Positions 1 through 64,000 of a DNA stretch of 64,000 bases are shown piece by piece. The notes below the pieces were generated by a model, which did not search any database, was not told the origin of the DNA, and worked only from the letters and a program-made list of their open reading frames with translations. Numbering within the stretch: the stretch's first letter is position 1; every line of letters begins with the position of its first letter. Source of the DNA: Heloderma charlesbogerti (Eukaryota > Chordata > Lepidosauria > Squamata > Helodermatidae); assembly GCA_026122225.1 (NCBI GenBank), contig JANEZZ010000809.1, positions 374,501 to 438,500 on the forward strand, read 5' to 3'. A program made the position numbers and the translations under genes.

Positions 1-949
1 GGGACATCTTTCCTCCCACCACTGTTCTTTAATGTCCCCTTGTGAAGAGTGCCCCAGTTTGAAATGCATTATGATTCAGTACCTTCCATTAGTGAAATTT
101 GTTAGCCACACATTTATCTTTTTTGTTGTTGTTGCTATTGGTAATGTGGGTTTACCTTTTTGCCTCATCTTTTAGAATTAGTGACCCTCCTTCTTTGCTT
201 TCTCTCTTCCTTTTTAAAAATTTCACGGGAAAGCACTTTTTAATAATAGCTGCTTGAGTGGTGTGATGAAGCATTCAGCTGTCCCTCCCAAGAGGGGGTG
301 ATTATACCGGAGAGATTTCAAACTCTGCATCATTTATGCTCACCTCCTTGCTGAAGAACAGCTTGCATTTTTAATGAAGGATGATTACATTTCATAAACA
401 GACCTTTAAAAATTAAAATAATATTGATACTTTTCCATTTAAGCTCTATTAAAACAACATGCTATACATCTTTCTAATAGCTAAAGGACAGATTACTGTT
501 AAATATAGAGCTGCGTATGTACCTGGAGGCTTTAAGCAAAGTATGTGTCTATGTTTAGATGCTTGCCTGTTGTTCTACAGCCAATTTCAAACGTGACTTC
601 CTCCCCTTGGGGTGGTGGTGAAAAATGCTACAGAAAGGTTCCTCTTCATTGACTTAATACATGTTAAGGTAATTTACCATTCTTTCCTCTTCTCTCTCCC
701 CCCCCCCCCAACCCCCAATTCTGTGAAGTTCACAGTTTGATTTCTGAGAGGCCTTTCTTTCATTAAGGCATAAAATGGCCTCTCTACTTCCACCACAGCA
801 TATTTCCTGGAGATTAAAATGTGAAAAGCAAACTTTCTGGCACCATGTATTGGGAATATGCTACCCCACTACTGAAACTACTGCAGTTGCTCCCTCTTTG
901 TTTCTGGGCTCATGTCAAAGTGCTACCTGTGACATTTAAAGTCCTATAG
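1..949. other. unannotated AT-rich sequence
   Basis: I see no gene, exon-like reading frame or recognisable repeat here. A run of 12 C lies at 698-709. Confidence 0.6.
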
Positions 950-1085
950 CAGGAGTGCGGGACCTGTGGCCATCCAGATATTGTTGGAGTACAACTCCCA
1001 TCAGCCCTAGCCAGCATGGCCAATAGTCAGAAATGATGGGAGTTGTAATCTGGCATCTGCAGGGCCAGAGGCTCCTCACCCCTGC
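950..1085. mobile_element. short fold-back (MITE-like) element, family F1
   Basis: The two ends are imperfect inverted repeats: the left end reads CAGGAGTGCGGGACCTGTGG and the right end complements CAGGGGTGAGGAGCCTCTGG. The middle carries the family's typical phrases ACAACTCCCATCAG and GATGGGAGTTGTA, which also complement each other, so the whole element can fold. At least nine relatives occur in this window. It has no coding capacity. A non-autonomous DNA transposon, perhaps hAT-like, is an inference; no clean target duplication was found. Confidence 0.75.
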
Positions 1086-1424
1086 CATATATAGTTTAGG
1101 ACCAGACAGGTAGAATTCAGGGTGGACACAGCCTGCCTAATAGTTATTGTCTGGGAAGTCTCAGTATCTGACCTTTTACTTGTGTTAGGTTGACAGGAAA
1201 CAGTAGAAATATTTAGAAAACTAACTTTCACTTTGTTTAATTTTATTTTAATCCAGATGTCACACACAGTCTACAGCAGGCCCTAGAATACCTTGTCGTA
1301 TGTCTGGCTCTCCCCTTGGCCTGGATGCTTAATCCTGAATGATGGCCTGTGATGAGCGGGGGCCTACCACCTTCTTGAGTTAGAATTCTTATGTAGAGTT
1401 GTTTTTTCTTATATCTTACAATTT

Positions 1425-1490
1425 TTGTTAGCAACTTTGAACTTTATAAAGAAAGGTGGTATATAAGTATTTAAAATAAATGAATAAAAA
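1425..1490 (+). repeat. LINE/SINE 3' tail fragment (L2-like)
   Basis: An AAAGGTGGTATATAAGTATTT phrase, minus its last base, followed by AAATAAATGAATAAA matches the tails of L2-type LINEs and their dependent SINEs. Only the tail is recognisable. Confidence 0.45.
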
Positions 1491-1544
1491 GCACTATTTT
1501 GTATGTAGAATGGAATAGAATAGAAAGTAAGGCAGGCTTGTATT

Positions 1545-1546
<2 letters not shown>

Positions 1547-1600
<54 letters not shown>
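1547..1600. repeat. (ATCT)n microsatellite
   Basis: About 13 tandem ATCT units, directly abutting the AT-rich tail of the minus-strand SINE that follows. The array probably grew from that tail. Confidence 0.95.
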
Positions 1601-1833
1601 TTATTTATTACATTTATATCCTGCCTTTTTTTTTCCTCCCTAAGGAACCCAAGGCAGCGTACATAATCTTCCTCTTCATTTTATCCTCACAACAACAACC
1701 CTGTGAGGTAGGTTAGGCTGAGAGTCAGTGACTGGCCCAAAGTCACCCAGTGAGCTTCCATGGCCGAGTGGGGACTAGAACTTGGATCTCCCGACTCCCA
1801 GCCTATCACTCTAGCCACTACACCACACTGGCT
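1601..1833 (-). mobile_element. SINE-A, tRNA-derived, near full length
   Basis: Read on the minus strand it starts GCCAGTGTGGTGTAGTGGCT, then a B-box-like GATCCAAGTTCTAGTCCC region, then a conserved core (GGGTGACTTTGGGCCAGTCA; ACAGGGTTGTTGTTGTGAGG) and an L2-like tail ending in TATAAATG and TTTA repeats. The plan is tRNA-like head, core and LINE-type tail, as in MIR-like or CORE SINEs mobilised by L2-clade LINEs. A close copy lies at 28601-28853. Confidence 0.85.
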
Positions 1834-2727
1834 TGTAAATAGCCATTTACTTGGTGACATGTGGTGAATATAAAATCCCTTGCAGACAAATGGGCTTGGA
1901 CTCTACTTTTTGTGGGTTGTTTATTGTTTTCTTAAACATTGTCATGCCATAAATGTCCAACATAGTTTGGATGGGGTAGGGGGCACTAGATAAACATATT
2001 TGTGGACTAGAAACTTGTATGAAATTCTTTGCAAGGCTGAGTTAAGATCTCATCTGCATTTTAAAAACTGCTCTTTGGATCTCTGGCTGCTAAGAGTAAT
2101 GCATTCACAGTTCTCAGTGTGTGATATCTCTTCTGCAACACAGTTCTATCTCTTCTCTCTCCCTCCCGTCCCACACTCCTGGCTTGTTTGGGTTGGATCT
2201 GTGCTTAATTTCCTTTGGTGGCTTTTATAGCTGAACATTTTGAATATACTTTTATGTACTTTGTTTCCTGTGCAGTAAAACGTAAGATGTTAATCAAGGC
2301 AGCTGTTAGGTGCGGTAGGGGAAGTAAATCCTGATTCTTGTTGACCAGCTTTTTCCCTTTTGTCAACTGTTCCTGGCTTTTCGGTTTAGAATAGAATGAA
2401 CTTGAGTCATGTCCGTGCGTAATATGATAATGATAAATCCAGTTAGTGGGTTTAACTTGCTGCTGGGCAACTTTGGGTTTGCTTGGTGAGACTTATTCTA
2501 GAATGGGGTGGTTGACCTAGGGGTGGCCTGCCTAATTGCAAGTGTGTCACAGGCAAAAAGATGTTGGAGATGGGAGTGGGAGGGGGCGTTCCTCAATTTT
2601 TGAGGATTCTGGAGCTTTTTGTTTCACCCCTGTGGGGAAGGGGGTGGAATAGTACTTTAGAAAATTTACATCATTATGCTTTACATTTCACTCCCAAGGA
2701 GATTCACAATAAAACCAAAATAATTAA
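1834..2727. other. unannotated sequence
   Basis: No conserved reading frame or clear repeat. Open frames here are short and without family resemblance. Confidence 0.55.
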
Positions 2728-3160
2728 GGGAGCAATCCTATGGCCCTTAGCCAGCATCTGGGATACTTTGGATTCCCAGATCCGAGGTTGGAGACAGTGC
2801 TCCGACCTCTGAAGGAGGGAATCTGTGCTCCATCCCCTCCTCCTTGCAGCTGGCAAGGAAAGAACTACGTCAGCTGCCTCTCCAAAGTTGGGAACTTGGT
2901 CTTGGAGAGGGGGTAAAGGGGGTGTTCTGGTGGGTGGGGAGGGGAGTGGGAAAGACCAGAATACAAGCTGTCTTGAGGCCTTTCCAGCCTCCTTCCCTCC
3001 CCCTCCGAAGCGGCCCAGCTAGTTGGGGGGAAAACCCATCTAGCAGAAATGCAGAGCTTGAGAATGGGATGGTGGCGATTACCTCTGCTGCCCCTCCCAC
3101 TCTGCACTGGATGCTTGTAAGTCTTCGAGCATCAAGGGTGTAAACAATAGGATTGCGCCC
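2728..3160. mobile_element. candidate piggyBac-like MITE with TTAA flank
   Basis: The left end GGGAGCAATCCTA follows TTAA (2724-2727). The right end complements GGGCGCAATCCTA and is followed by TAAA, one base from TTAA. Ends in GGG/CCC beside TTAA suggest piggyBac superfamily mobilisation. The 433-bp interior is GC-richer than its surroundings, and its apparent open frames look incidental. The inverted repeat is short (about 13 bp, one mismatch), so the family is tentative. Confidence 0.45.
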
Positions 3161-3188
3161 TAAAATAAGTAAAAGCACAATAATAATT

Positions 3189-3210
3189 GTAGTAGTAGTA
3201 GTAGTAGTAA
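3189..3210. repeat. (AGT)n microsatellite
   Basis: Seven tandem GTA/AGT units in an AT-rich stretch. Confidence 0.9.
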
Positions 3211-3284
3211 ACATAAATAAAAATAGCAGTATCAGAAGCAGCAACATTTGATTTAAAACCCTAGAAAAGGCTAATTTCATATAT

Positions 3285-3705
3285 TTCATTTCCATTTATT
3301 TCATTTCCATTTATTATATTTCTATACTGCCCCATAGCTGAAGCTCTCTGGGTGGTTCAAAAAAATTAAAAACCATTAAAATGTATTCTATAAAATATAC
3401 AAACTATTCACATAATAACATAAAACAAGTAACACGCACACCACCACCACCACAACATATATCAATAGTGTTTGAAGGATAAATATCCTAAAATTTTTAG
3501 GATAAATATCCAAAATAAATAATAAAAAATGAATAAGTGATACAAAAGAGCCCCAAATAGAAGCAGTACTAACACAGAAGCTATCTTCAAAAACTCAGGA
3601 TATTGTTTTAACCTAGGTCCTAAAAATTATTCTAACGGTTATGCTGCTAGATAAATGGGGGGAGCATCTTCCACAAACAGAAAGCCACCATAAAAACTGG
3701 CTCAA
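3285..3705 (-). mobile_element. L2-clade LINE 3' fragment
   Basis: On the minus strand the right part reads CCAGAGAGCTTCAGCTATGG and then GGCAGTATAGAAATATAATA, the same 3' end as the better preserved plus-strand copy at 31650-32283. The 3' end is followed by a 15-bp tandem duplication of ATTTCATTTCCATTT. No reading frame is left. Confidence 0.7.
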
Positions 3706-5157
3706 TTGATTTTAATAGAGTTGAGGACAAAATATTTTAATGGGGGGGCAAGAAAAGGGAGAGAATCCAGAGAAAGGGGCACTCCAAACATTTTACTCCC
3801 CATGGCAATTTGTGGTGGTGCTTGGGACACTTTTTGAAAATGTAATATGTGCCCATGGGCCCCAAAAGGTTGCCTATTCCTGCTCTTGTGGGGTGGGTGA
3901 GCGGTGATTGTGATGATTACTCTTTCCCATTGAGTTCAGTTGGGGCATGTGCCCCATTGTACCTTCAGCATTGAAAGTCGCCATATTCTCTTGTGCATTT
4001 TTACAATATCACTGCAACACCACTGGGGGTACAGCCAGCAACAATGAGAGATGCTTGTGAAGCATGGTAACTTTATGTCAGAATGTTGTTTCTATTCTTC
4101 TCATTGCTGAACTCAGGATGTTATTCCACAGAGCACCCTACAAGGTAAACCTGTGTTGCCAGGTAAACACAGCCCTTTATATAATTGCCTGTTGGGAATT
4201 AGTAAACTGCTGCAAGCTGAGTAAAAGACGGATGCTGGAAGCTGCAGATCTCAGAGCAAACTGAAATCCAAGTGTGTGCATGTGAACCCGTGTCACAGGA
4301 AGGAAAATAGCATTCATGTTTCTGTTAAAGCAAAAGTCACTAGGCTAATTTTGTTGTCGCTCTCAAAAATCTCTTATTAATTCAAATTGACTAAAGGTGG
4401 TCTCTCTAGGGAAGAGACGCTTGCCCCAGAGAGGGCTCCCTGCTGTTCTCCTCAACCATCAAGGCAACTGATGCATTTGTTTACAACTGTTTCTCCGTCC
4501 CCTATTCCCACTTCTTCGAGCATGCCACAATTAAAGGCTTGATTTGAGGAACTACACACAGAATCAGAATAAAATATTGATCTCTTCCATATAATGGGAA
4601 TTGAAGCAACCTTGTTAAGGGAACAAGAGTCTCGCATATTTAAGTCTAAGGCAGCTGTCTAGAAAATAGGTTTATTTCATTTAAATGTTTGCTCATGTAA
4701 AGGGAATGGCAGTTCCACTTTCTCTCCTCCCGTCTCAAATACTAAAAGCCACTTATGTGTGGCCCATTCATGACAAAGTTCCTGACAGAATAGAGCTGTG
4801 TGTTTTGAATGTGTCTTGGAACATCTGATATTAGTGATTCCCAGGCTGGGTAATTAGTTTCAAAAAGAATACGTTTCCGTGTTGATGTAATTCTGGAGTC
4901 ATTGAAACACACACCACAAATTCTTATTAACTTTGCATCTTTTCCCCAGTTAATAAAAAGAGAAGATTGATTTTAAACTGAGGAGAAAGGTGCAGATGTA
5001 TTGTGAATGCAGAATACTGGATCATGAAATGGGGTGGGGGTTGTGAATCATCTCGCACAAAATAAAAAAAAAATGTTCCTAAAAACCCAGAATTACACCC
5101 CTATGAGTTTTTAGTAGGACTTGGTACCTTGTATGTGTGCCTGGGATTACAGCCTTT
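3706..5157. other. unannotated sequence
   Basis: Nothing recognisable apart from a short stretch at about 5090-5156 (TTACACCCCTATG ... CCTGGGATTACAGCC) that resembles one arm of a dispersed MITE whose ends read CAATCCTAT. Confidence 0.5.
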
Positions 5158-5303
5158 ATCAGCCTTGTATTTTCAGCACTGAATGGCAGCAGCTCTCTAG
5201 TATTTCTGACAGGAGTTTTTCCAGCTGTACCTGGGGATGCTGCAGATCAGATTTAGGACCTTCCAGATGCAAAGCAGGTGTTCTTCCACGGAGCAACAGC
5301 CCT
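5158..5303 (-). mobile_element. SINE-B, tRNA-derived, partial
   Basis: Minus-strand copy of the family whose head reads GCTCAGTGGTAGAGCA (A box) and GGTTCAATCCC (B box). Here the head is decayed (TTGCTCCGTGGAAGAACACC), followed by the family's body GCATCCCCAGGTACAGCTGG. The 3' end is missing. Confidence 0.7.
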
Positions 5304-6041
5304 ACCACTTTGTAGTGGCAGTGGATCACGACACCACATTCTTAGTTTGTTTTGCTGGTAGCCCTCTCAAGCAGGGCCCTTTATTAGTATTTTGCCTATT
5401 ATACTTCAGGTCTATCAAACTGTTTTGTGTATGTATGAGTCTTTCAAAACAGTGTGGCCGTTTTGCATTTGCAATCCTGTGACAAACTGCCTTTTATTGT
5501 CAGCTCCTTGATTGTACCCTGGCATTAATAAAACATTGGTGGTAATTGGCTATGACAGATTGTCCATATTCTCTCTTCTCTCCAGCATCTGTGGCCTTTG
5601 ATGGTTACAGGAGGTGCCTACAGAAGCTAGCCCTCCTTGTGCAAGTCCCTGGAGTAATAGTCTTTGACAGAAAATGGTTGCTGTAATACTGATCTTTCAG
5701 CTTGCATTGAGCTATGTCATGCCTGAAGGATTCAGTATCCATCAATACATCCCCAGCTTGCAGCATTTCTTCCAATACTCCCCCGCTTCCCTTTGTAATT
5801 TATTAAAATAAATACTCACTGCATTTGCTCAGTATTGAGTATCCACTCGTATTTAGCAAGCACAGTAGATGGAAACCTTGTTTTGGGATTTAGCACATAA
5901 TAAAAGGGTTTGTGAAGCTTTTTTTTTTTTTTTTTAAGTAGGCACAGAATTGGTGATAGTAAAGGAGAAGGGATCTTCCAGAAATTGGTGTAAACTCTTT
6001 TAATCCAGTCTTTAAAAAAAAAAAAAAAGCCTAGAAGAACT
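5304..6041. other. unannotated sequence with poly-T and poly-A runs
   Basis: T17 at 5919-5935 and A15 at 6014-6028. No gene or repeat family recognised. Confidence 0.5.
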
Positions 6042-6088
6042 CAACAGCCTGCCACATGTTATCTGTGATAACATGTGGCAGGCTGTTG
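6042..6088. repeat. perfect 22-bp inverted repeat with 3-nt loop
   Basis: Positions 6042-6063 and 6067-6088 are exactly complementary, separated by TGT. Through a G-U pair at 6041/6089 the stem can extend to 6039/6091 in RNA. The core of each arm contains the palindrome ACATGT. It does not match another repeat in the window. Confidence 0.95.
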
Positions 6089-6243
6089 GGTAAAGTTGTG
6101 CTTTTTTGCTTTGAAAACAATTTAATAAGCTGAGCGATTAAAAGGGGGAATGAAGTAGTGAGGAAAGTACAGCATAAACTGGGGGCAAATAATCAAGTGT
6201 GGCAGAAGTGTAGGTGGGAACTTAAGAAGCTCTCTGATACTGA

Positions 6244-6392
6244 TTTGGCCCATTGGTCTATCTTCAGCTTTGCTGATACTGACTGGTAGCAGCTCTCCAT
6301 GGTTTCGGGCAGGAGCCTTTTTCCCAGCCCTACCTGGAGATCGAACCTGGGGCCTTCTGCATGCAAAGCATGTACTCTGCCACTGAGGTACT
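6244..6392 (-). mobile_element. SINE-B, partial
   Basis: The minus strand shows a degraded A box (CTCAGTGGCAGAGTACATGC), the body TAGGGCTGGGAAAAAGGCTC and the GCTGCTACCAGTCAGTATCA block. It ends at the ATGGGCC part, without the TATAAGGCAGCTTCC 3' end. Confidence 0.8.
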
Positions 6393-6399
6393 GTATCCC

Positions 6400-6499
6400 C
6401 AGATGTGTTGGAGAGCACATCCCATCATCCTCAAAACACCCACTTGCTATGGGCCTGGCCATGCTGGCTGGGAATGATGTGCCCTCCAACACATCTAGA
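6400..6499. mobile_element. fold-back element F1, short copy
   Basis: AGATGTGTTGGAGAGCACAT on the left is complemented by ATGTGCCCTCCAACACATCT on the right, one mismatch over 20 bp, around CCATGCTGGCTGGG. It directly follows the SINE-B copy. Confidence 0.7.
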
Positions 6500-6624
6500 C
6501 TGTGTTGCTGCCATGTGCTATATTGCAGTGGATTCCATCACTCTACCTTCAGGGTATCTTTCCATATTGACTCTACCAAGGGAACTCTGCATGGCTGCCA
6601 CAGGACCTCTGTGTATTTATAGGA

Positions 6625-6816
6625 ACCTGAACATATAAAACTGCCCAATACCAAGTCAGATTATTTGGTTCACCTGCTCCAGTAGTGTCTACCTCACTGG
6701 CAGCATCTTTCCAGGATCCTGTCACCTGCTGCTTGATCCTTTTTAAGCTGGAGGTGCTAGGGATTGTACTTGGGATCAACTGCATGCAAAGCAGGTGATC
6801 TCCCACTGAGCTGTGG
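6625..6816 (-). mobile_element. SINE-B
   Basis: On the minus strand GCTCAGTGGGAGATCACCTG and ATGCAGTTGATCCCAAGTAC mark the tRNA-like head. The rest follows to TGACTTGGTATTGGGCAGTT near the 3' end. More diverged than the neighbouring copy, so older. Confidence 0.8.
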
Positions 6817-6911
6817 GCACAGAATTTACTTCATTACTTACAGAAGTTATATCCTACTTTCACACTCTTAATAGAGCCACTCATGGCAGCTAGCAACATA
6901 ATAAACATCAA

Positions 6912-7455
6912 CATTCATTCATTTATCTCATTTCTGTTTTCTCCAATAGGCAAATGTCTCCGGGCAGTTCACAAAAATTACAACACAAAATACAACATAA
7001 TAAAAACAATACAAAATCTTTAATGTATAAAATTTAAAAACCATTTAATAGAGCAACAATAACATACTGGGAGCTGAAAAACAACTGACATTATAGTACC
7101 ATCATATACCATCAAACGCTTGGAAGCTGAGGAAAGCCTTAACTTGGCGATGAAAAGATGACAGTGTTGGTGTCTGGCAGACCTCAGTGGGGAGAGCATT
7201 CCACAATTGAGGGGCTATCACTGAGAAGGCTCTCTCTTGTTGCCATCCTTTGAACCTCGCTTGGGGGGCCCCAGATGTTGATTGTCATATCCAGATAGGT
7301 TCATGTCAGGAGATGAGCTCTGTCAGGTATTGTGGTCCTGAGCCATGTAACGCGTTATAGGTTAAAACCAGCACCTTGAATTGGGCTTGGAAATGTAAAG
7401 GCAGCCAGTGCAAGCTGGCCACAATTGGTGTTTTATGCTCAGACCTCTGGTCCCT
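6912..7455 (-). pseudogene. L2-clade LINE 3' end, decayed reverse-transcriptase ORF C-terminus
   Basis: The minus-strand translation preserves the C-terminal signature of L2-type ORF2 (SLHWLPLHFQAQFKVLVLTY, then ALHGSGPQYL) at about 7306-7440. Further 3' it is broken but still reads the region for ERAFSV and WN before the AT-rich tail. This region lies after the RT catalytic core, so only the last few hundred bases of the LINE inserted (5' truncation). Not functional. Confidence 0.8.
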
Positions 7456-8607
7456 GCTATCAATCACTATCAATCTCATTAAGAGCAGACAGGTGTCAAA
7501 AGGGGAATGAGACACATCTGCATTGCAATAGCAACTCCCCATCCCACTACCACAGCTCTGGGGTCTCCTGGAGTTCTGAACAAGGTGTCTCCTTCTGATG
7601 AATGGTACCAAATCAGTGTGAAATGTGACAAAGCAAAACATGTGGCAGTAGTTTCTGTTGGGAGTTACTTCTGAGTAGACCACCTGGAAATTAACTCTCT
7701 CACATAAGTGGTTAAGAACTGCACATCATTGCCTTATCTGACCTGTAAAGCATCTTTGGGATAAACAGTTTGCATTGTGCTTTGCTTGAAGCAGGTGGGG
7801 TTCAACTGGTAAATCTTTCTAACTTGCACTGCCTGTATGCTTGCTGCTGGGCTCTCTGTAAGGTATGTTGAACATAAAAGTATTATGAAGCTGTCATAAA
7901 TGCCCAGTGATCTGTCCTCCAAGGGCACCTGATTCTGGAAGAAGCTGCCTTCAACTTCCTACTACTCAAGGAATGGGGAAGCGTGAAGCTAATGCAGATG
8001 TGGTTGTCTTTTATTTCTGTAGCATCCTGGTTGTGTATTTCCAGAGATTGGTGGAGTTATAGATGGCCTCTTGACCAATCTCCTGTTGATGTAGATGTAT
8101 CAGCTGATCCAGCAGGAGGGAAAACTGTGTGCTTCAGTAATAGTAATAGTGGCAGATGGCGCTAAGCATCCAAGGGGCTGCCTTCTTGTTCTGTTGCTCC
8201 CTGTTGCACCAGGAGGTATGTGGTCTCCTGCCCCCATGTTTGGGTTTCAAAATAAGAAACCAGTTAAAGTAGAGAATGCAGTAGGCACTTCTTGACCAGG
8301 TAGCAGGTTAATAGTCAAGTACTCTGGGGAGTGTCTGGAAGAAATATGTTATAGATTATTTGTAGCAGTGACTGTGGGGAAAGAGGATGAGTACTGAGGT
8401 AACAGATGTTGGAGCCAATCACACAAAATAATTTTAGGTTAGTGAAGACTTAAGACTATTATAATAAATTGTGGAAGGCTCTGAGGGCTATAACCTGGAG
8501 AGAGAAAAAGTGCCTAAAGTGTGCAGGAAGTGTGCCCAAATATGCCTTTGATGGACCCTGTTGCAGGCTCTGAATTGCTTTCAATCTCTTGTTGAAACTT
8601 ACCACTG
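7456..8607. other. unannotated sequence
   Basis: No recognised repeat or exon. Confidence 0.5.
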
Positions 8608-8723
8608 AGATCCAGCGTGGCATAGCTGTTAGAATGTTGGATTAGGGCTACTGAAATCCAGGTTCAAATCCCCCATTCAGCCAAGGAGCTAACTAGGTGT
8701 GACCTTGGTCCAGTCACACACAC
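8608..8723 (+). mobile_element. SINE-A, 5' half (split by an insertion)
   Basis: The head GATCCAGCGTGGCATAGCTG, a B-box-like GGTTCAAATCCC and the core TGTGACCTTGGTCCAGTCAC stop abruptly at a TGT. The continuation of the same SINE (CTCAGCCTAACCTACCTCAC) is found 660 bp downstream. Confidence 0.85.
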
Positions 8724-9383
8724 TGTCATGGCCCAGGGTTCTGATTCCCCCTCCTCAGGAAGAGAAGCCTCTGATACAGACATCTCAGAACCAAAAGGGG
8801 ATGTGGCCATGGAAATACCCATGGATGACCTTCTCGTCTCAGGGTCTTCAGGCTCAGAAGAGCCCCTGAGACCAAGCCCCCTGTTTCTGGAGGAGGTTGC
8901 ATTGCCATCCTTCAATACTGAAGACTTTGGTTCTGAAGCCACCATCACCCCAGTTGCCTTCATGCCATTGCATCCAAAGGCTTCAAAAGCAAGCATGGTC
9001 CCTTTGAGGGAGAAGGCCTCGTGCAGTGTGCAGGAAGAGCTAGCAGCTCCTAGGAAGCTCAAGTCCTATCTAAGGCTCAGTCTGAGTCTGCCAGGTGTTG
9101 GAATGATATACAAACTGAGCTCATCTGGCTTCCATCCCACGCCCACTCGGAGCTCTCTGTGGTGCTATCCACTCCTTCAGTTCTGTAACTGGTATCTGAC
9201 TTTGTCTTCGTCTGATCTTTCTTCTGGACTCTCCATCCTGGAACCCGACCCTTCCTGTGCCTGACCTTGTCTATTGGAACTGAACTTAGAGCTGAGTTTG
9301 TTGACTGTGTCCCTGAGAACCTGGGCGCAGCCATACCTTCAACTGGGCTAGCCCCCAGACTTGAGGAGGCCTGAAATGCTACA
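8724..9383 (+). mobile_element. probable solo LTR inserted in SINE-A
   Basis: This 660-bp block precisely interrupts a SINE. It begins TGTCATGGCC and ends GAAATGCTACA, matching the TG...CA (here TGT...ACA) rule for LTR ends. The bases outside are CACAC on the left and CATAC on the right, a plausible 5-bp target duplication with one change. No primer-binding site, gag or pol sequence is present, so it would be a solo LTR left by recombination. A long open frame inside (8728-9264) starts near the left end and lacks any known domain. Gypsy-like is likely from the 5-bp duplication; an endogenous retrovirus LTR is possible. No clear AATAAA was seen. Confidence 0.65.
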
Positions 9384-9500
9384 CATACTCAGCCTAACCT
9401 ACCTCACAGGATTGTTGTGGGGATACAGTAGGTGGAAAGAGAACAATGTGTGCCTTCCGGAGCTTCTTGGAAGAAGGGTAGGATAAAAATGTCAAAAGCT
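9384..9500 (+). mobile_element. SINE-A, 3' half
   Basis: Continues the SINE interrupted at 8723: CTCAGCCTAACCTACCTCAC, AGGATTGTTGTGGGGATACA, then CTTCCGGAGCTTCTTGGAAG and GGGTAGGATAAAAATGT as the L2-like tail. Confidence 0.85.
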
Positions 9501-10104
9501 AAGTTTACTTCTGGGTAGATCTAGTTAGCACTAGGCTTTTAGGATGGCAATTCAGGGAACTAGTATCTAAGAGTTAAGGCATCCACCTCTCTCTCATTAA
9601 TGACAGCAAAGGATTTTAGAGGTGGATTTGACACCATTGATTGAAACCTTTAAAACCTGCCTTGGCTGCCTTGACAGCATTAGGTGGTGAATCTTAATTT
9701 AAAAACACAGCAGCACTTAAGGTCACTTGGCCGCTTTTTGTATTGTAGTATTGATCTTTTTCCCCACCCAGAACCACAGAATGCTGAATATTGCATTTTG
9801 AAATTAACCAAGCAAAGCCATATGAATCAGAAATCATATTACCCAATGTTATTCCAGGTTAACTGTTGAGGTAATTCCAGTGCCATGGATTTTGTAGCTA
9901 TCTATTAAAATGCAGTATTATACCTCAACTGGACAATAACGATCATAGAAGTTCATGTTCCATCAGCAGGTGCTGGGGCAGAGGGAGAACCACTGATCCT
10001 GGCAATAAACTTCCTTCAGTAAGAGTTTTCTGTTTGTGCACAAACAGTTCAGCTTTCATTTTAAAACAGTTTAATGTGAAACACAGACCTGAAGGAAGGG
10101 AACA
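9501..10104. other. unannotated sequence
   Basis: Nothing recognised. Confidence 0.5.
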
Positions 10105-11222
10105 GGGGATCAAAGAATGCCCCCAAGGCGACTTACAGCAGAATTAAAACATACAAAATTTAAACAACTAAAAACAACGACCACTAAAATACAGCCGCCC
10201 TATAAAATGATTAAAATATAAGTGACAACCCAAACAGTTCCACTGATGCATTAAACAGCCCATCATGTGCCATGAAATGCCTGGGAATAGTGGAAAGACT
10301 GAACCTGCTACCGAAAAAATGGCAATGTTGGCACCAGGCAGGTCTTGTTGGGGAGAGCATTCCATTAACGGCAAGTCACCACTGAAAAGGCCCTCTCCCT
10401 CATTGCCATTCTCTGAACCTCCCTGGGAGGAGGCCCTCAGATGTTAATCATAGTGTATGAGTAGGTTCATACAGATAGAGGCACTCTGTCAGGTACTGCA
10501 GTCCCGAGGCATATAATGCTTGATAGGTTAAAACCAGCACCTTGAATTGGGCTCAGAAACATATAGGCAGCCAGTGCAAGTCAGCCAGAATCAGTGTTAT
10601 ATGCTCAGACCTTCTGGCTACCACATTTTGGCCAAGCTGCATTTTCTGAACTGTGTTTAGAGGTAGCTCCACATAGAGCACTTTACAGTAATCTGAAGTG
10701 GAGGTTACCAGAGCATAGACTACTGAAACCAAGTTATCCATGTCCAGGTAGGGGTATAGGGCACTCCACACCACTGAGGCCACCTGAGCCTCAAATGACA
10801 ATGATGGGTCCAGGAGAACTCCAAGCTACAAACCTGTTCCTTTAGAGGGAGTGCAACCCCATCCAAAACAGGCCGAACATCATTCATCTGGTCAGAGGAA
10901 CCATCCACTAACAGCATCTTGGTCTTGCCTGGATTAAGTTTCAGTATTAGTCCTCATCCAGTTCATTGTCACAGCCAGGCATCAATCTAACACGTCCACA
11001 GCCTCACCTGATGAAGATGAAAAGGAGAAAAAGAACTGGGTGTCATCAACCTACTGATGGCAACATACTCCAAAACTCTTGATGACCCCACTCAGCAGTT
11101 TCACGTAGATGTCAAATAGCATGGGGGACAGACCTGACCCCTGCAGAACCCCATACTGGAGAATCCATGGGGCCAAGCAATATCCTCCAAGTAAAATCTG
11201 TTTATTTAAAAGGCAACTGCTA
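10105..11222 (-). pseudogene. L2-clade LINE, 5'-truncated, RT remnant
   Basis: Minus-strand fragments in three frames line up as one LINE ORF2. From the 5' side: YGVLQGSGLSPMLFDIYVK, the RT motif before the catalytic YxDD; a region where the YADD motif would fall, now broken; LNPGKTKMLLV; then LDGVALPLKEQVCSLEFSW; then PLNTVQKMQLGQNVVARR and LADLHWLPICF near the C-terminus. Frameshifts and stops show it is dead. The 3' UTR with poly-A-like AT tail sits at the low-coordinate end. It codes for a non-LTR retrotransposon polymerase that copies L2 RNA by target-primed reverse transcription. Confidence 0.85.
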
Positions 11223-11245
11223 ACTTTCTGATGCACTCAAATGAG

Positions 11246-11455
11246 GGATCATAGCTCAGTGGTGGTAGAGCACATGCTTGTGTGCAGAAGGTTTGGTCCC
11301 TGGCAATCTCAGGCAGGAGTATAAGGTAGATTGTGATGTGGAAAACCTCTGTTGGAGACCCTGGAGAGATGCTGCCAATTCTGGCCAGAGTAGACAGTTC
11401 TGGGCTGACTGGACTGATAGCCTGACCTGGTAGCTTTCCATTTTCTTAAAGCAAG
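11246..11455 (+). mobile_element. SINE-B, full-length plus-strand copy
   Basis: The head GATCATAGCTCAGTGGTGGT and TAGAGCACATGCTTGTGTGC give the tRNA A box. GGTTTGGTCCCTGG is the B box. The body contains ACCCTGGAGAGATGCTGCCA and GACTGGACTGATAGCCTGAC, and it ends in the CTTTCCATTTTC region. It sits between two same-orientation L2 fragments. Confidence 0.85.
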
Positions 11456-11462
11456 GAGCCAA

Positions 11463-12508
11463 AATAATAATAATTTTATTTATTTATTAATTAAATGTCT
11501 TAATCGCCCATCTGGCTGATCACCCGGCCACTCTGGGTGATGTACAGCAATACAAACAGTTTTAAAACAATAAAATTCTACATTAAAACATCGTATTTCT
11601 AAAAATACCCTAACCCACACCAAATGCCTGCCTGAACAACCACATTTTTAATGCGTGGTGGATGCTCATTAAAGAGGAGGCATGGCGGAGTTCCCTGGGG
11701 AGGGAGTTCCACAGAGTGGGGGCCACCACGGAGAAGGCCCTCTCCCTCATCCTCACCAGCCTAGCTGTCCTGGCTGATGGGACAGAGAGAAGGCCATCTG
11801 AGGCTGGTCTTGTTAAGCAGCCTGTCTGGTGTTGCTGGAGGTGCTCCTTAAGATAGGCTGGGCCGGAACCATATAGGGTTTTAAAGGTCAAAACCAACAC
11901 CTTGAATTTGGCCCAGAAAACAACAGGTAACCAGTGCAACTCCTTCAGCACCGGAGTGATGTGATCACTCCGGTGGCTGCCTTTAATCAAGCGAGCTGCT
12001 GCGTTCTGCACCAGCTGCAGCTCCCGAACCATCTTCAAGGGTAACCCACATAGAGCGCATTACAGTAGTCTAGACGAGAGGAGAAGGGGCGTATACTACC
12101 GATGCGAGCAGATGGTTGGGGAGATAGGGGCGCAGCCGCCGTATCAGATGGAGTTGGTACAGTGCTATCTGGCTCACAGCTGACACCTGAGCCCCCATGG
12201 ATAGCTGGGAGTCTAAAATGACTCCCAGGCTGCAGACCTGGTCTTTCAAGGGTAGCCGTACCCCATTCAACACCAGGCCAACATCCCCCAACCACCTCTT
12301 GTCTCCCACCAAAAGTACCTCGGTCTTGTCAGGGTTCAGCTTCAGCTTATTCCTCCCTATCCAGCCATTCACCGTCTCCAGACATTTGGACAGGGATTCT
12401 ACTGCCAGCCTTGGTGAAGATTTAAACGAGAGGTAGAGCTATGTGTCATCTGCATATTGATGACACCACAACCCAAACTTCCTGATGATAGCTTCACATA
12501 GAATAATA
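11463..12508 (-). pseudogene. L2-clade LINE, 5'-truncated, long C-terminal ORF
   Basis: The minus strand retains two overlapping segments of LINE ORF2. One (12372 to about 12070) reads NKLKLNPDKTEVLLVGD and GVRLPLKDQVCSLGVILDSQ, the 'palm-to-thumb' part following the catalytic site. The other (12038 to 11610) reads LQLVQNAAARLIKGSHRSDH and ITPVLKELHWLPVVFWAKFK, then ERAFSVVAPTLWNSLPREL, the C-terminal block. A frameshift near 12040-12070 separates them. The 5' break falls just before the YxDD region, where only a degraded QYADDT-like stretch remains. The 3' tail is AT-rich with AATAAT/TAAA repeats beside the SINE. More intact than the copy at 10105-11222. Closely related to the fragment inside the SPIN element at 22290-22692. 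Confidence 0.88.
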
Positions 12509-14167
12509 ATCGGAATCCAGGATGGTGCTGTGCTGGTAGGAGCAGGCTTGATGCTTAATCATCACCAGGGGGCCAGGATCAGGCTCATTCCCCTCAGTAA
12601 GGCTCCCAAGTGCATTCTTCCTGTGGAGAAAAGCAAAGTGTTGCACTTGGAGATACTGTTGTGGAGAGAGCGCTGATACTGCTGATACTGGATGGAGAAC
12701 CTGTGGGGTGCATGTAGTGCATGTGTGTCTGTGAAGAATACGTCACACTTGCATTTCATTTCCATGGGGTTGTTGCAAAATACAGTCCCTCCTATGTGCT
12801 TCAGATTGATGAGCACTTTGCTAGTGTCTAATAATTGGCACTTGGCTACACTGGACTTTGATCTGGCTGAAAAGTATCCTCAACATCAAGGAAACACAGA
12901 GAGAGAGAGACAGCAGAAGCTCCTCTCTGCTCATGAGCACCAGCTAGTGGAGGATTTGTGCACTAGCTTTCCTTCTCTGGTGTCAATATTGGTTAATGTA
13001 TATTACCAGTATTGGTCACAGTCTTGCTGATCCAATGTGAAAGCTACACAATCTTGTTAGAAGATGCTGCAGCTCAGGAAAGAGGATTACACAGTAATAG
13101 TCCTTCATGAATCTCTCCTTCCTCTCCCATTTGTTCTCTATTGCAGAATGATGGCTTATTTTCGGCTACGCAAATAGCACAATGTGTGATGCAGGGCATA
13201 TTGGCATGTAATCTAAGGCATTATGATTGTGGCATGTGCAGTTCTAAAAAGTACTGCATGATGGTCAGCAAGCAGCATCTTAAAGCAATTTGAAGAATTC
13301 TAAAGGAATATCTGAAAGTGATATCGTGTATGTCTTTAATTTTGATTCAGGATACAAGGGGGGAAATCCAGGTGGCAGAAAAGCTGATCAATAACAGAAA
13401 TTCGTTGGTCAGTAACCTTCAGATTTTGACTCCTTAAGAGGAAAATATACAAATTGGTATTATTGGGCCTGTTCTGAAGAACTGAGGTGGTGGATATGCC
13501 CACTCAATAGCAGGCATTGGTTTTTGAGGATGGAGAGGCATGTGGGTAGATTGGTTCTGTGAAAGCATTTCAATTCAGTTCTCTAGCAAGCCATTTTCTG
13601 CACATGTCAACGAAGTCCTGGAGAGCTAAAGGGAGTTCTGAGTTTAGGTGCACATGTCATGGTGAGTGAGTGTTTTGACTTCAGATGGCAATAAAACTGC
13701 CCACGAAGATGGTTAGCATGGCAAGGGTTTGACAGCTATGATTGGGTAAAGCAAGTTGACATAAAAAACAGGGAGATGGGCAGGTTTCAGCTGTGGGAGG
13801 CTTAGTTTACTATTGAGTGCCATGGCATGTAATACTTGATTTATAGTCCTGTGATAAGTAAAATGCTATGTACTGTGAGACATTTTAGTTCAGTCCCTAC
13901 TATCCATTTTAAAATGCAAAGTCAACTTAAGGCCTTTTTCCTTTTTAAAATTCAGACTGCTTTTAAAAAAATACTGTAGTGTCTCAGTTTTTCTAGGCAT
14001 TTGACTGAATGAAGTGAACTGCTCATTTCTGTATTGTGTGGCTCTTAGCATCAAGTTGAAGAACAAACTACTGTGTTGAGACACATCAAGAATCTGGTGA
14101 ATACATCTATTCTTGTTCAAGGGTGCATTCAGATAACATATCAAATAACTTAGTCATATTTGACTAA
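12509..14167. other. unannotated sequence
   Basis: About 1.7 kb with no repeat family, exon or RNA gene that I can support. Confidence 0.5.
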
Positions 14168-14474
14168 GGCCTGGTTCTCACTAAGGTGAGTAAACCTATG
14201 TCTGGGCTGTGCCCCTTTAGACTGGGGGAGGGGGGGAAGAGGAGGGGCTTGCATGATGGATTGCTCCTTCATTAAAAAAAAGAAAGAAAGTTAATTTATC
14301 TGGGATAAGGCTACACTAGAGCACTTCTCCCTGATAAGCTAGTCAGTGTGTGGAGAGGTCTTTGTTATTTTGCATGGAGGAGCATTCCATTAAGTGATTT
14401 CCCCACCACCATGCAGTCTGAAGTGGTATAGCCCTGATATGGATTTACCCACCCACTTTAGTGAGAACTAGGCC
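14168..14474. mobile_element. 307-bp MITE with long inverted ends
   Basis: Left end GGCCTGGTTCTCACTAAGGT; the right end complements GGCCTAGTTCTCACTAAAGT (3 differences in 20). Similarity continues inward for about 60 bp: TATGTCTGGGCTGTGCCCCT versus TATCAGGGCTATACCACTTC, then AGACTG in both. The interior is non-coding. Flanking bases do not give a clear target duplication, so the superfamily is open. Confidence 0.75.
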
Positions 14475-16975
14475 AGAGTTGCTCATCAAAGACTCACAGG
14501 TATGCAGTGTTCCACCTCTTTGGCAAAACTGAATTACTCTAATAACCAGACAGACATTCAGCCACAGGCATCTAGCATCTATAACCAAGGGCTGTATGCA
14601 ATCAGTGCCAAGGAAGCCATAATCCTGTCATCGTACTAAATCTGCTTATTGATATTAGTTGACTGCCCCGCCCCATCCTTGCAACAATCACGATCAGGGT
14701 GGTAGGAGTATTATAGGCAAATGTAAACTAGATCTGTAATCTGAAGACTCATATCTTTAGGTTATTTTTCAAAAGTGACAAAGGAGAGAAATTAGAGAGG
14801 CAGAAGATAAAACTTCGTATGTCTGCTCAGGAATAACTCCTCCTTAGTTGAGCAGCTGTAATGCCATGGAATTCTCAGAAACTGCTTGCGCTGAACATGC
14901 CAATAATAGAATGTTGAGGGACAATTTGTGCTTCTGTAAGGAAGGGGCTGCTCAGTTTGATGGGGAGAGAACCTTGCAGGGCCTAGTGATGGAAATTCTG
15001 TTTTTGTGTGTGGCAGCAGTCTGTTGTGAGAAAGGGGCAGAAACATGGAGGTTGAATTAAAAGAGAGTCCAGAACACAGAGGATCTAACAAAGTAGAGAA
15101 GCAAATAGGTAAAGGAAGCAGGAGAATAAATGGGCTACAAAGACGGGACTTGAGTGTGGAAGAGGCTCAGGGGTTAGTTTATAAGGGGCAAAGCAGAGGG
15201 AAGTCCTCACACCATCTAGGCAGTATAGTACAGTAAGTATAAAATCTCCATAGTTTATCTACTGCCTCTCTTAAAAGCCCAGACCCACTGATCTCAGGGT
15301 GTGTGTGCTTTTTTGCAGCTATGAAGTGTCTACTTAGGAAGATTTTAGCCAAAGCCTTCATTTTATTTCACAATCTGTGTTTTCTTGTAAGACTGCATGC
15401 ACTCAGAACAGTTCCCTCAAATACCTGGTAAAAGGCAGGGACAGGGGAGATGATGATATTTTTCAAAAGGCATGTTTAACCTGACTTTGTGTGTAGTAAA
15501 GGTGGGGGGGGGGGAAGCAATTTTAGCAATGTACTCAGGCAATGTAGTTATACAGCAACAGCCATAATCAAGAGATTTATTGTTATTGGAACTGCAAGAC
15601 AGAATTACAGCCTTAATTTAAGCACCCTTTGAAAGGCACCTTAGGTAATTACTTCTACAGATTGAGTAATGTCCAAAAACTTGCTTTAAAAGTGCTAATA
15701 GCTGATTGAAGAAGCCAAAATTCACTTCAGACACTGAAAACTGATATTAACACATGTGGAGTTGGTTTGTGTTTTTGGTTTGGCTCTCTTTCCCCTCTTC
15801 CCACTTGGAAGCTTCTATAATTTATATTTTTCACTTGGTGATTGAATGAGGGATGTGCTTTTTGTCTGGGGTGTAACTATAGCTGTGGCAACTGCTAAGT
15901 GGCCTGTTTTTGTTTAAAAAGCTTTTTCAATAAGTTACCAGAGCCAAAGTCCTCTGGAAATGTTGGTATATTGCATTGCTAGCAAATATCTCTGGCTTTC
16001 AGTGGGATGATGTGGGAAGGAAACTCTAGAGGGTGCTAGAAAGCAATGTGTATGGGAGGCTTGCACTGTTGGTCTCTACACGAAACAGTTTGCATTCCAG
16101 TGCTTTCAGGTGGTGGAAGTTTGATGTACATTCCTCCTTCCAACCGCAAGGCATCTCAGCCTAGTAGGACCCGCCCCCCCCCCCCGAGTGAATGCCATTG
16201 GGTTTGGCTTGGAGAACGGTTCCGGGCAATACGTCTTAATTATTAAGCTCTGGGGGATTACTCAGCAAGGTTTTGAAAAATATTGTGGCTCTAAAAGCAT
16301 AGCACCAGAATTTTTCTTGCTGGCTTAAATCACTTTCAATACTGAAAGAGCTTTTTCATGCATTTGTAAAGCACAACAAAAATGGTAGATGGACCGAGTT
16401 TTTATTTGTGAGCTGGGGAAAGGGAGAGATTCTGTGTGGTGGCTTTTCCCCAAGCTAGGCAGTAACATATCACCGCATGAAATGCCATTTCCCATCAGTG
16501 TGAAGCAACCAAACAGCCCACAAAGAATGAAAATTCTGTGATTGGTAGACGCTATGAAGAATAGGTTCCTTTTTCTAAATGTCCAAGTCATACTTCGAGA
16601 TGAGTGTCTTTTTCCTGGTCTTATTTATATAAGACTGCTTTATCTAGACTTTTGTCCTTGGGTAATATATAACATTAACTGCGCCAGATGCAATTCCTAC
16701 TTTAGAGACGCGGCAGACACAAATCTGTTTACATTGCTTGATGTCTTTTATCTTCTCAAGGCTGCTAGTCCTGGGTGGGTTAACAAGTTTGCCACTAAAT
16801 AGCTTGCAGCTTGTGAGCTTGAGCAAGGTGTGGTCTGTGATGGCTTAAATTAGAAATCCAGATGTAGGAGTGCCTTGGGAGTGAAAGCTGCTTGAAATCT
16901 TTCCTCCCAGCGTTCCCTAATAATCTCCTGCCCTTTCTCTCCCTGCCCCCCCAATTCTCCATACTTTATTTAAGC
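14475..16975. other. unannotated sequence
   Basis: About 2.5 kb. A G-run near 15505-15514 and a C-run near 16170-16184 are present; no gene or repeat recognised. Confidence 0.5.
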
Positions 16976-17177
16976 TTACCTATGAAGCTGCCTTACACTG
17001 AGTCAGATCATTGGTCTGTCTAGCCATGCCCTGCTTACTCTTTCCAGAAGCGGCTCTTCAAGATCTCAGACAGAGGATGGCTTTTCCTAACTCTATTAAC
17101 TCTATTAACTGTGTCAGGGATTGAACCTGGGAACTTCTGCGTGCAAAGTAGGCACTTTACCCACTGAATGATGGCTC
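16976..17177 (-). mobile_element. SINE-B
   Basis: Its 3' end appears on the plus strand as CTATGAAGCTGCCTTACACT and GAGTCAGATCATTGGTCTGT; the head as GGGATTGAACCTGGGAACTT. It carries an internal duplication of AACTCTATT at 17089-17110. Confidence 0.85.
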
Positions 17178-18810
17178 CACTTCAGCTGTGTAGAGGAGGC
17201 CTTTGGGTCCTGGTAAGTAACTAATTACACAGCAGGTCTACTGAGGAGGAGTAGAGGATGACAGGCCAGGGCTGCTATATCGTGTACCTCCCTTGGCTAC
17301 AGTCACCACTGTCTCTACTCTTGGCTATGAATTGGCAATTGGAGGGGACAGGATCACAGAAGAGACTTTGGATAGGAACAATCATGCACCCTCTCTTCTT
17401 GATGCAGTGGGATGATGGAAGAAGCTATTTCTCTTTTGTTCAGCTATTAAAGGCACTGAGCCTCAACCCCTCTTTCAAACCCTGTTGAAGAGGCAGGAGA
17501 TTGAGTAGAGACTTTGGTTGACCAAACTACACATGCTTAGAGGACATTGAAGATTCTTGTTCTTGAATTCTCACCTTGTGGAAAAAGAGACTTAATAATA
17601 TTATTTGCTGCTAGTCCCCAAAGTGCCTAGCTTGAACTGCTTCCAGATTCCTTGCTGCTAAGGTAACCAGGCACCCAGAACTTTCTCAGGCCTGCAGCCA
17701 TCTTGGTTTTTGAAAATGGGTGCGTTTGAAGATTACTTGCATAAGTACTCACCTTCTCCATTGAGCAGCAAGTCATTATTTTTCTAAAAGGTATACTTCC
17801 AATGCTGGCCCACCATCTTTAAAGACCTATTTTCCTCCTCTTAATATTCATCCAACAATATAAAACAAGTGATTTTTACTACCACTGGTCTTGGGAATGG
17901 TAATTGTTTCGACTAGAGGGAAGACTAAAACTCATCTCCCCTGTCCGATATTAAACATGGTGAAACTTGCTTCGGGCTATGAAGTAAAGCCTTTTGATTT
18001 GCAGCAAAACCTGCTGGAAGGCTGTCGGGCAACTGTGTATATTTGTTTGGCATAAAGGCTTCACTTAACAAGGCTGTGAGTAGGATGTGAGGTGAGGAAA
18101 CCTCCTAGGCCATTTCAGCTTGAGATTTTTTTGCTAAACTTGATCCCAGCATGGGGGGTTTATGTGGAGTAAAATGATGCTAATTCAGGGCCGGAAAAGG
18201 GTCTGTTTCTAATTCTGAATCCTTTGAAAGTGCCATAGCCTTTTATCGACAATGCTAACAAGAGCAGAAATGTCTACAGTTCTGCACATAGCAGATTCCT
18301 TCTTCTCTGCAGCCCGCCCCCCAGTTTTTTAAAACATAAAAGCGTTAGTATTTAGCTGATGCTTTTTGGTTTTGTTGTGTTCTCACAGTGTTGGCAATTC
18401 TACTTAACATTGTGGGTAGCTGCTAAATTTGAAAAGCTGTTTTTTGTTGGGGTGTTCCCCCCACCCCATCCTGCTGCTGCCTTGATCCTAACTGTGGCAA
18501 AAATCAATGTGCAGATTGCATTCTGCACTATAGGAATCAAGCTCTTCAAGGCATGAAAATGGGTTAATCAGCAGTGAACCATCTGAAAGGCCATTTTGAA
18601 ACAAAGGCTTCATAGAAGCAAAGCAGAAAAACCTCCAGGGTAAATTCTCAAAGTGAATGTGCAAACATGAAACAAGATGGATCTTACATCTTGCAAACTT
18701 GAACACTGTACAAACCAAGGAATTATTATTTTGTTACTCTTAACTTACAAGTGGAGAAATGCATGCCAGAGCTTCTGGAATCCTGGATGATGTAAACAAA
18801 CCCTGAAGTG
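17178..18810. other. unannotated sequence
   Basis: No recognised feature over about 1.6 kb. Confidence 0.5.
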
Positions 18811-18991
18811 ACCCTACGAAGTTGCCTTTATACTGGAGAATAGATTGTACTGTGCTATGTGGACCAACGGTTGACTGACTGGCAACAGAACACAGAGTTT
18901 TCCCCAAACCCTGCTACTTGAGATCTTCTTAAGTTGGGCTGAACCTGTGACCCTCTATAGCATATATGTTCAACTACTGAGAGATGGGCCC
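18811..18991 (-). mobile_element. SINE-B, old diverged copy
   Basis: Matches are limited but in order: ACGAAGTTGCCTTTATACTG, TGACTGACTGGCAACAGAAC and GGCTGAACCTGTGACCCTC, then CAACTACTGAGAGATGGGCC. Confidence 0.55.
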
Positions 18992-20345
18992 TCACTTTTT
19001 CTCAAAACAATAAGAAAGGGGTGAGATGCATATACAAGGCAACATAAATATTCAAGCTTAACATTCTTTTGCTGACCAACATAATGTTCTTCTTTTGCTG
19101 ACCAACTCCTACCAATATTGGCTGGTGGAGGAAGGATGGAGTGCTTGGGCCTCCTCTGCACCCACCATAGAAACCAAACAAGAGAGAGGTCTCCTCCCCA
19201 TGCCCAGCATAGAAATCCAGCTCTCATTCCCTCCTCTGCTAGCTCCAACAAGCTAGGAAAAAGTTTTGCAGGCTATTAAAATTCAAGCTGTGCCCCCTGA
19301 ATCTCGGGAAGATTTCAGAAACTGAGCCAAAACATGTTGGGTGCATGAGGGATAAGTAGCTCCTACCTGCTTCCAATTCTCCCCTACCAGAGCTTGGGCT
19401 TGGGCTCCTGTGTGCATGGATGCTGCTATCTTGGATTAATTTGAATGTGTCCAAGATAATATTCAAAGATGATGGCACCCATTCAAGTATGCATGCTGAG
19501 ATGGCTTTGAGGAGAAACCATGTAACTCAAGATATGGTCACACTGAGGCTAAAAAATCAGAGACTTCTCCTGGAGACTCCCCAAAGCCTGAGCCTGCACC
19601 TCTTCCAAAAGTGGTTTAAGTCATTTTTGTTCAAGCTGACTTTAACAGCCAGAGATAAGGGAAATTAGAATAACTGGGATGTTGTAACAGCTTGGCTACT
19701 CTAAGCCCTTGGGCCCTAGTTCAACAAATAACAAATGTAATCTTATGTAAGATTATGTATTCTTGGGCATTCAGCTTGCTTTGAGTCTGCTGTTGTAATG
19801 AGTTGTATTAGGATTTTAAAATGAAAGCAATAGCGTTGTGGGTGCTATCACAATGACGTGACATGAGAGTTTGAACACAGGGCTTGAATAAATAAAGGGA
19901 AGTTGCTTTGCTCCTTTTTTGTTGCCTGTGGAGGGTTCGTACTTGTCCAGTTTCAAGCATGTCTGTAAAGAGAGACTGGCAACAGCAAAGAGGAGGTATG
20001 TTAATCCATCCAATCTCCCTTCTATATGGCTATTCTTCCCTACCTCCCACACAGCAGCTTTTAATGATGGCAAGGAAGATGTTTAATTGCTAGAGTTGCT
20101 TGCATGGCATACGTCCCATTATGTATTTCATAATTAGATTCTTCCCCTCCCCTGTTTCTAGAGCTGCAGAGCCAAAGCTAATGTAATTTTTCTGGCATCT
20201 TGATAGTGATTGTTATGTTTTTTTCATTCTGGAAACATCCACATTGACTACAAATAATAGTTCCCTACAACCATTATTGCCTACGAAAAGTAGCTGTTAT
20301 ATATGAAGTGTGTTTCATATCCCCCCTCTGTGTATTGCGCTCTAG
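18992..20345. other. unannotated sequence with a short direct repeat
   Basis: A 17-mer, TTCTTTTGCTGACCAAC, occurs at 19064-19080 and again at 19090-19106. At 19560-19650 a frame resembling an L2 C-terminus (SLSLHLFQKWFKSFLFK) hints at a decayed LINE on the plus strand, but it is not secure. Confidence 0.45.
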
Positions 20346-20383
20346 AATAGTATCTGAGGTTTTTAATAGTATCTGAGGTTTTT
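20346..20383. repeat. exact 19-bp tandem duplication
   Basis: AATAGTATCTGAGGTTTTT occurs twice, head to tail, without a mismatch. Confidence 0.95.
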
Positions 20384-20644
20384 AGGGAGTTTTGGAATAG
20401 CAGAATTTTCCATCCTCTGCAAGCTTTTCCTTTTGTTTTCAGCTGTGGCTGCTGTTACCAGCAGCTGATGCTACAGTTGGGTGAGTTACTTAAAGGAAGA
20501 AATGTAAGGACACAGAAATAACTCAAGGCAGTCAGATGGAATAAAAGATAAAATGTTCCAGAGATGGAGGTGCTCAAAACTCCAGAGGAAGATTGCCCAC
20601 ATTAATGGGAATAAAATGACATCTCTGTAAAGAGTGTGTGTTGC

Positions 20645-20770
20645 AGGATTATCCCCACATTATGGATGGTGGCTGGAGATGAAGAGAGTGGCTCATGGTT
20701 CCCGAGCTGAGATTTGAACTGGGGATTTCTGGCTTCATAGCTACAGCTGCTAGATTATTCCTCTTAGCAC
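20645..20770 (-). mobile_element. MIR-like ancient SINE relic
   Basis: The plus strand reads GATTATCCCCACATTATGGA, then GAGATTTGAACTGGGGATTT and CTGGCTTCATAGCT, which follows the reverse complement of an amniote MIR: the ATTATCCCCATTTTACAGAT region, then the B box. Strongly diverged. Confidence 0.6.
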
Positions 20771-21320
20771 AATATTGCAAGTCAATTCACAAAAGATATT
20801 AGTCCGTAATGATGATGACTGACTTGCTTGCCTTCATTGACCTAACACTGGTGATTCTTGCAGCTCATTGACTGCCTGAAAGAGAAGAACTAGCTCCTTT
20901 CCATTTTACAAAAACTTCCCTGCCTGATCACCTAGAAGCAATCATTGCTCACCCCAGGTGACCAAGTGACTGCTTATTGACAAGCCTGCCTTAGTGTTTG
21001 TCACAAGCAACTAACTTGTGCCTTCAACAGAAAGGTGCTTTCACTTCCTTTTAACCCTTTTCCCTGTATGGTTGACAGTCAATACGTATTGTGTAATGGT
21101 AGCAATAGGAGAGGGTAATTGACATGTTGTCAAAATGGTGTTCCTTTAGACAGTTAAGCTTGTTCCTTGTTCTTCTTTTAAAGGAAATTTGCTTGTTTTT
21201 CTCGTTGATGAAGGTGCTCCAAGACTATTCAAGTGAGGGTACACATCAGTTCCAACACTTGCCAAACCTTTTGGCTAACCGGGTAGAAACAGGACAGTGC
21301 CCAAAATAGTTAGAAGAGAG
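20771..21320. other. unannotated sequence
   Basis: No feature recognised. Confidence 0.5.
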
Positions 21321-21460
21321 ACGATGTGGTGTAGTGGATAGAGTGTTGGACTAGGATGACCCAGGTTCAAATCCCTACTTGTCCATGAAGCTCACTAGGA
21401 TCACTATCTTTCATCCTAACTTATCTCGAAGGGCTGTTAAGATAAAGTGGGTGCTGGGCT
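21321..21460 (+). mobile_element. SINE-A, 3'-truncated
   Basis: Head ACGATGTGGTGTAGTGGATA, B box GGTTCAAATCCC, then GAAGCTCACTAGGATCACTA. The match ends after GGGCTGTTAAGATAAAGTGG, before the L2-like tail. Confidence 0.8.
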
Positions 21461-21971
21461 GTGAGCAGCAGTTCAGGGTGAACCAGAAACCACCAGACAA
21501 GCCAGTAGCCTGGACTTGAAGAACAAGTCAAGACTGAAGGACCAAACCAGCTGGCAGGATTGAGGAGTAGGTTAGAAGCTGGGACCAAAGAATAACCAAG
21601 TATATAGGAACATGCCAGAGTTCAGGAAGACCTTGTTGGTCGAGCAAGGCTCAGCTGGAACAAGAAGCCCCTCTTATCCTCCCTCTTGCCCAGGAGGATT
21701 TAGTAGCTCTGGGTGGGCAGAGTTTGTCTGAGGCCTGAAGGTACTTCACTGAGAAGCTTCCACCTGCAGTTCAGTGGTTCACCACATGAGGGAGATGCAC
21801 ATAGATTCAGCAGCTCCTGTAAGAAGAGAACCGTTCTCCAGTGTCGAATTTTAGGCTTAAGCTCCTCAGGGCAGAGACCTGTACTTTGTAAAGTGCTATG
21901 CAATTAATGGTAATAAAAATAACACTCCAAGTAACATAATGTTATTGGTCAGTGAAGAGAGGGACAACTCA
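21461..21971. other. unannotated sequence
   Basis: No feature recognised between the SINE and the target duplication of the SPIN-like element. Confidence 0.5.
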
Positions 21972-21979
21972 TTCTAGAT
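21972..21979. repeat. 8-bp target-site duplication, left copy
   Basis: TTCTAGAT, identical to 24950-24957. It fits the nTnTAGAn consensus known for hAT insertions. Confidence 0.95.
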
Positions 21980-22285
21980 CAGTGGTTCTCAGCCTTCCTA
22001 ATGCTGCGACCCTTTAAAACAGTTCCTCATGTTGTGGTGACCCCCAACCATAAAATTATTTTCGTTGCTACTTCATAACTGTAATTTTGCTACTGTTATG
22101 AATCGTAATGTAAATATCTGATATGCAGGATGTATTTTCATTGCTATAAACTGAACATAATTAAAGCATAGTGATTAATCACAAAACCAATATGTAATTA
22201 TATGTTGTGAAATATTTATTTCTAATTACAAATAAATGAAATTTTGTCTTGAAGCGTGGTGTAGCATGGGTAACAGACTTAATAT
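21980..22285 (+). mobile_element. SPIN left-terminal region
   Basis: About 305 bp of typical SPIN leader: GTGGTGACCCCCAACCATAA, CGTTGCTACTTCATAACTGT, TGCTACTGTTATGAATCGTA and TTCTAATTACAAATAAATGA. It is AT-rich and uninterrupted, stopping at about GGTAACAGACTTAATATAAC where the L2-derived cargo begins. Well preserved, so the insertion is not ancient. Confidence 0.85.
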
Positions 22286-22289
22286 AACA

Positions 22290-22692
22290 ACCCCAAATGC
22301 CTGCCTGAAGAACCATGTTTATAATGCGTGGTGGAAGCTCATTAAAGAGGGGGCATGGTGGAGTTCCCTAGGGAGGGAGTTCCACAGAGTGGGGGCCACC
22401 ACAGAGAAGGCCCCCTCCCTCGTCCAGACCAGCCTAGCTGTCCTGGCTGATGGGACAGAGAGAAGGCCATCTGAGGCTGCTCTTGTTAAGCAGCCTGTCT
22501 GGTGTTGCTGGAGGTGCTCCTTAAGATAGGCTGGGCCGGAACCATATAGGGCTTTAAAGGTCAAAACCAACACCTTGAACTTGGCCGGGAAAACAGCTGG
22601 TAACTAGTGCAACTCCATCAGCACCAGAGTGATGTGATCATGCAGGCAGCTGCCTTTAATCAGGCAAGCCGCCACGTTCTGTAACAGCTGCA
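22290..22692 (-). pseudogene. L2-clade LINE ORF2 C-terminal fragment inside the SPIN element
   Basis: The minus strand encodes VLTFKALYGSGPAYLKEHLQ, then QHQTGCLTRAASDGLLSVPS and FSVVAPTLWNSLPRELHHA, close to the copy at 11463-12508 but ending inside the coding region without the LINE 3' UTR. Loss of the 3' tail means this was not a normal LINE insertion here; it was more likely carried in as a piece of genomic DNA. The other end runs to CTGTAACAGCTGCAAAATCA before a fold-back element. Confidence 0.85.
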
Positions 22693-22697
22693 AAATC

Positions 22698-22819
22698 AAC
22701 CTTCCCCTACATGGAGCTTTCCAGATATGCTGGGCTACAACTCCTATTGGCCATGCTGGCTGGGGATCATGGGAGTTGTAGTCCAACACACCTGGAGGGC
22801 GCCAGGTTGGGGAAGGCTG
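22698..22819. mobile_element. fold-back F1 within SPIN cargo, copy 1
   Basis: AACCTTCCCCTACATGGAGC and TTCCAGATATGCTGGGCTAC at left pair with TAGTCCAACACACCTGGAGG and CCAGGTTGGGGAAGGCT at right. The middle has CCATGCTGGCTGGGGATCAT. Confidence 0.8.
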
Positions 22820-23051
22820 GTGGGGACTGGAGTATTGGACTGGAGAGGAGCAGACAGCATCTACAACTTACATAATCCATCAGATCAGGCATGAACTCAG
22901 CTGGTGGAATTCAAGATGGTCAGAAAATAAGACACTTGGGTCAGGAAGTCCAAGAGCCTCCTCCTTGATTAGGTATCTCCCCGCTTGATTAGGGATCTCG
23001 GCAGGATGAAAGACATCCTCTGTGGTGAAAGAGACTCACCTTCTATCTAGG

Positions 23052-23192
23052 CCACTTTCCCCAACCTGCTGCCTTCCTGATGTGCTGAACAACAACTCCT
23101 AGCATCCCCAGCCTGTTCAGTTGGCCAAGCTGGCTGGGGATGATGGGAGATGCTGTGCAACACATTGGGAAGGCACCAGATTGGGGAAGGCT
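23052..23192. mobile_element. fold-back F1 within SPIN cargo, copy 2
   Basis: Left arm CACTTTCCCCAACCTGCTGC and right arm CACCAGATTGGGGAAGGCT, with the family's CAAGCTGGCTGGGGATGATG core. Two family members within 250 bp. Confidence 0.8.
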
Positions 23193-23865
23193 AAGCACCT
23201 CATCATATTCTCAACACATGGAAAAAGAGACTTTGATTGTTTCTTTATTATTTATTTCATAGATTTATTTATCGCTTATATTTTTAAAAAATATCTCTGA
23301 GCAGTTAAAGATGTCAGGAGTGGGGGCTTTGGAGAACGGAGGTGGGGCTTCAGGAGAGAGTGAGCCCACCCCAACATCATCCTGCCCCCAGAGGTTGTCC
23401 CAGGAGGCAATCCGGCCCCTGGGGCCAGAACAGTTCCCCATCCCTGGACCAGAGTTCATTTCAACTCTGATGGTATGATTTTATCCCTCTGCATCTTTAT
23501 GTTCTCCTCCCGGTCTTTTCCTTTTCCTTCTCCCTTACTCCCTCACCCTACATCTTGCCATTTGCTTTGTGTCATTGCTCCCTTAAAAAACTGAAAGTTA
23601 CTATAAAACTTTATAAACTAAAACACACACAGCATTTGGAGGCAGATGGTCTGATCTCTGGCGCACAACCCACCAGCGCGTTCCCCTGTGTGTGCCCCAC
23701 ACTGAAAGCACTTGCACTTTCAATGGGGCTTGTGCAGGAGCATGTCTTGGTGGGTCAGGTCCCATGTTAGCATGAATTTGGTAGCAGGAAGAATTATGTT
23801 TGGATTTTCTGCTTCAGGCACCCAAATACTTTGGTCCTGCCCAGGAAGTGAGCCCTGCTGTCAGT
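23193..23865. other. SPIN cargo, mostly unannotated
   Basis: At 23245-23305 there is an L2/SINE-like tail on the minus strand (TATTTATTTCATAGATTTAT, TTATCGCTTATATTTTT). The remainder, including a GC-rich patch near 23320-23460, is unrecognised. Confidence 0.45.
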
Positions 23866-23930
23866 TCAATAGGGGCTTACTCTCAAGTAAGCTTACTCCC
23901 ACATAAGCACACATTTAATTGCAGCCTTAA
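23866..23930. repeat. palindromic MITE arm fragment
   Basis: CAATAGGGGCTTACTCTCAA and TTTAATTGCAGCCTTA resemble the ends of a dispersed palindromic element also seen at 41655-41745. Confidence 0.5.
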
Positions 23931-24175
23931 TGACACCCATAGCCCACTCACCCCATTTGACTGCCTCTCCAGTGTTCCCTTCCAACAGGGCCATTTTGCA
24001 CATGTCCAAGACCTTTGCACATGCTCAAGAGGCCCACTCTGCATCTTCTCACAGCTGCAACTCTGCACACGCTCAGAGACACCGTTCCTCTCTTTACGTA
24101 AAAGGCCAAGACAGGGGCCGGAAGCCAGGCAATAACTTCAAAATCCACAGCTGGGCAATTGGGCAACTCTGGATA

Positions 24176-24364
24176 AAATCCAACTAAAGCCCTTCTTAGA
24201 GTAGACCCATTAAAATGAACGGGACTTAAAACCGTCATGACTACCTTGGGGTTGGACTAGATGGCCTTATAGGACCCTTCCTACCCTACTATTCTATGAT
24301 TCTATGAACATCAGTCCCATTCATTTCAATGCATCTACCTTAAGTAGGGCTTTAGTTGGATTTT
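24176..24364. mobile_element. MITE with inverted arms, split by a CR1 tail
   Basis: The left arm begins AAAATCCAACTAAAGCCCTT; the right arm complements AAAATCCAACTAAAGCCCTA. Complementarity continues for over 50 bp (GTAGACCCATTAAAATGAAC versus GTAGATGCATTGAAATGAAT, then GGGACT). A CR1 3' end sits between the arms. Confidence 0.8.
24241..24306 (+). mobile_element. CR1 LINE 3' terminus
   Basis: GGTTGGACTAGATGGCCTTA, then AGGACCCTTCCTACCCTACT, ending in two ATTCTATGA-type units. This is the characteristic CR1 3' end, with its octamer/nonamer tail, severely 5'-truncated to about 65 bp. It interrupts a palindromic MITE. Confidence 0.88.
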
Positions 24365-24404
24365 ACCCAAAGATTTTGGGCTTCTTTTGACGGTTAACCT
24401 CGAA

Positions 24405-24872
24405 GGGTTGGCTCAAGACCGACCTCCTCATCCTCATCCCCATTCCTGTCCTCTCTCGCCTCCTGGATAGGCCCGTCTCCGGAACTCTTCACATGGTCGG
24501 AGACAAGCCCTGGGCCTGTTGCGGAGCCTGCCCACGAAGCCTGCCACGAAACCCCGCCGGTCCCATCCAGCGCCTGGTGCCCCTCCGAGCTCACCCTGGA
24601 GCAGTGGGACACAACAGCGATGCCTTTGTGTAGTGAAGAGATGAGAGCAAGGCGAGACGGGAGCGGGGTGGCGAGGGAGAGAGAAGCCAGCGGGGGTGGG
24701 CAGAAAAGCCCCCTCGGGGGCGGCAGCTCGCCGTCGGCCCGACGCCTCCTCCACTTCACTGTCGGAGCTGAGCGTATCGTAAGCATCGCGCTGGCAAGGT
24801 GCGCGTCGCGCCCCATCGGAGCCGCCAGGCTCGCTGTAATCCACCCAGCTGAGCCCTTCCAAGTTGTCGTAG
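24405..24872 (-). other. GC-rich segment of unknown origin captured beside the SPIN right end
   Basis: Rich in CpG, unlike everything around it, and ending exactly where the SPIN right end begins. On the minus strand an open frame of 158 codons runs from the SPIN end (24910) through the segment to 24434; after SPIN-derived residues it reads HHYDNLEGLSWVDYSEP and DTLSSDSEVEEASG, an acidic, serine-rich stretch, then Pro/Ala/Arg-rich sequence. A consensus-like donor (CAGG|GTGAGC on the minus strand) lies near 24597. This could be a captured first exon or CpG island of a host gene. I do not recognise the protein. A chance open frame in GC-rich DNA is the alternative. Confidence 0.55.
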
Positions 24873-24949
24873 TGATGGTCTAAGGCAACCCCTGTGAAAG
24901 GGTTGTTCAACCCCCAAAGGGGTCGCGACCCACAGGTTGAGAACCGCTG
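24873..24949 (+). mobile_element. SPIN right-terminal region
   Basis: GATGGTCTAAGGCAACCCCT, GTGAAAGGGTTGTTCAACCC, then CCAAAGGGGTCGCGACCCAC and AGGTTGAGAACCGCTG: the standard SPIN 3' terminus of about 77 bp, including the ACCCC/GGGGT subterminal motif. Confidence 0.88.
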
Positions 24950-24957
24950 TTCTAGAT
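24950..24957. repeat. 8-bp target-site duplication, right copy
   Basis: TTCTAGAT, exact match to the left copy. Confidence 0.95.
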
Positions 24958-25817
24958 GATCTATGACTTAATTGTCATGGAAAAGATCACGAGCTAGTAA
25001 TGGGAGGGATCCAGATAATCGCTTGCAGAAAAGTTGTAGCAGTGGCGGAGTTCCATGAAAATGTGCAACTGGTGGCTCAACATGCGCAGACTGAAATCTG
25101 GCCTTGAAATAAGAGCTCACGATACATTGCCCAGTGTTGTGCAAGAACCCAGAACTCATGGAACCCAATATGATGGGTCAGGATCCTAGCAGTTGCAGAA
25201 TGACATTGCACAATGGGGAAAAAGGTTATGCTGGTGTAGCATACCTTTCGCTCGTGTTGGATGGAATCTGGATCCGATCCTTCAGGTGTAACTGTCCTTT
25301 TCGTTAAAACCTAAAACTTTTTATTAACTTCAGGGAGAGCTTCAGTTCATACCACTTTTTTGTGGAAGTGGAAAGGCTCACTACCTTACATCGGAACTTG
25401 GAGTTTCAATGACAGCATCTGCTGCATGGTGATCTTTTTCTGTCTTCCTGCTCCCCCTTTCCTGTTTACTTCCTGCCAAAAACATTTTTGCATATTTTAG
25501 AGTTAGTAACTGCATATATCAAGAGAGGAACCTTGAATTAGCCCTAAAATGCTTGCAGGGGGGAGGGGCTCGGGTTGGAGGGGACAGAACCCCGTCATTA
25601 TTGCTGATGGAACAGATGTTCCATTTATTTTCTTTTTTGGAACTATCTTGTTTCTTAACCAGTCTTTTATCAACTGATCTTTTACAATCAAAGATGGAAG
25701 CTTTGATTTGTTTTAGCTAGCTTCCCAGTTTTGCCGCCGCATCTTATTTATAATTTTTAACCCTCTCACCTTTTTTCTTCTCTTCCTTGAAGAGTGTTCT
25801 TTCACATTCTTTCATTG
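24958..25817. other. unannotated sequence
   Basis: No feature recognised. Confidence 0.5.
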
Positions 25818-26057
25818 GGGGTGTTCACACATGACAGCCCACTGTTGGTTATTTAACCCACGGTGAGGCTGTGGTGTGTGTGGGGTGCGTGCATCCACCT
25901 TTTTGAATATGCAGCCCCCGTTTGGGGGTTGTCGTGTCATGCAAACCTGCTGTGTGTTGGTTATGTGAGGGTTAAACAGCCCTCCTGTAACCCATGGTCT
26001 GTTTTAACCCTTGTATAACCCATGCTCGCTAGGTTCACGCAACATGACAACCCCTGA
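25818..26057. repeat. dispersed-repeat-like segment with ACATGACAACCC motifs
   Basis: TTCACACATGACAGCCC near the left edge and TTCACGCAACATGACAACCC near the right edge are direct repeats, and GGGGGTTGTCGTGTCATGCA in the middle is their inverse. ACCCATGGT-type phrases recall the AACCATGG family below. Structure is complex and boundaries are approximate. Confidence 0.4.
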
Positions 26058-26395
26058 GCGGGGCTTGGCTATGTAAAGTGTCTTGCATGCAGAAGGCCTG
26101 AGCTTTGATCCCTGGCAGCTCCATTTAGAGCAGTGCTTCTTGCCTCTGGGCCCTCCAGATGTTGTTAGCCTATAGCTCCCATTATCCTTTACCATTGATC
26201 ATGCTAACTGCCAGTGATGGGAGTTAGAGGCAAGCAATATCTAGGGACATCTAAGTTAGAAGGATCTTGGGTAGCATGTTAATGGTGGAGCGGCGTGTGG
26301 GTGGGGGGAACTCTTCCTGAGAGCCACTACCAGCGTACACATGCTAGGCTAGATGGACTAATAGCCAGACCTGGTAAGTGAACTTCCTCTGTTCC
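26058..26395 (+). mobile_element. SINE-B split by a fold-back element
   Basis: The head GGCTTGGCTATGTAAAGTGT with CTTGCATGCAGAAGGCCTGA and TTTGATCCCTGGCAGCTCCA stops near 26127. The body resumes after about 26238 (TATCTAGGGACATCTAAGTT) and reaches CTGAGAGCCACTACCAGCGT, GGCTAGATGGACTAATAGCC and AACTTCCTCTGTTCC. Confidence 0.75.
26128..26237. mobile_element. fold-back F1 nested in SINE-B
   Basis: CTTGCCTCTGGGCCCTCCAG and ATGTTGTTAGCCTATAGCTC are the left half; GATGGGAGTTAGAGGCAAGC the shortened right half. It splits the SINE, so it arrived later. Confidence 0.7.
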
Positions 26396-27742
26396 TAACC
26401 TGCCTAATCCTCTTTCCAAAAAATCCATCTAAACCAGTGCGCATCGCCACGTCTTGATGTAATGAATGCCATAAGTTGATTATGCTCCATGTGAAGACGC
26501 GATCTCCCCCGCCCCACACACACACACCTTTGGAAGTTACCCCAGGTAACGTGACAAAACTGTAGTTTAAAACCAAAATGGAACAGGTACCCTAGTGTGT
26601 GTTTCTGCAGCTGTGCCACGATACCTTTTATTAGGGAGGCTGCAAATAGTTTGAGCACATAACCTTTAAAATGTGTGTTTGCATCTTAATACACCACATT
26701 TGGCACACTGAGTTCTTGCCAGCCTAGAAGAAGCTGATTTTGTTTCCCAGGGAAGCTGCTTGCCTGCCAAGCTTTAATTTAGGCCTCCTTAATGGATTAT
26801 TAATGAACTCGTGAAGCGTACGTGAATACTTATTGACAAAACACTAGCATTACAATTCAACAGTTTGTCTGTCAATACCCTAATCAAGGACAAGGCGGTT
26901 GTACTGAGGTGATACTGAGAAATACAACTGCTGCCCAACCTAACAAACTCCTTGAAGCTTTGTTTACAATAGCTTGGAATTTTATCTTCCAATCTTGTAC
27001 ACACAAGATAGGAATGCCCTGTTCTTGTAACTCTCAGGCCAGTGCATGAGCAAAAATGTTGAAGTTATGATTTGGTTGAATGGGGATTGAAAGTGCTATT
27101 TTAAAGCTGTGATAGCTAACTGAAACCGCCATGTCCCGAGACATATATCTCTGAGAGGGGACAGACAACAAATGAGGACTGTTGCCTAATGCCATGCTTG
27201 TAGGCTTAGCTGACCACTCTTGGAAACAGGATACTTCAGTAAGTGGCCCTCTGATATGGTTCACTAGTGCTCTCTTGTGTTCATAGGTGGGCCTAACAGT
27301 TCATGTGCACAAGTCCTTTTTCTTTGAACAATAGATCTCCTACACTCGCTCCAGAGGTCATATAAAAACCTGCTTTTGAAATCTCCTGTGGTTTCAAAAG
27401 CAGTTTGTCGTGCACCCATGGATGGCTGCTGTTTGTGAAGTACAAGCTCACAAGCCCTGTCGGAACATGCATAGTAAACTGGACTCTGGCCAGAAAGGTA
27501 TAAGCCACCTTTCTGCCACACGGTGCACGTAAGGTGGGGTTTGGCATAATAAAAACACAAGATTAGATGCATCGCTTGCTAAAAACTTCGAACTTAATCA
27601 AACCTAGCCAGGTAAGCACGATTAAAACCTGAAACAAAGTAAAGCATCAATTAAAATGATACACCGATACAGTAGTAAAGCAGCACTGGCTTTAGCTAAA
27701 GACCAAGTGCCTGGTGGAACATGTAAATCTTTGCTAACTATC
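26396..27742. other. unannotated sequence
   Basis: No feature recognised over about 1.3 kb. Confidence 0.5.
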
Positions 27743-27866
27743 TAGAGCAGCTTTCCTGAACTTGGTGCTTGGGATGTTTTGGACAATAACTCCTAAGTTG
27801 GCCATGCTGGCTGGAGCTGATGGGAGTTGTATCCAGAGGGCATCGGGTTGGGAAAGGCTAGTCTAG
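27743..27866. mobile_element. fold-back F1
   Basis: Ends CTAGAGCAGCTTTCCTGAAC and GTTGGGAAAGGCTAGTCTAG are inverted. The core is GGCCATGCTGGCTGGAGCTG and ATGGGAGTTGTATCC. Confidence 0.8.
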
Positions 27867-28600
27867 AGTGCAGGCTTGAAGATGTGTGACAAAGCCTCCC
27901 TTCTAAAGAGAAAGAGACCAGTGGAATGAATCCAGGGAGAAAGCCATAGTCAGAATGTGCTGCTCAGGCAACTGTTTGAAGCCTCTGTTCCAGCGATTCC
28001 CAAAGGGTATGCAGGAGCATGCTAGTATGCCACATAAGGAGCTGAAATTTGCCTTGAAAATCAAGTTGCCATGTTGGATGCATCCACCAGTCTAGCATTT
28101 GCACATAACAACAAGGCAGGAATCCTGGCTTAATAGACAACAATGTGAATGAGCATGCTAGTACACGTAGCCTGTTTTCTCCCAATCTGGTCCTCCCTTT
28201 GCATGAGGAGATGAACAAGCCAGGAAAGGGATAGCTTTGCTTGATGTCTGAACATGGGATTATGGTTAAGTGCACCCAAACAAACCGGAATTTGTAATCC
28301 AAGAACAAACCCTGGTTTAAAGCTGGCTTTAGATCCTAGCCTCTTCAGATGCGCTTAACAATAATCCCAGGTTTGGAAGTCATGCAAAGTTGTTCCTTGC
28401 CTGGTTTGTTTACCCACTTGTGCAAAGGGAGGAGTGAAGCTGGGAACAAATGGGCTGTGTGCATGAGTTCACTCATTGTGGTTTATTAAGCCAGCAATCT
28501 TGCCTTGTTGCAGGTGAAAGTGGCCTATGGGTATTGGAGTAAGGAGCGTTTATTTCTTCACTCTCCAGGCCAGTATTTGTGTAGTGACTCCCTCCCTCAA
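27867..28600. other. mostly unannotated; possible AACCATGG-type repeat
   Basis: From about 28280 to 28500 there are phrases such as AACAAACCCTGGTTTAAAGC and CCTGGTTTGTTTACCCAC that suggest a decayed palindromic repeat. Not delimited. Confidence 0.4.
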
Positions 28601-28853
28601 TTATTTATTTATTTATTTATTTATTGCATTTATATCCCGCCTTTTTTCCACTTGCAAGGAACCCAAGGCGGCTTACATTATCCTCCTCCTCTCCATTTTA
28701 TCCTCACAACAACAACCCTGTGAGGTAGGTTGGGCTGAGAGTGTGTGGCTGGCCCAAAGTCACCCAGTGCGCTTCCGTGGCCAAGTGGGGACTAGAACCC
28801 GGATCTCCCGGCTCCCAGTCCAACACTCTAGCCACTACACCACACTGGCTCCC
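28601..28853 (-). mobile_element. SINE-A, full length
   Basis: The best copy in the window. The minus strand starts GGGAGCCAGTGTGGTGTAGT, then GGCTAGAGTGTTGGACTGGG and GGTTCTAGTCCCCACTTGG (B box region), then the core, the L2-like CCGCCTTGGGTTCCTTGCAA and AAAAAGGCGGGATATAAATG, and a TAAA tail of about six units. It differs from the 1601-1833 copy at few positions, so the family was recently active. Confidence 0.9.
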
Positions 28854-29166
28854 AAGGTGAAGTAATAGCCTACTGGTATTTCCCAATGCAGCTCACACTA
28901 CTCCTGAAAGGTGTGGGGTACGTGCCGGATGTTACTCCACTTCTGGTAAACCTGAGCCTAATTTGACTGCGCAGGGGGTAGGGAAAGGGGCAGCATTAAC
29001 TGGATTTTCTTAGAGTTGCAAGGAGAATGCTTGCTCTTCATTCTGGAAGCTAACTAAGAAATGTATATCTTAATTTTATAATGCCCCCAGTTTTAAAACA
29101 GGAAGAAGAAAAAGCCAACCATTCTCAGTTATCAGGTATTAAACATTTAGGAAAAACTTCTGTGCT

Positions 29167-29205
29167 TCTCTTTCTTTTTCTTTCTCTCTCTCTCTCTCTC
29201 TCTTT
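29167..29205. repeat. (CT)n/(CTTT)n low-complexity tract
   Basis: Pure pyrimidine run of TTTC and TC units. Confidence 0.95.
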
Positions 29206-29409
29206 CATAAGCTGTCCTGATAACTTGATTGAAGGGTGGGGTTTCAATAATTAATACTAAATCTCCTGAACTTTGCAGCTGTTTAGGGCTGAGCTGAGCT
29301 GCACTTTAGGAGGCAGCCACTAGGTGGCTTAGCAACAAAATACCAGCAACTCAATCCTGCTGGAGCAAGGCAATTGAGAGAAACCAGGTCCTACTAGCTA
29401 GTAAATGGG
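29206..29409. other. unannotated sequence
   Basis: No feature recognised. Confidence 0.5.
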
Positions 29410-29769
29410 AGGTTCACATTTGAGTTCACACAATCATTTTGACCCATGGTGGCTTAAATAAGCCACAGTCATTTTCAGCACGTGCCAGGCACCTGTTCCG
29501 TAACCCAACCCCTGCTCATAGTTTGTTGTGTTGTCTGAACCCCCAGGGATGGTGGGTTGTTGGCATGTTAACGAACCACCCACAACCCTGAAACAGGCCA
29601 TGGATTCACACCACACCAACCATCCACTTTTGCCTGGTTCGGATGACCTAAGAACCTACAAGCAGGGTTGGGTTATGGAATGAGTGCCCATGCGTGCTTG
29701 ACATGTGCTGCAAACCACAGTGACTTTATTTAAGCCACTGTAGGTGAAAATGGTTGTGCGAACCATATG
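29410..29769. mobile_element. large fold-back element with arms of about 120 bp
   Basis: The left arm (about 29424-29540) reads AGTTCACACAATCATTTTGA, TGGCTTAAATAAGCCACAGT, CCGTAACCCAACCCCTGCTC. The right arm (about 29639-29766), complemented, reads GGTTCGCACAACCATTTTCA, TGGCTTAAATAAAGTCACTG, CCATAACCCAACCCTGCTTG. The spacer of about 100 bp has its own inverted motif (GGTGGGTTGTTGG and CCACCCACAACC). Non-coding; superfamily unknown. Confidence 0.8.
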
Positions 29770-30373
29770 TCTTGGTAAAGATGGCACATTTCACTTTTAA
29801 AAAGAAAAGGTTCTCAGTTGCATTTAACTAGTCCACTGTTTGCTCTGCTAGAGTTTTTTGTTTTCATTTTGGCAGACAACTGTCACCATCTGTAGGTTTT
29901 CACTTGCGTTTGTTTCTAACCCCCCTCCTTCCAATTTCTTTTTGTTTGGAATTCCATGTACAATCTTTAAATGCTTTCGTAATAAGCGGGTGTTTGTTCT
30001 TCAGTAAATGTCCCTTTTGATAGTCACATGTGTTTCAGTTTGGGCTTTACCATCTGCAATCAGTTTCTTTCATCAGGGAAAATGTTATCTTTGGAGCCTT
30101 TTAAAAAGCAGGCATTTTGTGTCTGTGCTCAGTGTATCTTCCCCTGGTGGTGGATTTGTTTAAAAACCTCTATTAGTGTTATAATCCACAGGCTTTCTTT
30201 CCACAGATAATTATTTAAAAAAACACACACAATGATTTTCACTCTGGTTACACAAACATTCCTTTCAGCTGTTATCGTTGGGGTGAGTTTACACAGCCAA
30301 AGACCTATCATTCCTTTATTTTAATCCTGATTTGGTACTTGTTTTCAAACATGTGGTTGACAATGCCTACTAC
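29770..30373. other. unannotated sequence
   Basis: No feature recognised. Confidence 0.5.
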
Positions 30374-30566
30374 ATGAACATAGGAAGCTGTTTTTACTCA
30401 CTCCATTGCTCCACCTAGCCCAGTAATTTCTACTCTGATTGGCAGTGTCTCTCAAAGAGATATTTTCCCAGCCTACTTTCCAAGATCCTTTAACTGGAGG
30501 TGTTGGAAATTGAACTTGGGAGCATGTGTATGCAAAACATGTACTCCATTACTGAGCGATGGCCGT
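30374..30566 (-). mobile_element. SINE-B
   Basis: Plus-strand reading shows GAACATAGGAAGCTGTTTTT at the 3' end and TTGAACTTGGGAGCATGTGT, ATGCAAAACATGTACTCCAT and TACTGAGCGATGGCC at the head. Confidence 0.85.
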
Positions 30567-31584
30567 TCCCAAAGCACTGCCACAGGCCTCTTCATGAGGT
30601 TGGTATGTTTTGAATTTTTCTCTCCCAGCTTTTTGCAAAAGTGGTGTTAGCCATGGCTCATGACATTGGAGCAATTTGTTCCACCTCTGGAGCAATTTGT
30701 TCAACCATTCCAGCAAGAATTCATGAAGGATTGGTTGTTGGTAATAGATGACTTCCGTTTATTCATCCATGATTTAATGCCTTTTTGTTGTAGTTGCTGC
30801 CTGCTGCGGTAGTGCTGTTTTAGCTGTGCAGACAGCAATGTAGCGACACCTAGTGGCAGATTATAAACAGGGCAAGCACTATTCAACAACTGTTAAAGGA
30901 AGTGAAAAATACTACTATGTTCCAACAGTGATGCAAGTTTAAAGAGAAGTTTGTACACTGTAGCTAATCACAGAAGGACAACTACATACCTGAATTGTGC
31001 AAACCCATTCTCACTGTGGTGCTGCTGGATGCTGGAACTGATTTGTCCAGCTATGAAGGAAGGCTATTATACCTCCAAAGTATCAAATTTGCAGGGTTCT
31101 TTTCCACTATGTCTTAATGCATTGTTTTCCTTCACTCTCAGTGAGAGGAGAGAAATAAAAAGATCAGAGATTCCTTTTGGTGCCAAATTCTCATTCTGAA
31201 AAGACTGGAAGGAAGGTGTCTGGGGAGCTGTAATAGTGTTTTCCAAAATGTGAAGCTTATTTACACAAATTGTGCCAACTGCATTACTCATGAGAACATG
31301 TGAGGCATACGTGGTCCAAACCAATATGATTTTAGTTCAAAATATGTCATACCATGCATGACGTAGCTATTTTTCTGTGTAAAAGTGTTATTTCTAGAAG
31401 TGGGCTACATTTAAAATGGGTTTGACAAAGGACACAGTGCTCCCCCCCCCCAATCCCCTACACTTTAACCTCATAAAATAGCTCTGCTGGAAATGTAGAT
31501 GCAATATAGAATCCCCATGGTAGACGCATTAATGTGTTATCCCAGAATCTGTGTATCTATGGGGAGATTGGATATGGGTGTAAG
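30567..31584. other. unannotated sequence with a small direct repeat
   Basis: GGAGCAATTTGTTC occurs at 30668-30681 and 30689-30702. Nothing else recognised; C-run at 31441-31450. Confidence 0.5.
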
Positions 31585-31649
31585 ATACTCTAAATAAATA
31601 AATGAGGGCACATAGTATGTATTGGGTACAAGTTGGCTTGGCTTGCTGT
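31585..31649. repeat. long direct repeat flanking an L2 copy, left unit
   Basis: Matches 32480-32540 over about 60 bp with one substitution and one AATA indel. It begins ATACTCTAAATAAATAAATG and ends TTGGCTTGGCTTGCTGT. Confidence 0.95.
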
Positions 31650-32283
31650 GACATCCCATGGATGCCATATTACACCGGTTTTAAAATCTTTACACTGGCT
31701 GCTAATTTGTTTCCGAGCAAAATATAAAGTGCTGGTTCTTACCTTTAAAGCCTTACATGGTCTAGATCCAATGTACTTTAGGGAGCACCTTCTCCCTTAC
31801 ATCCCAGTACGCCACCTAATGTCCTTGGAGGGCTCTCTGCTGTGGCTGCCTAATGTGAGATTGGCATCCACGCACAAGAGGACCTTTTCCCTAACCCCCC
31901 CTCAGTTGTGGAATGACCTGTCAGTTGCACTGGGCCTGTTGACCTCTTTGAAGGTTTTTAAGCAGGCATTAAAGACTCTATTATTCCGGCAGGCCTTCCC
32001 TTTTTAGAACTCTAGTTCCTTTTGCTGACTTTTGTATACTGTTTTTAAGCTGTGTTGTTTTATTGTTGGGGTGTGTGTGTTTTTGGTAATTTGTTTTTAG
32101 TTCAAAGTTGTTTTTAGTTATATGTTGTTTGTATATATTGTCCATATGCTTTTATGTAAATTATTAAATGTAAATGGCTTTTAAACTGTGTATATTGTAT
32201 TTTAATGTTTTAACTTTTGTAAACCGCCCAGAGAGCTTCAGCTATGGGGTGGTACTGAAATGTAATAAATAAAATAATAATAA
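31650..32283 (+). pseudogene. L2-clade LINE 3' end with open C-terminal ORF2 fragment
   Basis: Plus-strand frame to 32007 encodes HITPVLKSLHWLLICFRAKY, then VLVLTFKALHGLDPMYFREH and HKRTFSLTPPQLWNDLSVAL, ending LKTLLFRQAFPF, the C-terminus of an L2-type ORF2, still open over about 115 codons. The 3' UTR follows: AACCGCCCAGAGAGCTTCAG, CTATGGGGTGGTACTGAAAT and a (TAAA/TAAT)n tail. 5' truncation removed all of the catalytic domain. It is the least decayed L2 tail in the window. Confidence 0.88.
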
Positions 32284-32479
32284 CACCCTTGACTTTATAG
32301 ACATATCGGGGAAATGGCTTTATCACATAATGTACTGTGCGCCAATTTTAGAAAAATCAAGTGTCTGCAAATGATCACGTGAAGACATCTACACATGCAA
32401 ATTTGTCAATAGTTCTATTTTTTATTGATTTGTTTGTAACCTGTTCCAGGTGCCTTTTTGGCTGAGGAGCTGGATAAAA

Positions 32480-32540
32480 ATACTCTAAATAAATGAGTGC
32501 ACATAGTATGTATTGGGTACAAGTTGGCTTGGCTTGCTGT
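32480..32540. repeat. long direct repeat flanking an L2 copy, right unit
   Basis: Second copy of the unit at 31585. About 200 bp of unrelated sequence separate it from the L2 tail. Confidence 0.95.
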
Positions 32541-32907
32541 TCTGAGTGTACTGTGAATCCATGTGCTCAGTTTCCAATGCAGTGTAGTAATGTGGGAACT
32601 TTCTAAGTGAATGGGGAAATCCTGTGGGAGAATGTTTGGGCTTCCAAAGGAAGGGGGCTCAAGGACATGCAACTGCATGGATAATGAGCTGTTTGAGTTG
32701 CTGGTTGGCTTTTATTTATTTAAAATAATTATATCTTGCCTTTCTGCCTGACAACAGGCCTCAAAGGTGGCGGGCAGTGTGAAAAGTAACACAGAAATCC
32801 TGCAGTTCTTTTTAAAAAGGCTCCGGTGGGTAACAGTGATGGAAAATGTCTACTCCTTAGGCTTTAGGTGTGTTTTCTGCTGCTGTGGCTACCTCTCTTT
32901 GAAGGAT
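32541..32907. other. mostly unannotated; short L2/SINE tail
   Basis: At 32708-32790 the minus strand has an AT-rich tail preceded by GCCTTTCTGCCTGACAAC-type sequence, like a decayed L2 3' end. Otherwise nothing. Confidence 0.45.
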
Positions 32908-33102
32908 CATAGGAATATAGGAAGCTGCCTTATACTGAGCCAGAGCACTGGTCCATCTAGCCCAGTATTGTTGACACTGACTGATGGCAGCTCTCCAGGC
33001 TTTCAGGCAGGAACTTTTCCACCCCTACCTGGAGATGCCGGGGATCAAACCTGAGACTTCCTGCATGAAAAGCAGGGGTTCTATCATTGAGCCACAGCCT
33101 AC
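32908..33102 (-). mobile_element. SINE-B, near full length
   Basis: Very typical 3' end: ATATAGGAAGCTGCCTTATA, CTGAGCCAGAGCACTGGTCC, ATCTAGCCCAGTATTG. The body has ACCTGGAGATGCCGGGGATC and the head complements GGCTCAATGATAGAACCCCT. Confidence 0.9.
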
Positions 33103-33299
33103 TCCATGGATACTGCTTAGCATCCAGATAGCACCAGACATTTTGGTCCCTAGCAGGAATGGTACGGAACACCTCTGATCTGTGCCAAATATAAATCTGT
33201 TTTAGGTCTGGCATTTGCACCCATCTTGAACACAACATGATATCAAGTGGGTATTAGTGTTATGCCTGTAATATTGGTCAACCTACTACTTGTAAACTA

Positions 33300-34753
33300 C
33301 ACAAGGATGGCATTCACCTAGAGCACTGCTTTATGCTAAAAGATGATGCTGTTAAAGTGCTGCACTCAATATGCCAACAAATTTGGAACACTCAACAGTG
33401 GCCACAAGTCTGGAAAAGGTCAGTTTACATTCCAATTCCAAAGAAGGGCAACACCAAAGAGTGTTCAAACTACCGTACAATTGCACTCATTTCACATGCC
33501 AGCAAGGTTATGCTCAAAATCCCACAAGCTAGGCTTGAGCAGTATGTGAACTGAGAACTACCGGAAGTACAAGCTGGGTTCCAAAGAGGCAGAGGAACCA
33601 GAGATCAAATCGCCAGCATTTGCTGGATCATGGCGAAAGCAAGAGAATTCCAGAAAAACGTCTATTTCTGCTTCATTGACTATGCTAAAGCCTTTGATTG
33701 TGTGGATCACAACAAACTGTGGCAAATTCTTAAAGTGACGGGAGTACCAGACCACCTTACCTGTCTCCTGAGAAACCTTTACGAGGGCCAAGAAACAACA
33801 GTAAGAACCAGACATGGAACCGATTGGTTCAAAATTGGGAAAGGAGTACGACAAGGCTGCATATTGTCACCCTGCTTATTTAACTTATATGCAGAGTACA
33901 TCATGAGAAATGCCGGGTTGGATGAATCACAGGTCAGAATTAAGATTGCTGGGAGAATTATCAACAACCTCAGATACGCAGACGATACCACCCTAATGGC
34001 TGAAAGCGAAGAGGATCTAAAGAGCCTCTTGTTGAGGGTGAAAGTGGAGAGTGCAAAAGCTGGTTTGAAACTCAACATTAAAAAAACGAAGATCATGGCA
34101 TCTGGCCCCATCACTTCCTGGCATATAGAAGGGGAAGAAATGGAAGCAGTGACAGATTTTATTTTCTTGGGCTCCAAGATCACCGCAGACAGTGACTGTA
34201 GCCATGGAATTAAAAGATGCTTGCTCCTTGGGAGGAAAGCTATGGCAAACCTAGACAGTGTAGTAAGAAGCAGAGACATCACCTTGGCGACAAAGGTCCG
34301 TCTAATCAAAGCTATGGTTTTCCCAGTAGCAACATATGGCTGTGAGAGCTGGACTATAAGGAAGGCTGAGCGCCGAAGAATCGATGCTTTCGAACTGTGG
34401 TGCTGGAGAAGACCCTTAAGAGTCCCCTGGACTGCAAGGAGGTCAAATCAGTCCATCCTAAAAGAAATCAACCCTGAGTGCTCATTGGAAGGACAGATAC
34501 TGAAGCTGAAGCTCCAATATTTTGGCCACCTAATGTGAAGAGAAAACTCCCTGGAAAAGACCCTGATGCTGGGGAAGACTGAAGGCAAAAGGAGAAGGGG
34601 ATGGCAGAGGATGAGATGGCTAGATAGCATCACCGATGCAATGAATATGAACTTGAGCACACTCCGGGAGAGAGCGCAGGACAGGAAGGCCTGGCGTGCT
34701 ATGGTCCATGGGGTCATGAAGAGTCGGACACGACTTAACGACTGAATAACAAC
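33300..34753 (+). pseudogene. RTE-BovB LINE, 5'-truncated reverse transcriptase, copy 1
   Basis: Encodes the reverse-transcriptase half of the BovB ORF, which copies BovB RNA at nicked target DNA. In frame from 33333: WPQVWKRSVYIPIPKKGN and SNYRTIALISHASKV; then FCFIDYAKAFDCVDHNKLW (first catalytic Asp), KGVRQGCILSPCLFNLYAEY, and the active-site motif LRYADDTT at about 33971-33991; then GLKLNIKKTKIM, the thumb, and KLQYFGHLM. Two in-frame TGA stops, at 33552-33554 and 34536-34538, sit where relatives have CGA, typical CpG decay. Past the second stop the frame continues to the BovB 3' end (AAGAGTCGGACACGACTTAA, CGACTGAATAACAAC). The endonuclease domain is absent. About 1.45 of the usual 3.2 kb remains. 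Confidence 0.95.
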
Positions 34754-34767
34754 TGCTTTATGCGTAC

Positions 34768-34903
34768 CAGCCTTCCCCAACCTGGTACCTTCCAGATGTT
34801 TTAGACTCCAACTCCCATTAGCCCCAGCCAGCACAGCCAATGGTCAGGAATCCTGGGAGTTGTAATTTAAAATATCTGGAGGGCAGCAGGTTGGGGAAGG
34901 CTG
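34768..34903. mobile_element. fold-back F1, well preserved
   Basis: CAGCCTTCCCCAACCTGGTA at left and CAGCAGGTTGGGGAAGGCTG at right are almost perfect inverted ends. Internal CTCCAACTCCCATTAGCCCC and CCTGGGAGTTGTAATTTAA. It lies just 3' of the BovB copy. Confidence 0.9.
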
Positions 34904-34949
34904 ATATATACAAAGCATGGTGTTAAATGTTACTTCACTCGTCTTCCCG

Positions 34950-35068
34950 ACATGGTAGGGGCAGGTGATTTCCTGCTTTTTATCATCAAGCAACATGCCA
35001 AAGGCCACCATGATGAAGCCCAGGATTGGAACTCGAGTCTTCTTAGTATAAGACCCTGTTTGTTATGC
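34950..35068 (-). mobile_element. possible MIR-like relic
   Basis: CCCAGGATTGGAACTCGAGT, then CTTCTTAGTATAAGACCCTG and TTTGTTATGCTG, resembles the reverse complement of a MIR head. Weak. Confidence 0.35.
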
Positions 35069-35116
35069 TGTGTTTTTGTGTCTAATACTGACGGGTTCTA
35101 AATTGTCTTTACTTGA

Positions 35117-35318
35117 AAAACATGGGAAGCTGCCTCCTATGAGTTCAGACTGTTGGTCTGTCTACCTCCGTGTCTGCCCTGATTGTGAGCAGCTCTCTGG
35201 GGTCCAGCAGGGGTCTTTCCCATCACCTGCTACCTGATCCTTTAACTGGAGCTGGTGGAGATTGAACCTGGAACTTTCTGCATGCAAAGCATGTGTCATG
35301 CCAATGAACTATGCCCCT
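35117..35318 (-). mobile_element. SINE-B
   Basis: 3' end as ACATGGGAAGCTGCCTCCTA and the head as TTGAACCTGGAACTTTCTGC, ATGCAAAGCATGTGTCATGC. Moderately diverged. Confidence 0.85.
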
Positions 35319-35619
35319 ACCCACTAACTGGTTGCTTTGGAGCATGTCTTTGTGGCTGAAAGGCAGAGTAAAAATAAACAGTCCCAGTGCAGTGGCTTCT
35401 GGGCCATGTGAGACCTTACCACTTATTCCTTGGAGATGGTACCAGAATTTTTAGGTTCCTAGACAGAGGAGCAATCAGGTGCCTTGGGTTTTTCTGTCTG
35501 TTGTACAGTATGAATGGGGTATATTGAACATGGGCTGCGTTCTTCAATTGCCTTAAATCACAATTGATTAGTACCCCTTTAAAAATGCTGGGAAGCAGCT
35601 AATGGATAATTGTTTTATA

Positions 35620-35661
<42 letters not shown>

Positions 35662-35669
35662 GGGAGAGA
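35620..35669. repeat. (TG)n(AG)n compound microsatellite
   Basis: About ten TG units pass directly into about fourteen AG units. The same TG-to-AG switch occurs at 50128-50214. Confidence 0.97.
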
Positions 35670-36829
35670 TTCCATAATTCAAGAAGCTCTTTAATATTTA
35701 TAGACGTTGAATTGGAAGTTGAGTGGTGTTTTTTTTGTGGTGTAAAGATGCTAGATTTGTATTACTAGACAACAAGGGTTTTAAGACTTCAACTTCTAGA
35801 TGCGGGAGTTTGAAAGGGTGCCTCTTCGCCACCTCTACTGGTTTGACTTACAAAGAAGCTAACATCCTTTTAACGTTTGGCTGCCATGACTTCAGAGTAG
35901 CAGCATCTCTTGAAAGACTGCAGTTGATCAATAAAAGTGTGCAGGTGTGTCAGCAATGCTTCTAACACACACTCACACTGTTACCATGGTGTGTATTCAG
36001 TGTAGCCCAAGTCTGACAGAGAGAGAACAAAATCTAGGACTTTCCCCCAATCACTGAGATTAGCTAAAAGTGGGCATTGTATTAGTTCCAACCCTCTAGG
36101 TATAAATTTGAAATACAGGGTGGCATTTCCTCACCCCACCCACCAAAGCTCATGGATTCCATGTGTGTGCTCTACCACCTTAGCTGTCTGTTCCCCTTAG
36201 GGTATGTATCTGTAACTGCTCTGTAGCTTTTTGGTTCTGGTCTGTTAAACTTTTTTCATCATTATACTGCAGACTTCCTGTTTTTAAAGCTTATCTGGCC
36301 CTCTTGAGGGAAAGACTAATATAGCTATGGACACTTCCTGTGGTTATTGTCACTTTTTTTAAAAGGTTTGTTTGATTTTTTTTATAAAGCTATTGAACAT
36401 TAAAGTTATTGATGCACTAAAAATGTGGAGAACCCAGTTTTCCTTCCCCATCCCCTTTGCTGTGCTTTTAATAAAAGATAATTCCATAGCAAAAGTTTCT
36501 TTATTAGGGATATCTGCTTTGCTAGCATTTGGTATGTCAGGGGACACCCCCCCCCCCCAACTCGTCAGTTTAAAGAATCTGTCCTAGTCTGGAGAGATTG
36601 TAAAGGAAGCATTTGGTAGTCATTTCCGCTAGCGTTTTGTGAGAATAAGCATGCTTTACATTATAATAGTTTAAACATACCGCAGGCTGTTGATGGAGGT
36701 ATCATATTTTCCATTCACAAGAGTTTAACGTATGCTTAAGAATAGACCAGGGTAGCTTTCATTGTTTAAAATTGGGTTTGATTTAGAACATTAAAAAGGG
36801 GGTGGGGGATTCCTTTAGTCTTGTGGCCT
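35670..36829. other. unannotated sequence
   Basis: No repeat or exon recognised; a C-run lies at 36548-36558. Confidence 0.5.
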
Positions 36830-36921
36830 CGTGTGTGTGTCTCTTGTGTGTGTGTCTCTTGTGTGTGTGTCTCTTGTGTGTGTGTCTCTTGTGTGTGTGT
36901 CTCTTGTGTGTGTCTTGTGTG
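36830..36921. repeat. 15-bp minisatellite
   Basis: The unit CTCTTGTGTGTGTGT is repeated about five times without change, with a shortened unit at the end. Translation on the plus strand gives a false repetitive peptide. Confidence 0.97.
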
Positions 36922-36951
36922 CCTGTGCGGGTTTTTAACTAACTGCAGAGG

Positions 36952-37005
<54 letters not shown>
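36952..37005. repeat. (CTTT)n microsatellite
   Basis: About 13 perfect CTTT units, 31 bp after the minisatellite. Confidence 0.97.
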
Positions 37006-37034
37006 AAACTAGTGCGATGAAGCAGGAACAGTGA

Positions 37035-37111
37035 ATACTTTCAGTAGCTAGTGCGTTATTTAGGCTGACTAAAACAACTAGCCTAAATAAAGCACTAGTT
37101 CTCAAAAGTAT
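37035..37111. repeat. hairpin with 32-bp arms, pre-miRNA-like
   Basis: Positions 37035-37066 pair with 37080-37111: 26 of 32 positions complementary, with the 12 bp beside the loop including only one mismatch and an interior bulge of four mismatches further out. The loop is 13 nt. Size (77 nt) and shape suit a microRNA precursor on either strand, or a very short MITE. No expression evidence can be read from sequence. Confidence 0.6.
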
Positions 37112-37789
37112 GAACAACTCCATGGTTTATTCCAGTAGTTTAAACAAACATTAACAATTTTGTCCTGACAAATGTTTGTGTCTAGATACTTCTGCTTGTC
37201 TGCAAGCTTTGGAACAGGCTAGTTCTGTTTGAAGACAATAGTGCCATTCCTGAATTAAGTCACTCAAACCTTCCAGCTCTGAGTTGTTGATTTTAAAAGC
37301 TTATCTTAAATAAAATTATATTTAGCCAGTTGCTGAACAGGTAGAGGTAGGTGTGTGTGTGTGTCTGTGTACACACTTGATTGGCACCATAATATCTGGC
37401 ACACTTGAAGCTTCTTGTCCTTTATTTTATCTTTTATTTTAAAAATATAAATTTTTATATTTAATTGCCACTTATCCTTTTTTTCTTCAAGTCTCAAAAG
37501 AAGCATTTTTTAGGATGAAAAGGCTACATGACATCTGAATTAGTTGCTCAGTTGGAAGAGAAGTGTAGCATAACAACTCCCTTGATTTTGCAATATTTGC
37601 AATATTTAGACAGGATATCTCAGCCTTACAGCTAAATTCCAAAAAGTCATTAGTCTACATTCTGAACTGCCCAAACATACCCATGTTAGTTGTTGGTAGA
37701 ATAACAATCTCTGGGCTAAATCTTGCACAAACTTGATACCTTGATAACTTGCACAGTTCAGATATCATGTTAGATCATGGCTGGCAGTA
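37112..37789. other. unannotated sequence
   Basis: No feature recognised except a short GT run at 37350-37366. Confidence 0.5.
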
Positions 37790-38090
37790 GCTATCATTTA
37801 GAGCCCAGGCCATGCATTGATGTTCCAGATGTACAACCAACAAACTGTGGTTTGGAGCTGCTTCTCTCCTTTTGATTTTCATTTGCTCAACATTCACTGT
37901 CTAGGTGCAGTAGCCTCTGGAGGCAGAGGGCAACATCCATAACTGTTTGATCAATGGAGACATCAGGCAAATCTGTGGTTGCAAACTCACAAACCATGGT
38001 TTCTGATTCTGGCTTGCTGGCCAATTGCAAACCAACTCAGACATTGCGCCAAACCATAGTTAAATTTCTCCTTCGTAGTTTAGTGTGATG
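37790..38090 (-). repeat. dispersed repeat of the AACCATGG type
   Basis: Contains AACTGTGGTTTGGAGC-, AAACCATGGTTTCTGATTC- and CGCCAAACCATAGTTAAAT-type phrases. On the minus strand TTAACTATGGTTTGGCGCAA followed by TGTCTGAGTTGGTTTG matches the plus strand at 41950-41990, so this is a dispersed family with copies in opposite orientation. Confidence 0.5.
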
Positions 38091-38758
38091 TCTAAATTAA
38101 GTCACTGTATTCTCTTGCCAAGCCATCAAAGCATACTTAAATTAGCCAGTGTACTGTAGAACAGTAAGAGTTTGAAGGGACCTGTGCTAAGCATTCCCAG
38201 CAGAAGCCTGTAAAAAATTTCCTTGAAAACTTCCAAGGCAAGAAACCTCACAGCCTCCCTAGAAACCTTATTCTTCTATTGAATGAGACACATAGTTTAG
38301 AAAATTATCATCTAATGTTTTGTCTAAAGTAGAGGTTCCTGTAGTTCTACACTTTTTTTTTCTTGTCCAAAGCAGCCTGTAAAGCATAACTAGTAGCATG
38401 CCATGTGCAGGTTTCATTTTCCAGGCTTGGAAATTGCTAGGAACCTGACCTTTGAAAAGTAGCCTGCCAAATAGGTCTACAAGTTACTAGTAAAAAAAAT
38501 CTACCAGCCCACTTGCCCCCAGTTGTGGGGAGCCTTTACTTCTTGAATCTAGTATTTATTCAAATTGGAGACCATCATGCCAGGCTACCTATTTAGGAAC
38601 ATGGTGGCCTGAAAGGAAAAAAGAAAAACAAAAAGCTAACCTGCTTATAGTTTTACAAAAGCTTCCCTGCTTGGATGTTTGGAGGAGATACTTGCCATAA
38701 GTGAGAATGCAAATAGCTGCTATGTATTTGTATAGGCTAGTAACGTGTAGACTTACAT
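38091..38758. other. unannotated sequence
   Basis: No feature recognised. Confidence 0.5.
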
Positions 38759-40380
38759 GCTTTTGTTGTTGTTGTTCAGTCGTGTCCGACTCTTCGTGAC
38801 CCCATGGACCATAGCACGCCAGGCCTTCCTGTCCTCCACTCTCTCCCGGAGTGTGCTCAAGTTCATATCCATTGCATCGGTGATGCTATCTAGCCATCTC
38901 ATCCTCTGCCATCCCCTTCTCCTTTTGCCTTCAGTCTTTCCCAGCATCAGGGTCTTTTCCAGTGAGTTTTCTCTTCGCATTAGGTGGCCAAAATATTTGA
39001 GCTTCAGCTTCAGTATCTGTCCTTCCAATGAGCACTCAGGGTTGATTTCTTTTAGGATGGACTGATTTGACCTCCTTGCAGTCCAGGGGACTCGTAAGAG
39101 TCTTCTCCAGCACCACAGTTCGAAAGCATCAATTCTTCGGCGCTCAGCCTTCCTTACAGTCCAGCTCTCACAGCCATACGTTGCTACTGGGAAAACCATA
39201 GCTTTGATTATACGAACCTTTGTCGGCAAGGTGATGTTCCTGCTTCTTACTATGCTGTCTAGGTTTGCCATAGCTTTCCTCCCAGAGAGCAAGCATCTTT
39301 TAATTCCATGGCTACAGTCACTGTCTGCGGTGATCTTGGAGCCCAAGAAAATAAAATCTGTCACTGCTTCCATTTCTTCCCCTTCTATATGCCAGGAAGT
39401 GATGGGGCCAGATGCCATGATCTTCGTTTTTTTAATATTGAGTTTCAAACCAGCTGTTGCACTCTCCACTTTCACTCTCAACAAGAGGCTCTTTAGATCC
39501 TCTTCGCTTTCAGCCATTAGGGTGGTATCGTCTGTGTATCTGAGGTTGTTGATAATTCTCCCGGCAATCTTAATTCCGACCTGTGATTCATCCAACCCGG
39601 TGTTTCTCATGATGTACTCTGCATATAAGTTAAATAAGCAGGGCGACAATATGCAGCCTTGTCGTACTCCTTTCCCAATTTTGAACCAATCAGTTGTTCC
39701 ATGTCTGGTTCTTACTGTTGCTTCTTGGCCCTCGTACGGGTTTCTCAAGAGACAGGTAAGGTGGTCTGGTACTCCCATCTCTTTCAGAATTTGCCACAGT
39801 TTGTTGTGATCCGCACAATCAAAGGCTTTAGCGTAGTCAATGAAGCAGAAATAGATGTTTTTCTGCAATTCTCTTGCTTTCTCCATGATGCAGCGAATGT
39901 TGGCGATTTGATCTCTAGTTCCTCTGCCTCTTTGAAACCCAGCTTGTGCTTCCGGTAGTTCTCGGTTCGCATACTGCTGAAGCCTACTTGTAGGATTTTG
40001 AGCATCACCTTGGTGGCATGTGAAATGAGCGCAATTGTGCGGTAGTTTGAACACTCTTTGGCATTGCCCTTCTTTGGAATTGGAATGTAAACTGACCTTT
40101 TCCAGTCTTGCGGCCATTGTTGAGTGTTCCAAATTTGTTGGCATATTGAACGCATTACTTTAACAGCATCATCTTTTAGGATCTTAAATAGCTCAGCTGG
40201 AAGACTGTCATCTCCGCTAGCTTTGTTGTTAGTGATGCTTCCTAAGGCCCACTTGACTTCACACTCTAGGATGTCCGGCTCAAGTTCAGTGACCGCACTA
40301 TCATGGCTATCAGGGACATTCAGATCTTCCCTGTATAGTTCTTCTGTGTATTCTTTCCACCTCTTCTTAATCTTACTTGC
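38759..40380 (-). pseudogene. RTE-BovB LINE, 5'-truncated reverse transcriptase, copy 2
   Basis: Inverted relative to copy 1 and slightly longer at the 5' side. A frame of 463 codons ends at 38753 and is correct BovB protein from about NRELPEAQAGFQRGRGTRDQ onward, through FCFIDYAKAFDCADHNKLW, KGVRQGCILSPCLFNLYAEY and the active site, here LRYTDDTT, to RMRWLDSITDAMDMNL and VHGVTKSRTRLN. Its first 55 or so residues are out of frame; the true upstream sequence (WPQDWKRSVYIPIPKKGN) is in another frame, so a frameshift lies near 39970-39985. The Ala-to-Thr change in YADD keeps both catalytic Asp residues. No internal stop occurs after the frameshift, so it is younger or luckier than copy 1. The 3' end has a short (TTG)n on the plus strand. 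The endonuclease domain is missing. Confidence 0.95.
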
Positions 40381-41654
40381 TTACTTACTTGCTAGGATGC
40401 TTTTAAGTAGGTACGTTGCTTGTAGTTGCCAGTTTTCAAGGCTAGGCCTGTCAATGTGCAGTGCTGGTGAGGTGTAGCAACGAAAACTGATGTACAACCC
40501 CAAAAGTGACTAGAAACTGACTGTGGGGCTTTATTGGGCAAGCAGTACTCTTTCAGCTTTGCCCCCCTCCTTCATTTTCAATATGAGGAATATGATATTG
40601 ACTTATTTTACAGAGTTCTTGGATTATAACAAGATAATTATGTGAAGCATGAAGATGTGAAGTTATGTGAACACTCAAAAGAGTTATATAAATGCTGCTA
40701 CTGCTGTTGTTATCCTACCCTAAAGAGTTACTTGTATATAAAGATGATAATACATTTGGGTATTGCACATTTGAATATCAATTTTTGTGGCACATTTGTC
40801 TTAATTATATTCAAATGAATAATAGAAGATTTCAGGACTGAAAATCCCACCCCACTGCTATCTATTGTTGTCAAATCCTTAGAAATTGGCACCGTCCCTT
40901 TGCATAGGAGGGGGAAAGTGTTAGATGCTGATGCCAAGATTTCAGACATCTGGCTGATGAGGTGCCTGGGTCTTTTCCAGCCCTGGAACATTCTGGGGTT
41001 AAAAATGCTCACTTTGAACTTAACGGTTTTCTGAGTGTAGTCAAAGGAAAGAGACACAAATTTGTTCTATGGTCATGGATGCAAAGGAATAAGAGTATCC
41101 TACATGAGAAACAAGGGTTTTAATTTCCTTCCTCACACCACCTTTTTTCAAATAACAGAGTTGATTTTTAAGTTACTGGTGCTATGACCTGTGGAATCTT
41201 TCTCATGCAACATTCTAAAACTGCCGGTTTCTCTGTGGGTGCAAAGGGAGATGGGGGGCTGACAGTTGCTGGCAAGATATTAAAAAGAAAGAAAACACCA
41301 CACTTTGAACTGGCTACGCGTTCAAAGTACAGCCTGCTGAAAGGGGTATTGGGATAACTTGATGCAGCAAGAGGCAGAAACAGGCAACTTCTGAGGAAGG
41401 GCAGAAGGTTTGAGGAGAAAAGTACAAGGTGGGAACGGGGGCAAGAAGAGGCATTGTGGAGTCACTCAGTGTATTTGGTTAAATATGTATTGATGGTGCC
41501 AGTTGGTGTAGAAACATCTGTTGTACCAACCTCATGTTGTGTCAGACCAGCCTAACTATCATGGCTTCCCACAACGGAACCCTGGAAATTGTGGTGTTGA
41601 ATGTATTGAAGCTAATGAACATCTTTTTGACTGGCTTGTTTGTTTTCACAATAA
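40381..41654. other. unannotated sequence
   Basis: Starts with a short CTTA/CTTG-rich stretch at the BovB 5' junction. No exon or repeat family recognised. Confidence 0.5.
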
Positions 41655-41745
41655 GGTTCCTTAGTGCTCAATCTTAGGCATGATTACTCAGTTCCACTGT
41701 GTTCAATGAGGCTTACCTAAGTGTGCATAGGTTGCAAGCTTAATG
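41655..41745. repeat. palindromic MITE fragment
   Basis: CTCAATCTTAGGCATGATTA and GTGTTCAATGAGGCTTACCT, then GTGCATAGGTTGCAAGC, fit the dispersed palindromic element whose ends read GCAATCCTATGCAC. Confidence 0.5.
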
Positions 41746-41829
41746 TGGTAAAAAGAGATGTGTGTGTCCCCTCACAAAAAGCTCACTCATTTATTTGATA
41801 CCAGTAGAGATTCTAATGTGTTTTAATGG

Positions 41830-42080
41830 TCCATTTTAGATGTTGTGCAGGGCTGATTGTCAAATCATGGTGTGGCAGTCAGGGGCATCCCACAGCCTCG
41901 TGCTCATCTGCTTCATTCCTCCTCCTTTCCCATCTCTTTTTAGATTATTGTTAATTATGGTTTGGCATTAATGTCTGAATTGGCATAAGCATAGTTTGCA
42001 CCAGCCATAGTTTTCTTCTTAAATCAGAAACTATGGTTGGAAGCTGGTTTCAGTCTCTGGTTAAAAACCTGAACTGTGCT
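41830..42080 (+). repeat. dispersed repeat of the AACCATGG type, second copy
   Basis: TTAATTATGGTTTGGCATTA, ATGTCTGAATTGGCATAAGC and AATCAGAAACTATGGTTGGA parallel the inverse of 37790-38090. Confidence 0.5.
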
Positions 42081-42123
42081 TGTTGGATGTATACCTTATT
42101 CCACTGAGCACATTTTGTAGCAC

Positions 42124-42483
42124 TTGCCCAAGCTTGAAGTGAGACAGAGGTGGGGGCTCATCTCTGACCTTACCAGCACACTGCACTTGGACAAGCCCCC
42201 TCCCTTTGAAGCAGTGTATGAAGTTTTTGTCTTTGCAGTTATGCTGAACTTTGGAGCAACTTATTTAACTTATCAGAGACAAGGAGCAGATTCGGGTTGG
42301 GCAGGTTTGGTGGCAACCATAAATTTTATCTGGCTACCAAGGCCAGACAAAACTTGTAGATTCCAGACTATAGTTCATGCTAATCAGATTAGGGAGAGAA
42401 GGGCATTCGCACAGGACTGGAAGGACCACATGAGTTCATTGGCTGCTCCTGATCCCCAAACCGTGATATGTGAAACAGGGTAA
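42124..42483 (+). other. unrecognised 119-codon open frame
   Basis: An ATG-to-stop frame with balanced composition, including FEAVYEVFVFAVMLNFGATY, a mildly hydrophobic stretch, and WAGLVATINFIWLPRPDK. No domain or family recognised, no splice sites or start context that would argue for a gene, and no retroelement motif. It may be chance or a fragment of an unknown repeat. Confidence 0.2.
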
Positions 42484-43969
42484 TACAGCGTGCCCAGTGA
42501 GTGACTGGGAACTGCATTTGGAGCCTTAATTAATGGTGCCTATTATGGTTCTTTGCTGTGTTAGATGATGGGGTGTATTAGAAATGTTTTGTGTATGTTT
42601 TTTTGTGATATTTTTATAATTTGTAGGGCACCTTGGAGCTTTCTTGCTGAGAAGGCAGATCACTTCTCTCCCCCCTCCCCCCCCCCGGCAATACATGTAC
42701 CTAATGGCGGTGGAAGTGGCCTGGTACAACTAGTGTCCTTACAGATTTGCACAGGCGAAAAGGTATAAGGAGGATGTTTTAAGAGGTGTGGGTGGTAGGG
42801 CAACCTGCCTCTGGTTGCATCTAGCAAAAAACTACTGTCATGGAGAGAGCACAAGAATCTCCTTGTGCTGAAACAGATATCTCAGGGCGTTAGGCCTGGC
42901 CTCCATATCTACAAATATTAGGTATATTTTGTACTTCGGACATCTATGTGCTTTATGCATGGTGTTGATAAGAGAGCAAAGGGAAGTTTTTATGCTTTGA
43001 GTTGTCAGCCTACCTATTCTGAGCACACCTTATTTTAAACCACTCCTCCTTTGGCTGCTTTAAGCTGACAGCTTAGAAAGCTTACAGTTTCCCCAAAGGG
43101 GAATACATACTCTTCTAATTCTAAAGTAGAATGAGATGTAACCCAACTGGGGGTGGGGAGGTAAATGTCAACACACCCTAAGCTCTATATCATATTGTCT
43201 TAAACAGGTTTGCTTGGTTGGATTCCAGAACATGAAAAGCCCATTGAACCTGTTTTTAGAAACATATTGTCAAGATCATGTCTCCATTGTTCTTGATAAT
43301 GGATTTAACTCCCTTTAGGTAGTATAGATTGTGTTCACTAAACAAAGTGTGCTAAATTTGTTCTGAAAGCCAAAAATGTTGTTCACTGTGATTCCCCCCC
43401 CCCGCCCCATTCCCTTGACTTCCCTCCTCCAGCACAATTCCTGTGACCAGTTCAGCTTTAAGTGCTTAGTAAATTTTAATAATGCATTTCTAATGTGATC
43501 TATCTGATAAAGCAAAGTGCTCTTACAATTAGTTTTGCTTGCTGAAGAATGTTTATCTGGTAGTCTTTAAGCAGCTGCCGCCTCCTCCTCCTGGTGCAGT
43601 TTGTCTAGTAGGTGAAGTATTTATGCACGGCTTGATAAGAGCTAATTCTCTCAGAAGGAATTCCTGAGAATGGCTGTTACTCGATAGATCTTGCGGTATA
43701 TCTCCATTTAATGTTGTTCAGGTGTACTAAAGCTCTTGCAAGAAGGTATAAATTATTTCTGTCCTCTGTGAAAACTGTCCATAAAGCAGGCACCTCATTG
43801 GAAGCCATTGAAGGCTTGTGGGCTGTTCTGTGCTTATTGGCAGAGAGGGTCCATCTCTCCTTCAGTAATATCTAATCCAGTGCTATTCAAACTTTCTGCC
43901 GTCAAGGAGTCCTTTCCACACTGGCCTCTGCTCATTTAACACAACTCTGGGCAAATTCTAGGGTGTGCC
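42484..43969. other. unannotated sequence
   Basis: C-runs at about 42669-42686 and 43394-43403. No gene or repeat recognised. Confidence 0.5.
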
Positions 43970-44155
43970 CTTGGGTGTAGTCTGTGCTTGCAGGAGAATG
44001 AAGTGGTAGAAGTCTGAGGGGGCAAAAAGCCCTAAGTTCAAACTCTGCATCTCCAGGTAGGTCAGGGAAAGACTCCTGCCTGAGATCTTGGAGAGCCACT
44101 ACCAGCTGGTGTAGAGAATTTAGTACATACTTAGTAATATAAGGCAGCTTCCGGT
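43970..44155 (+). mobile_element. SINE-B, diverged plus-strand copy
   Basis: The head is poor (GAATGAAGTGGTAGAAGTCT), the B box region reads AAGTTCAAACTCTGCATCTC, and then AGGTAGGTCAGGGAAAGACT, GGAGAGCCACTACCAGCTGG and TAATATAAGGCAGCTTCC. Confidence 0.75.
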
Positions 44156-45522
44156 GGACTGTTTGTCAACATGGAGGAAGAAATCACATTTTGGAATGCT
44201 CCCATAAGCAAAATACTCCTTGCAAGTAGAAAGCTAGTACGTTAGGGAGACGGCACAGCTACTTCTACTTTTGCAGAGAGGTTTATTTTCCCATAAGGGT
44301 ACATTAATAAATGTGAAATCCTTCTCCCACCTGTAGTCTGAAGGGGTACAGTTCACTCTGCAGTGGTACAGTTTGTTCTGCCCTCACATTTCCACCTCAT
44401 TGTGCTGCATGTATACACCAGTCCTTGGTTCCTGTGAAAAGCTTGCCAGGCCCCTCCCTAATGCATGTGTGAAACATGAGAGTGTGCCTTGGAGCACAAT
44501 GGTTCCCAGCATCTGCACCTCACAGGTGAAGATCAGAGGTTGAGAGCAAGCTGTCTTTCGAGGAAACGAGTCTGCCACTTACTGATCTTCTTTGTTGGGA
44601 ACTCCCCAATAAATTTGCAAGGAAGCCCAGGTTTGAAAGCTGCTGACCTAACCCACTAAGAATGGGGAGTTTTAAAAGCTATAGGTGGCTTCCCAGTCGT
44701 TCAAGCGAGCTGCGTTTGCCTCTTTAGATTTTTCTCAAACACACACATGCTCTTATTCAAAAATGCTCTCTTTCCTACAAATAGCAGGAGTTAATGACAG
44801 TGTGTCAAAGCTTTAACTTTGAATTTCCCCAGCTTTTGTTGGTTTGTGTCACAACCTTAATGTTACTTAAACTAGGTATTCTATTTAATTATAATGCTTA
44901 TAATAAAGTCAGATGTCAGCTCACTTGGCTGCATGCTTAGGCCTGTACAAGGCTGAGTGCTTTGCTTGTAACTGCATCCCTTGTCTCCTTTCATTATCTG
45001 TTAATGGTACTCAACATGACAGGGTTGTTTTGATAAATGGAGGCTGCACTGAAACACGGCCTGGATTTCTGTCTCCTCTGGATTGGGAACAGAACTTATA
45101 CAGCATCAGGCGGTCATGCTGGCTGAATGAGCATTTTGTGTGGTGTTGTGCACCTGAATCATAAGCTTTGCAGGCCATGAAATGGCCTAAAACATTGTTT
45201 CTCTCCTAGCCTGTATGCTTCCTCTCTTTTGTAGTGCTTTTGGGAATGTAGGTCCTTGTCTTTTTTAGTTCAACCTCTGTTGCAATTAGTTGAATTTTAA
45301 ACTGCCTTTAAGTGGAAATCAGTTTAAATCTTGAATCTGTTTTGAAGAGTTAACCTACTGTCATTCATATACTGTGTATTAACTGCTTCTTACCTATCAT
45401 TCATGGGGCAGACTACTACATTCATTTTTCTTTTTGAAAGACCCACACATCTCTGTGCTCGTCTCCCCTGAATCTATAGTAATAAGAGGGAGAGGCTTGA
45501 TTCACATCTGAGTGCTACAGGG
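44156..45522. other. unannotated sequence
   Basis: No feature recognised. Confidence 0.5.
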
Positions 45523-45745
45523 GAGCCAGTGTGGTATAAATGGTTAGAGTATTGGAGTAAGACTGGGGAGACCTGGATTCAATTCCCCTTTCATGAAGTT
45601 TACTGGGTAATCTTGGGGCCAGTCACACACTCTTGGCCTAACTTACTTCACAGGGTTGTAGTGAGGATAAAATGGGTGGGGACCCCATGTACACTTCCTG
45701 GAGTTCCTTGGTGGAAGGGACTGTTGGAATGTTAATAAATAATGT
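45523..45745 (+). mobile_element. SINE-A, full length
   Basis: GGAGCCAGTGTGGTATAAAT at the head, ATTCAATTCCCC as B box, GGCCAGTCACACACTCTTGG and ACAGGGTTGTAGTGAGGATA in the core, and AATGTTAATAAATAATGTTA as tail. Confidence 0.85.
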
Positions 45746-45974
45746 TAGTTGAATGTTGTGCATGAAATACGTAAATACACTCTACAGTGGATCTTGCTTC
45801 CAGTTTCCCTGCCTGCAATTTTGTGTGCTTCAAGCACTGGCCAGCTTGCAGGGAACAAAACAGAGCCAGTGTGCAAAGTCTGACATGAGTACCATCCTGC
45901 TTCTCCTCTGATAGTCCTGTATTCTCTTTTGGGGATTGACTGGGGGAGGGGATTTCAATGTTCATGTGTTTGTT

Positions 45975-46270
45975 TAAAAGTATTTTTTATCCTGCTTTTC
46001 TGTTAAAATAAACACTCCAGGTGGTTTATGATTTAATCAGTGTGTTAAAACCAACAGTAAAATTAAAAAATAATAAAACAGAGGGAGGAAATAGCAAATA
46101 AAGTACTTCAATTAATAAATCATGGAGATGAACATTAACACCTTGGCAGGCCAAACATCTGCTGGAAAAAAACAACCAACATGTTTTTGCACAGCATCAG
46201 GCGGCCAACAGAGAGGGCATGAGTTGGGCCTCTCTTGGCAGGGAGTTCCAGTGTCCAGGTGTGCTGTGGA
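45975..46270 (-). mobile_element. L2-clade LINE 3' fragment
   Basis: The complement of TTATCCTGCTTTTCTGTTAA, then CTCCAGGTGGTTTATGA and the AT-rich 3' UTR; at the far side GGCAGGGAGTTCCAGTGTCC matches the phrase used in other L2 copies (GGGAGGGAGTTCCACAGAGT). No frame remains. Confidence 0.6.
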
Positions 46271-46639
46271 TATATGATTTAGGAACTTAATGTTTAATTA
46301 AAAAAAAAACTTGCAAGTCTGTCTAGAGATGCCATGTTGAGTGCTGGTTGCTTTTCCTTTTAAGCTTATTTTCTGCTTATGTTAGGGAGGCAATGCTCAT
46401 TTATGAGTATGTGATTATAACCCTTGATACTATTCCCTTCCAACTCATTTTAGTGCACCTCCTGCTTTAGAATGGGCATCTAAACTCCCCCCCCCCCGCA
46501 ACATCCGGAATAGCTTCTGACATGCTAGTCAGGAGAACAGAACCAGCATTGTAATAGAATAACAAAGCTGCAGTAAGAAATATCTGGCTCTAGATAACAC
46601 AGGCTGCTGCTTTCACACTGCTCCTTTTATTGCCAATTT
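46271..46639. other. unannotated sequence
   Basis: C-run near 46489-46497; no other feature. Confidence 0.5.
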
Positions 46640-46745
46640 GAAACTGCTGCAGTCACTACTGGAAAGGGCTCTACCACTATCTGAGCCACCTTGAGAGCCT
46701 ACCTGCGCCAGAAAGGGAGGCTGTACATTTGAAAAATAAATGTAG
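46640..46745 (+). repeat. L2/SINE-like tail fragment
   Basis: GAGCCACCTTGAGAGCCTAC followed by AGAAAGGGAGGCTGTACATT and TGAAAAATAAATG is L2-tail-like. Confidence 0.5.
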
Positions 46746-48860
46746 CATTCACATTTCTGGTCAGTGTGTTTGGTTCAATTTAGTTGTCACTGGAAACAGA
46801 CAATAATAAGCATTCCACAGAAAATTAGCATTAAGGGATGCTTGCAGACAGTTTACCAGATGACTGGGTTGGTATTCCTGATCCTAAATAGCTGGATAGA
46901 GCATCCCTTTTCAGTTGCTGCACCCTTCATAGTTCTGTATTTTCTGCAAGAAATGATGGCAGTTCTGGGCTGGATTCAGCCAATGCGATGAGGCCACCTG
47001 GGGATGATTCTCACTGTGCTGGTGTGTGTGTCTATGTGTGTTTGAATTCTTGACGTTATTGCAGCCAAATGGAGCTTGTGTGACCTCCTGGCCTGCCCCA
47101 CATTTTGAAGGTCCTCCTGGAAGTGGGGAGACACCATATTGCCATGTGGTTGAGACATCGGATGAACCGTTGTCACACTTGAAAAGCCACCCCATAGCGG
47201 CTTCAGCACCTCTAGCTGCACCTCAGCCTTTTGGCTCAGGTCTACCTTGTGAGTTAAGACTGAGGTCTCCTGCAAAAAAAGCCATTTGTGAATGCAGCTG
47301 CAGAAGGGTCTCATTCATACAAGCCTGTTCTTTTGCCATGCAGACGTATGGCAGTGTTAGTGATGGATGAGAGATTTTTTGCATACGCTGAACATCAGGA
47401 AGAATTCTGGAATCCCTGGGAGGCACACACTGCATCAAGCCATGGCTGGAGCGATATGTCCTTCCTGTGGCTTGCTGTGTGGCAGGCCACACTTGATTAA
47501 AGAATTGAAAGACTGGCTAAATGTAATGTCAGCTTTGTAGCTTGATGCAGGGATTGATTTTTTTTTTTTTGGCGCTGGCCAGTGCAGTTCCATCACTGAG
47601 TGTCTTGGTTATGAAGCTTATTTTCACTGAACACATTCCCCTTGGATGGGCTCCCATTGAGAAGTGAATGTGCGATGCTAATCTTTCAAGGGAGCTGAGC
47701 TAGCGATACATGCTGCCTTCAGAGTGTATTGATCACAGGGCAGCCTTTCAGGGTGGCAGGGGTGTTATACTTCATTAGCAGGGCTGCCTTTTCAGGCAGC
47801 TGCTTGTCCTTGGTGTAGAATAGATTGAAGGCTTCAAGCTTGGCCCTTTTTTAATCTTGCAAAGGCCTTGGGACAGAGTACAACAACGCAAAACAAAATA
47901 CCAACTATTACCAAATAAAAAGCAATAAATACGAAACCTGGATATCCAAGATAAATCCTGAATGGCGGCTGATGTGGATTAGTTGCCCTTCTAAGTTGTC
48001 TGCCATTCAGGCAATTGGGTGAGCTTCAGTGGTAGATCGCCCCTCACTCTCTTGGTGCATCCTCGTGGACAAAGTGAGGATTCTAATCCTGGTGGACAGT
48101 TGCGAATCTGAGTTAAGGGTGATAGTTATTCAGAGCTATGGAGCACAAGGCATAGATGAGATTTAGTGTGGAGAAAAAGAGCACTGCTTGGCATTGGTGA
48201 GGGCTTCATGTAAGACAAATCATGACATCCTGTTAACTTTTTTTATAGCTGCAAAAATTAATACTGAGGTTGTGTAGCTCAGTTGAAACACCCCCCTCCC
48301 CTCATAATATAACATCCCCCACTGTGTGGTGCTCTGTCATTCCTCCTTCTGGCTACCTATGCCTTGCAGTGTGTGCGTAAAAGCAGCTACCTATTTTGGA
48401 TAGCTGCAAAACCATTACTATTACTTGCTAATAATTGCATTAATGAGTTTCGTTTGGAAGCATTGCTGGCAAGGGCTGTGTGCGCCTGCATTTGTATACT
48501 TCCCATTACATTAGGTGTGCTTTCTTTTTCCAATCAAATGTACAAAAAAGAACCTGCCTTGGCAGATGGATCTCCATCCTCCTGTGGAAAAGGGGGACTG
48601 GTGCTGTAGGTGGGTTTTTAACAAAATGGCTTACTGGTTGAATCAACTGCAACCCAGTCCTTCTGTGTACCCTTTCCTGTCCTCAGCATTATTTGTCCCG
48701 TTTTCTTTTGCACTTCCCCCATTTAATTTTTTCTCCATCTCTTTTCTTTTTGATCTGCTTCTCCTCTATCCGTGTGTGTGTGTTTGATCTGCATGTGTGA
48801 GACGTGAAAGCCGGAGGGGGGTGGGTAGAGAAGGAAAGGAAGGTTGCTTTTGCATTACTA
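46746..48860. other. unannotated sequence upstream of the CpG island
   Basis: About 2.1 kb. At 48005-48100 a weak tRNA-like start (GAGCTTCAGTGGTAGATC) with GGATTCTAATCCTGG could be a degenerate SINE-B. Open frames near 47026-47500 overlap on both strands and show no family features. Confidence 0.45.
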
Positions 48861-48864
48861 TTCC

Positions 48865-49960
48865 TGGGCTGCTGCAGCTCGCTCGCTCGCTCTCGGATGT
48901 GAGCAGCGGCAGATCACTCGCGGGGATGCTTTGCCTCTTTAATATCTTGCTTGCAGATGCATTTTCTAGCTGACCACGCTATTAAAGAGCCTCCATCAAT
49001 CACCCAGCCAGCTTCTCCCTGTTCCGGCTCGGATGAGTGGGGGGAGGAGGCTAGGAAGGCAGGCGCTATTCGCGCTCGCTCGGCCAGAGATCGGCAAGGA
49101 TGACGAGCAGTCCGTGAGCCAAGGCACCCTCCTGGCCCTGGGTTGGAGCCATGGTGAGCAGCACGGAGCTGGGGGCTGGCTCTGAGTCGCCGGCCCCTGC
49201 CAGGCTGTCCGCCCGCCGCTTGCATTGAGCCTTGTTGCGGAGGCAGCCCCGGGCTGGGTTCCACTCCGGGTTTTCTTGCGCGCCGCCGCTTGTTGTCTTT
49301 GGGAGGCTGTGCTTCGCTCGCTCGCTCTCCCTCTCCTGGTGTCTGGGTTGAAAGCAAAAGCGACTGGGTCACACAGAGGCATGTGGAGGTGGCTGCAACC
49401 GAAGAGCGGCAGCTAAGCAGGGCTGCTGGTGGATGCGCCGCAGAGGGGCCCGGGGAGCGCAGCCCGCTGCGCCAAGGCAGGGAGCTGCCGCTTCCTCCCG
49501 TCGGGATCCTTCTGTGGCCCGGGCAATGCCGCCGCTTCTCCTCCTCTCGCCCGCACCACTGCTTGGCCCAGCAGCGGCGCTGCAGTGAAACGGGGGCCTC
49601 CTTTTGTTCGCCAAGTGCATCTCTCTTGTCTGCCCCCCCTTCTGCTCTTTTTCTCTTTTCCCTCCTTTCTCCTCACCCCCACCTCCCCTTTCCATGGGCA
49701 TTGCATGTGGGGTTGAACACATCAGCCGCAGCAGCCCCCTCCTCCCCCCCCCCCCCGGCACGCTCTGGAGAAGCAGCCCAAGGTCCGCTGGGGTCAGACG
49801 GGAACAGCTGCTGTGATTGCAAGCTGGTTGCCTTGGCCCCGCATCTCCAGGAATTCTCCTCCTCCTCCTCCTCGTTGCAGAGCGGAAAGTCCAAGGCTGG
49901 CTGGGGTGAGTGAGCGAGTTTGGCCACCTGGCCTGGGGATTGCTGGAAAGAGGGTGGCTT
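48865..49960 (+). promoter_or_regulatory. CpG island, probable promoter with non-coding first exon
   Basis: In otherwise CpG-poor DNA this 1.1-kb stretch has dense CpG, with CGCT tandem runs at about 48881-48896 and 49316-49330 and a CTC/CCT tract at 49856-49873. That is the profile of a vertebrate housekeeping or developmental gene promoter. On the plus strand the sequence GGCTGGG|GTGAGT gives a consensus 5' splice site with the exon ending at 49905, suggesting a 5' UTR exon spliced to coding exons beyond the window or far downstream. ATG codons inside open only short or low-complexity frames. A promoter firing toward the minus strand as well cannot be excluded. The gene cannot be named from this sequence. 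Confidence 0.7.
49745..49757. repeat. poly-C run within the CpG island
   Basis: A C homopolymer of about 13 bases. Confidence 0.9.
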
Positions 49961-50123
49961 GCAGGCACATGGTGGTTTTGGGGGGTGGGTGGGTTATCGT
50001 CCAGATACTCGCAAACATTTCCTCATGTGGAGATGGGAGGTGAGATCTGCTGTTTGGGATGAGGGTTTGCACCCACAAGAGTTGGGTTCCCCCTCCCCGT
50101 TGCTGAACTGATATTTCCATTGA

Positions 50124-50127
<4 letters not shown>

Positions 50128-50208
<81 letters not shown>

Positions 50209-50214
50209 AAGAAA
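50128..50214. repeat. (TG)n(AG)n compound microsatellite
   Basis: About 17 GT units pass into about 19 GA units, ending in AAAG repeats. It lies about 220 bp inside the proposed first intron. Confidence 0.97.
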
Positions 50215-53189
50215 AGTGGGGTGTGGGACATCCAAATAAACTTTTCGTTCCTCTAGAGTGTTGATTGGGGTTTCCCTGGCCTTGAAAATTCCATGTAAAA
50301 ATAGCTTCATTGTAAAAACACCACCACCATCTGAGTAGAGCGAACACTTGACTCCTTCCACTTAATTTGCAATAGCTTAGAGTGGGAGAAATAATTTCAA
50401 GGAAACTTGGATCCTCTTGGTAAGTGATGCGATAGCTTTTATTGGGCCAGGGCGCTGTTCCAGAATGCTTTAAGGTTACAAGTTTCCCTTTCGCTAGGGG
50501 AATGTGTTTCGCTGTTGCATGGCCTTCTCCCCTCAAGCCTAACAAAAAAAGGTTGTGCTTGGTGGAACTTAAAACAACAACCTGAAGAGAAGGCTTTAAA
50601 AAATACAAAAAAAGTTAGCAGTGCAGGTTTTTTGTTTGAATTTCTTGGAGGTTGGAAGGGGATCTTTCCTCCACTTGCTGAAGTGGAGCAGAAGTGTGTG
50701 CAGGAATGCCTTTTATGTTTTTTAATTGGTGCACAGCTTTGTCTAAAAGGCCCTTTTATAATATTTACTCAACCTTGTTCTCAGTTGATGTGACAGGGGG
50801 ACCCGCTCAACCACTTCTTGTTTCCTGAGACAGAAACCAGCTCTGCTTTTGTTCTACAATTGGGATTTTGTTTTAAGCTTCTCTGGAGGGTATGTGGCCT
50901 TGCCCTGCATAGGGCATTGTGTGTGTTTGATTTGGATGGCTTCCTTTCAGCCATATGGGAGTTCTTTTTTTAATGATATGTGAACCTAAACTGCAGTTGG
51001 CAAGGGCCCCCATCCACTTGCTGTGGGACTTAAGCCCCAGGAAAAGAAAGGGAACTTAGAGCCAAGTTAATTTATCCTCTTTTTCCCAAGTTAAATTTCT
51101 TCATTTGTTTGTTTTTATGTCAAGGATAGAAAATAAGAGTTAGAGATACTGTTATATTCTTGTTGTATATTTCTGGAAAAGACGTTAAGCAGGATTTAGA
51201 GCCCTAAAGACTAAAGGACATAATTGCAGTGTAAAGGCAGTGATCTCTGGGCAATTAACTCCAGGCTCTCAACCAGCTCTGCAATTTTTGGGGGTGGGAG
51301 GTGGGGTTGTTCTTTAAAGGCAGCCCATACTTTCAAACAGCTATGGTTGCCTAGTAAAAATGACACTGTACAAACATTTTTTTTCTTGGGTCCTGAACCC
51401 AGCAACTTGGGAATTACGAGATTTTGATTGGATCCATCTCTTCCCACCTTCCCCCCCTGCATAATTTCTGAATGTTTGAACTATTTCCTACAGATCCCTG
51501 GGACCTGTAAAAGTGTGTGTGTGTGTGTGTCTTTCTTGAATCTACATAATTCCAGAGTGCTTATTGTTACTGTGCTTGGGAAACCTCTGTGCTTGGCAGG
51601 CAGTTCTTCAAATGTTATTTGATCTGGCTGCAGGATAGAATTGACTAGGATTACACTGTGCATTCTCTCCCTTTTTCTCTCTTCTTCGCGCCCCCCCTCA
51701 CTGTGGCTACTGAAAGTTGATGCGTCAGCGTGTGTTGTTTAGTAGCGTATTTTAAGCCCTCAAACTTGTGTGTGTGCATTCCCTTTTGAACTGGATTCCT
51801 GAGAGGGAGGCTGTTCAGAATTTGCCTTGTTCTGTGGTTAGCATTTATGAATTGAGGCGAGGGCTGACGTAATCTCTCCCTCTCGCCACTTCCTTTGTGT
51901 GCTTTCTCCTAGTTTATAGCGTGCGGCTGCTTTTTTTTTTTTTTGGTGTGTGTTTTTACTTTAAACAGAGGTGGTTGTTTCTCACATGCTTCTATAACCC
52001 CTTCATCTACGGTTGCGTTTCTATAACCAGTCCGCTTGTTCCTTAAATTATGCAGCTTTTTTTTTTTTTTTTGAGTGCTTGCGTGGGCTTGTCAGCACAG
52101 GGTTCAGTGAATCGCTTGTATGTGATGTGGGCTAGCCTTTTTTTAATTAATGTAACAATGCATACAGCTGTTATGTCAGAATGTATTGGCTTCCTTTTGA
52201 CAAAGTGGTGTATCCTACACTGGAGACTGCTTGGAATTGCTTGATTGAGTTTGCTGCCACCTCTCCTACCTTCCTTTCTTTTTTGCTCTCTTAAAAAAAA
52301 ATTGATGGGATGAGACAGGCTTTTGTTCCCTGAGTGCATGCGCGTGTTTAAACAGCTTTGGTTTGGTGAGAGAAAGCAATGGGGGTGGAGCGTATGAAGG
52401 GACAGGAAATAAATCTGTATCCTTTTTGTTAACCTGTTTTGCTCGTCAGGCTCATAGTTAACGTTCCTCACTGTATAGTCAATTGGGCAATGGCACAGGA
52501 AATCAGTAGCGAATAGTTCAGAGAAGCAGGCATGATGTCAGTACATGTCATCCTTGGGCAGCTGCCAGGGCCCCTTTGCCCTGGGATGGCCCACCTCTGA
52601 TGTCTTCCCAGAGTGCTTCTTTACACAATTAATTTCCCAGCACTCTACTTAGTGTTGGATGTCTGGGTCTGGGAAACTGAAGTTGTGTGAAATCAGAATG
52701 GTGGCTCCCAGTTGCTTGGTGCACTGCCAGTGCCGCCGCCGCCACCACCAGCAGCAAATGAGCCCTCTAGAGTTCATCAGCATAGGATGGGCACGCCAGA
52801 GGGCACTTTGTCAAGGGACCCGCCTCTAGCCTGGAACCAGACCTGAGGAGAAAGGCCAGAGCAAACCATCAAGTCCAACCCTCTTGCTCTGGTGGCCAAA
52901 GGATACCTTAAACGCTGTGATGGGAACTGACCTGTGCACTAAGGACCTCCTTGGGGTGGGCAACTGCTTCATGTCCCCCCCTTGCCTAAGCCATCATGTG
53001 TGTATAACTTGTTCCCAAGAAGGGTTTGCTTTGCCCTTGTTGGCTTTTTAATGCCAACTGGCTATTCAATAGCACTGTGTTTGGGGATTCTGAGGCTAAC
53101 TGATGTAAAATGTTTTTTGAGCTGAATATTAGTTCTGATTATGTTGGCCTGTTGGTTTCTGTCAGTGGCTGTTGGTTGTTGTGTTAAGT
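50215..53189. other. unannotated, probable intron
   Basis: Three kilobases with no recognised transposon, unusual for this window, which may mean the promoter-proximal intron carries regulatory sequence. Poly-T at 51931-51944 and 52049-52062, GT run at 51513-51530. Confidence 0.5.
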
Positions 53190-53324
53190 CAGGGGACGGC
53201 AACCTGGTGCCCTCCAGATGTTTTGTACTGCAGGTCTCATAAGTCCCAGCCAGCATGACCAAAGGTGAAGGATCAGGGATTTGTAGTCCAAAACATCTGA
53301 AAGGCACCAGGTTCACTAGTCCTG
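53190..53324. mobile_element. fold-back F1
   Basis: CAGGGGACGGCAACCTGGTG and CACCAGGTTCACTAGTCCTG are the inverted ends; the inner arms are CCCTCCAGATGTTTTGTACT and AGTCCAAAACATCTGAAAGG. Confidence 0.85.
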
Positions 53325-53335
53325 TGTTAAGTTAT

Positions 53336-53440
53336 TTTATTTCATTTCATTTTTATACCATTTTTATATAGCTGAAGCTCTCTGGGCAGTTCACAAAATT
53401 AAAACCACAGAAATACAACAGAAAATACAATATAAAATAT
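53336..53440 (-). mobile_element. L2-clade LINE 3' terminus
   Basis: Complement of TATAGCTGAAGCTCTCTGGG and CAGTTCACAAAATTAAAACC, preceded by the ATTTCATTT-type tail; same subfamily as 3285-3705 and 31650-32283. Confidence 0.75.
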
Positions 53441-56399
53441 AATAGATGTAACCCACCTTGTGGATCTGTATGGACCAAAAAGTGGCTTATGAATTCTGAA
53501 AATGAAGCAGCGAAGACAGATGCTTGTCTAGTTGTTGTGCCTTTATCTAGAAGAGGCTTGTAAATGGTCTGTGGTGAATAAGAATTGCCCCAGGCAACCA
53601 AGCAGGGGGACTTCTTTGTAAATAGTTCTGTCCTTACCCCCTCCCCTCCCCCCTTTCATTTAGGCCATCAGAAATGGCTTATATGTGGACATTCAGGTTA
53701 GTAAACATGTTTCTGGACTATAACTTCTGTGAAGATATTTGCAAGGCTGAACCACAAAAGAGATGTGTGGCCTCCCTTGTCAAGAATGAGCAATAACTGT
53801 GTGAAACATTTCTTGTATGGAAATACATAAGCCACTTTGAGCACTAATAACCAAACAGAGTGAAAGTACCTTAAATAGGAATGAAAGAGACACTGCCCTT
53901 AGAGTGCAGGAATGAGGCACCCAAACTGCCCCTGTTGTGGGAGCAAGGGGGAGTTTACACTTTTGGGATGCGTTAGTGCTTTATGTTCAGTACCCCTGAC
54001 CCTAACTGGTGTGAACTACCCAAGTTCCCCAAGCACTTCCTTATGGCTTTATGGCATATGGCACTAAACCAAAGGAAATGAATGTGATATCATAGATAGA
54101 ATTTGCCCATGGAAAGCTCAGGAGCAAACTGCTTTTCAGCATTGAAGCTCCACCAGATGATAACTATAAAAACATAGTACATGTATTTTTGCATCAGGTA
54201 TATCTAGCACTGCACTCCTGTTTCTCAGCTAAATGTCTCTGAAAGCTCACAAGAAGGGGTGTGATGGAGATGAACCACCTCTAGATGAGATACTGCCTCT
54301 GAATATGGAGGTTCTTCTTGGCCACATGGTGAAAAGCCATTTAGGGACCATTTCTAGGTCATCAGCTTGAATGTACTTCACAGGGCTGTCAAAAGAAAGA
54401 AGGAAAGATGAAATATGGATAATCATCAACCCATGCCCCACTCCAGGATTCTGAAATAATGGTACAGAGTTCAAGGAATGTAAATAAAACTAACAGCATT
54501 TATTCCACTAACAACCTTCTGAAGAGCCTAGTCGAGACATATCATCAGTGCAAATGTTTAGGGCATTATAGATGAGTGTGTGTGTGTGTGAGTGAGTGAT
54601 ATAATAGCTTGAAGCTTATCAAGTAGACGTGACAATATAGTTTTCTGCCCTTAAATTGTATTTCTTGTGGCCTTTCCCTTACTTTGAATTTTTTTATGTG
54701 ACGGGAATGCAGCAAGTCCACAAGAATGATTTTCTGGTTCTAATATGTGTGTGCACACACGCATACATTCTTACATGAGGGCTTCCCAGGGCCTCCCATT
54801 TGAGGGACTGATTAGTTCCACACCTGCTTACCTTCAGCAATGCTGCAGCATCAGACACTACTACTTGACCATTCACTGAGACCAAGAGTGAATGGTTTAA
54901 ATTGGGATGTGTTCCTTTCTCAGATTTTGCTGGTTCAGCATCCTGTTGTGCTTTTCCCTCTCTTGAATGATCCAGCCTAAAAGCACATGTTGCCCTTAGT
55001 ATTTTCTGGAAAGCACCTAAAGCAGTGGTGTGATAAGGGCATGTGTACTGTGAAAGGCATATCGGGGAGAGGGTGGGCAATCAGTCAAAGCCACAAAACC
55101 CAACATGCATGAAATTTGTTTGTATATATAGCTAACAGGATGCCTTGACCGGGGACCTGATTAATTGGTAGTAGGCAGGATGGAAGTGGAGGTGACGGAG
55201 GTAAATATGCTAGGATGATTCTTCAGAGAAATAATAAATGGGTTGAACAGATCTTGACTGCCCATGAGGAGCAGAAAGTTTGCTTTCTCTCTGTCAGGCT
55301 GCTAAGCGTAGCAAATAGGATTTGTGTGTGTACACAGGAGAATGGGGTGTTTGGAGATGTGGGGAGGGGAGTCCGATTATAAACAACAACAACACCAGGT
55401 GGTCTGAAATACTCACATGAAGCTTCTTCTGTAGCTTCAGATCACTTGCCACTTAGGTGGAGCTGCACTGGATGGCACAAGCCCTTGTTGCTTTCAGCTG
55501 AGGTCAGGTGTCTCCTTGCCGTCTCCTCCAGACCTCTCCTGTCCACATGTTGCTTAAGCTGTTGTGCGTGTTAGGCAGGGGCAGATGTGTTGACTCCTGA
55601 TTATAAAAGTATTTAAAATATGACAGCATGAAGAAGGGAGAATTTTGCAGCAATTTGTAGGGTAATTGAAAGTATACAGTTGATCAGTCATGCACTTGGA
55701 CCCTTGCTGGTAAAATGTAAGCTTGCAGTCAGCTCTTGGTATACCCATTTCCCCTTGAATGCAATAAATAAGTACTGCATGTTTGACAAGCAGACTTCAA
55801 GCGAAATGCCTCCTGTGGGTGCCTTCTGCCTCGTTGACAGGTGTCTTCACTCTCTCCCCGTCAGGTTATTTAGTGATAATGTAAAAATGCTAGCTAATAA
55901 TAGTGTTGTCCTCAGGCCATATTCTGGTTGCGAACCCTGGCAAGAATTTAAAGCAGAGTACCATGTATGGTGAACTGCTGTCTGATGCAATGCCTGAGCA
56001 GACGGCTATCTTTTCAACTATGACAATGAGCCAGGAGATAATTTTGTGATATGCATATTTAGTCATTGTTCAGCAAGATGGCTGTTGAGCTTGTACAGTC
56101 ACTTTCACACCTGGGTTTTTTTTGTGGTGCAAGCTGTCAAGAGTCAGGTTCTGAAAGGTGGGAGAGGGGCAGGGGGAGAAGCCAGGTGTTAGCAAAAATA
56201 AATGTTTGAAGTGATTTAAAGGCAAGAGGTGTTGGATCAAATTTCTGTTTAGCTCTGGAGGGAGGAGCGGAGGCTTAGACAAACCACTACCTCTGTCTTA
56301 TGCCCCAGTCTGTAATTTGGGTACAGTGCTGGCTTACCTTGCAGATTTGTTCTAAGGATTGCTGAGAATTACATGTGAAATCCTTTGACCCTGTAAGAA
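53441..56399. other. unannotated sequence
   Basis: About 3 kb with no recognised repeat or exon. GT run at 54574-54590. Confidence 0.5.
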
Positions 56400-56625
56400 A
56401 TGTACTTGTATTACCATGGCTTGCAAATTGGGGACCAGCCTTATGAAGGTGTGCCCCTTTCTCCTTCCATTCCTGGTTTTAATGATGGTTTCAGGTTTAA
56501 ATGTGTACTGATGCAAACAAGATTCTTTCATAACCATGGTTTGCAAACCCACTTCAAACCAGAGTTTCAGGGTTTCAGATGTTTCATGATGCTGATTGGT
56601 AGTGTGCAAACCATGGTTTTCAGGG
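56400..56625. repeat. palindromic repeat of the AACCATGG type
   Basis: ACCATGGCTTGCAAATTGGG near the left, ATAACCATGGTTTGCAAACC in the middle and GTGCAAACCATGGTTTTCAG near the right. The phrases are self-complementary and placed as in a fold-back. Confidence 0.5.
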
Positions 56626-57951
56626 AGCCAGTGATATGTCCTTATTGGGCGATAGTCTTTTTCAGTGTTCTTATTTGATTGAAAGTTTGCCAGTTTATTA
56701 TAAGAGAGATATCTGTTTCATAAGAGAAAAAGTTCAAAATGAGTTGAAGCAGAATTACAAAGCAAGCATTTTTTAATCTTATTCTGGAGCATCACATTTT
56801 TGTTTGTTGTTCATGTTACAAAACTGTCCTGGCAGGTGGGATGACAAGAGGGGCTGAAACATAAGAGATGTTGTATTTCCTATTAAGATTTTCACTTAGA
56901 TAGTCTAAATTACTCCCCCCTCCCCCGGAAAGAGTTTTAATTCTGATCTTGCAACGCACTGCAGGGACTAATAGTGTCAGGGAAAAGACGTAAATGACTG
57001 ATAGAAGTCTATCTTTCAACCCTGCCAAGAGGTCTCTTGTATAAAGGTTTTGCTGTAGCATCATGCTTGGGTATTTGTTTGTCTCTGTTATTAAGAACAA
57101 TTTCTCATCTGACAGCAGGGAGAGAGAGAATCTTTTCTCTTCCCACAGTTTGCAAAAGTATGGGGGAAATGAGAGCTGTAAATTCTACATTAGCAGCATG
57201 ACTGCACACTTCCTCGAGGGGGAAGTAAGAGTGCAAATTTTCCCAGGAATGATTCATTGTGATTAGCTTCTTCTGTGAAAATGGCTATAATTTAGGTGCA
57301 ACAACCTAAGGTTCTGTGCCAGACTTGTGGTGCTGCTGCCTTCCTAGAAGTTGGACGTCTTGCTGCTGTGACCCCTCCCCCCCCAAGTTTAGATGTTCTC
57401 TACAGAAGCTACGCATGAAGGGGAAGTGAAGGCTTCACAGCTTTGCCTAAGGTTGAACTGCTGCAAGGATTTCCATCTGTATTCTGAAGTATTTCTGTTT
57501 TTAACAGGAGGTGGCGTGTCCATCTTAGTCAGTGGGCACAGTCCAGCAGAAATTGGACACACCTAGGCTCCCTTCAAAACAGAAGGGACTTAGATGTGCT
57601 TAATTGCCTTTGGGTTGTGTGTTTAGCATAAGCAGCGAGGTTCTTTTACCAGTGCTGCATTGCTGGCTGGGAGTCTCTGGCATGTGAGCAGTGTCAATGC
57701 ACTGGATAGGCCATCGGTGGCATGGGGGTGATGGAGTGTAGTAGAGGTTGTATCACCTGTTCATTAGCTTAATATCCCTTTCATGTCTAGTGCTCAGAGA
57801 ATCCAAGCATTGAGCAGAATGAGAGGAGCCGCCTCCATCCTTGCTATGATGCAGTAGAAAAACAATTGTGTTCCCCAGTAATTTGAGGTTCCTCTTGCCC
57901 AAGCAAGGTATGTTGGGCCTTGAGTGCAGCAGGGTTTTTCTCTGAAAATGC
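56626..57951. other. unannotated sequence
   Basis: No feature recognised. Confidence 0.5.
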
Positions 57952-58375
57952 AAGAAGAGCTTTGCTGAATAAGACCAAAGGCCTGTTTAGTCCAACAACT
58001 GGCTTCCCACAATGGCCAACTAGATGCCTATAGGAAGCCTATTAGTAGGACATGAGCACAATAGCCTTCTCCTGTTTTTGTTACCCAACAATTTCAGAGG
58101 CAGTCTGCCTCTGATCCTGGAAGTAGTATATAGCCATTCATAGCCTTACCCTCCGTGAATTTGTCTAACACCCCTTTAAATCCACCTAAGCTGATGGCCG
58201 TCACCACATCTTGTGGCAGTGAATTTCATCATTTAACTTTGAAAGGCTGGATGAAAACGTCTCTACTTTCTCCACACCATGCATTATTTTAGAAACTACA
58301 ACCATGCCACCTTTTGTCTAAACTAAGAAGCCCCGAACATGGCCTTCCCTATGCTTTTAGATTCCATAACACTGA
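57952..58375 (-). mobile_element. CR1-like LINE fragment (3' UTR region)
   Basis: Plus-strand reading: GACCAAAGGCCTGTTTAGTC, CACAATGGCCAACTAGATGC, CTCCGTGAATTTGTCTAACA, TTGTGGCAGTGAATTTCATC, ending near CTAAGAAGCCCCGAACATGG. These phrases, in this order, belong to a common sauropsid repeat that I place on the complement of CR1-type 3' ends. No frame is left. Confidence 0.65.
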
Positions 58376-59099
58376 GCTGTGAAAGGAGATTGGGTGACCT
58401 TTTGGGGGTTTCTGCATTAAGGAAAGTAGTGGGGCTGGAGAATATGATGGGTGCTGCACGTCCCACCTCCCCCTTTCTCTAGGTTATGGCTTCCAAGGTG
58501 CATTTGAGTTCATGTGGCATAGCTCATTTTTTGAAAGAAAAGACGAAATGTGCAGGAGCATGGGAACAGGTTTATTAAGCTCAACACATTAAGGAACAAA
58601 TCCATTTTCAGTTGCATTGTACACATTAATGTAAAACTTAATGGTAAAACTTTACACATTCATACTATAAACATCCAGGAACAGAACAACCAAGTTGTTT
58701 ATCATTTGCAATGTTTCTCTTGAAATGTGAAAATATAGTCACTATTTTTTTTAAATCTCCCAAAAAGTTTGTATGTAATAAGGATAGTTGAATCTTTCCC
58801 TGTACATCAAGGTCTCCTCCCTTTTTCTTCCTGCCATTAGTGGCTTCCCATTTGTTTTTCCTTCATAACTCATTTTAACAAGAGCTGGAGACTTGGATTT
58901 CCTTCCCCAGGACTAGAAGGCTTCCTGTATTCCCCCCCCCCCCCACTCCCAGACTTGGCCCTGCTTCTCTGGCACATTCCACGTGGTCTGGAAGGGCAGG
59001 GCCCTGACTGACCGACTCCAGCTACAAAGGTTGCTGCCCCAGTGGTTATTTTCACTGTTTGGATTTGTTTATTTCTCCTTTGTTTGACCTTAGTATAAT
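58376..59099. other. unannotated sequence
   Basis: C-run at 58933-58944. No feature recognised. Confidence 0.5.
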
Positions 59100-59285
59100 T
59101 ATTATTGGATTATTTAATCCTACTCCATATTGATTAATGTGATACGTTTTTATGTGTATGATTATTTAAACCTTGTTATGATTAGTAGTTAATTATTTGG
59201 AAATGTTCTGTAAATTTTCATGATCTTGTTGTAAGCCCTTTTGAGCATGGTTTTACTATGAAAAGTGGCACGGAAATAAACTGAT
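59100..59285 (+). mobile_element. L2-clade LINE 3' end
   Basis: TTGTAAGCCCTTTTGAGCAT, GGTTTTACTATGAAAAGTGG and CACGGAAATAAACTGATG form an L2 3' terminus after an AT-rich UTR. Confidence 0.6.
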
Positions 59286-59477
59286 GGTGATGATCTAAAT
59301 CAAAGGTCTCTATAGTGGAGCATCTTCTTTCCAATACTGCACAGCCAATGCCTCCAGGAGGTCCACAGGGAGGGCATGAAAGCAATAGACCTTCCCTGTG
59401 GGTTGTCCACACCATTTGGTTATTGAGAGGCATGCTTGTTCTGAACATGGAGGTTCCGTTTAAGTGTAATGACTGAC

Positions 59478-59580
59478 AACTGTTGATAAGCCTGTCCTCT
59501 CATGAACTGGTCTAATCCCTTTCTAAAAGCCATCTTAGTAGTGGTCACCACTGCATATATGGCAGTGAATTCTGGTGAGT
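59478..59580 (-). mobile_element. CR1-like fragment, same family as 57952-58375
   Basis: CATGAACTGGTCTAATCCCT, TTCTAAAAGCCATCTTAGTA and ATATATGGCAGTGAATTCTG align with the middle of that copy. Confidence 0.6.
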
Positions 59581-59775
59581 CTTATTAGGGGCTGAGTGTA
59601 GAGTTAGGGGATGATGGCTCTTCAGGATGAATGACTGTTCGGTGCAAATAATGATGCACTGAGGCTATTTTGGGTATGAATTCTTTGTTAAGGCAAATAA
59701 TGCATATTTGCCTAAAGTTGGACCAGGTGATATGTATCTTCTTCCTTTGATTCTGATCATCATTTGGAATGGCCA

Positions 59776-60075
59776 TCCTGAAACTGGCATCCTCCAGATG
59801 TGTTGGATGACAACTTCCATAATCCCCAGCTAGCATAGGAAGCTGCCTTAACACTGAATCAGACCCTTGGTCCATCTAGCCCAGTACTGTTGATACTGAC
59901 TTGCAGCATCTTCCTAGCCCTGTCTGGAGATGCTGGGGATTGAACCCAGGACCTTCTGCATGCAAAGCATGTGCTCTGTTACTGAGCTATGGTCCCGCCA
60001 GCCCTATGCCATGCTGGCTGGGGATGATGGGTCCAATGCATCTAGAGGGCGCCAGCCTGGGGAAGGCTGTTTTAG
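59776..60075. mobile_element. fold-back F1 interrupted by a SINE
   Basis: The left half is CTGAAACTGGCATCCTCCAG and ATGTGTTGGATGACAACTTC, to CCCCAGCTAGCA. The right half resumes at GCCATGCTGGCTGGGGATGA and ends CGCCAGCCTGGGGAAGGCTG. Confidence 0.85.
59834..59998 (-). mobile_element. SINE-B nested in fold-back F1
   Basis: A good copy: 3' end CATAGGAAGCTGCCTTAACA, CAGACCCTTGGTCCATCTAG; head GGGGATTGAACCCAGGACCT, TGCAAAGCATGTGCTCTGTT and ACTGAGCTATGG. It cuts the fold-back in its middle. Some body sequence is deleted. Confidence 0.9.
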
Positions 60076-61521
60076 AGTGTGTCTAATTCAGTTCTCTTCT
60101 CCGGCAATGTGTTGCTTCACCAAACAGAGAGGTGAAGCAGAGAGAAAACTATTCCCCTCCCCGCCCCTTAAAATCTCTTGTTGGATGTGAGAACTCTTGA
60201 TTTGTATTTAGTCACAGCGTGGAGGTTTCTGTGATTCTCTCCCCCCCCCCCCGCCTTTTGGCAGCGAGTGACATTCATGAATGTCCACAGCAGGTGGTTG
60301 TGTTACAAGGCAGCATCAAGGCAGTATGAAGGAAATGATTTAGGGAGAAAGCAGGAGCCTGTAAACTTTGAGCAGTTGAGGGAGAATCCGTCTCCTTAAA
60401 TCTGGCAGCCCATTCCCTAGAGAATTTGCTTTTATAAGTAGTCAAAACATACAGTGTTCTGCTCAGTTTCCTCTTAAGAAAGAATCCAACAAAGGAGCCA
60501 AAAACAAGATTCTCTTGTCTCCCCCCCCCCTTTTTTGTGGAAACAAAACAATTCCTTTGAGATTAGTGCTAGGAATGTTCCCCCCCCCCTCCATCCTCCC
60601 CAAATATACAACTTCCTCTGATTGATTGAACCACCTTAGGTAATCCTTGTGTGTGTAAGGTTTTGACTGTCAGTGGGCAAGAGGCCCTGAAACTGTGAGC
60701 TTAATATTAGGATGTAGTAAATTGACTTGGAGTATCTAGCCTATAGAGACTGATGCAGGGGAGTTATGAGCAAGCCAAGGTTATTGGATCATTCAGAGAC
60801 TGATTATCCTTCCACACTGTAATAAAGTAATTATGAACAACTGTATGAAAATTGGCTGCAGTCTGTTTCGGCACATTATTGCTGTCTGTCTCTTTAAAAA
60901 AAAAGGAAAAAAGTTTTTGCTTTATACAAACATTGTGTATGTTTTGCATATTCAGAGGATGTTGGCTGCAATACTTCCAGTGATACCTTTAAAGAACATT
61001 TGTCTAACTACACAAAAACCAAAGACAATCAGACTAATCCACCTTCGCAGCCTTGCAAATAAAGTAGATGTTACTAGCCTGCTCACTGACACACAACATC
61101 TGGGCTAAAGAATAATAAGTAAGAACTCTTGCTCATAGCCAAAGGCTACCATAACTTGTAAACAAATAGACCACCATATTTGAAAGAACTTGTGCTCTTC
61201 TAATTCACAAATGCTTTCCTGTGTAGTTACCCAGAGATTATACTTGTCTTGGGTGACTGGTCAGGTGGCTGCCTCTGAGTCTGTCACTTCATCAGTTCAT
61301 AAAATTTTTCTCCATTTACTTTCTCTTCCTTTTTCCATTCTGTGGTAAAACAAGCTACATTAGGACGTTTTGCGTAGCTCTAGATTGCAGTAAAATTTAT
61401 TCAGTTGCTAATGTGCATTTGGTGGCCCCAAAAGAAAATGGCAGGAAGTATTAGCATCACTGTGTGGGTGTCTTGTGTGAACTCTCTTTCATTCATTTTG
61501 AAAGAGTTTTCTTTCCTTTAG
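60076..61521. other. unannotated sequence
   Basis: C-runs at about 60240-60251, 60521-60530 and 60580-60588. No gene or repeat family recognised. Confidence 0.5.
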
Positions 61522-61659
61522 AGCAGAGCTGGGGAGCCTGTAGCTTTCCAGATGTTGTTGGACTCTAATTCCCATCAGCACCAGCCAGCCTGGCCATTGG
61601 TGAGGGATGATGGGACATAGTTCAACATCTGGAAGGCCACAGCTCCCCGACTCCTGCTT
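61522..61659. mobile_element. fold-back F1
   Basis: GCAGAGCTGGGGAGCCTGTA and CACAGCTCCCCGACTCCTGC are the inverted ends; inner TCCAGATGTTGTTGGACTCT and AGTTCAACATCTGGAAGGCC. Confidence 0.85.
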
Positions 61660-62475
61660 TAGAGCCTGATTTGCCATAAAACCTTGTGAATTTAGCACTG
61701 AGCTGTGGTCCCTCTCCATTACAGTTGAGGCAATGGAAGGCAGGGGAAGATGGTCTATTTCCCCCATCCAAGCAAAATACTTCTAGTATATGCTTTCGTA
61801 TAAAGTATTCAGGAAGCCAAGAGGAGGGGGAAACCAAGGGTAACAAAGTGGAGATAGTTATTAACAGACAGAAGTGGCTACTGCTGGAGTAATCCAGGAA
61901 TGCACAATGAGTTTTGAAGGTGCTAGTGTGCCTTGAATTCCTGAGTATTTGAGGAGTTGCTGGGCATATCAGATGTACTCCTCCTTCAAATTTGAATTAA
62001 TGCAATTAATGTTTATTTCTGGGTGCCATGATAACTTACTACATTTGGTTGTAGCATGCGTGATAGAAGGTTTAACGCTTGTCATAAATACAGCAACAGT
62101 TAATCCACTGCTGGATAATATAATATGATGAACAGGCAAAGAGAGTTTATCCTCTGTCAGTTATAGAGGACATGCATATTTTGATCTAGCATTATCGGCC
62201 TGCTCACTGTGGGGATGCAACTACTTAATTATTGTGGTAGAAAACATCTATTTTCTATTGTTTTCTGGACGCTTAATGTCATAATACTATGACATGAGGC
62301 TGCTTGTTAAAATTTATATAGGTATCAGTTGTTTGGATCACTTTTGAGGTTTTAGCTTCCACTTTCTAAGATTCTGTAGTCCAAGAACCAGATTCCTTTT
62401 GCTTAGGTGAGGAACAGGTGGGTGGGGGAAAGAAAAGCACTCTGTTCTCCAAACAGCATTTTGGGGGTTGGAACT
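61660..62475. other. unannotated sequence
   Basis: No feature recognised. Confidence 0.5.
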
Positions 62476-62477
62476 TA

Positions 62478-62705
62478 CAGTCAGGGCCAGAAATATTGGA
62501 ACAAGGATAACTGTTTTGGCAGTTGGCCTCTGTACACCACCACATTGAAGTTGAAAGGAAACACACCCAGATGGGAGCGAAGTCAGGACTTTCAGCTGTA
62601 ATTCAAGGGGTCTGACAAAAGTGGGGCACTAACCATTCAGGAAGTACAGCCAGTGGCATACACACACAGCCATCGTTGGGGGCTCATAAGTAATGGAACA
62701 AACCA
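62478..62705. repeat. Tc1 left terminal inverted repeat
   Basis: About 228 bp. Inner part includes GGGTCTGACAAAAGTGGGGC, ACTAACCATTCAGGAAGTAC and GGCTCATAAGTAATGGAAC, the latter motifs also near the other end, as in IR/DR-type Tc1 elements with inner binding sites. Confidence 0.9.
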
Positions 62706-62732
62706 ACATCATTTCAAACTTAAGGATCGCCT

Positions 62733-63768
62733 TTAATACCTGGATGAAAATCCTTTGCAGTCAATGACTGCCTGAAGTCTGGAACCCATGGACATGACCA
62801 AATGCTGAGTTTCCTCCCTTGAGATGCTTTGCCAGGCCTTTACTGCAGCTGCCGTCAGCTGCTGCTTGTTTGTGGGTCTTTCTGCCCTCAGCCTTGTCTT
62901 CAGTAAGTGAAAAGCATGCTCTATTGGGTTGAGATCAGGTGACTGACTTGGCCATTGAAGAACATCCCACTTCTTTCCCTTGAGAAACTCTTGGGTATCT
63001 TTTACTGTATGTTTTGGGTCATTATCCATCTGCAATATGAAGCGGCGTCCTATCAGTTTGGCAGCATTCGGCTGAATCTGAACAGAAAGTATAGCCCTAT
63101 ACACTTCAGAATTCATTCTACTGCTTTTATCAGCAGTCAGGTCATCAATAAACGCCAGTGACCCAGTTCCGTTGGCAGCCATACATGCCCATACCATAAC
63201 ACTGCCTCCACCATGTTTGACAGATGATGTGGTATGCTTTGGATCATGAGCTGTTCCTTTTCTTCTCCATACTTTTCTCTTCCCATCATGCTGGTACAAG
63301 TTAATCTTGGCTTAATCAGTCCAAAGAATCTTATTCCAGAACTGGGCAGGCTTTTTTAGGTGTTAGCTGGCGAAGGCTAATCTGGCCTTTCTGTTCTTGA
63401 GCGTTACCAGTGGTTTGCACCTTGTTGAGAAGCCTCTGTATTTACATTCATAAAGCTGGCTCTTGACTGTAGATGTTGACAATGACATGCCTACCTCCTC
63501 AAGAGCGTTCTTGACCTGGCTACATGTGGTGAAAGGGTTCCTCTTCACCATGAGCAGAATTCTGCTGTCATCCACTTTAGTTGTCTTCTGTGGTCTTCCA
63601 GGCCTTCTGCTGTTGCTGAGCTTGCCAGTTAATTCCTTCTTTTTCAGGATGTTTCAAACTGTTGTTTTGGCCACTCCCAATTTTTGCTATCTCTCTGATG
63701 GGTTTACTTTGTTTCCTCAGCCTAATGATGGCCTCCTTCATTCGCATGGACACCTCTTTGGACCTCAT
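62733..63768 (-). pseudogene. Tc1 transposase, inactivated
   Basis: Would encode a transposase of about 340 residues: an N-terminal paired-like helix-turn-helix DNA-binding region and a C-terminal DDE domain. Seen in order on the minus strand: MRSKEVSMRMKEAIIRLRKQ and IREIAK (first HTH); then a frameshift near 63685; LLMVKRNPFTTCSQVKNALE with STSTVK (second HTH); GFSTRCKPLVTLKNRKARLA; a TAA stop at 63363-63365; the first catalytic Asp (WTD), followed directly by a TGA stop where the family has Glu; then MYQHDGKRKVWRRKGTAHDP, GGGSVMVWACMAANGTGSLA, the second Asp in QMDNDPKHT, and the catalytic Glu in SPDLNPIEHAFH, ending ...DCKGFSSRY. The DDE triad survives, but one frameshift and two stops disable it. 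The last 189 codons are uninterrupted. Confidence 0.95.
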
Positions 63769-63904
63769 GTTGGGAGTTCCTGTGAACAGCTACCAAATGC
63801 AAATGTAACACTCAGAACCACCTCCAGGGCTTTTATCTGCTTGACTGGTCATGGTGTACCCAGGAAACAGGCCATACCTGGCCATACAGCTGCTTGTCAG
63901 CCAT

Positions 63905-64000
63905 TCGTTCCATTACTTATGAGCCACCAACGATGGGTGTGTGTGTATGCCACTGGCTGTCCTTCCTGAATGGTTAGTGCCTCACTTTTGTCAAACCCCT
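63905..64000. repeat. Tc1 right terminal inverted repeat, inner part
   Basis: Complement of the inner left repeat: GTTCCATTACTTATGAGCCA, ATGCCACTGGCTGTCCTTCC and CCTCACTTTTGTCAAACCCC. The outer 128 bp or so are not in the window. Confidence 0.9.

Follow-up and report, generated by a model that had tools for sequence, protein, structure and literature searches.

A SPIN-type hAT transposon with a contiguous piece of SLC12A4 in the genome of Heloderma charlesbogerti

The element and its ends

The window analysed here is a stretch of 64,000 nucleotides from Heloderma charlesbogerti (assembly GCA_026122225.1, contig JANEZZ010000809.1). It harbors a single hAT insertion of the SPIN type with a length of 2970 bp, which is bracketed by an exact 8-bp duplication, TTCTAGAT (Table 1). 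The terminal sequences CAGTGGTTCTCAGC and CAGCGGTTCTCAAC match at 12 of 14 bases, and the hallmarks of SPIN/hAT transposons are present, namely, short CAG...CTG terminal inverted repeats (TIRs) and an 8-bp duplication fitting nTnTAGAn. A window scan for CAG...CTG pairs (starts in the first 60 kb) with a spacing of 80-3600 bp, identical 8-bp flanks and at least nine of 14 matching terminal bases retrieved the pair at 21980/24949 and no other. Identical 8-mers at the spacing of the element are found at just four of 61,014 positions, and TTCTAGAT has one single further occurrence in the window (35794). Patterns of the SPIN ends had 0 matches in the collections viral_contigs and genome_contigs. 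The two termini belong to one TIR element, as the 312-bp and 76-bp SPIN ends are common to another SPIN copy, L049, which departs from the element immediately past ...ATATAACAAC, the left SPIN breakpoint. The sequence-only reading of the block as one insertion with SPIN-type ends and an exact target duplication is thus borne out by its matching termini and their unique pairing.

The interior consists entirely of donor DNA, and no Pfam match to a transposase or any other family was obtained at E ≤1 for six frames submitted out of a list of 52 stop-to-stop frames in the block. The element is non-autonomous, in agreement with the earlier claim that a hAT transposase is missing inside.

Table 1. 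Features of the element and its cargo (positions in the window)
Feature	Position	Strand	Remarks
Left target-site duplication TTCTAGAT	21972..21979	.	
SPIN 5' terminal 312 bp	21980..22291	+	96% identity to the corresponding 5' end of SPIN copy L049
Contiguous SLC12A4 (KCC1) segment, 2584 bp	22290..24873	-	Single HSP, element 311-2894, 92.9% identity to donor G000:C2546, locus L005
L2-type LINE fragment without 3' tail	22290..22692	-	Cut by capture breakpoint
Segment absent from the short form, 524 bp (BLAST edges)	22299..22822	.	One extra T at the join
Fold-back repeat 1	22697..22819	.	Present already in donor intron
Fold-back repeat 2	23054..23190	.	Inside contiguous donor match
Inverted-repeat (MITE-like) element	24167..24372	.	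Split by short tail-like insert at about 24227-24312
CpG-rich segment	24430..24873	.	From first exon and beginning of intron 1 of the donor gene
Exon 1 5' splice site	24754..24759	-	Altered to GTGAAG in window copy
Partial SLC12A4 exon 1, without ATG	24760..24873	-	From YDNLEGLSWVDY... to splice site
SPIN 3' terminal 76 bp	24874..24949	-	
Right target-site duplication TTCTAGAT	24950..24957	.	

The captured segment and its donor

The cargo stems from the salt-transporter gene SLC12A4 and comprises the 3' part of exon 1, the 5' splice site and the beginning of intron 1. Its donor is located in the same assembly, where exon 1 with its ATG, exon 2 and exon 3 are collinear on one contig. Donor and element are 93% identical from end to end and hardly differ in length (2587 versus 2584 bp). 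The identity of the gene is based on P0001, the named protein of a bird, and the donor locus; a first structure search had placed an unrelated capsid protein (E 0.085) slightly ahead of KCC1 (E 0.15). A tblastn search with 60 human residues retrieved exon 1 alone in the block, besides chance-level hits. Exon 1 runs into intron 1 within the cargo, and a distance of about 32 kb separates it from exon 2 in the donor, which rules out a retrocopy; the cargo is a copy at the DNA level. SPIN and donor sequence overlap by two base pairs (AC) at the left junction, with the SPIN side defined from the single copy L049, and by none at the right junction. The splice-site context GGTGAGTGGAGG is intact in the donor and in 19 of 29 copies. 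The CpG-rich segment, measured at 24430-24872, has a GC content of 65.5% and a CpG observed/expected ratio of 0.78, compared with 0.22 for the window. The host exon within this GC-rich piece and the multicopy state of the element had both escaped the sequence-only reading.

The repeats inside the cargo had been regarded as foreign pieces. All of them are present (L2 fragment, fold-backs, split MITE and GC-rich piece), but they are not separate captures, since they form part of one contiguous donor segment; the proposed search for the donors of the L2 and GC-rich pieces leads to one locus, SLC12A4 exon 1/intron 1. The L2 fragment, which shares 91% identity with positions 11617-12019 of the window across 403 bp, lacks its 3' tail because the capture breakpoint cut the L2, and the donor sequence carries on past the cut side. 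The arms of the MITE-like element (24167-24226 and 24313-24372) are 85% complementary, and the short insert between them is tail-like. Target duplications of their own were sought for the fold-backs, the L2 piece and the split MITE, with matches of at most 5-7 bp and none for fold-back 1. That these repeats are independent later insertions is rejected, as the uninterrupted donor already holds all of them. No SPIN was found in the 55.6 kb read at the donor, where the best matches to SPIN ends have lengths of 18 bp (E 0.12) and 12 bp (E 0.41). The left flank of the donor segment is the remainder of the same L2 and hence not free of transposable elements (TEs) within 100 bp.

Copies, mobilization and alternative origins

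A genome search retrieved 39 copies of the element, including three on near-identical contigs, and one donor among the 40 places scored of 12,038 candidates, so that all copy counts are lower bounds and biased towards window-like copies. The pattern of the exon/SPIN junction occurs 45 times genome-wide (control: 0). Both ends and an 8-bp duplication are present in 33 of the 42 copies examined (26 exact, seven with one mismatch). As the sequence-only reading had demanded for mobilization as a unit, the same cargo is accompanied by different duplications, 27 of the 31 compared being distinct; positions 4-7 correspond to the expected nTnTAGAn (T 30, A 30, G 26 and A 27 of 31). Nine of the 42 copies exhibit no recognisable duplication: two of eight bases match in L008, the 3' part is lost or interrupted in L029, L030 and L041, the ends are lost in L040, L042-L044 are three near-identical contigs around one copy, and L048 was only partly retrieved. 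Precise paralogous empty sites were detected for L003, L013, L020 and L025, when 26 copies were probed against the retrieved loci and the window. The divergence from the consensus ranges from 1.2 to 2.3% in 29 copies. An all-against-all comparison of their 400-bp flanks gave six pairs at E 1e-10 with 69-77% identity, some of which represent insertions into the same repeat family. The chimera has moved as a unit. An assembly join, the other outcome that had been named as refuting, is rejected as origin of the block, because the unit recurs at many loci.

We regard the element, with a probability of about 0.93, as a non-autonomous Pack-type SPIN/hAT transposon that carries a contiguous SLC12A4 copy and has spread to dozens of sites; the earlier suggestion of a Pack-type gene capture is supported by the donor exon 1/intron 1 and the multicopy unit. 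The capture may have started with a break within a SPIN copy, for the repair of which the SLC12A4 locus served as template; the sequence copied from there would have taken the place of the SPIN transposase. The breakpoint overlaps of 2 and 0 bp also fit other repair routes. The chimera would then have been mobilised in trans by the transposase of other SPIN copies, a candidate being L052 with its uninterrupted 369-aa transposase frame. The best relatives of this frame, from viper (92% identity), bat (90%) and toad (88%), carry the DUF4371-type domain PF14291. At E ≤0.01, the only Pfam match of the frame itself was a sub-threshold one to a zinc finger (1.3 kb of L052 read), and the matching region of L053 is broken into two frames. 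An internal deletion of 524 bp gave rise to the commoner short form, and further derivatives with internal deletions may have originated as MITEs usually do.

In animals, Pack-TIRs are almost always single copies, most of them gap fills made without transposition (PMC8277862), and a SPIN copy broken and patched once at the present site, with a chimera that never moved, would conform to this usual state. However, 39 places share the internal structure and 33 of 42 copies have their own 8-bp duplications, a multicopy result that refutes this scenario and leaves it a probability of practically nil. Hardly more credible is a spread of the block by segmental duplication or by assembly joins between SPIN copies, given only six similar pairs among the flanks of 29 copies, 27 distinct duplications out of 31 and the precise empty sites; it is refuted for the bulk of the copies and may hold for L042-L044, whose near-identical contigs around one copy are in its favor.

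As to the order of the two forms, the short form predominates (25 of the first 29 copies), the copy tree is star-like with mostly low supports, and the long copy of the window pairs with a short one (support 45). Among three sites separating both forms, one has the donor state in the short form, one is uninformative, and the only site where the donor agrees with the long form is located at the deletion join itself; the separating sites thus do not favor a long-first order. These observations would suit an element that initially took a smaller SLC12A4 piece and later gained the L2 and the fold-back, but the donor contains both contiguously, the left breakpoint of the long form lies inside that very L2, and the seven donor bases CCCAAAT retained by the short form right after the SPIN breakpoint AACAAC are explained by the long form only. 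A derived long form is accordingly very improbable. Somewhat less remote, yet still improbable, is a capture in another species followed by arrival of the loaded SPIN via horizontal transfer. SPIN transposase relatives with 85-92% identity occur across snakes, bats and frogs, which is compatible with such an arrival. On the other side, the difference between donor and copy consensus (5.3%) is small relative to the median of the copies (1.9%), as expected for a capture within the lineage, and the repeats of the cargo recur in the donor intron at identical positions. A protein search with the chimeric frame retrieved a genuine SLC12A4 exon only (one match, 180 candidates), which is weak evidence against a presence of the chimera elsewhere.

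Comparison with known gene-capturing transposons

For plants, the capture of genes by cut-and-paste transposons is textbook knowledge, and plant Pack-MULEs prefer the GC-rich 5' parts of genes. The SPIN family is known for horizontal transfer. With rice Pack-MULEs and plant Pack-TYPE elements the present element shares the role of a high-copy carrier of host gene pieces, but it is a hAT instead of a Mutator transposon and resides in a vertebrate. It resembles SPIN (SPACE INVADERS) elements in its terminal sequences, 8-bp nTnTAGAn duplications and internally deleted derivatives, and a PF14291-type transposase segment is found in the same genome; it differs in its interior, which is host DNA and neither a transposase nor a simple deletion derivative.

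Close counterparts are the Pack-TIRs of animals, above all the Pack-hATs, hAT being the commonest Pack-TIR carrier (208 of 370; PMC8277862). Common to both are TIRs of the same element around a copied host-gene segment, a donor of at least 90% identity, a length ratio near 1 (criterion 80-120%), a breakpoint microhomology with a median of 2 bp there and 2 and 0 bp here, and distinct duplications that reveal multicopy cases (PMC8277862). The survey of 100 genomes reported four multicopy cases, the described example having three copies with a 291-bp cargo (PMC8277862). Here, 45 junctions were found genome-wide and the cargo of 2.58 kb includes a coding exon, a splice site and intron sequence; the element is a multicopy Pack-TIR whose copy number is far above that example. 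Donors whose flanks contained TEs within 100 bp were removed in the survey (PMC8277862), and the present donor would probably have been lost to this filter because of the L2 in its flank. The filter serves as a guard against segmental duplication, which is here excluded for the bulk of the copies by the flank comparison and the empty sites. None of the literature matches listed, with few subscription papers covered, dealt with a SPIN carrying SLC12A4. One vertebrate assembly holds the donor and exact breakpoints, the original chimera along with its deletion derivatives, and distinct duplications as well as paralogous empty sites, which makes the birth and amplification of a Pack-TIR directly testable.

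Transposons of this kind are capable of copying host exons and spreading them through vertebrate genomes. Since a family with a reputation for horizontal transfer carries an exon together with a CpG-rich region, host exons could in principle even pass between species. It is conceivable, at somewhat less than even odds, that SPIN did not pick up a cargo here by a single accident but repeatedly shuffles the GC-rich starts of genes, much as Pack-MULEs do in rice; in that case, CpG-rich segments bearing a splice donor may be seeded near other genes. Capture by SPIN has probably been repeated, because one more SPIN group and one more copy contain other GC-rich interiors: L050, L051 and L054 have in common the GC-rich cargo B, which occupies positions 119-1035 of L050, and the cargo C at positions 1291-2842 of L049 is partly CpG-rich.

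The SLC12A4 cargo and its donor locus

The two SPIN-type ends within an exact 8-bp duplication, noted in the sequence-only reading, are present in the window and represent the sole such pair found in a scan with starts in the first 60 kb and ends 80-3600 bp apart. The element is of SPIN type, a hAT family with the target rule nTnTAGAn. The features listed in that reading (L2 piece, two fold-backs, split MITE, GC-rich segment) likewise occur in the block, and a Pfam match is absent for the six tested of the 52 frames listed for this region.

Coordinates of the element, the donor exons and related loci
Feature	Position	Location and remarks
Element with target duplications	21972-24957	window; duplication TTCTAGAT, exact; hAT-type ends at 21980 and 24949
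SLC12A4 exon 2	815581-815459	C2546; same strand as donor exon 1
SLC12A4 exon 3	807404-807264	C2546; same strand as donor exon 1
Empty paralogues of the repeats hit by L020 and L025	63352-63951 and 11580-12186	window
SPIN copy L049	979-2979	duplication GTTTAAAG; 312-bp SPIN 5' end, ~140 bp SPIN 3' end, partly CpG-rich interior

The GC-rich part of the block encodes YDNLEGLSWVDYSEPGG...DAYDTLSSD on the minus strand, which two solved-structure searches linked to SLC12A4 (KCC1) through twelve identical residues, at the weak E-values of 0.15 and 0.09; in the first, an unrelated capsid protein (E 0.085) outscored KCC1 (0.15). One protein-database search returned P0001 as the single match among 180 candidates (E 3.1e-4). 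The frame of this protein includes MPHFTVV and aligns to human KCC1 from residue 1 (E 4e-8), and its use as query returned 42 proteins, among them P0011 from a bird, which bears the name solute carrier family 12 member 4. On our reading of P0011 against the genomic frames, the point where the window departs from the coding match would be the end of exon 1.

A search of the 2.30-Gb assembly (40 scored places) located the window on contig C700 and retrieved one locus without SPIN ends, L005 on C2546, which aligns to element positions 311-2894 in a single piece with 92.9% identity. L005 codes for MPHFTVVPVEDKRRADYDNLEGLSWVDYSEPGGSDG... and has a start codon preceded by GC-rich sequence, as well as the splice donor GACG/GTGAGT. 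This contiguous match and the SLC12A4 gene structure therefore place the L2, both fold-backs, the split MITE and the GC-rich segment in exon 1 and intron 1 of this gene, and the alignment indicates that they were copied together in one event. The block interior, previously regarded as an assemblage of foreign pieces, is instead one contiguous SLC12A4 segment, and the donor sought for the L2 and GC-rich pieces is a single locus. The tail-less state of the L2 fragment was confirmed; the tail is missing because the breakpoint falls inside the L2, and the donor sequence runs on past that edge.

At the left junction, ATATAACAAC is followed by AGTAAAC in the SPIN copy L049 and by CCCAAAT in the element, the donor reading CCACCCCAAAT, with an overlap of 2 bp (AC). 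At the right junction, GTCGTAGT continues with CCG in the donor and with GATGG in the element, SPIN shows TTTTCC/GATGG in most copies among the matches listed, and there is no overlap.

Mobilisation, forms and age of the copies

The presence of multiple copies with the same cargo and their own 8-bp duplications, proposed earlier as proof of mobilisation as a unit, is documented for 33 of the 42 copies examined (successive sets of 29, 10 and 3), 26 with exact and seven with one-mismatch duplications at both ends. The other nine (L008, L029, L030, L040-L044, L048) have lost or interrupted ends, lie on near-identical contigs or were partly read. Element copies account for 39 of the 40 scored places, three of them near-identical contigs. 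Around one truncated copy, C47, C2135 and C45 (L042-L044) are near-identical, either through duplication or as haplotypes left unmerged. The exon/SPIN junction has 45 matches genome-wide at up to three mismatches, versus zero for the reversed control; 12 of these places lie outside the 40 scored, and three of the 12 were read (L046-L048). Target positions 4-7 are T (30/31), A (30/31), G (26/31) and A (27/31), and paralogous empty sites with one target copy were found for L003, L013, L020 and L025.

The long form with the full cargo is represented by four of the first 29 copies (L001, the window copy, and L002-L004), the short form, without element positions 320-843, by 25. The short form retains the donor bases CCCAAAT immediately after the SPIN breakpoint and therefore descends from the long form; the reverse derivation is very improbable, as this footprint speaks directly against it. 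L045, L046 and L047 are further deletion derivatives. In the long-form copy L004, a further ~250 bp flanked by a short duplication are inserted at element position 189-194.

The 29 copies diverge from their majority consensus by 1.2-2.3% (median 1.9%), whereas the donor differs from it by 5.3% (2136 columns, excluding the stretch absent from the short form); capture therefore preceded the burst. The copy tree is star-like with one well-supported young group (support 100).

The exon 1 start, searched as one exact string, is absent from all 29 copies. Nineteen of the 29 retain an intact 5' splice-site context; that of the window copy is altered. Within a 45-codon stretch, four of 27 copies (L003 and L013 excluded) have a stop codon (in one case beyond the splice site), and L022 has a frameshift. 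Nothing in the copies points to a conserved product; they may undergo exonisation or have promoter activity.

The element qualifies as a multicopy Pack-TIR in the working sense of PMC8277862, and its copy number exceeds that of the three-copy example described there. It would probably escape the TE-flank filter of that survey.

Other SPIN cargoes and a candidate transposase source

A search for the SPIN 3' subterminal pattern matched 213 places (100 on the forward and 113 on the reverse strand, against 1 and 0 for the control). Besides the canonical junction AATATGTGTTTTCC and the SLC12A4 junction, a third, AAGGACCATTTTCC, was counted by eye at least ten times among the matches listed. Three loci picked for it, L050 (G000:C344:702800-704300), L051 (C529) and L054 (C1143), share a GC-rich interior (cargo B) with 89-90% identity that adjoins the SPIN 3' end; L051 is a complete copy with the duplication GCATATGG.

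Among three canonical-junction picks, L052 and L053 contain transposase-like frames and L049 a different interior, seven frames of which gave no credible Pfam match (best E 0.2, sub-threshold). In the 1.3 kb read at its SPIN 3' end, L052 has an uninterrupted 369-aa frame, a segment of SPIN transposase (L052:193-1299); the matching region of L053 is broken across two frames. Pfam returned one sub-threshold zinc-finger match for the L052 frame and nothing else (E 0.01 or better). At E 1e-20 or better the frame matches 806 proteins. The best 120 of these include viper (92% identical), bat (90%), toad (88%), frogs and geckos; the scatter over viper, bat and toad is of the patchy kind typical of horizontal transfer. 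The transposase relatives and the repeats of the genome suggest a squamate host. Most of these 120 carry PF14291; PF05699, the hAT dimerisation domain, is confined to more distant matches (~50-54% identical) among those listed.

Further features of the window

A fold-back family copy at window positions 27700-27875 has near-identical flanks (ATCTAGAG and GTCTAGAG), which suggests that this family is itself a hAT MITE with nTnTAGAn targets. Long reverse-transcriptase ORFs of BovB-like type lie in two similar copies (33555-34538 and 38753-40380). Of two tRNA-like stretches (25562-25639 and 59925-59996), ARAGORN calls one and Rfam the other; each is probably a tRNA-derived repeat or a chance match.
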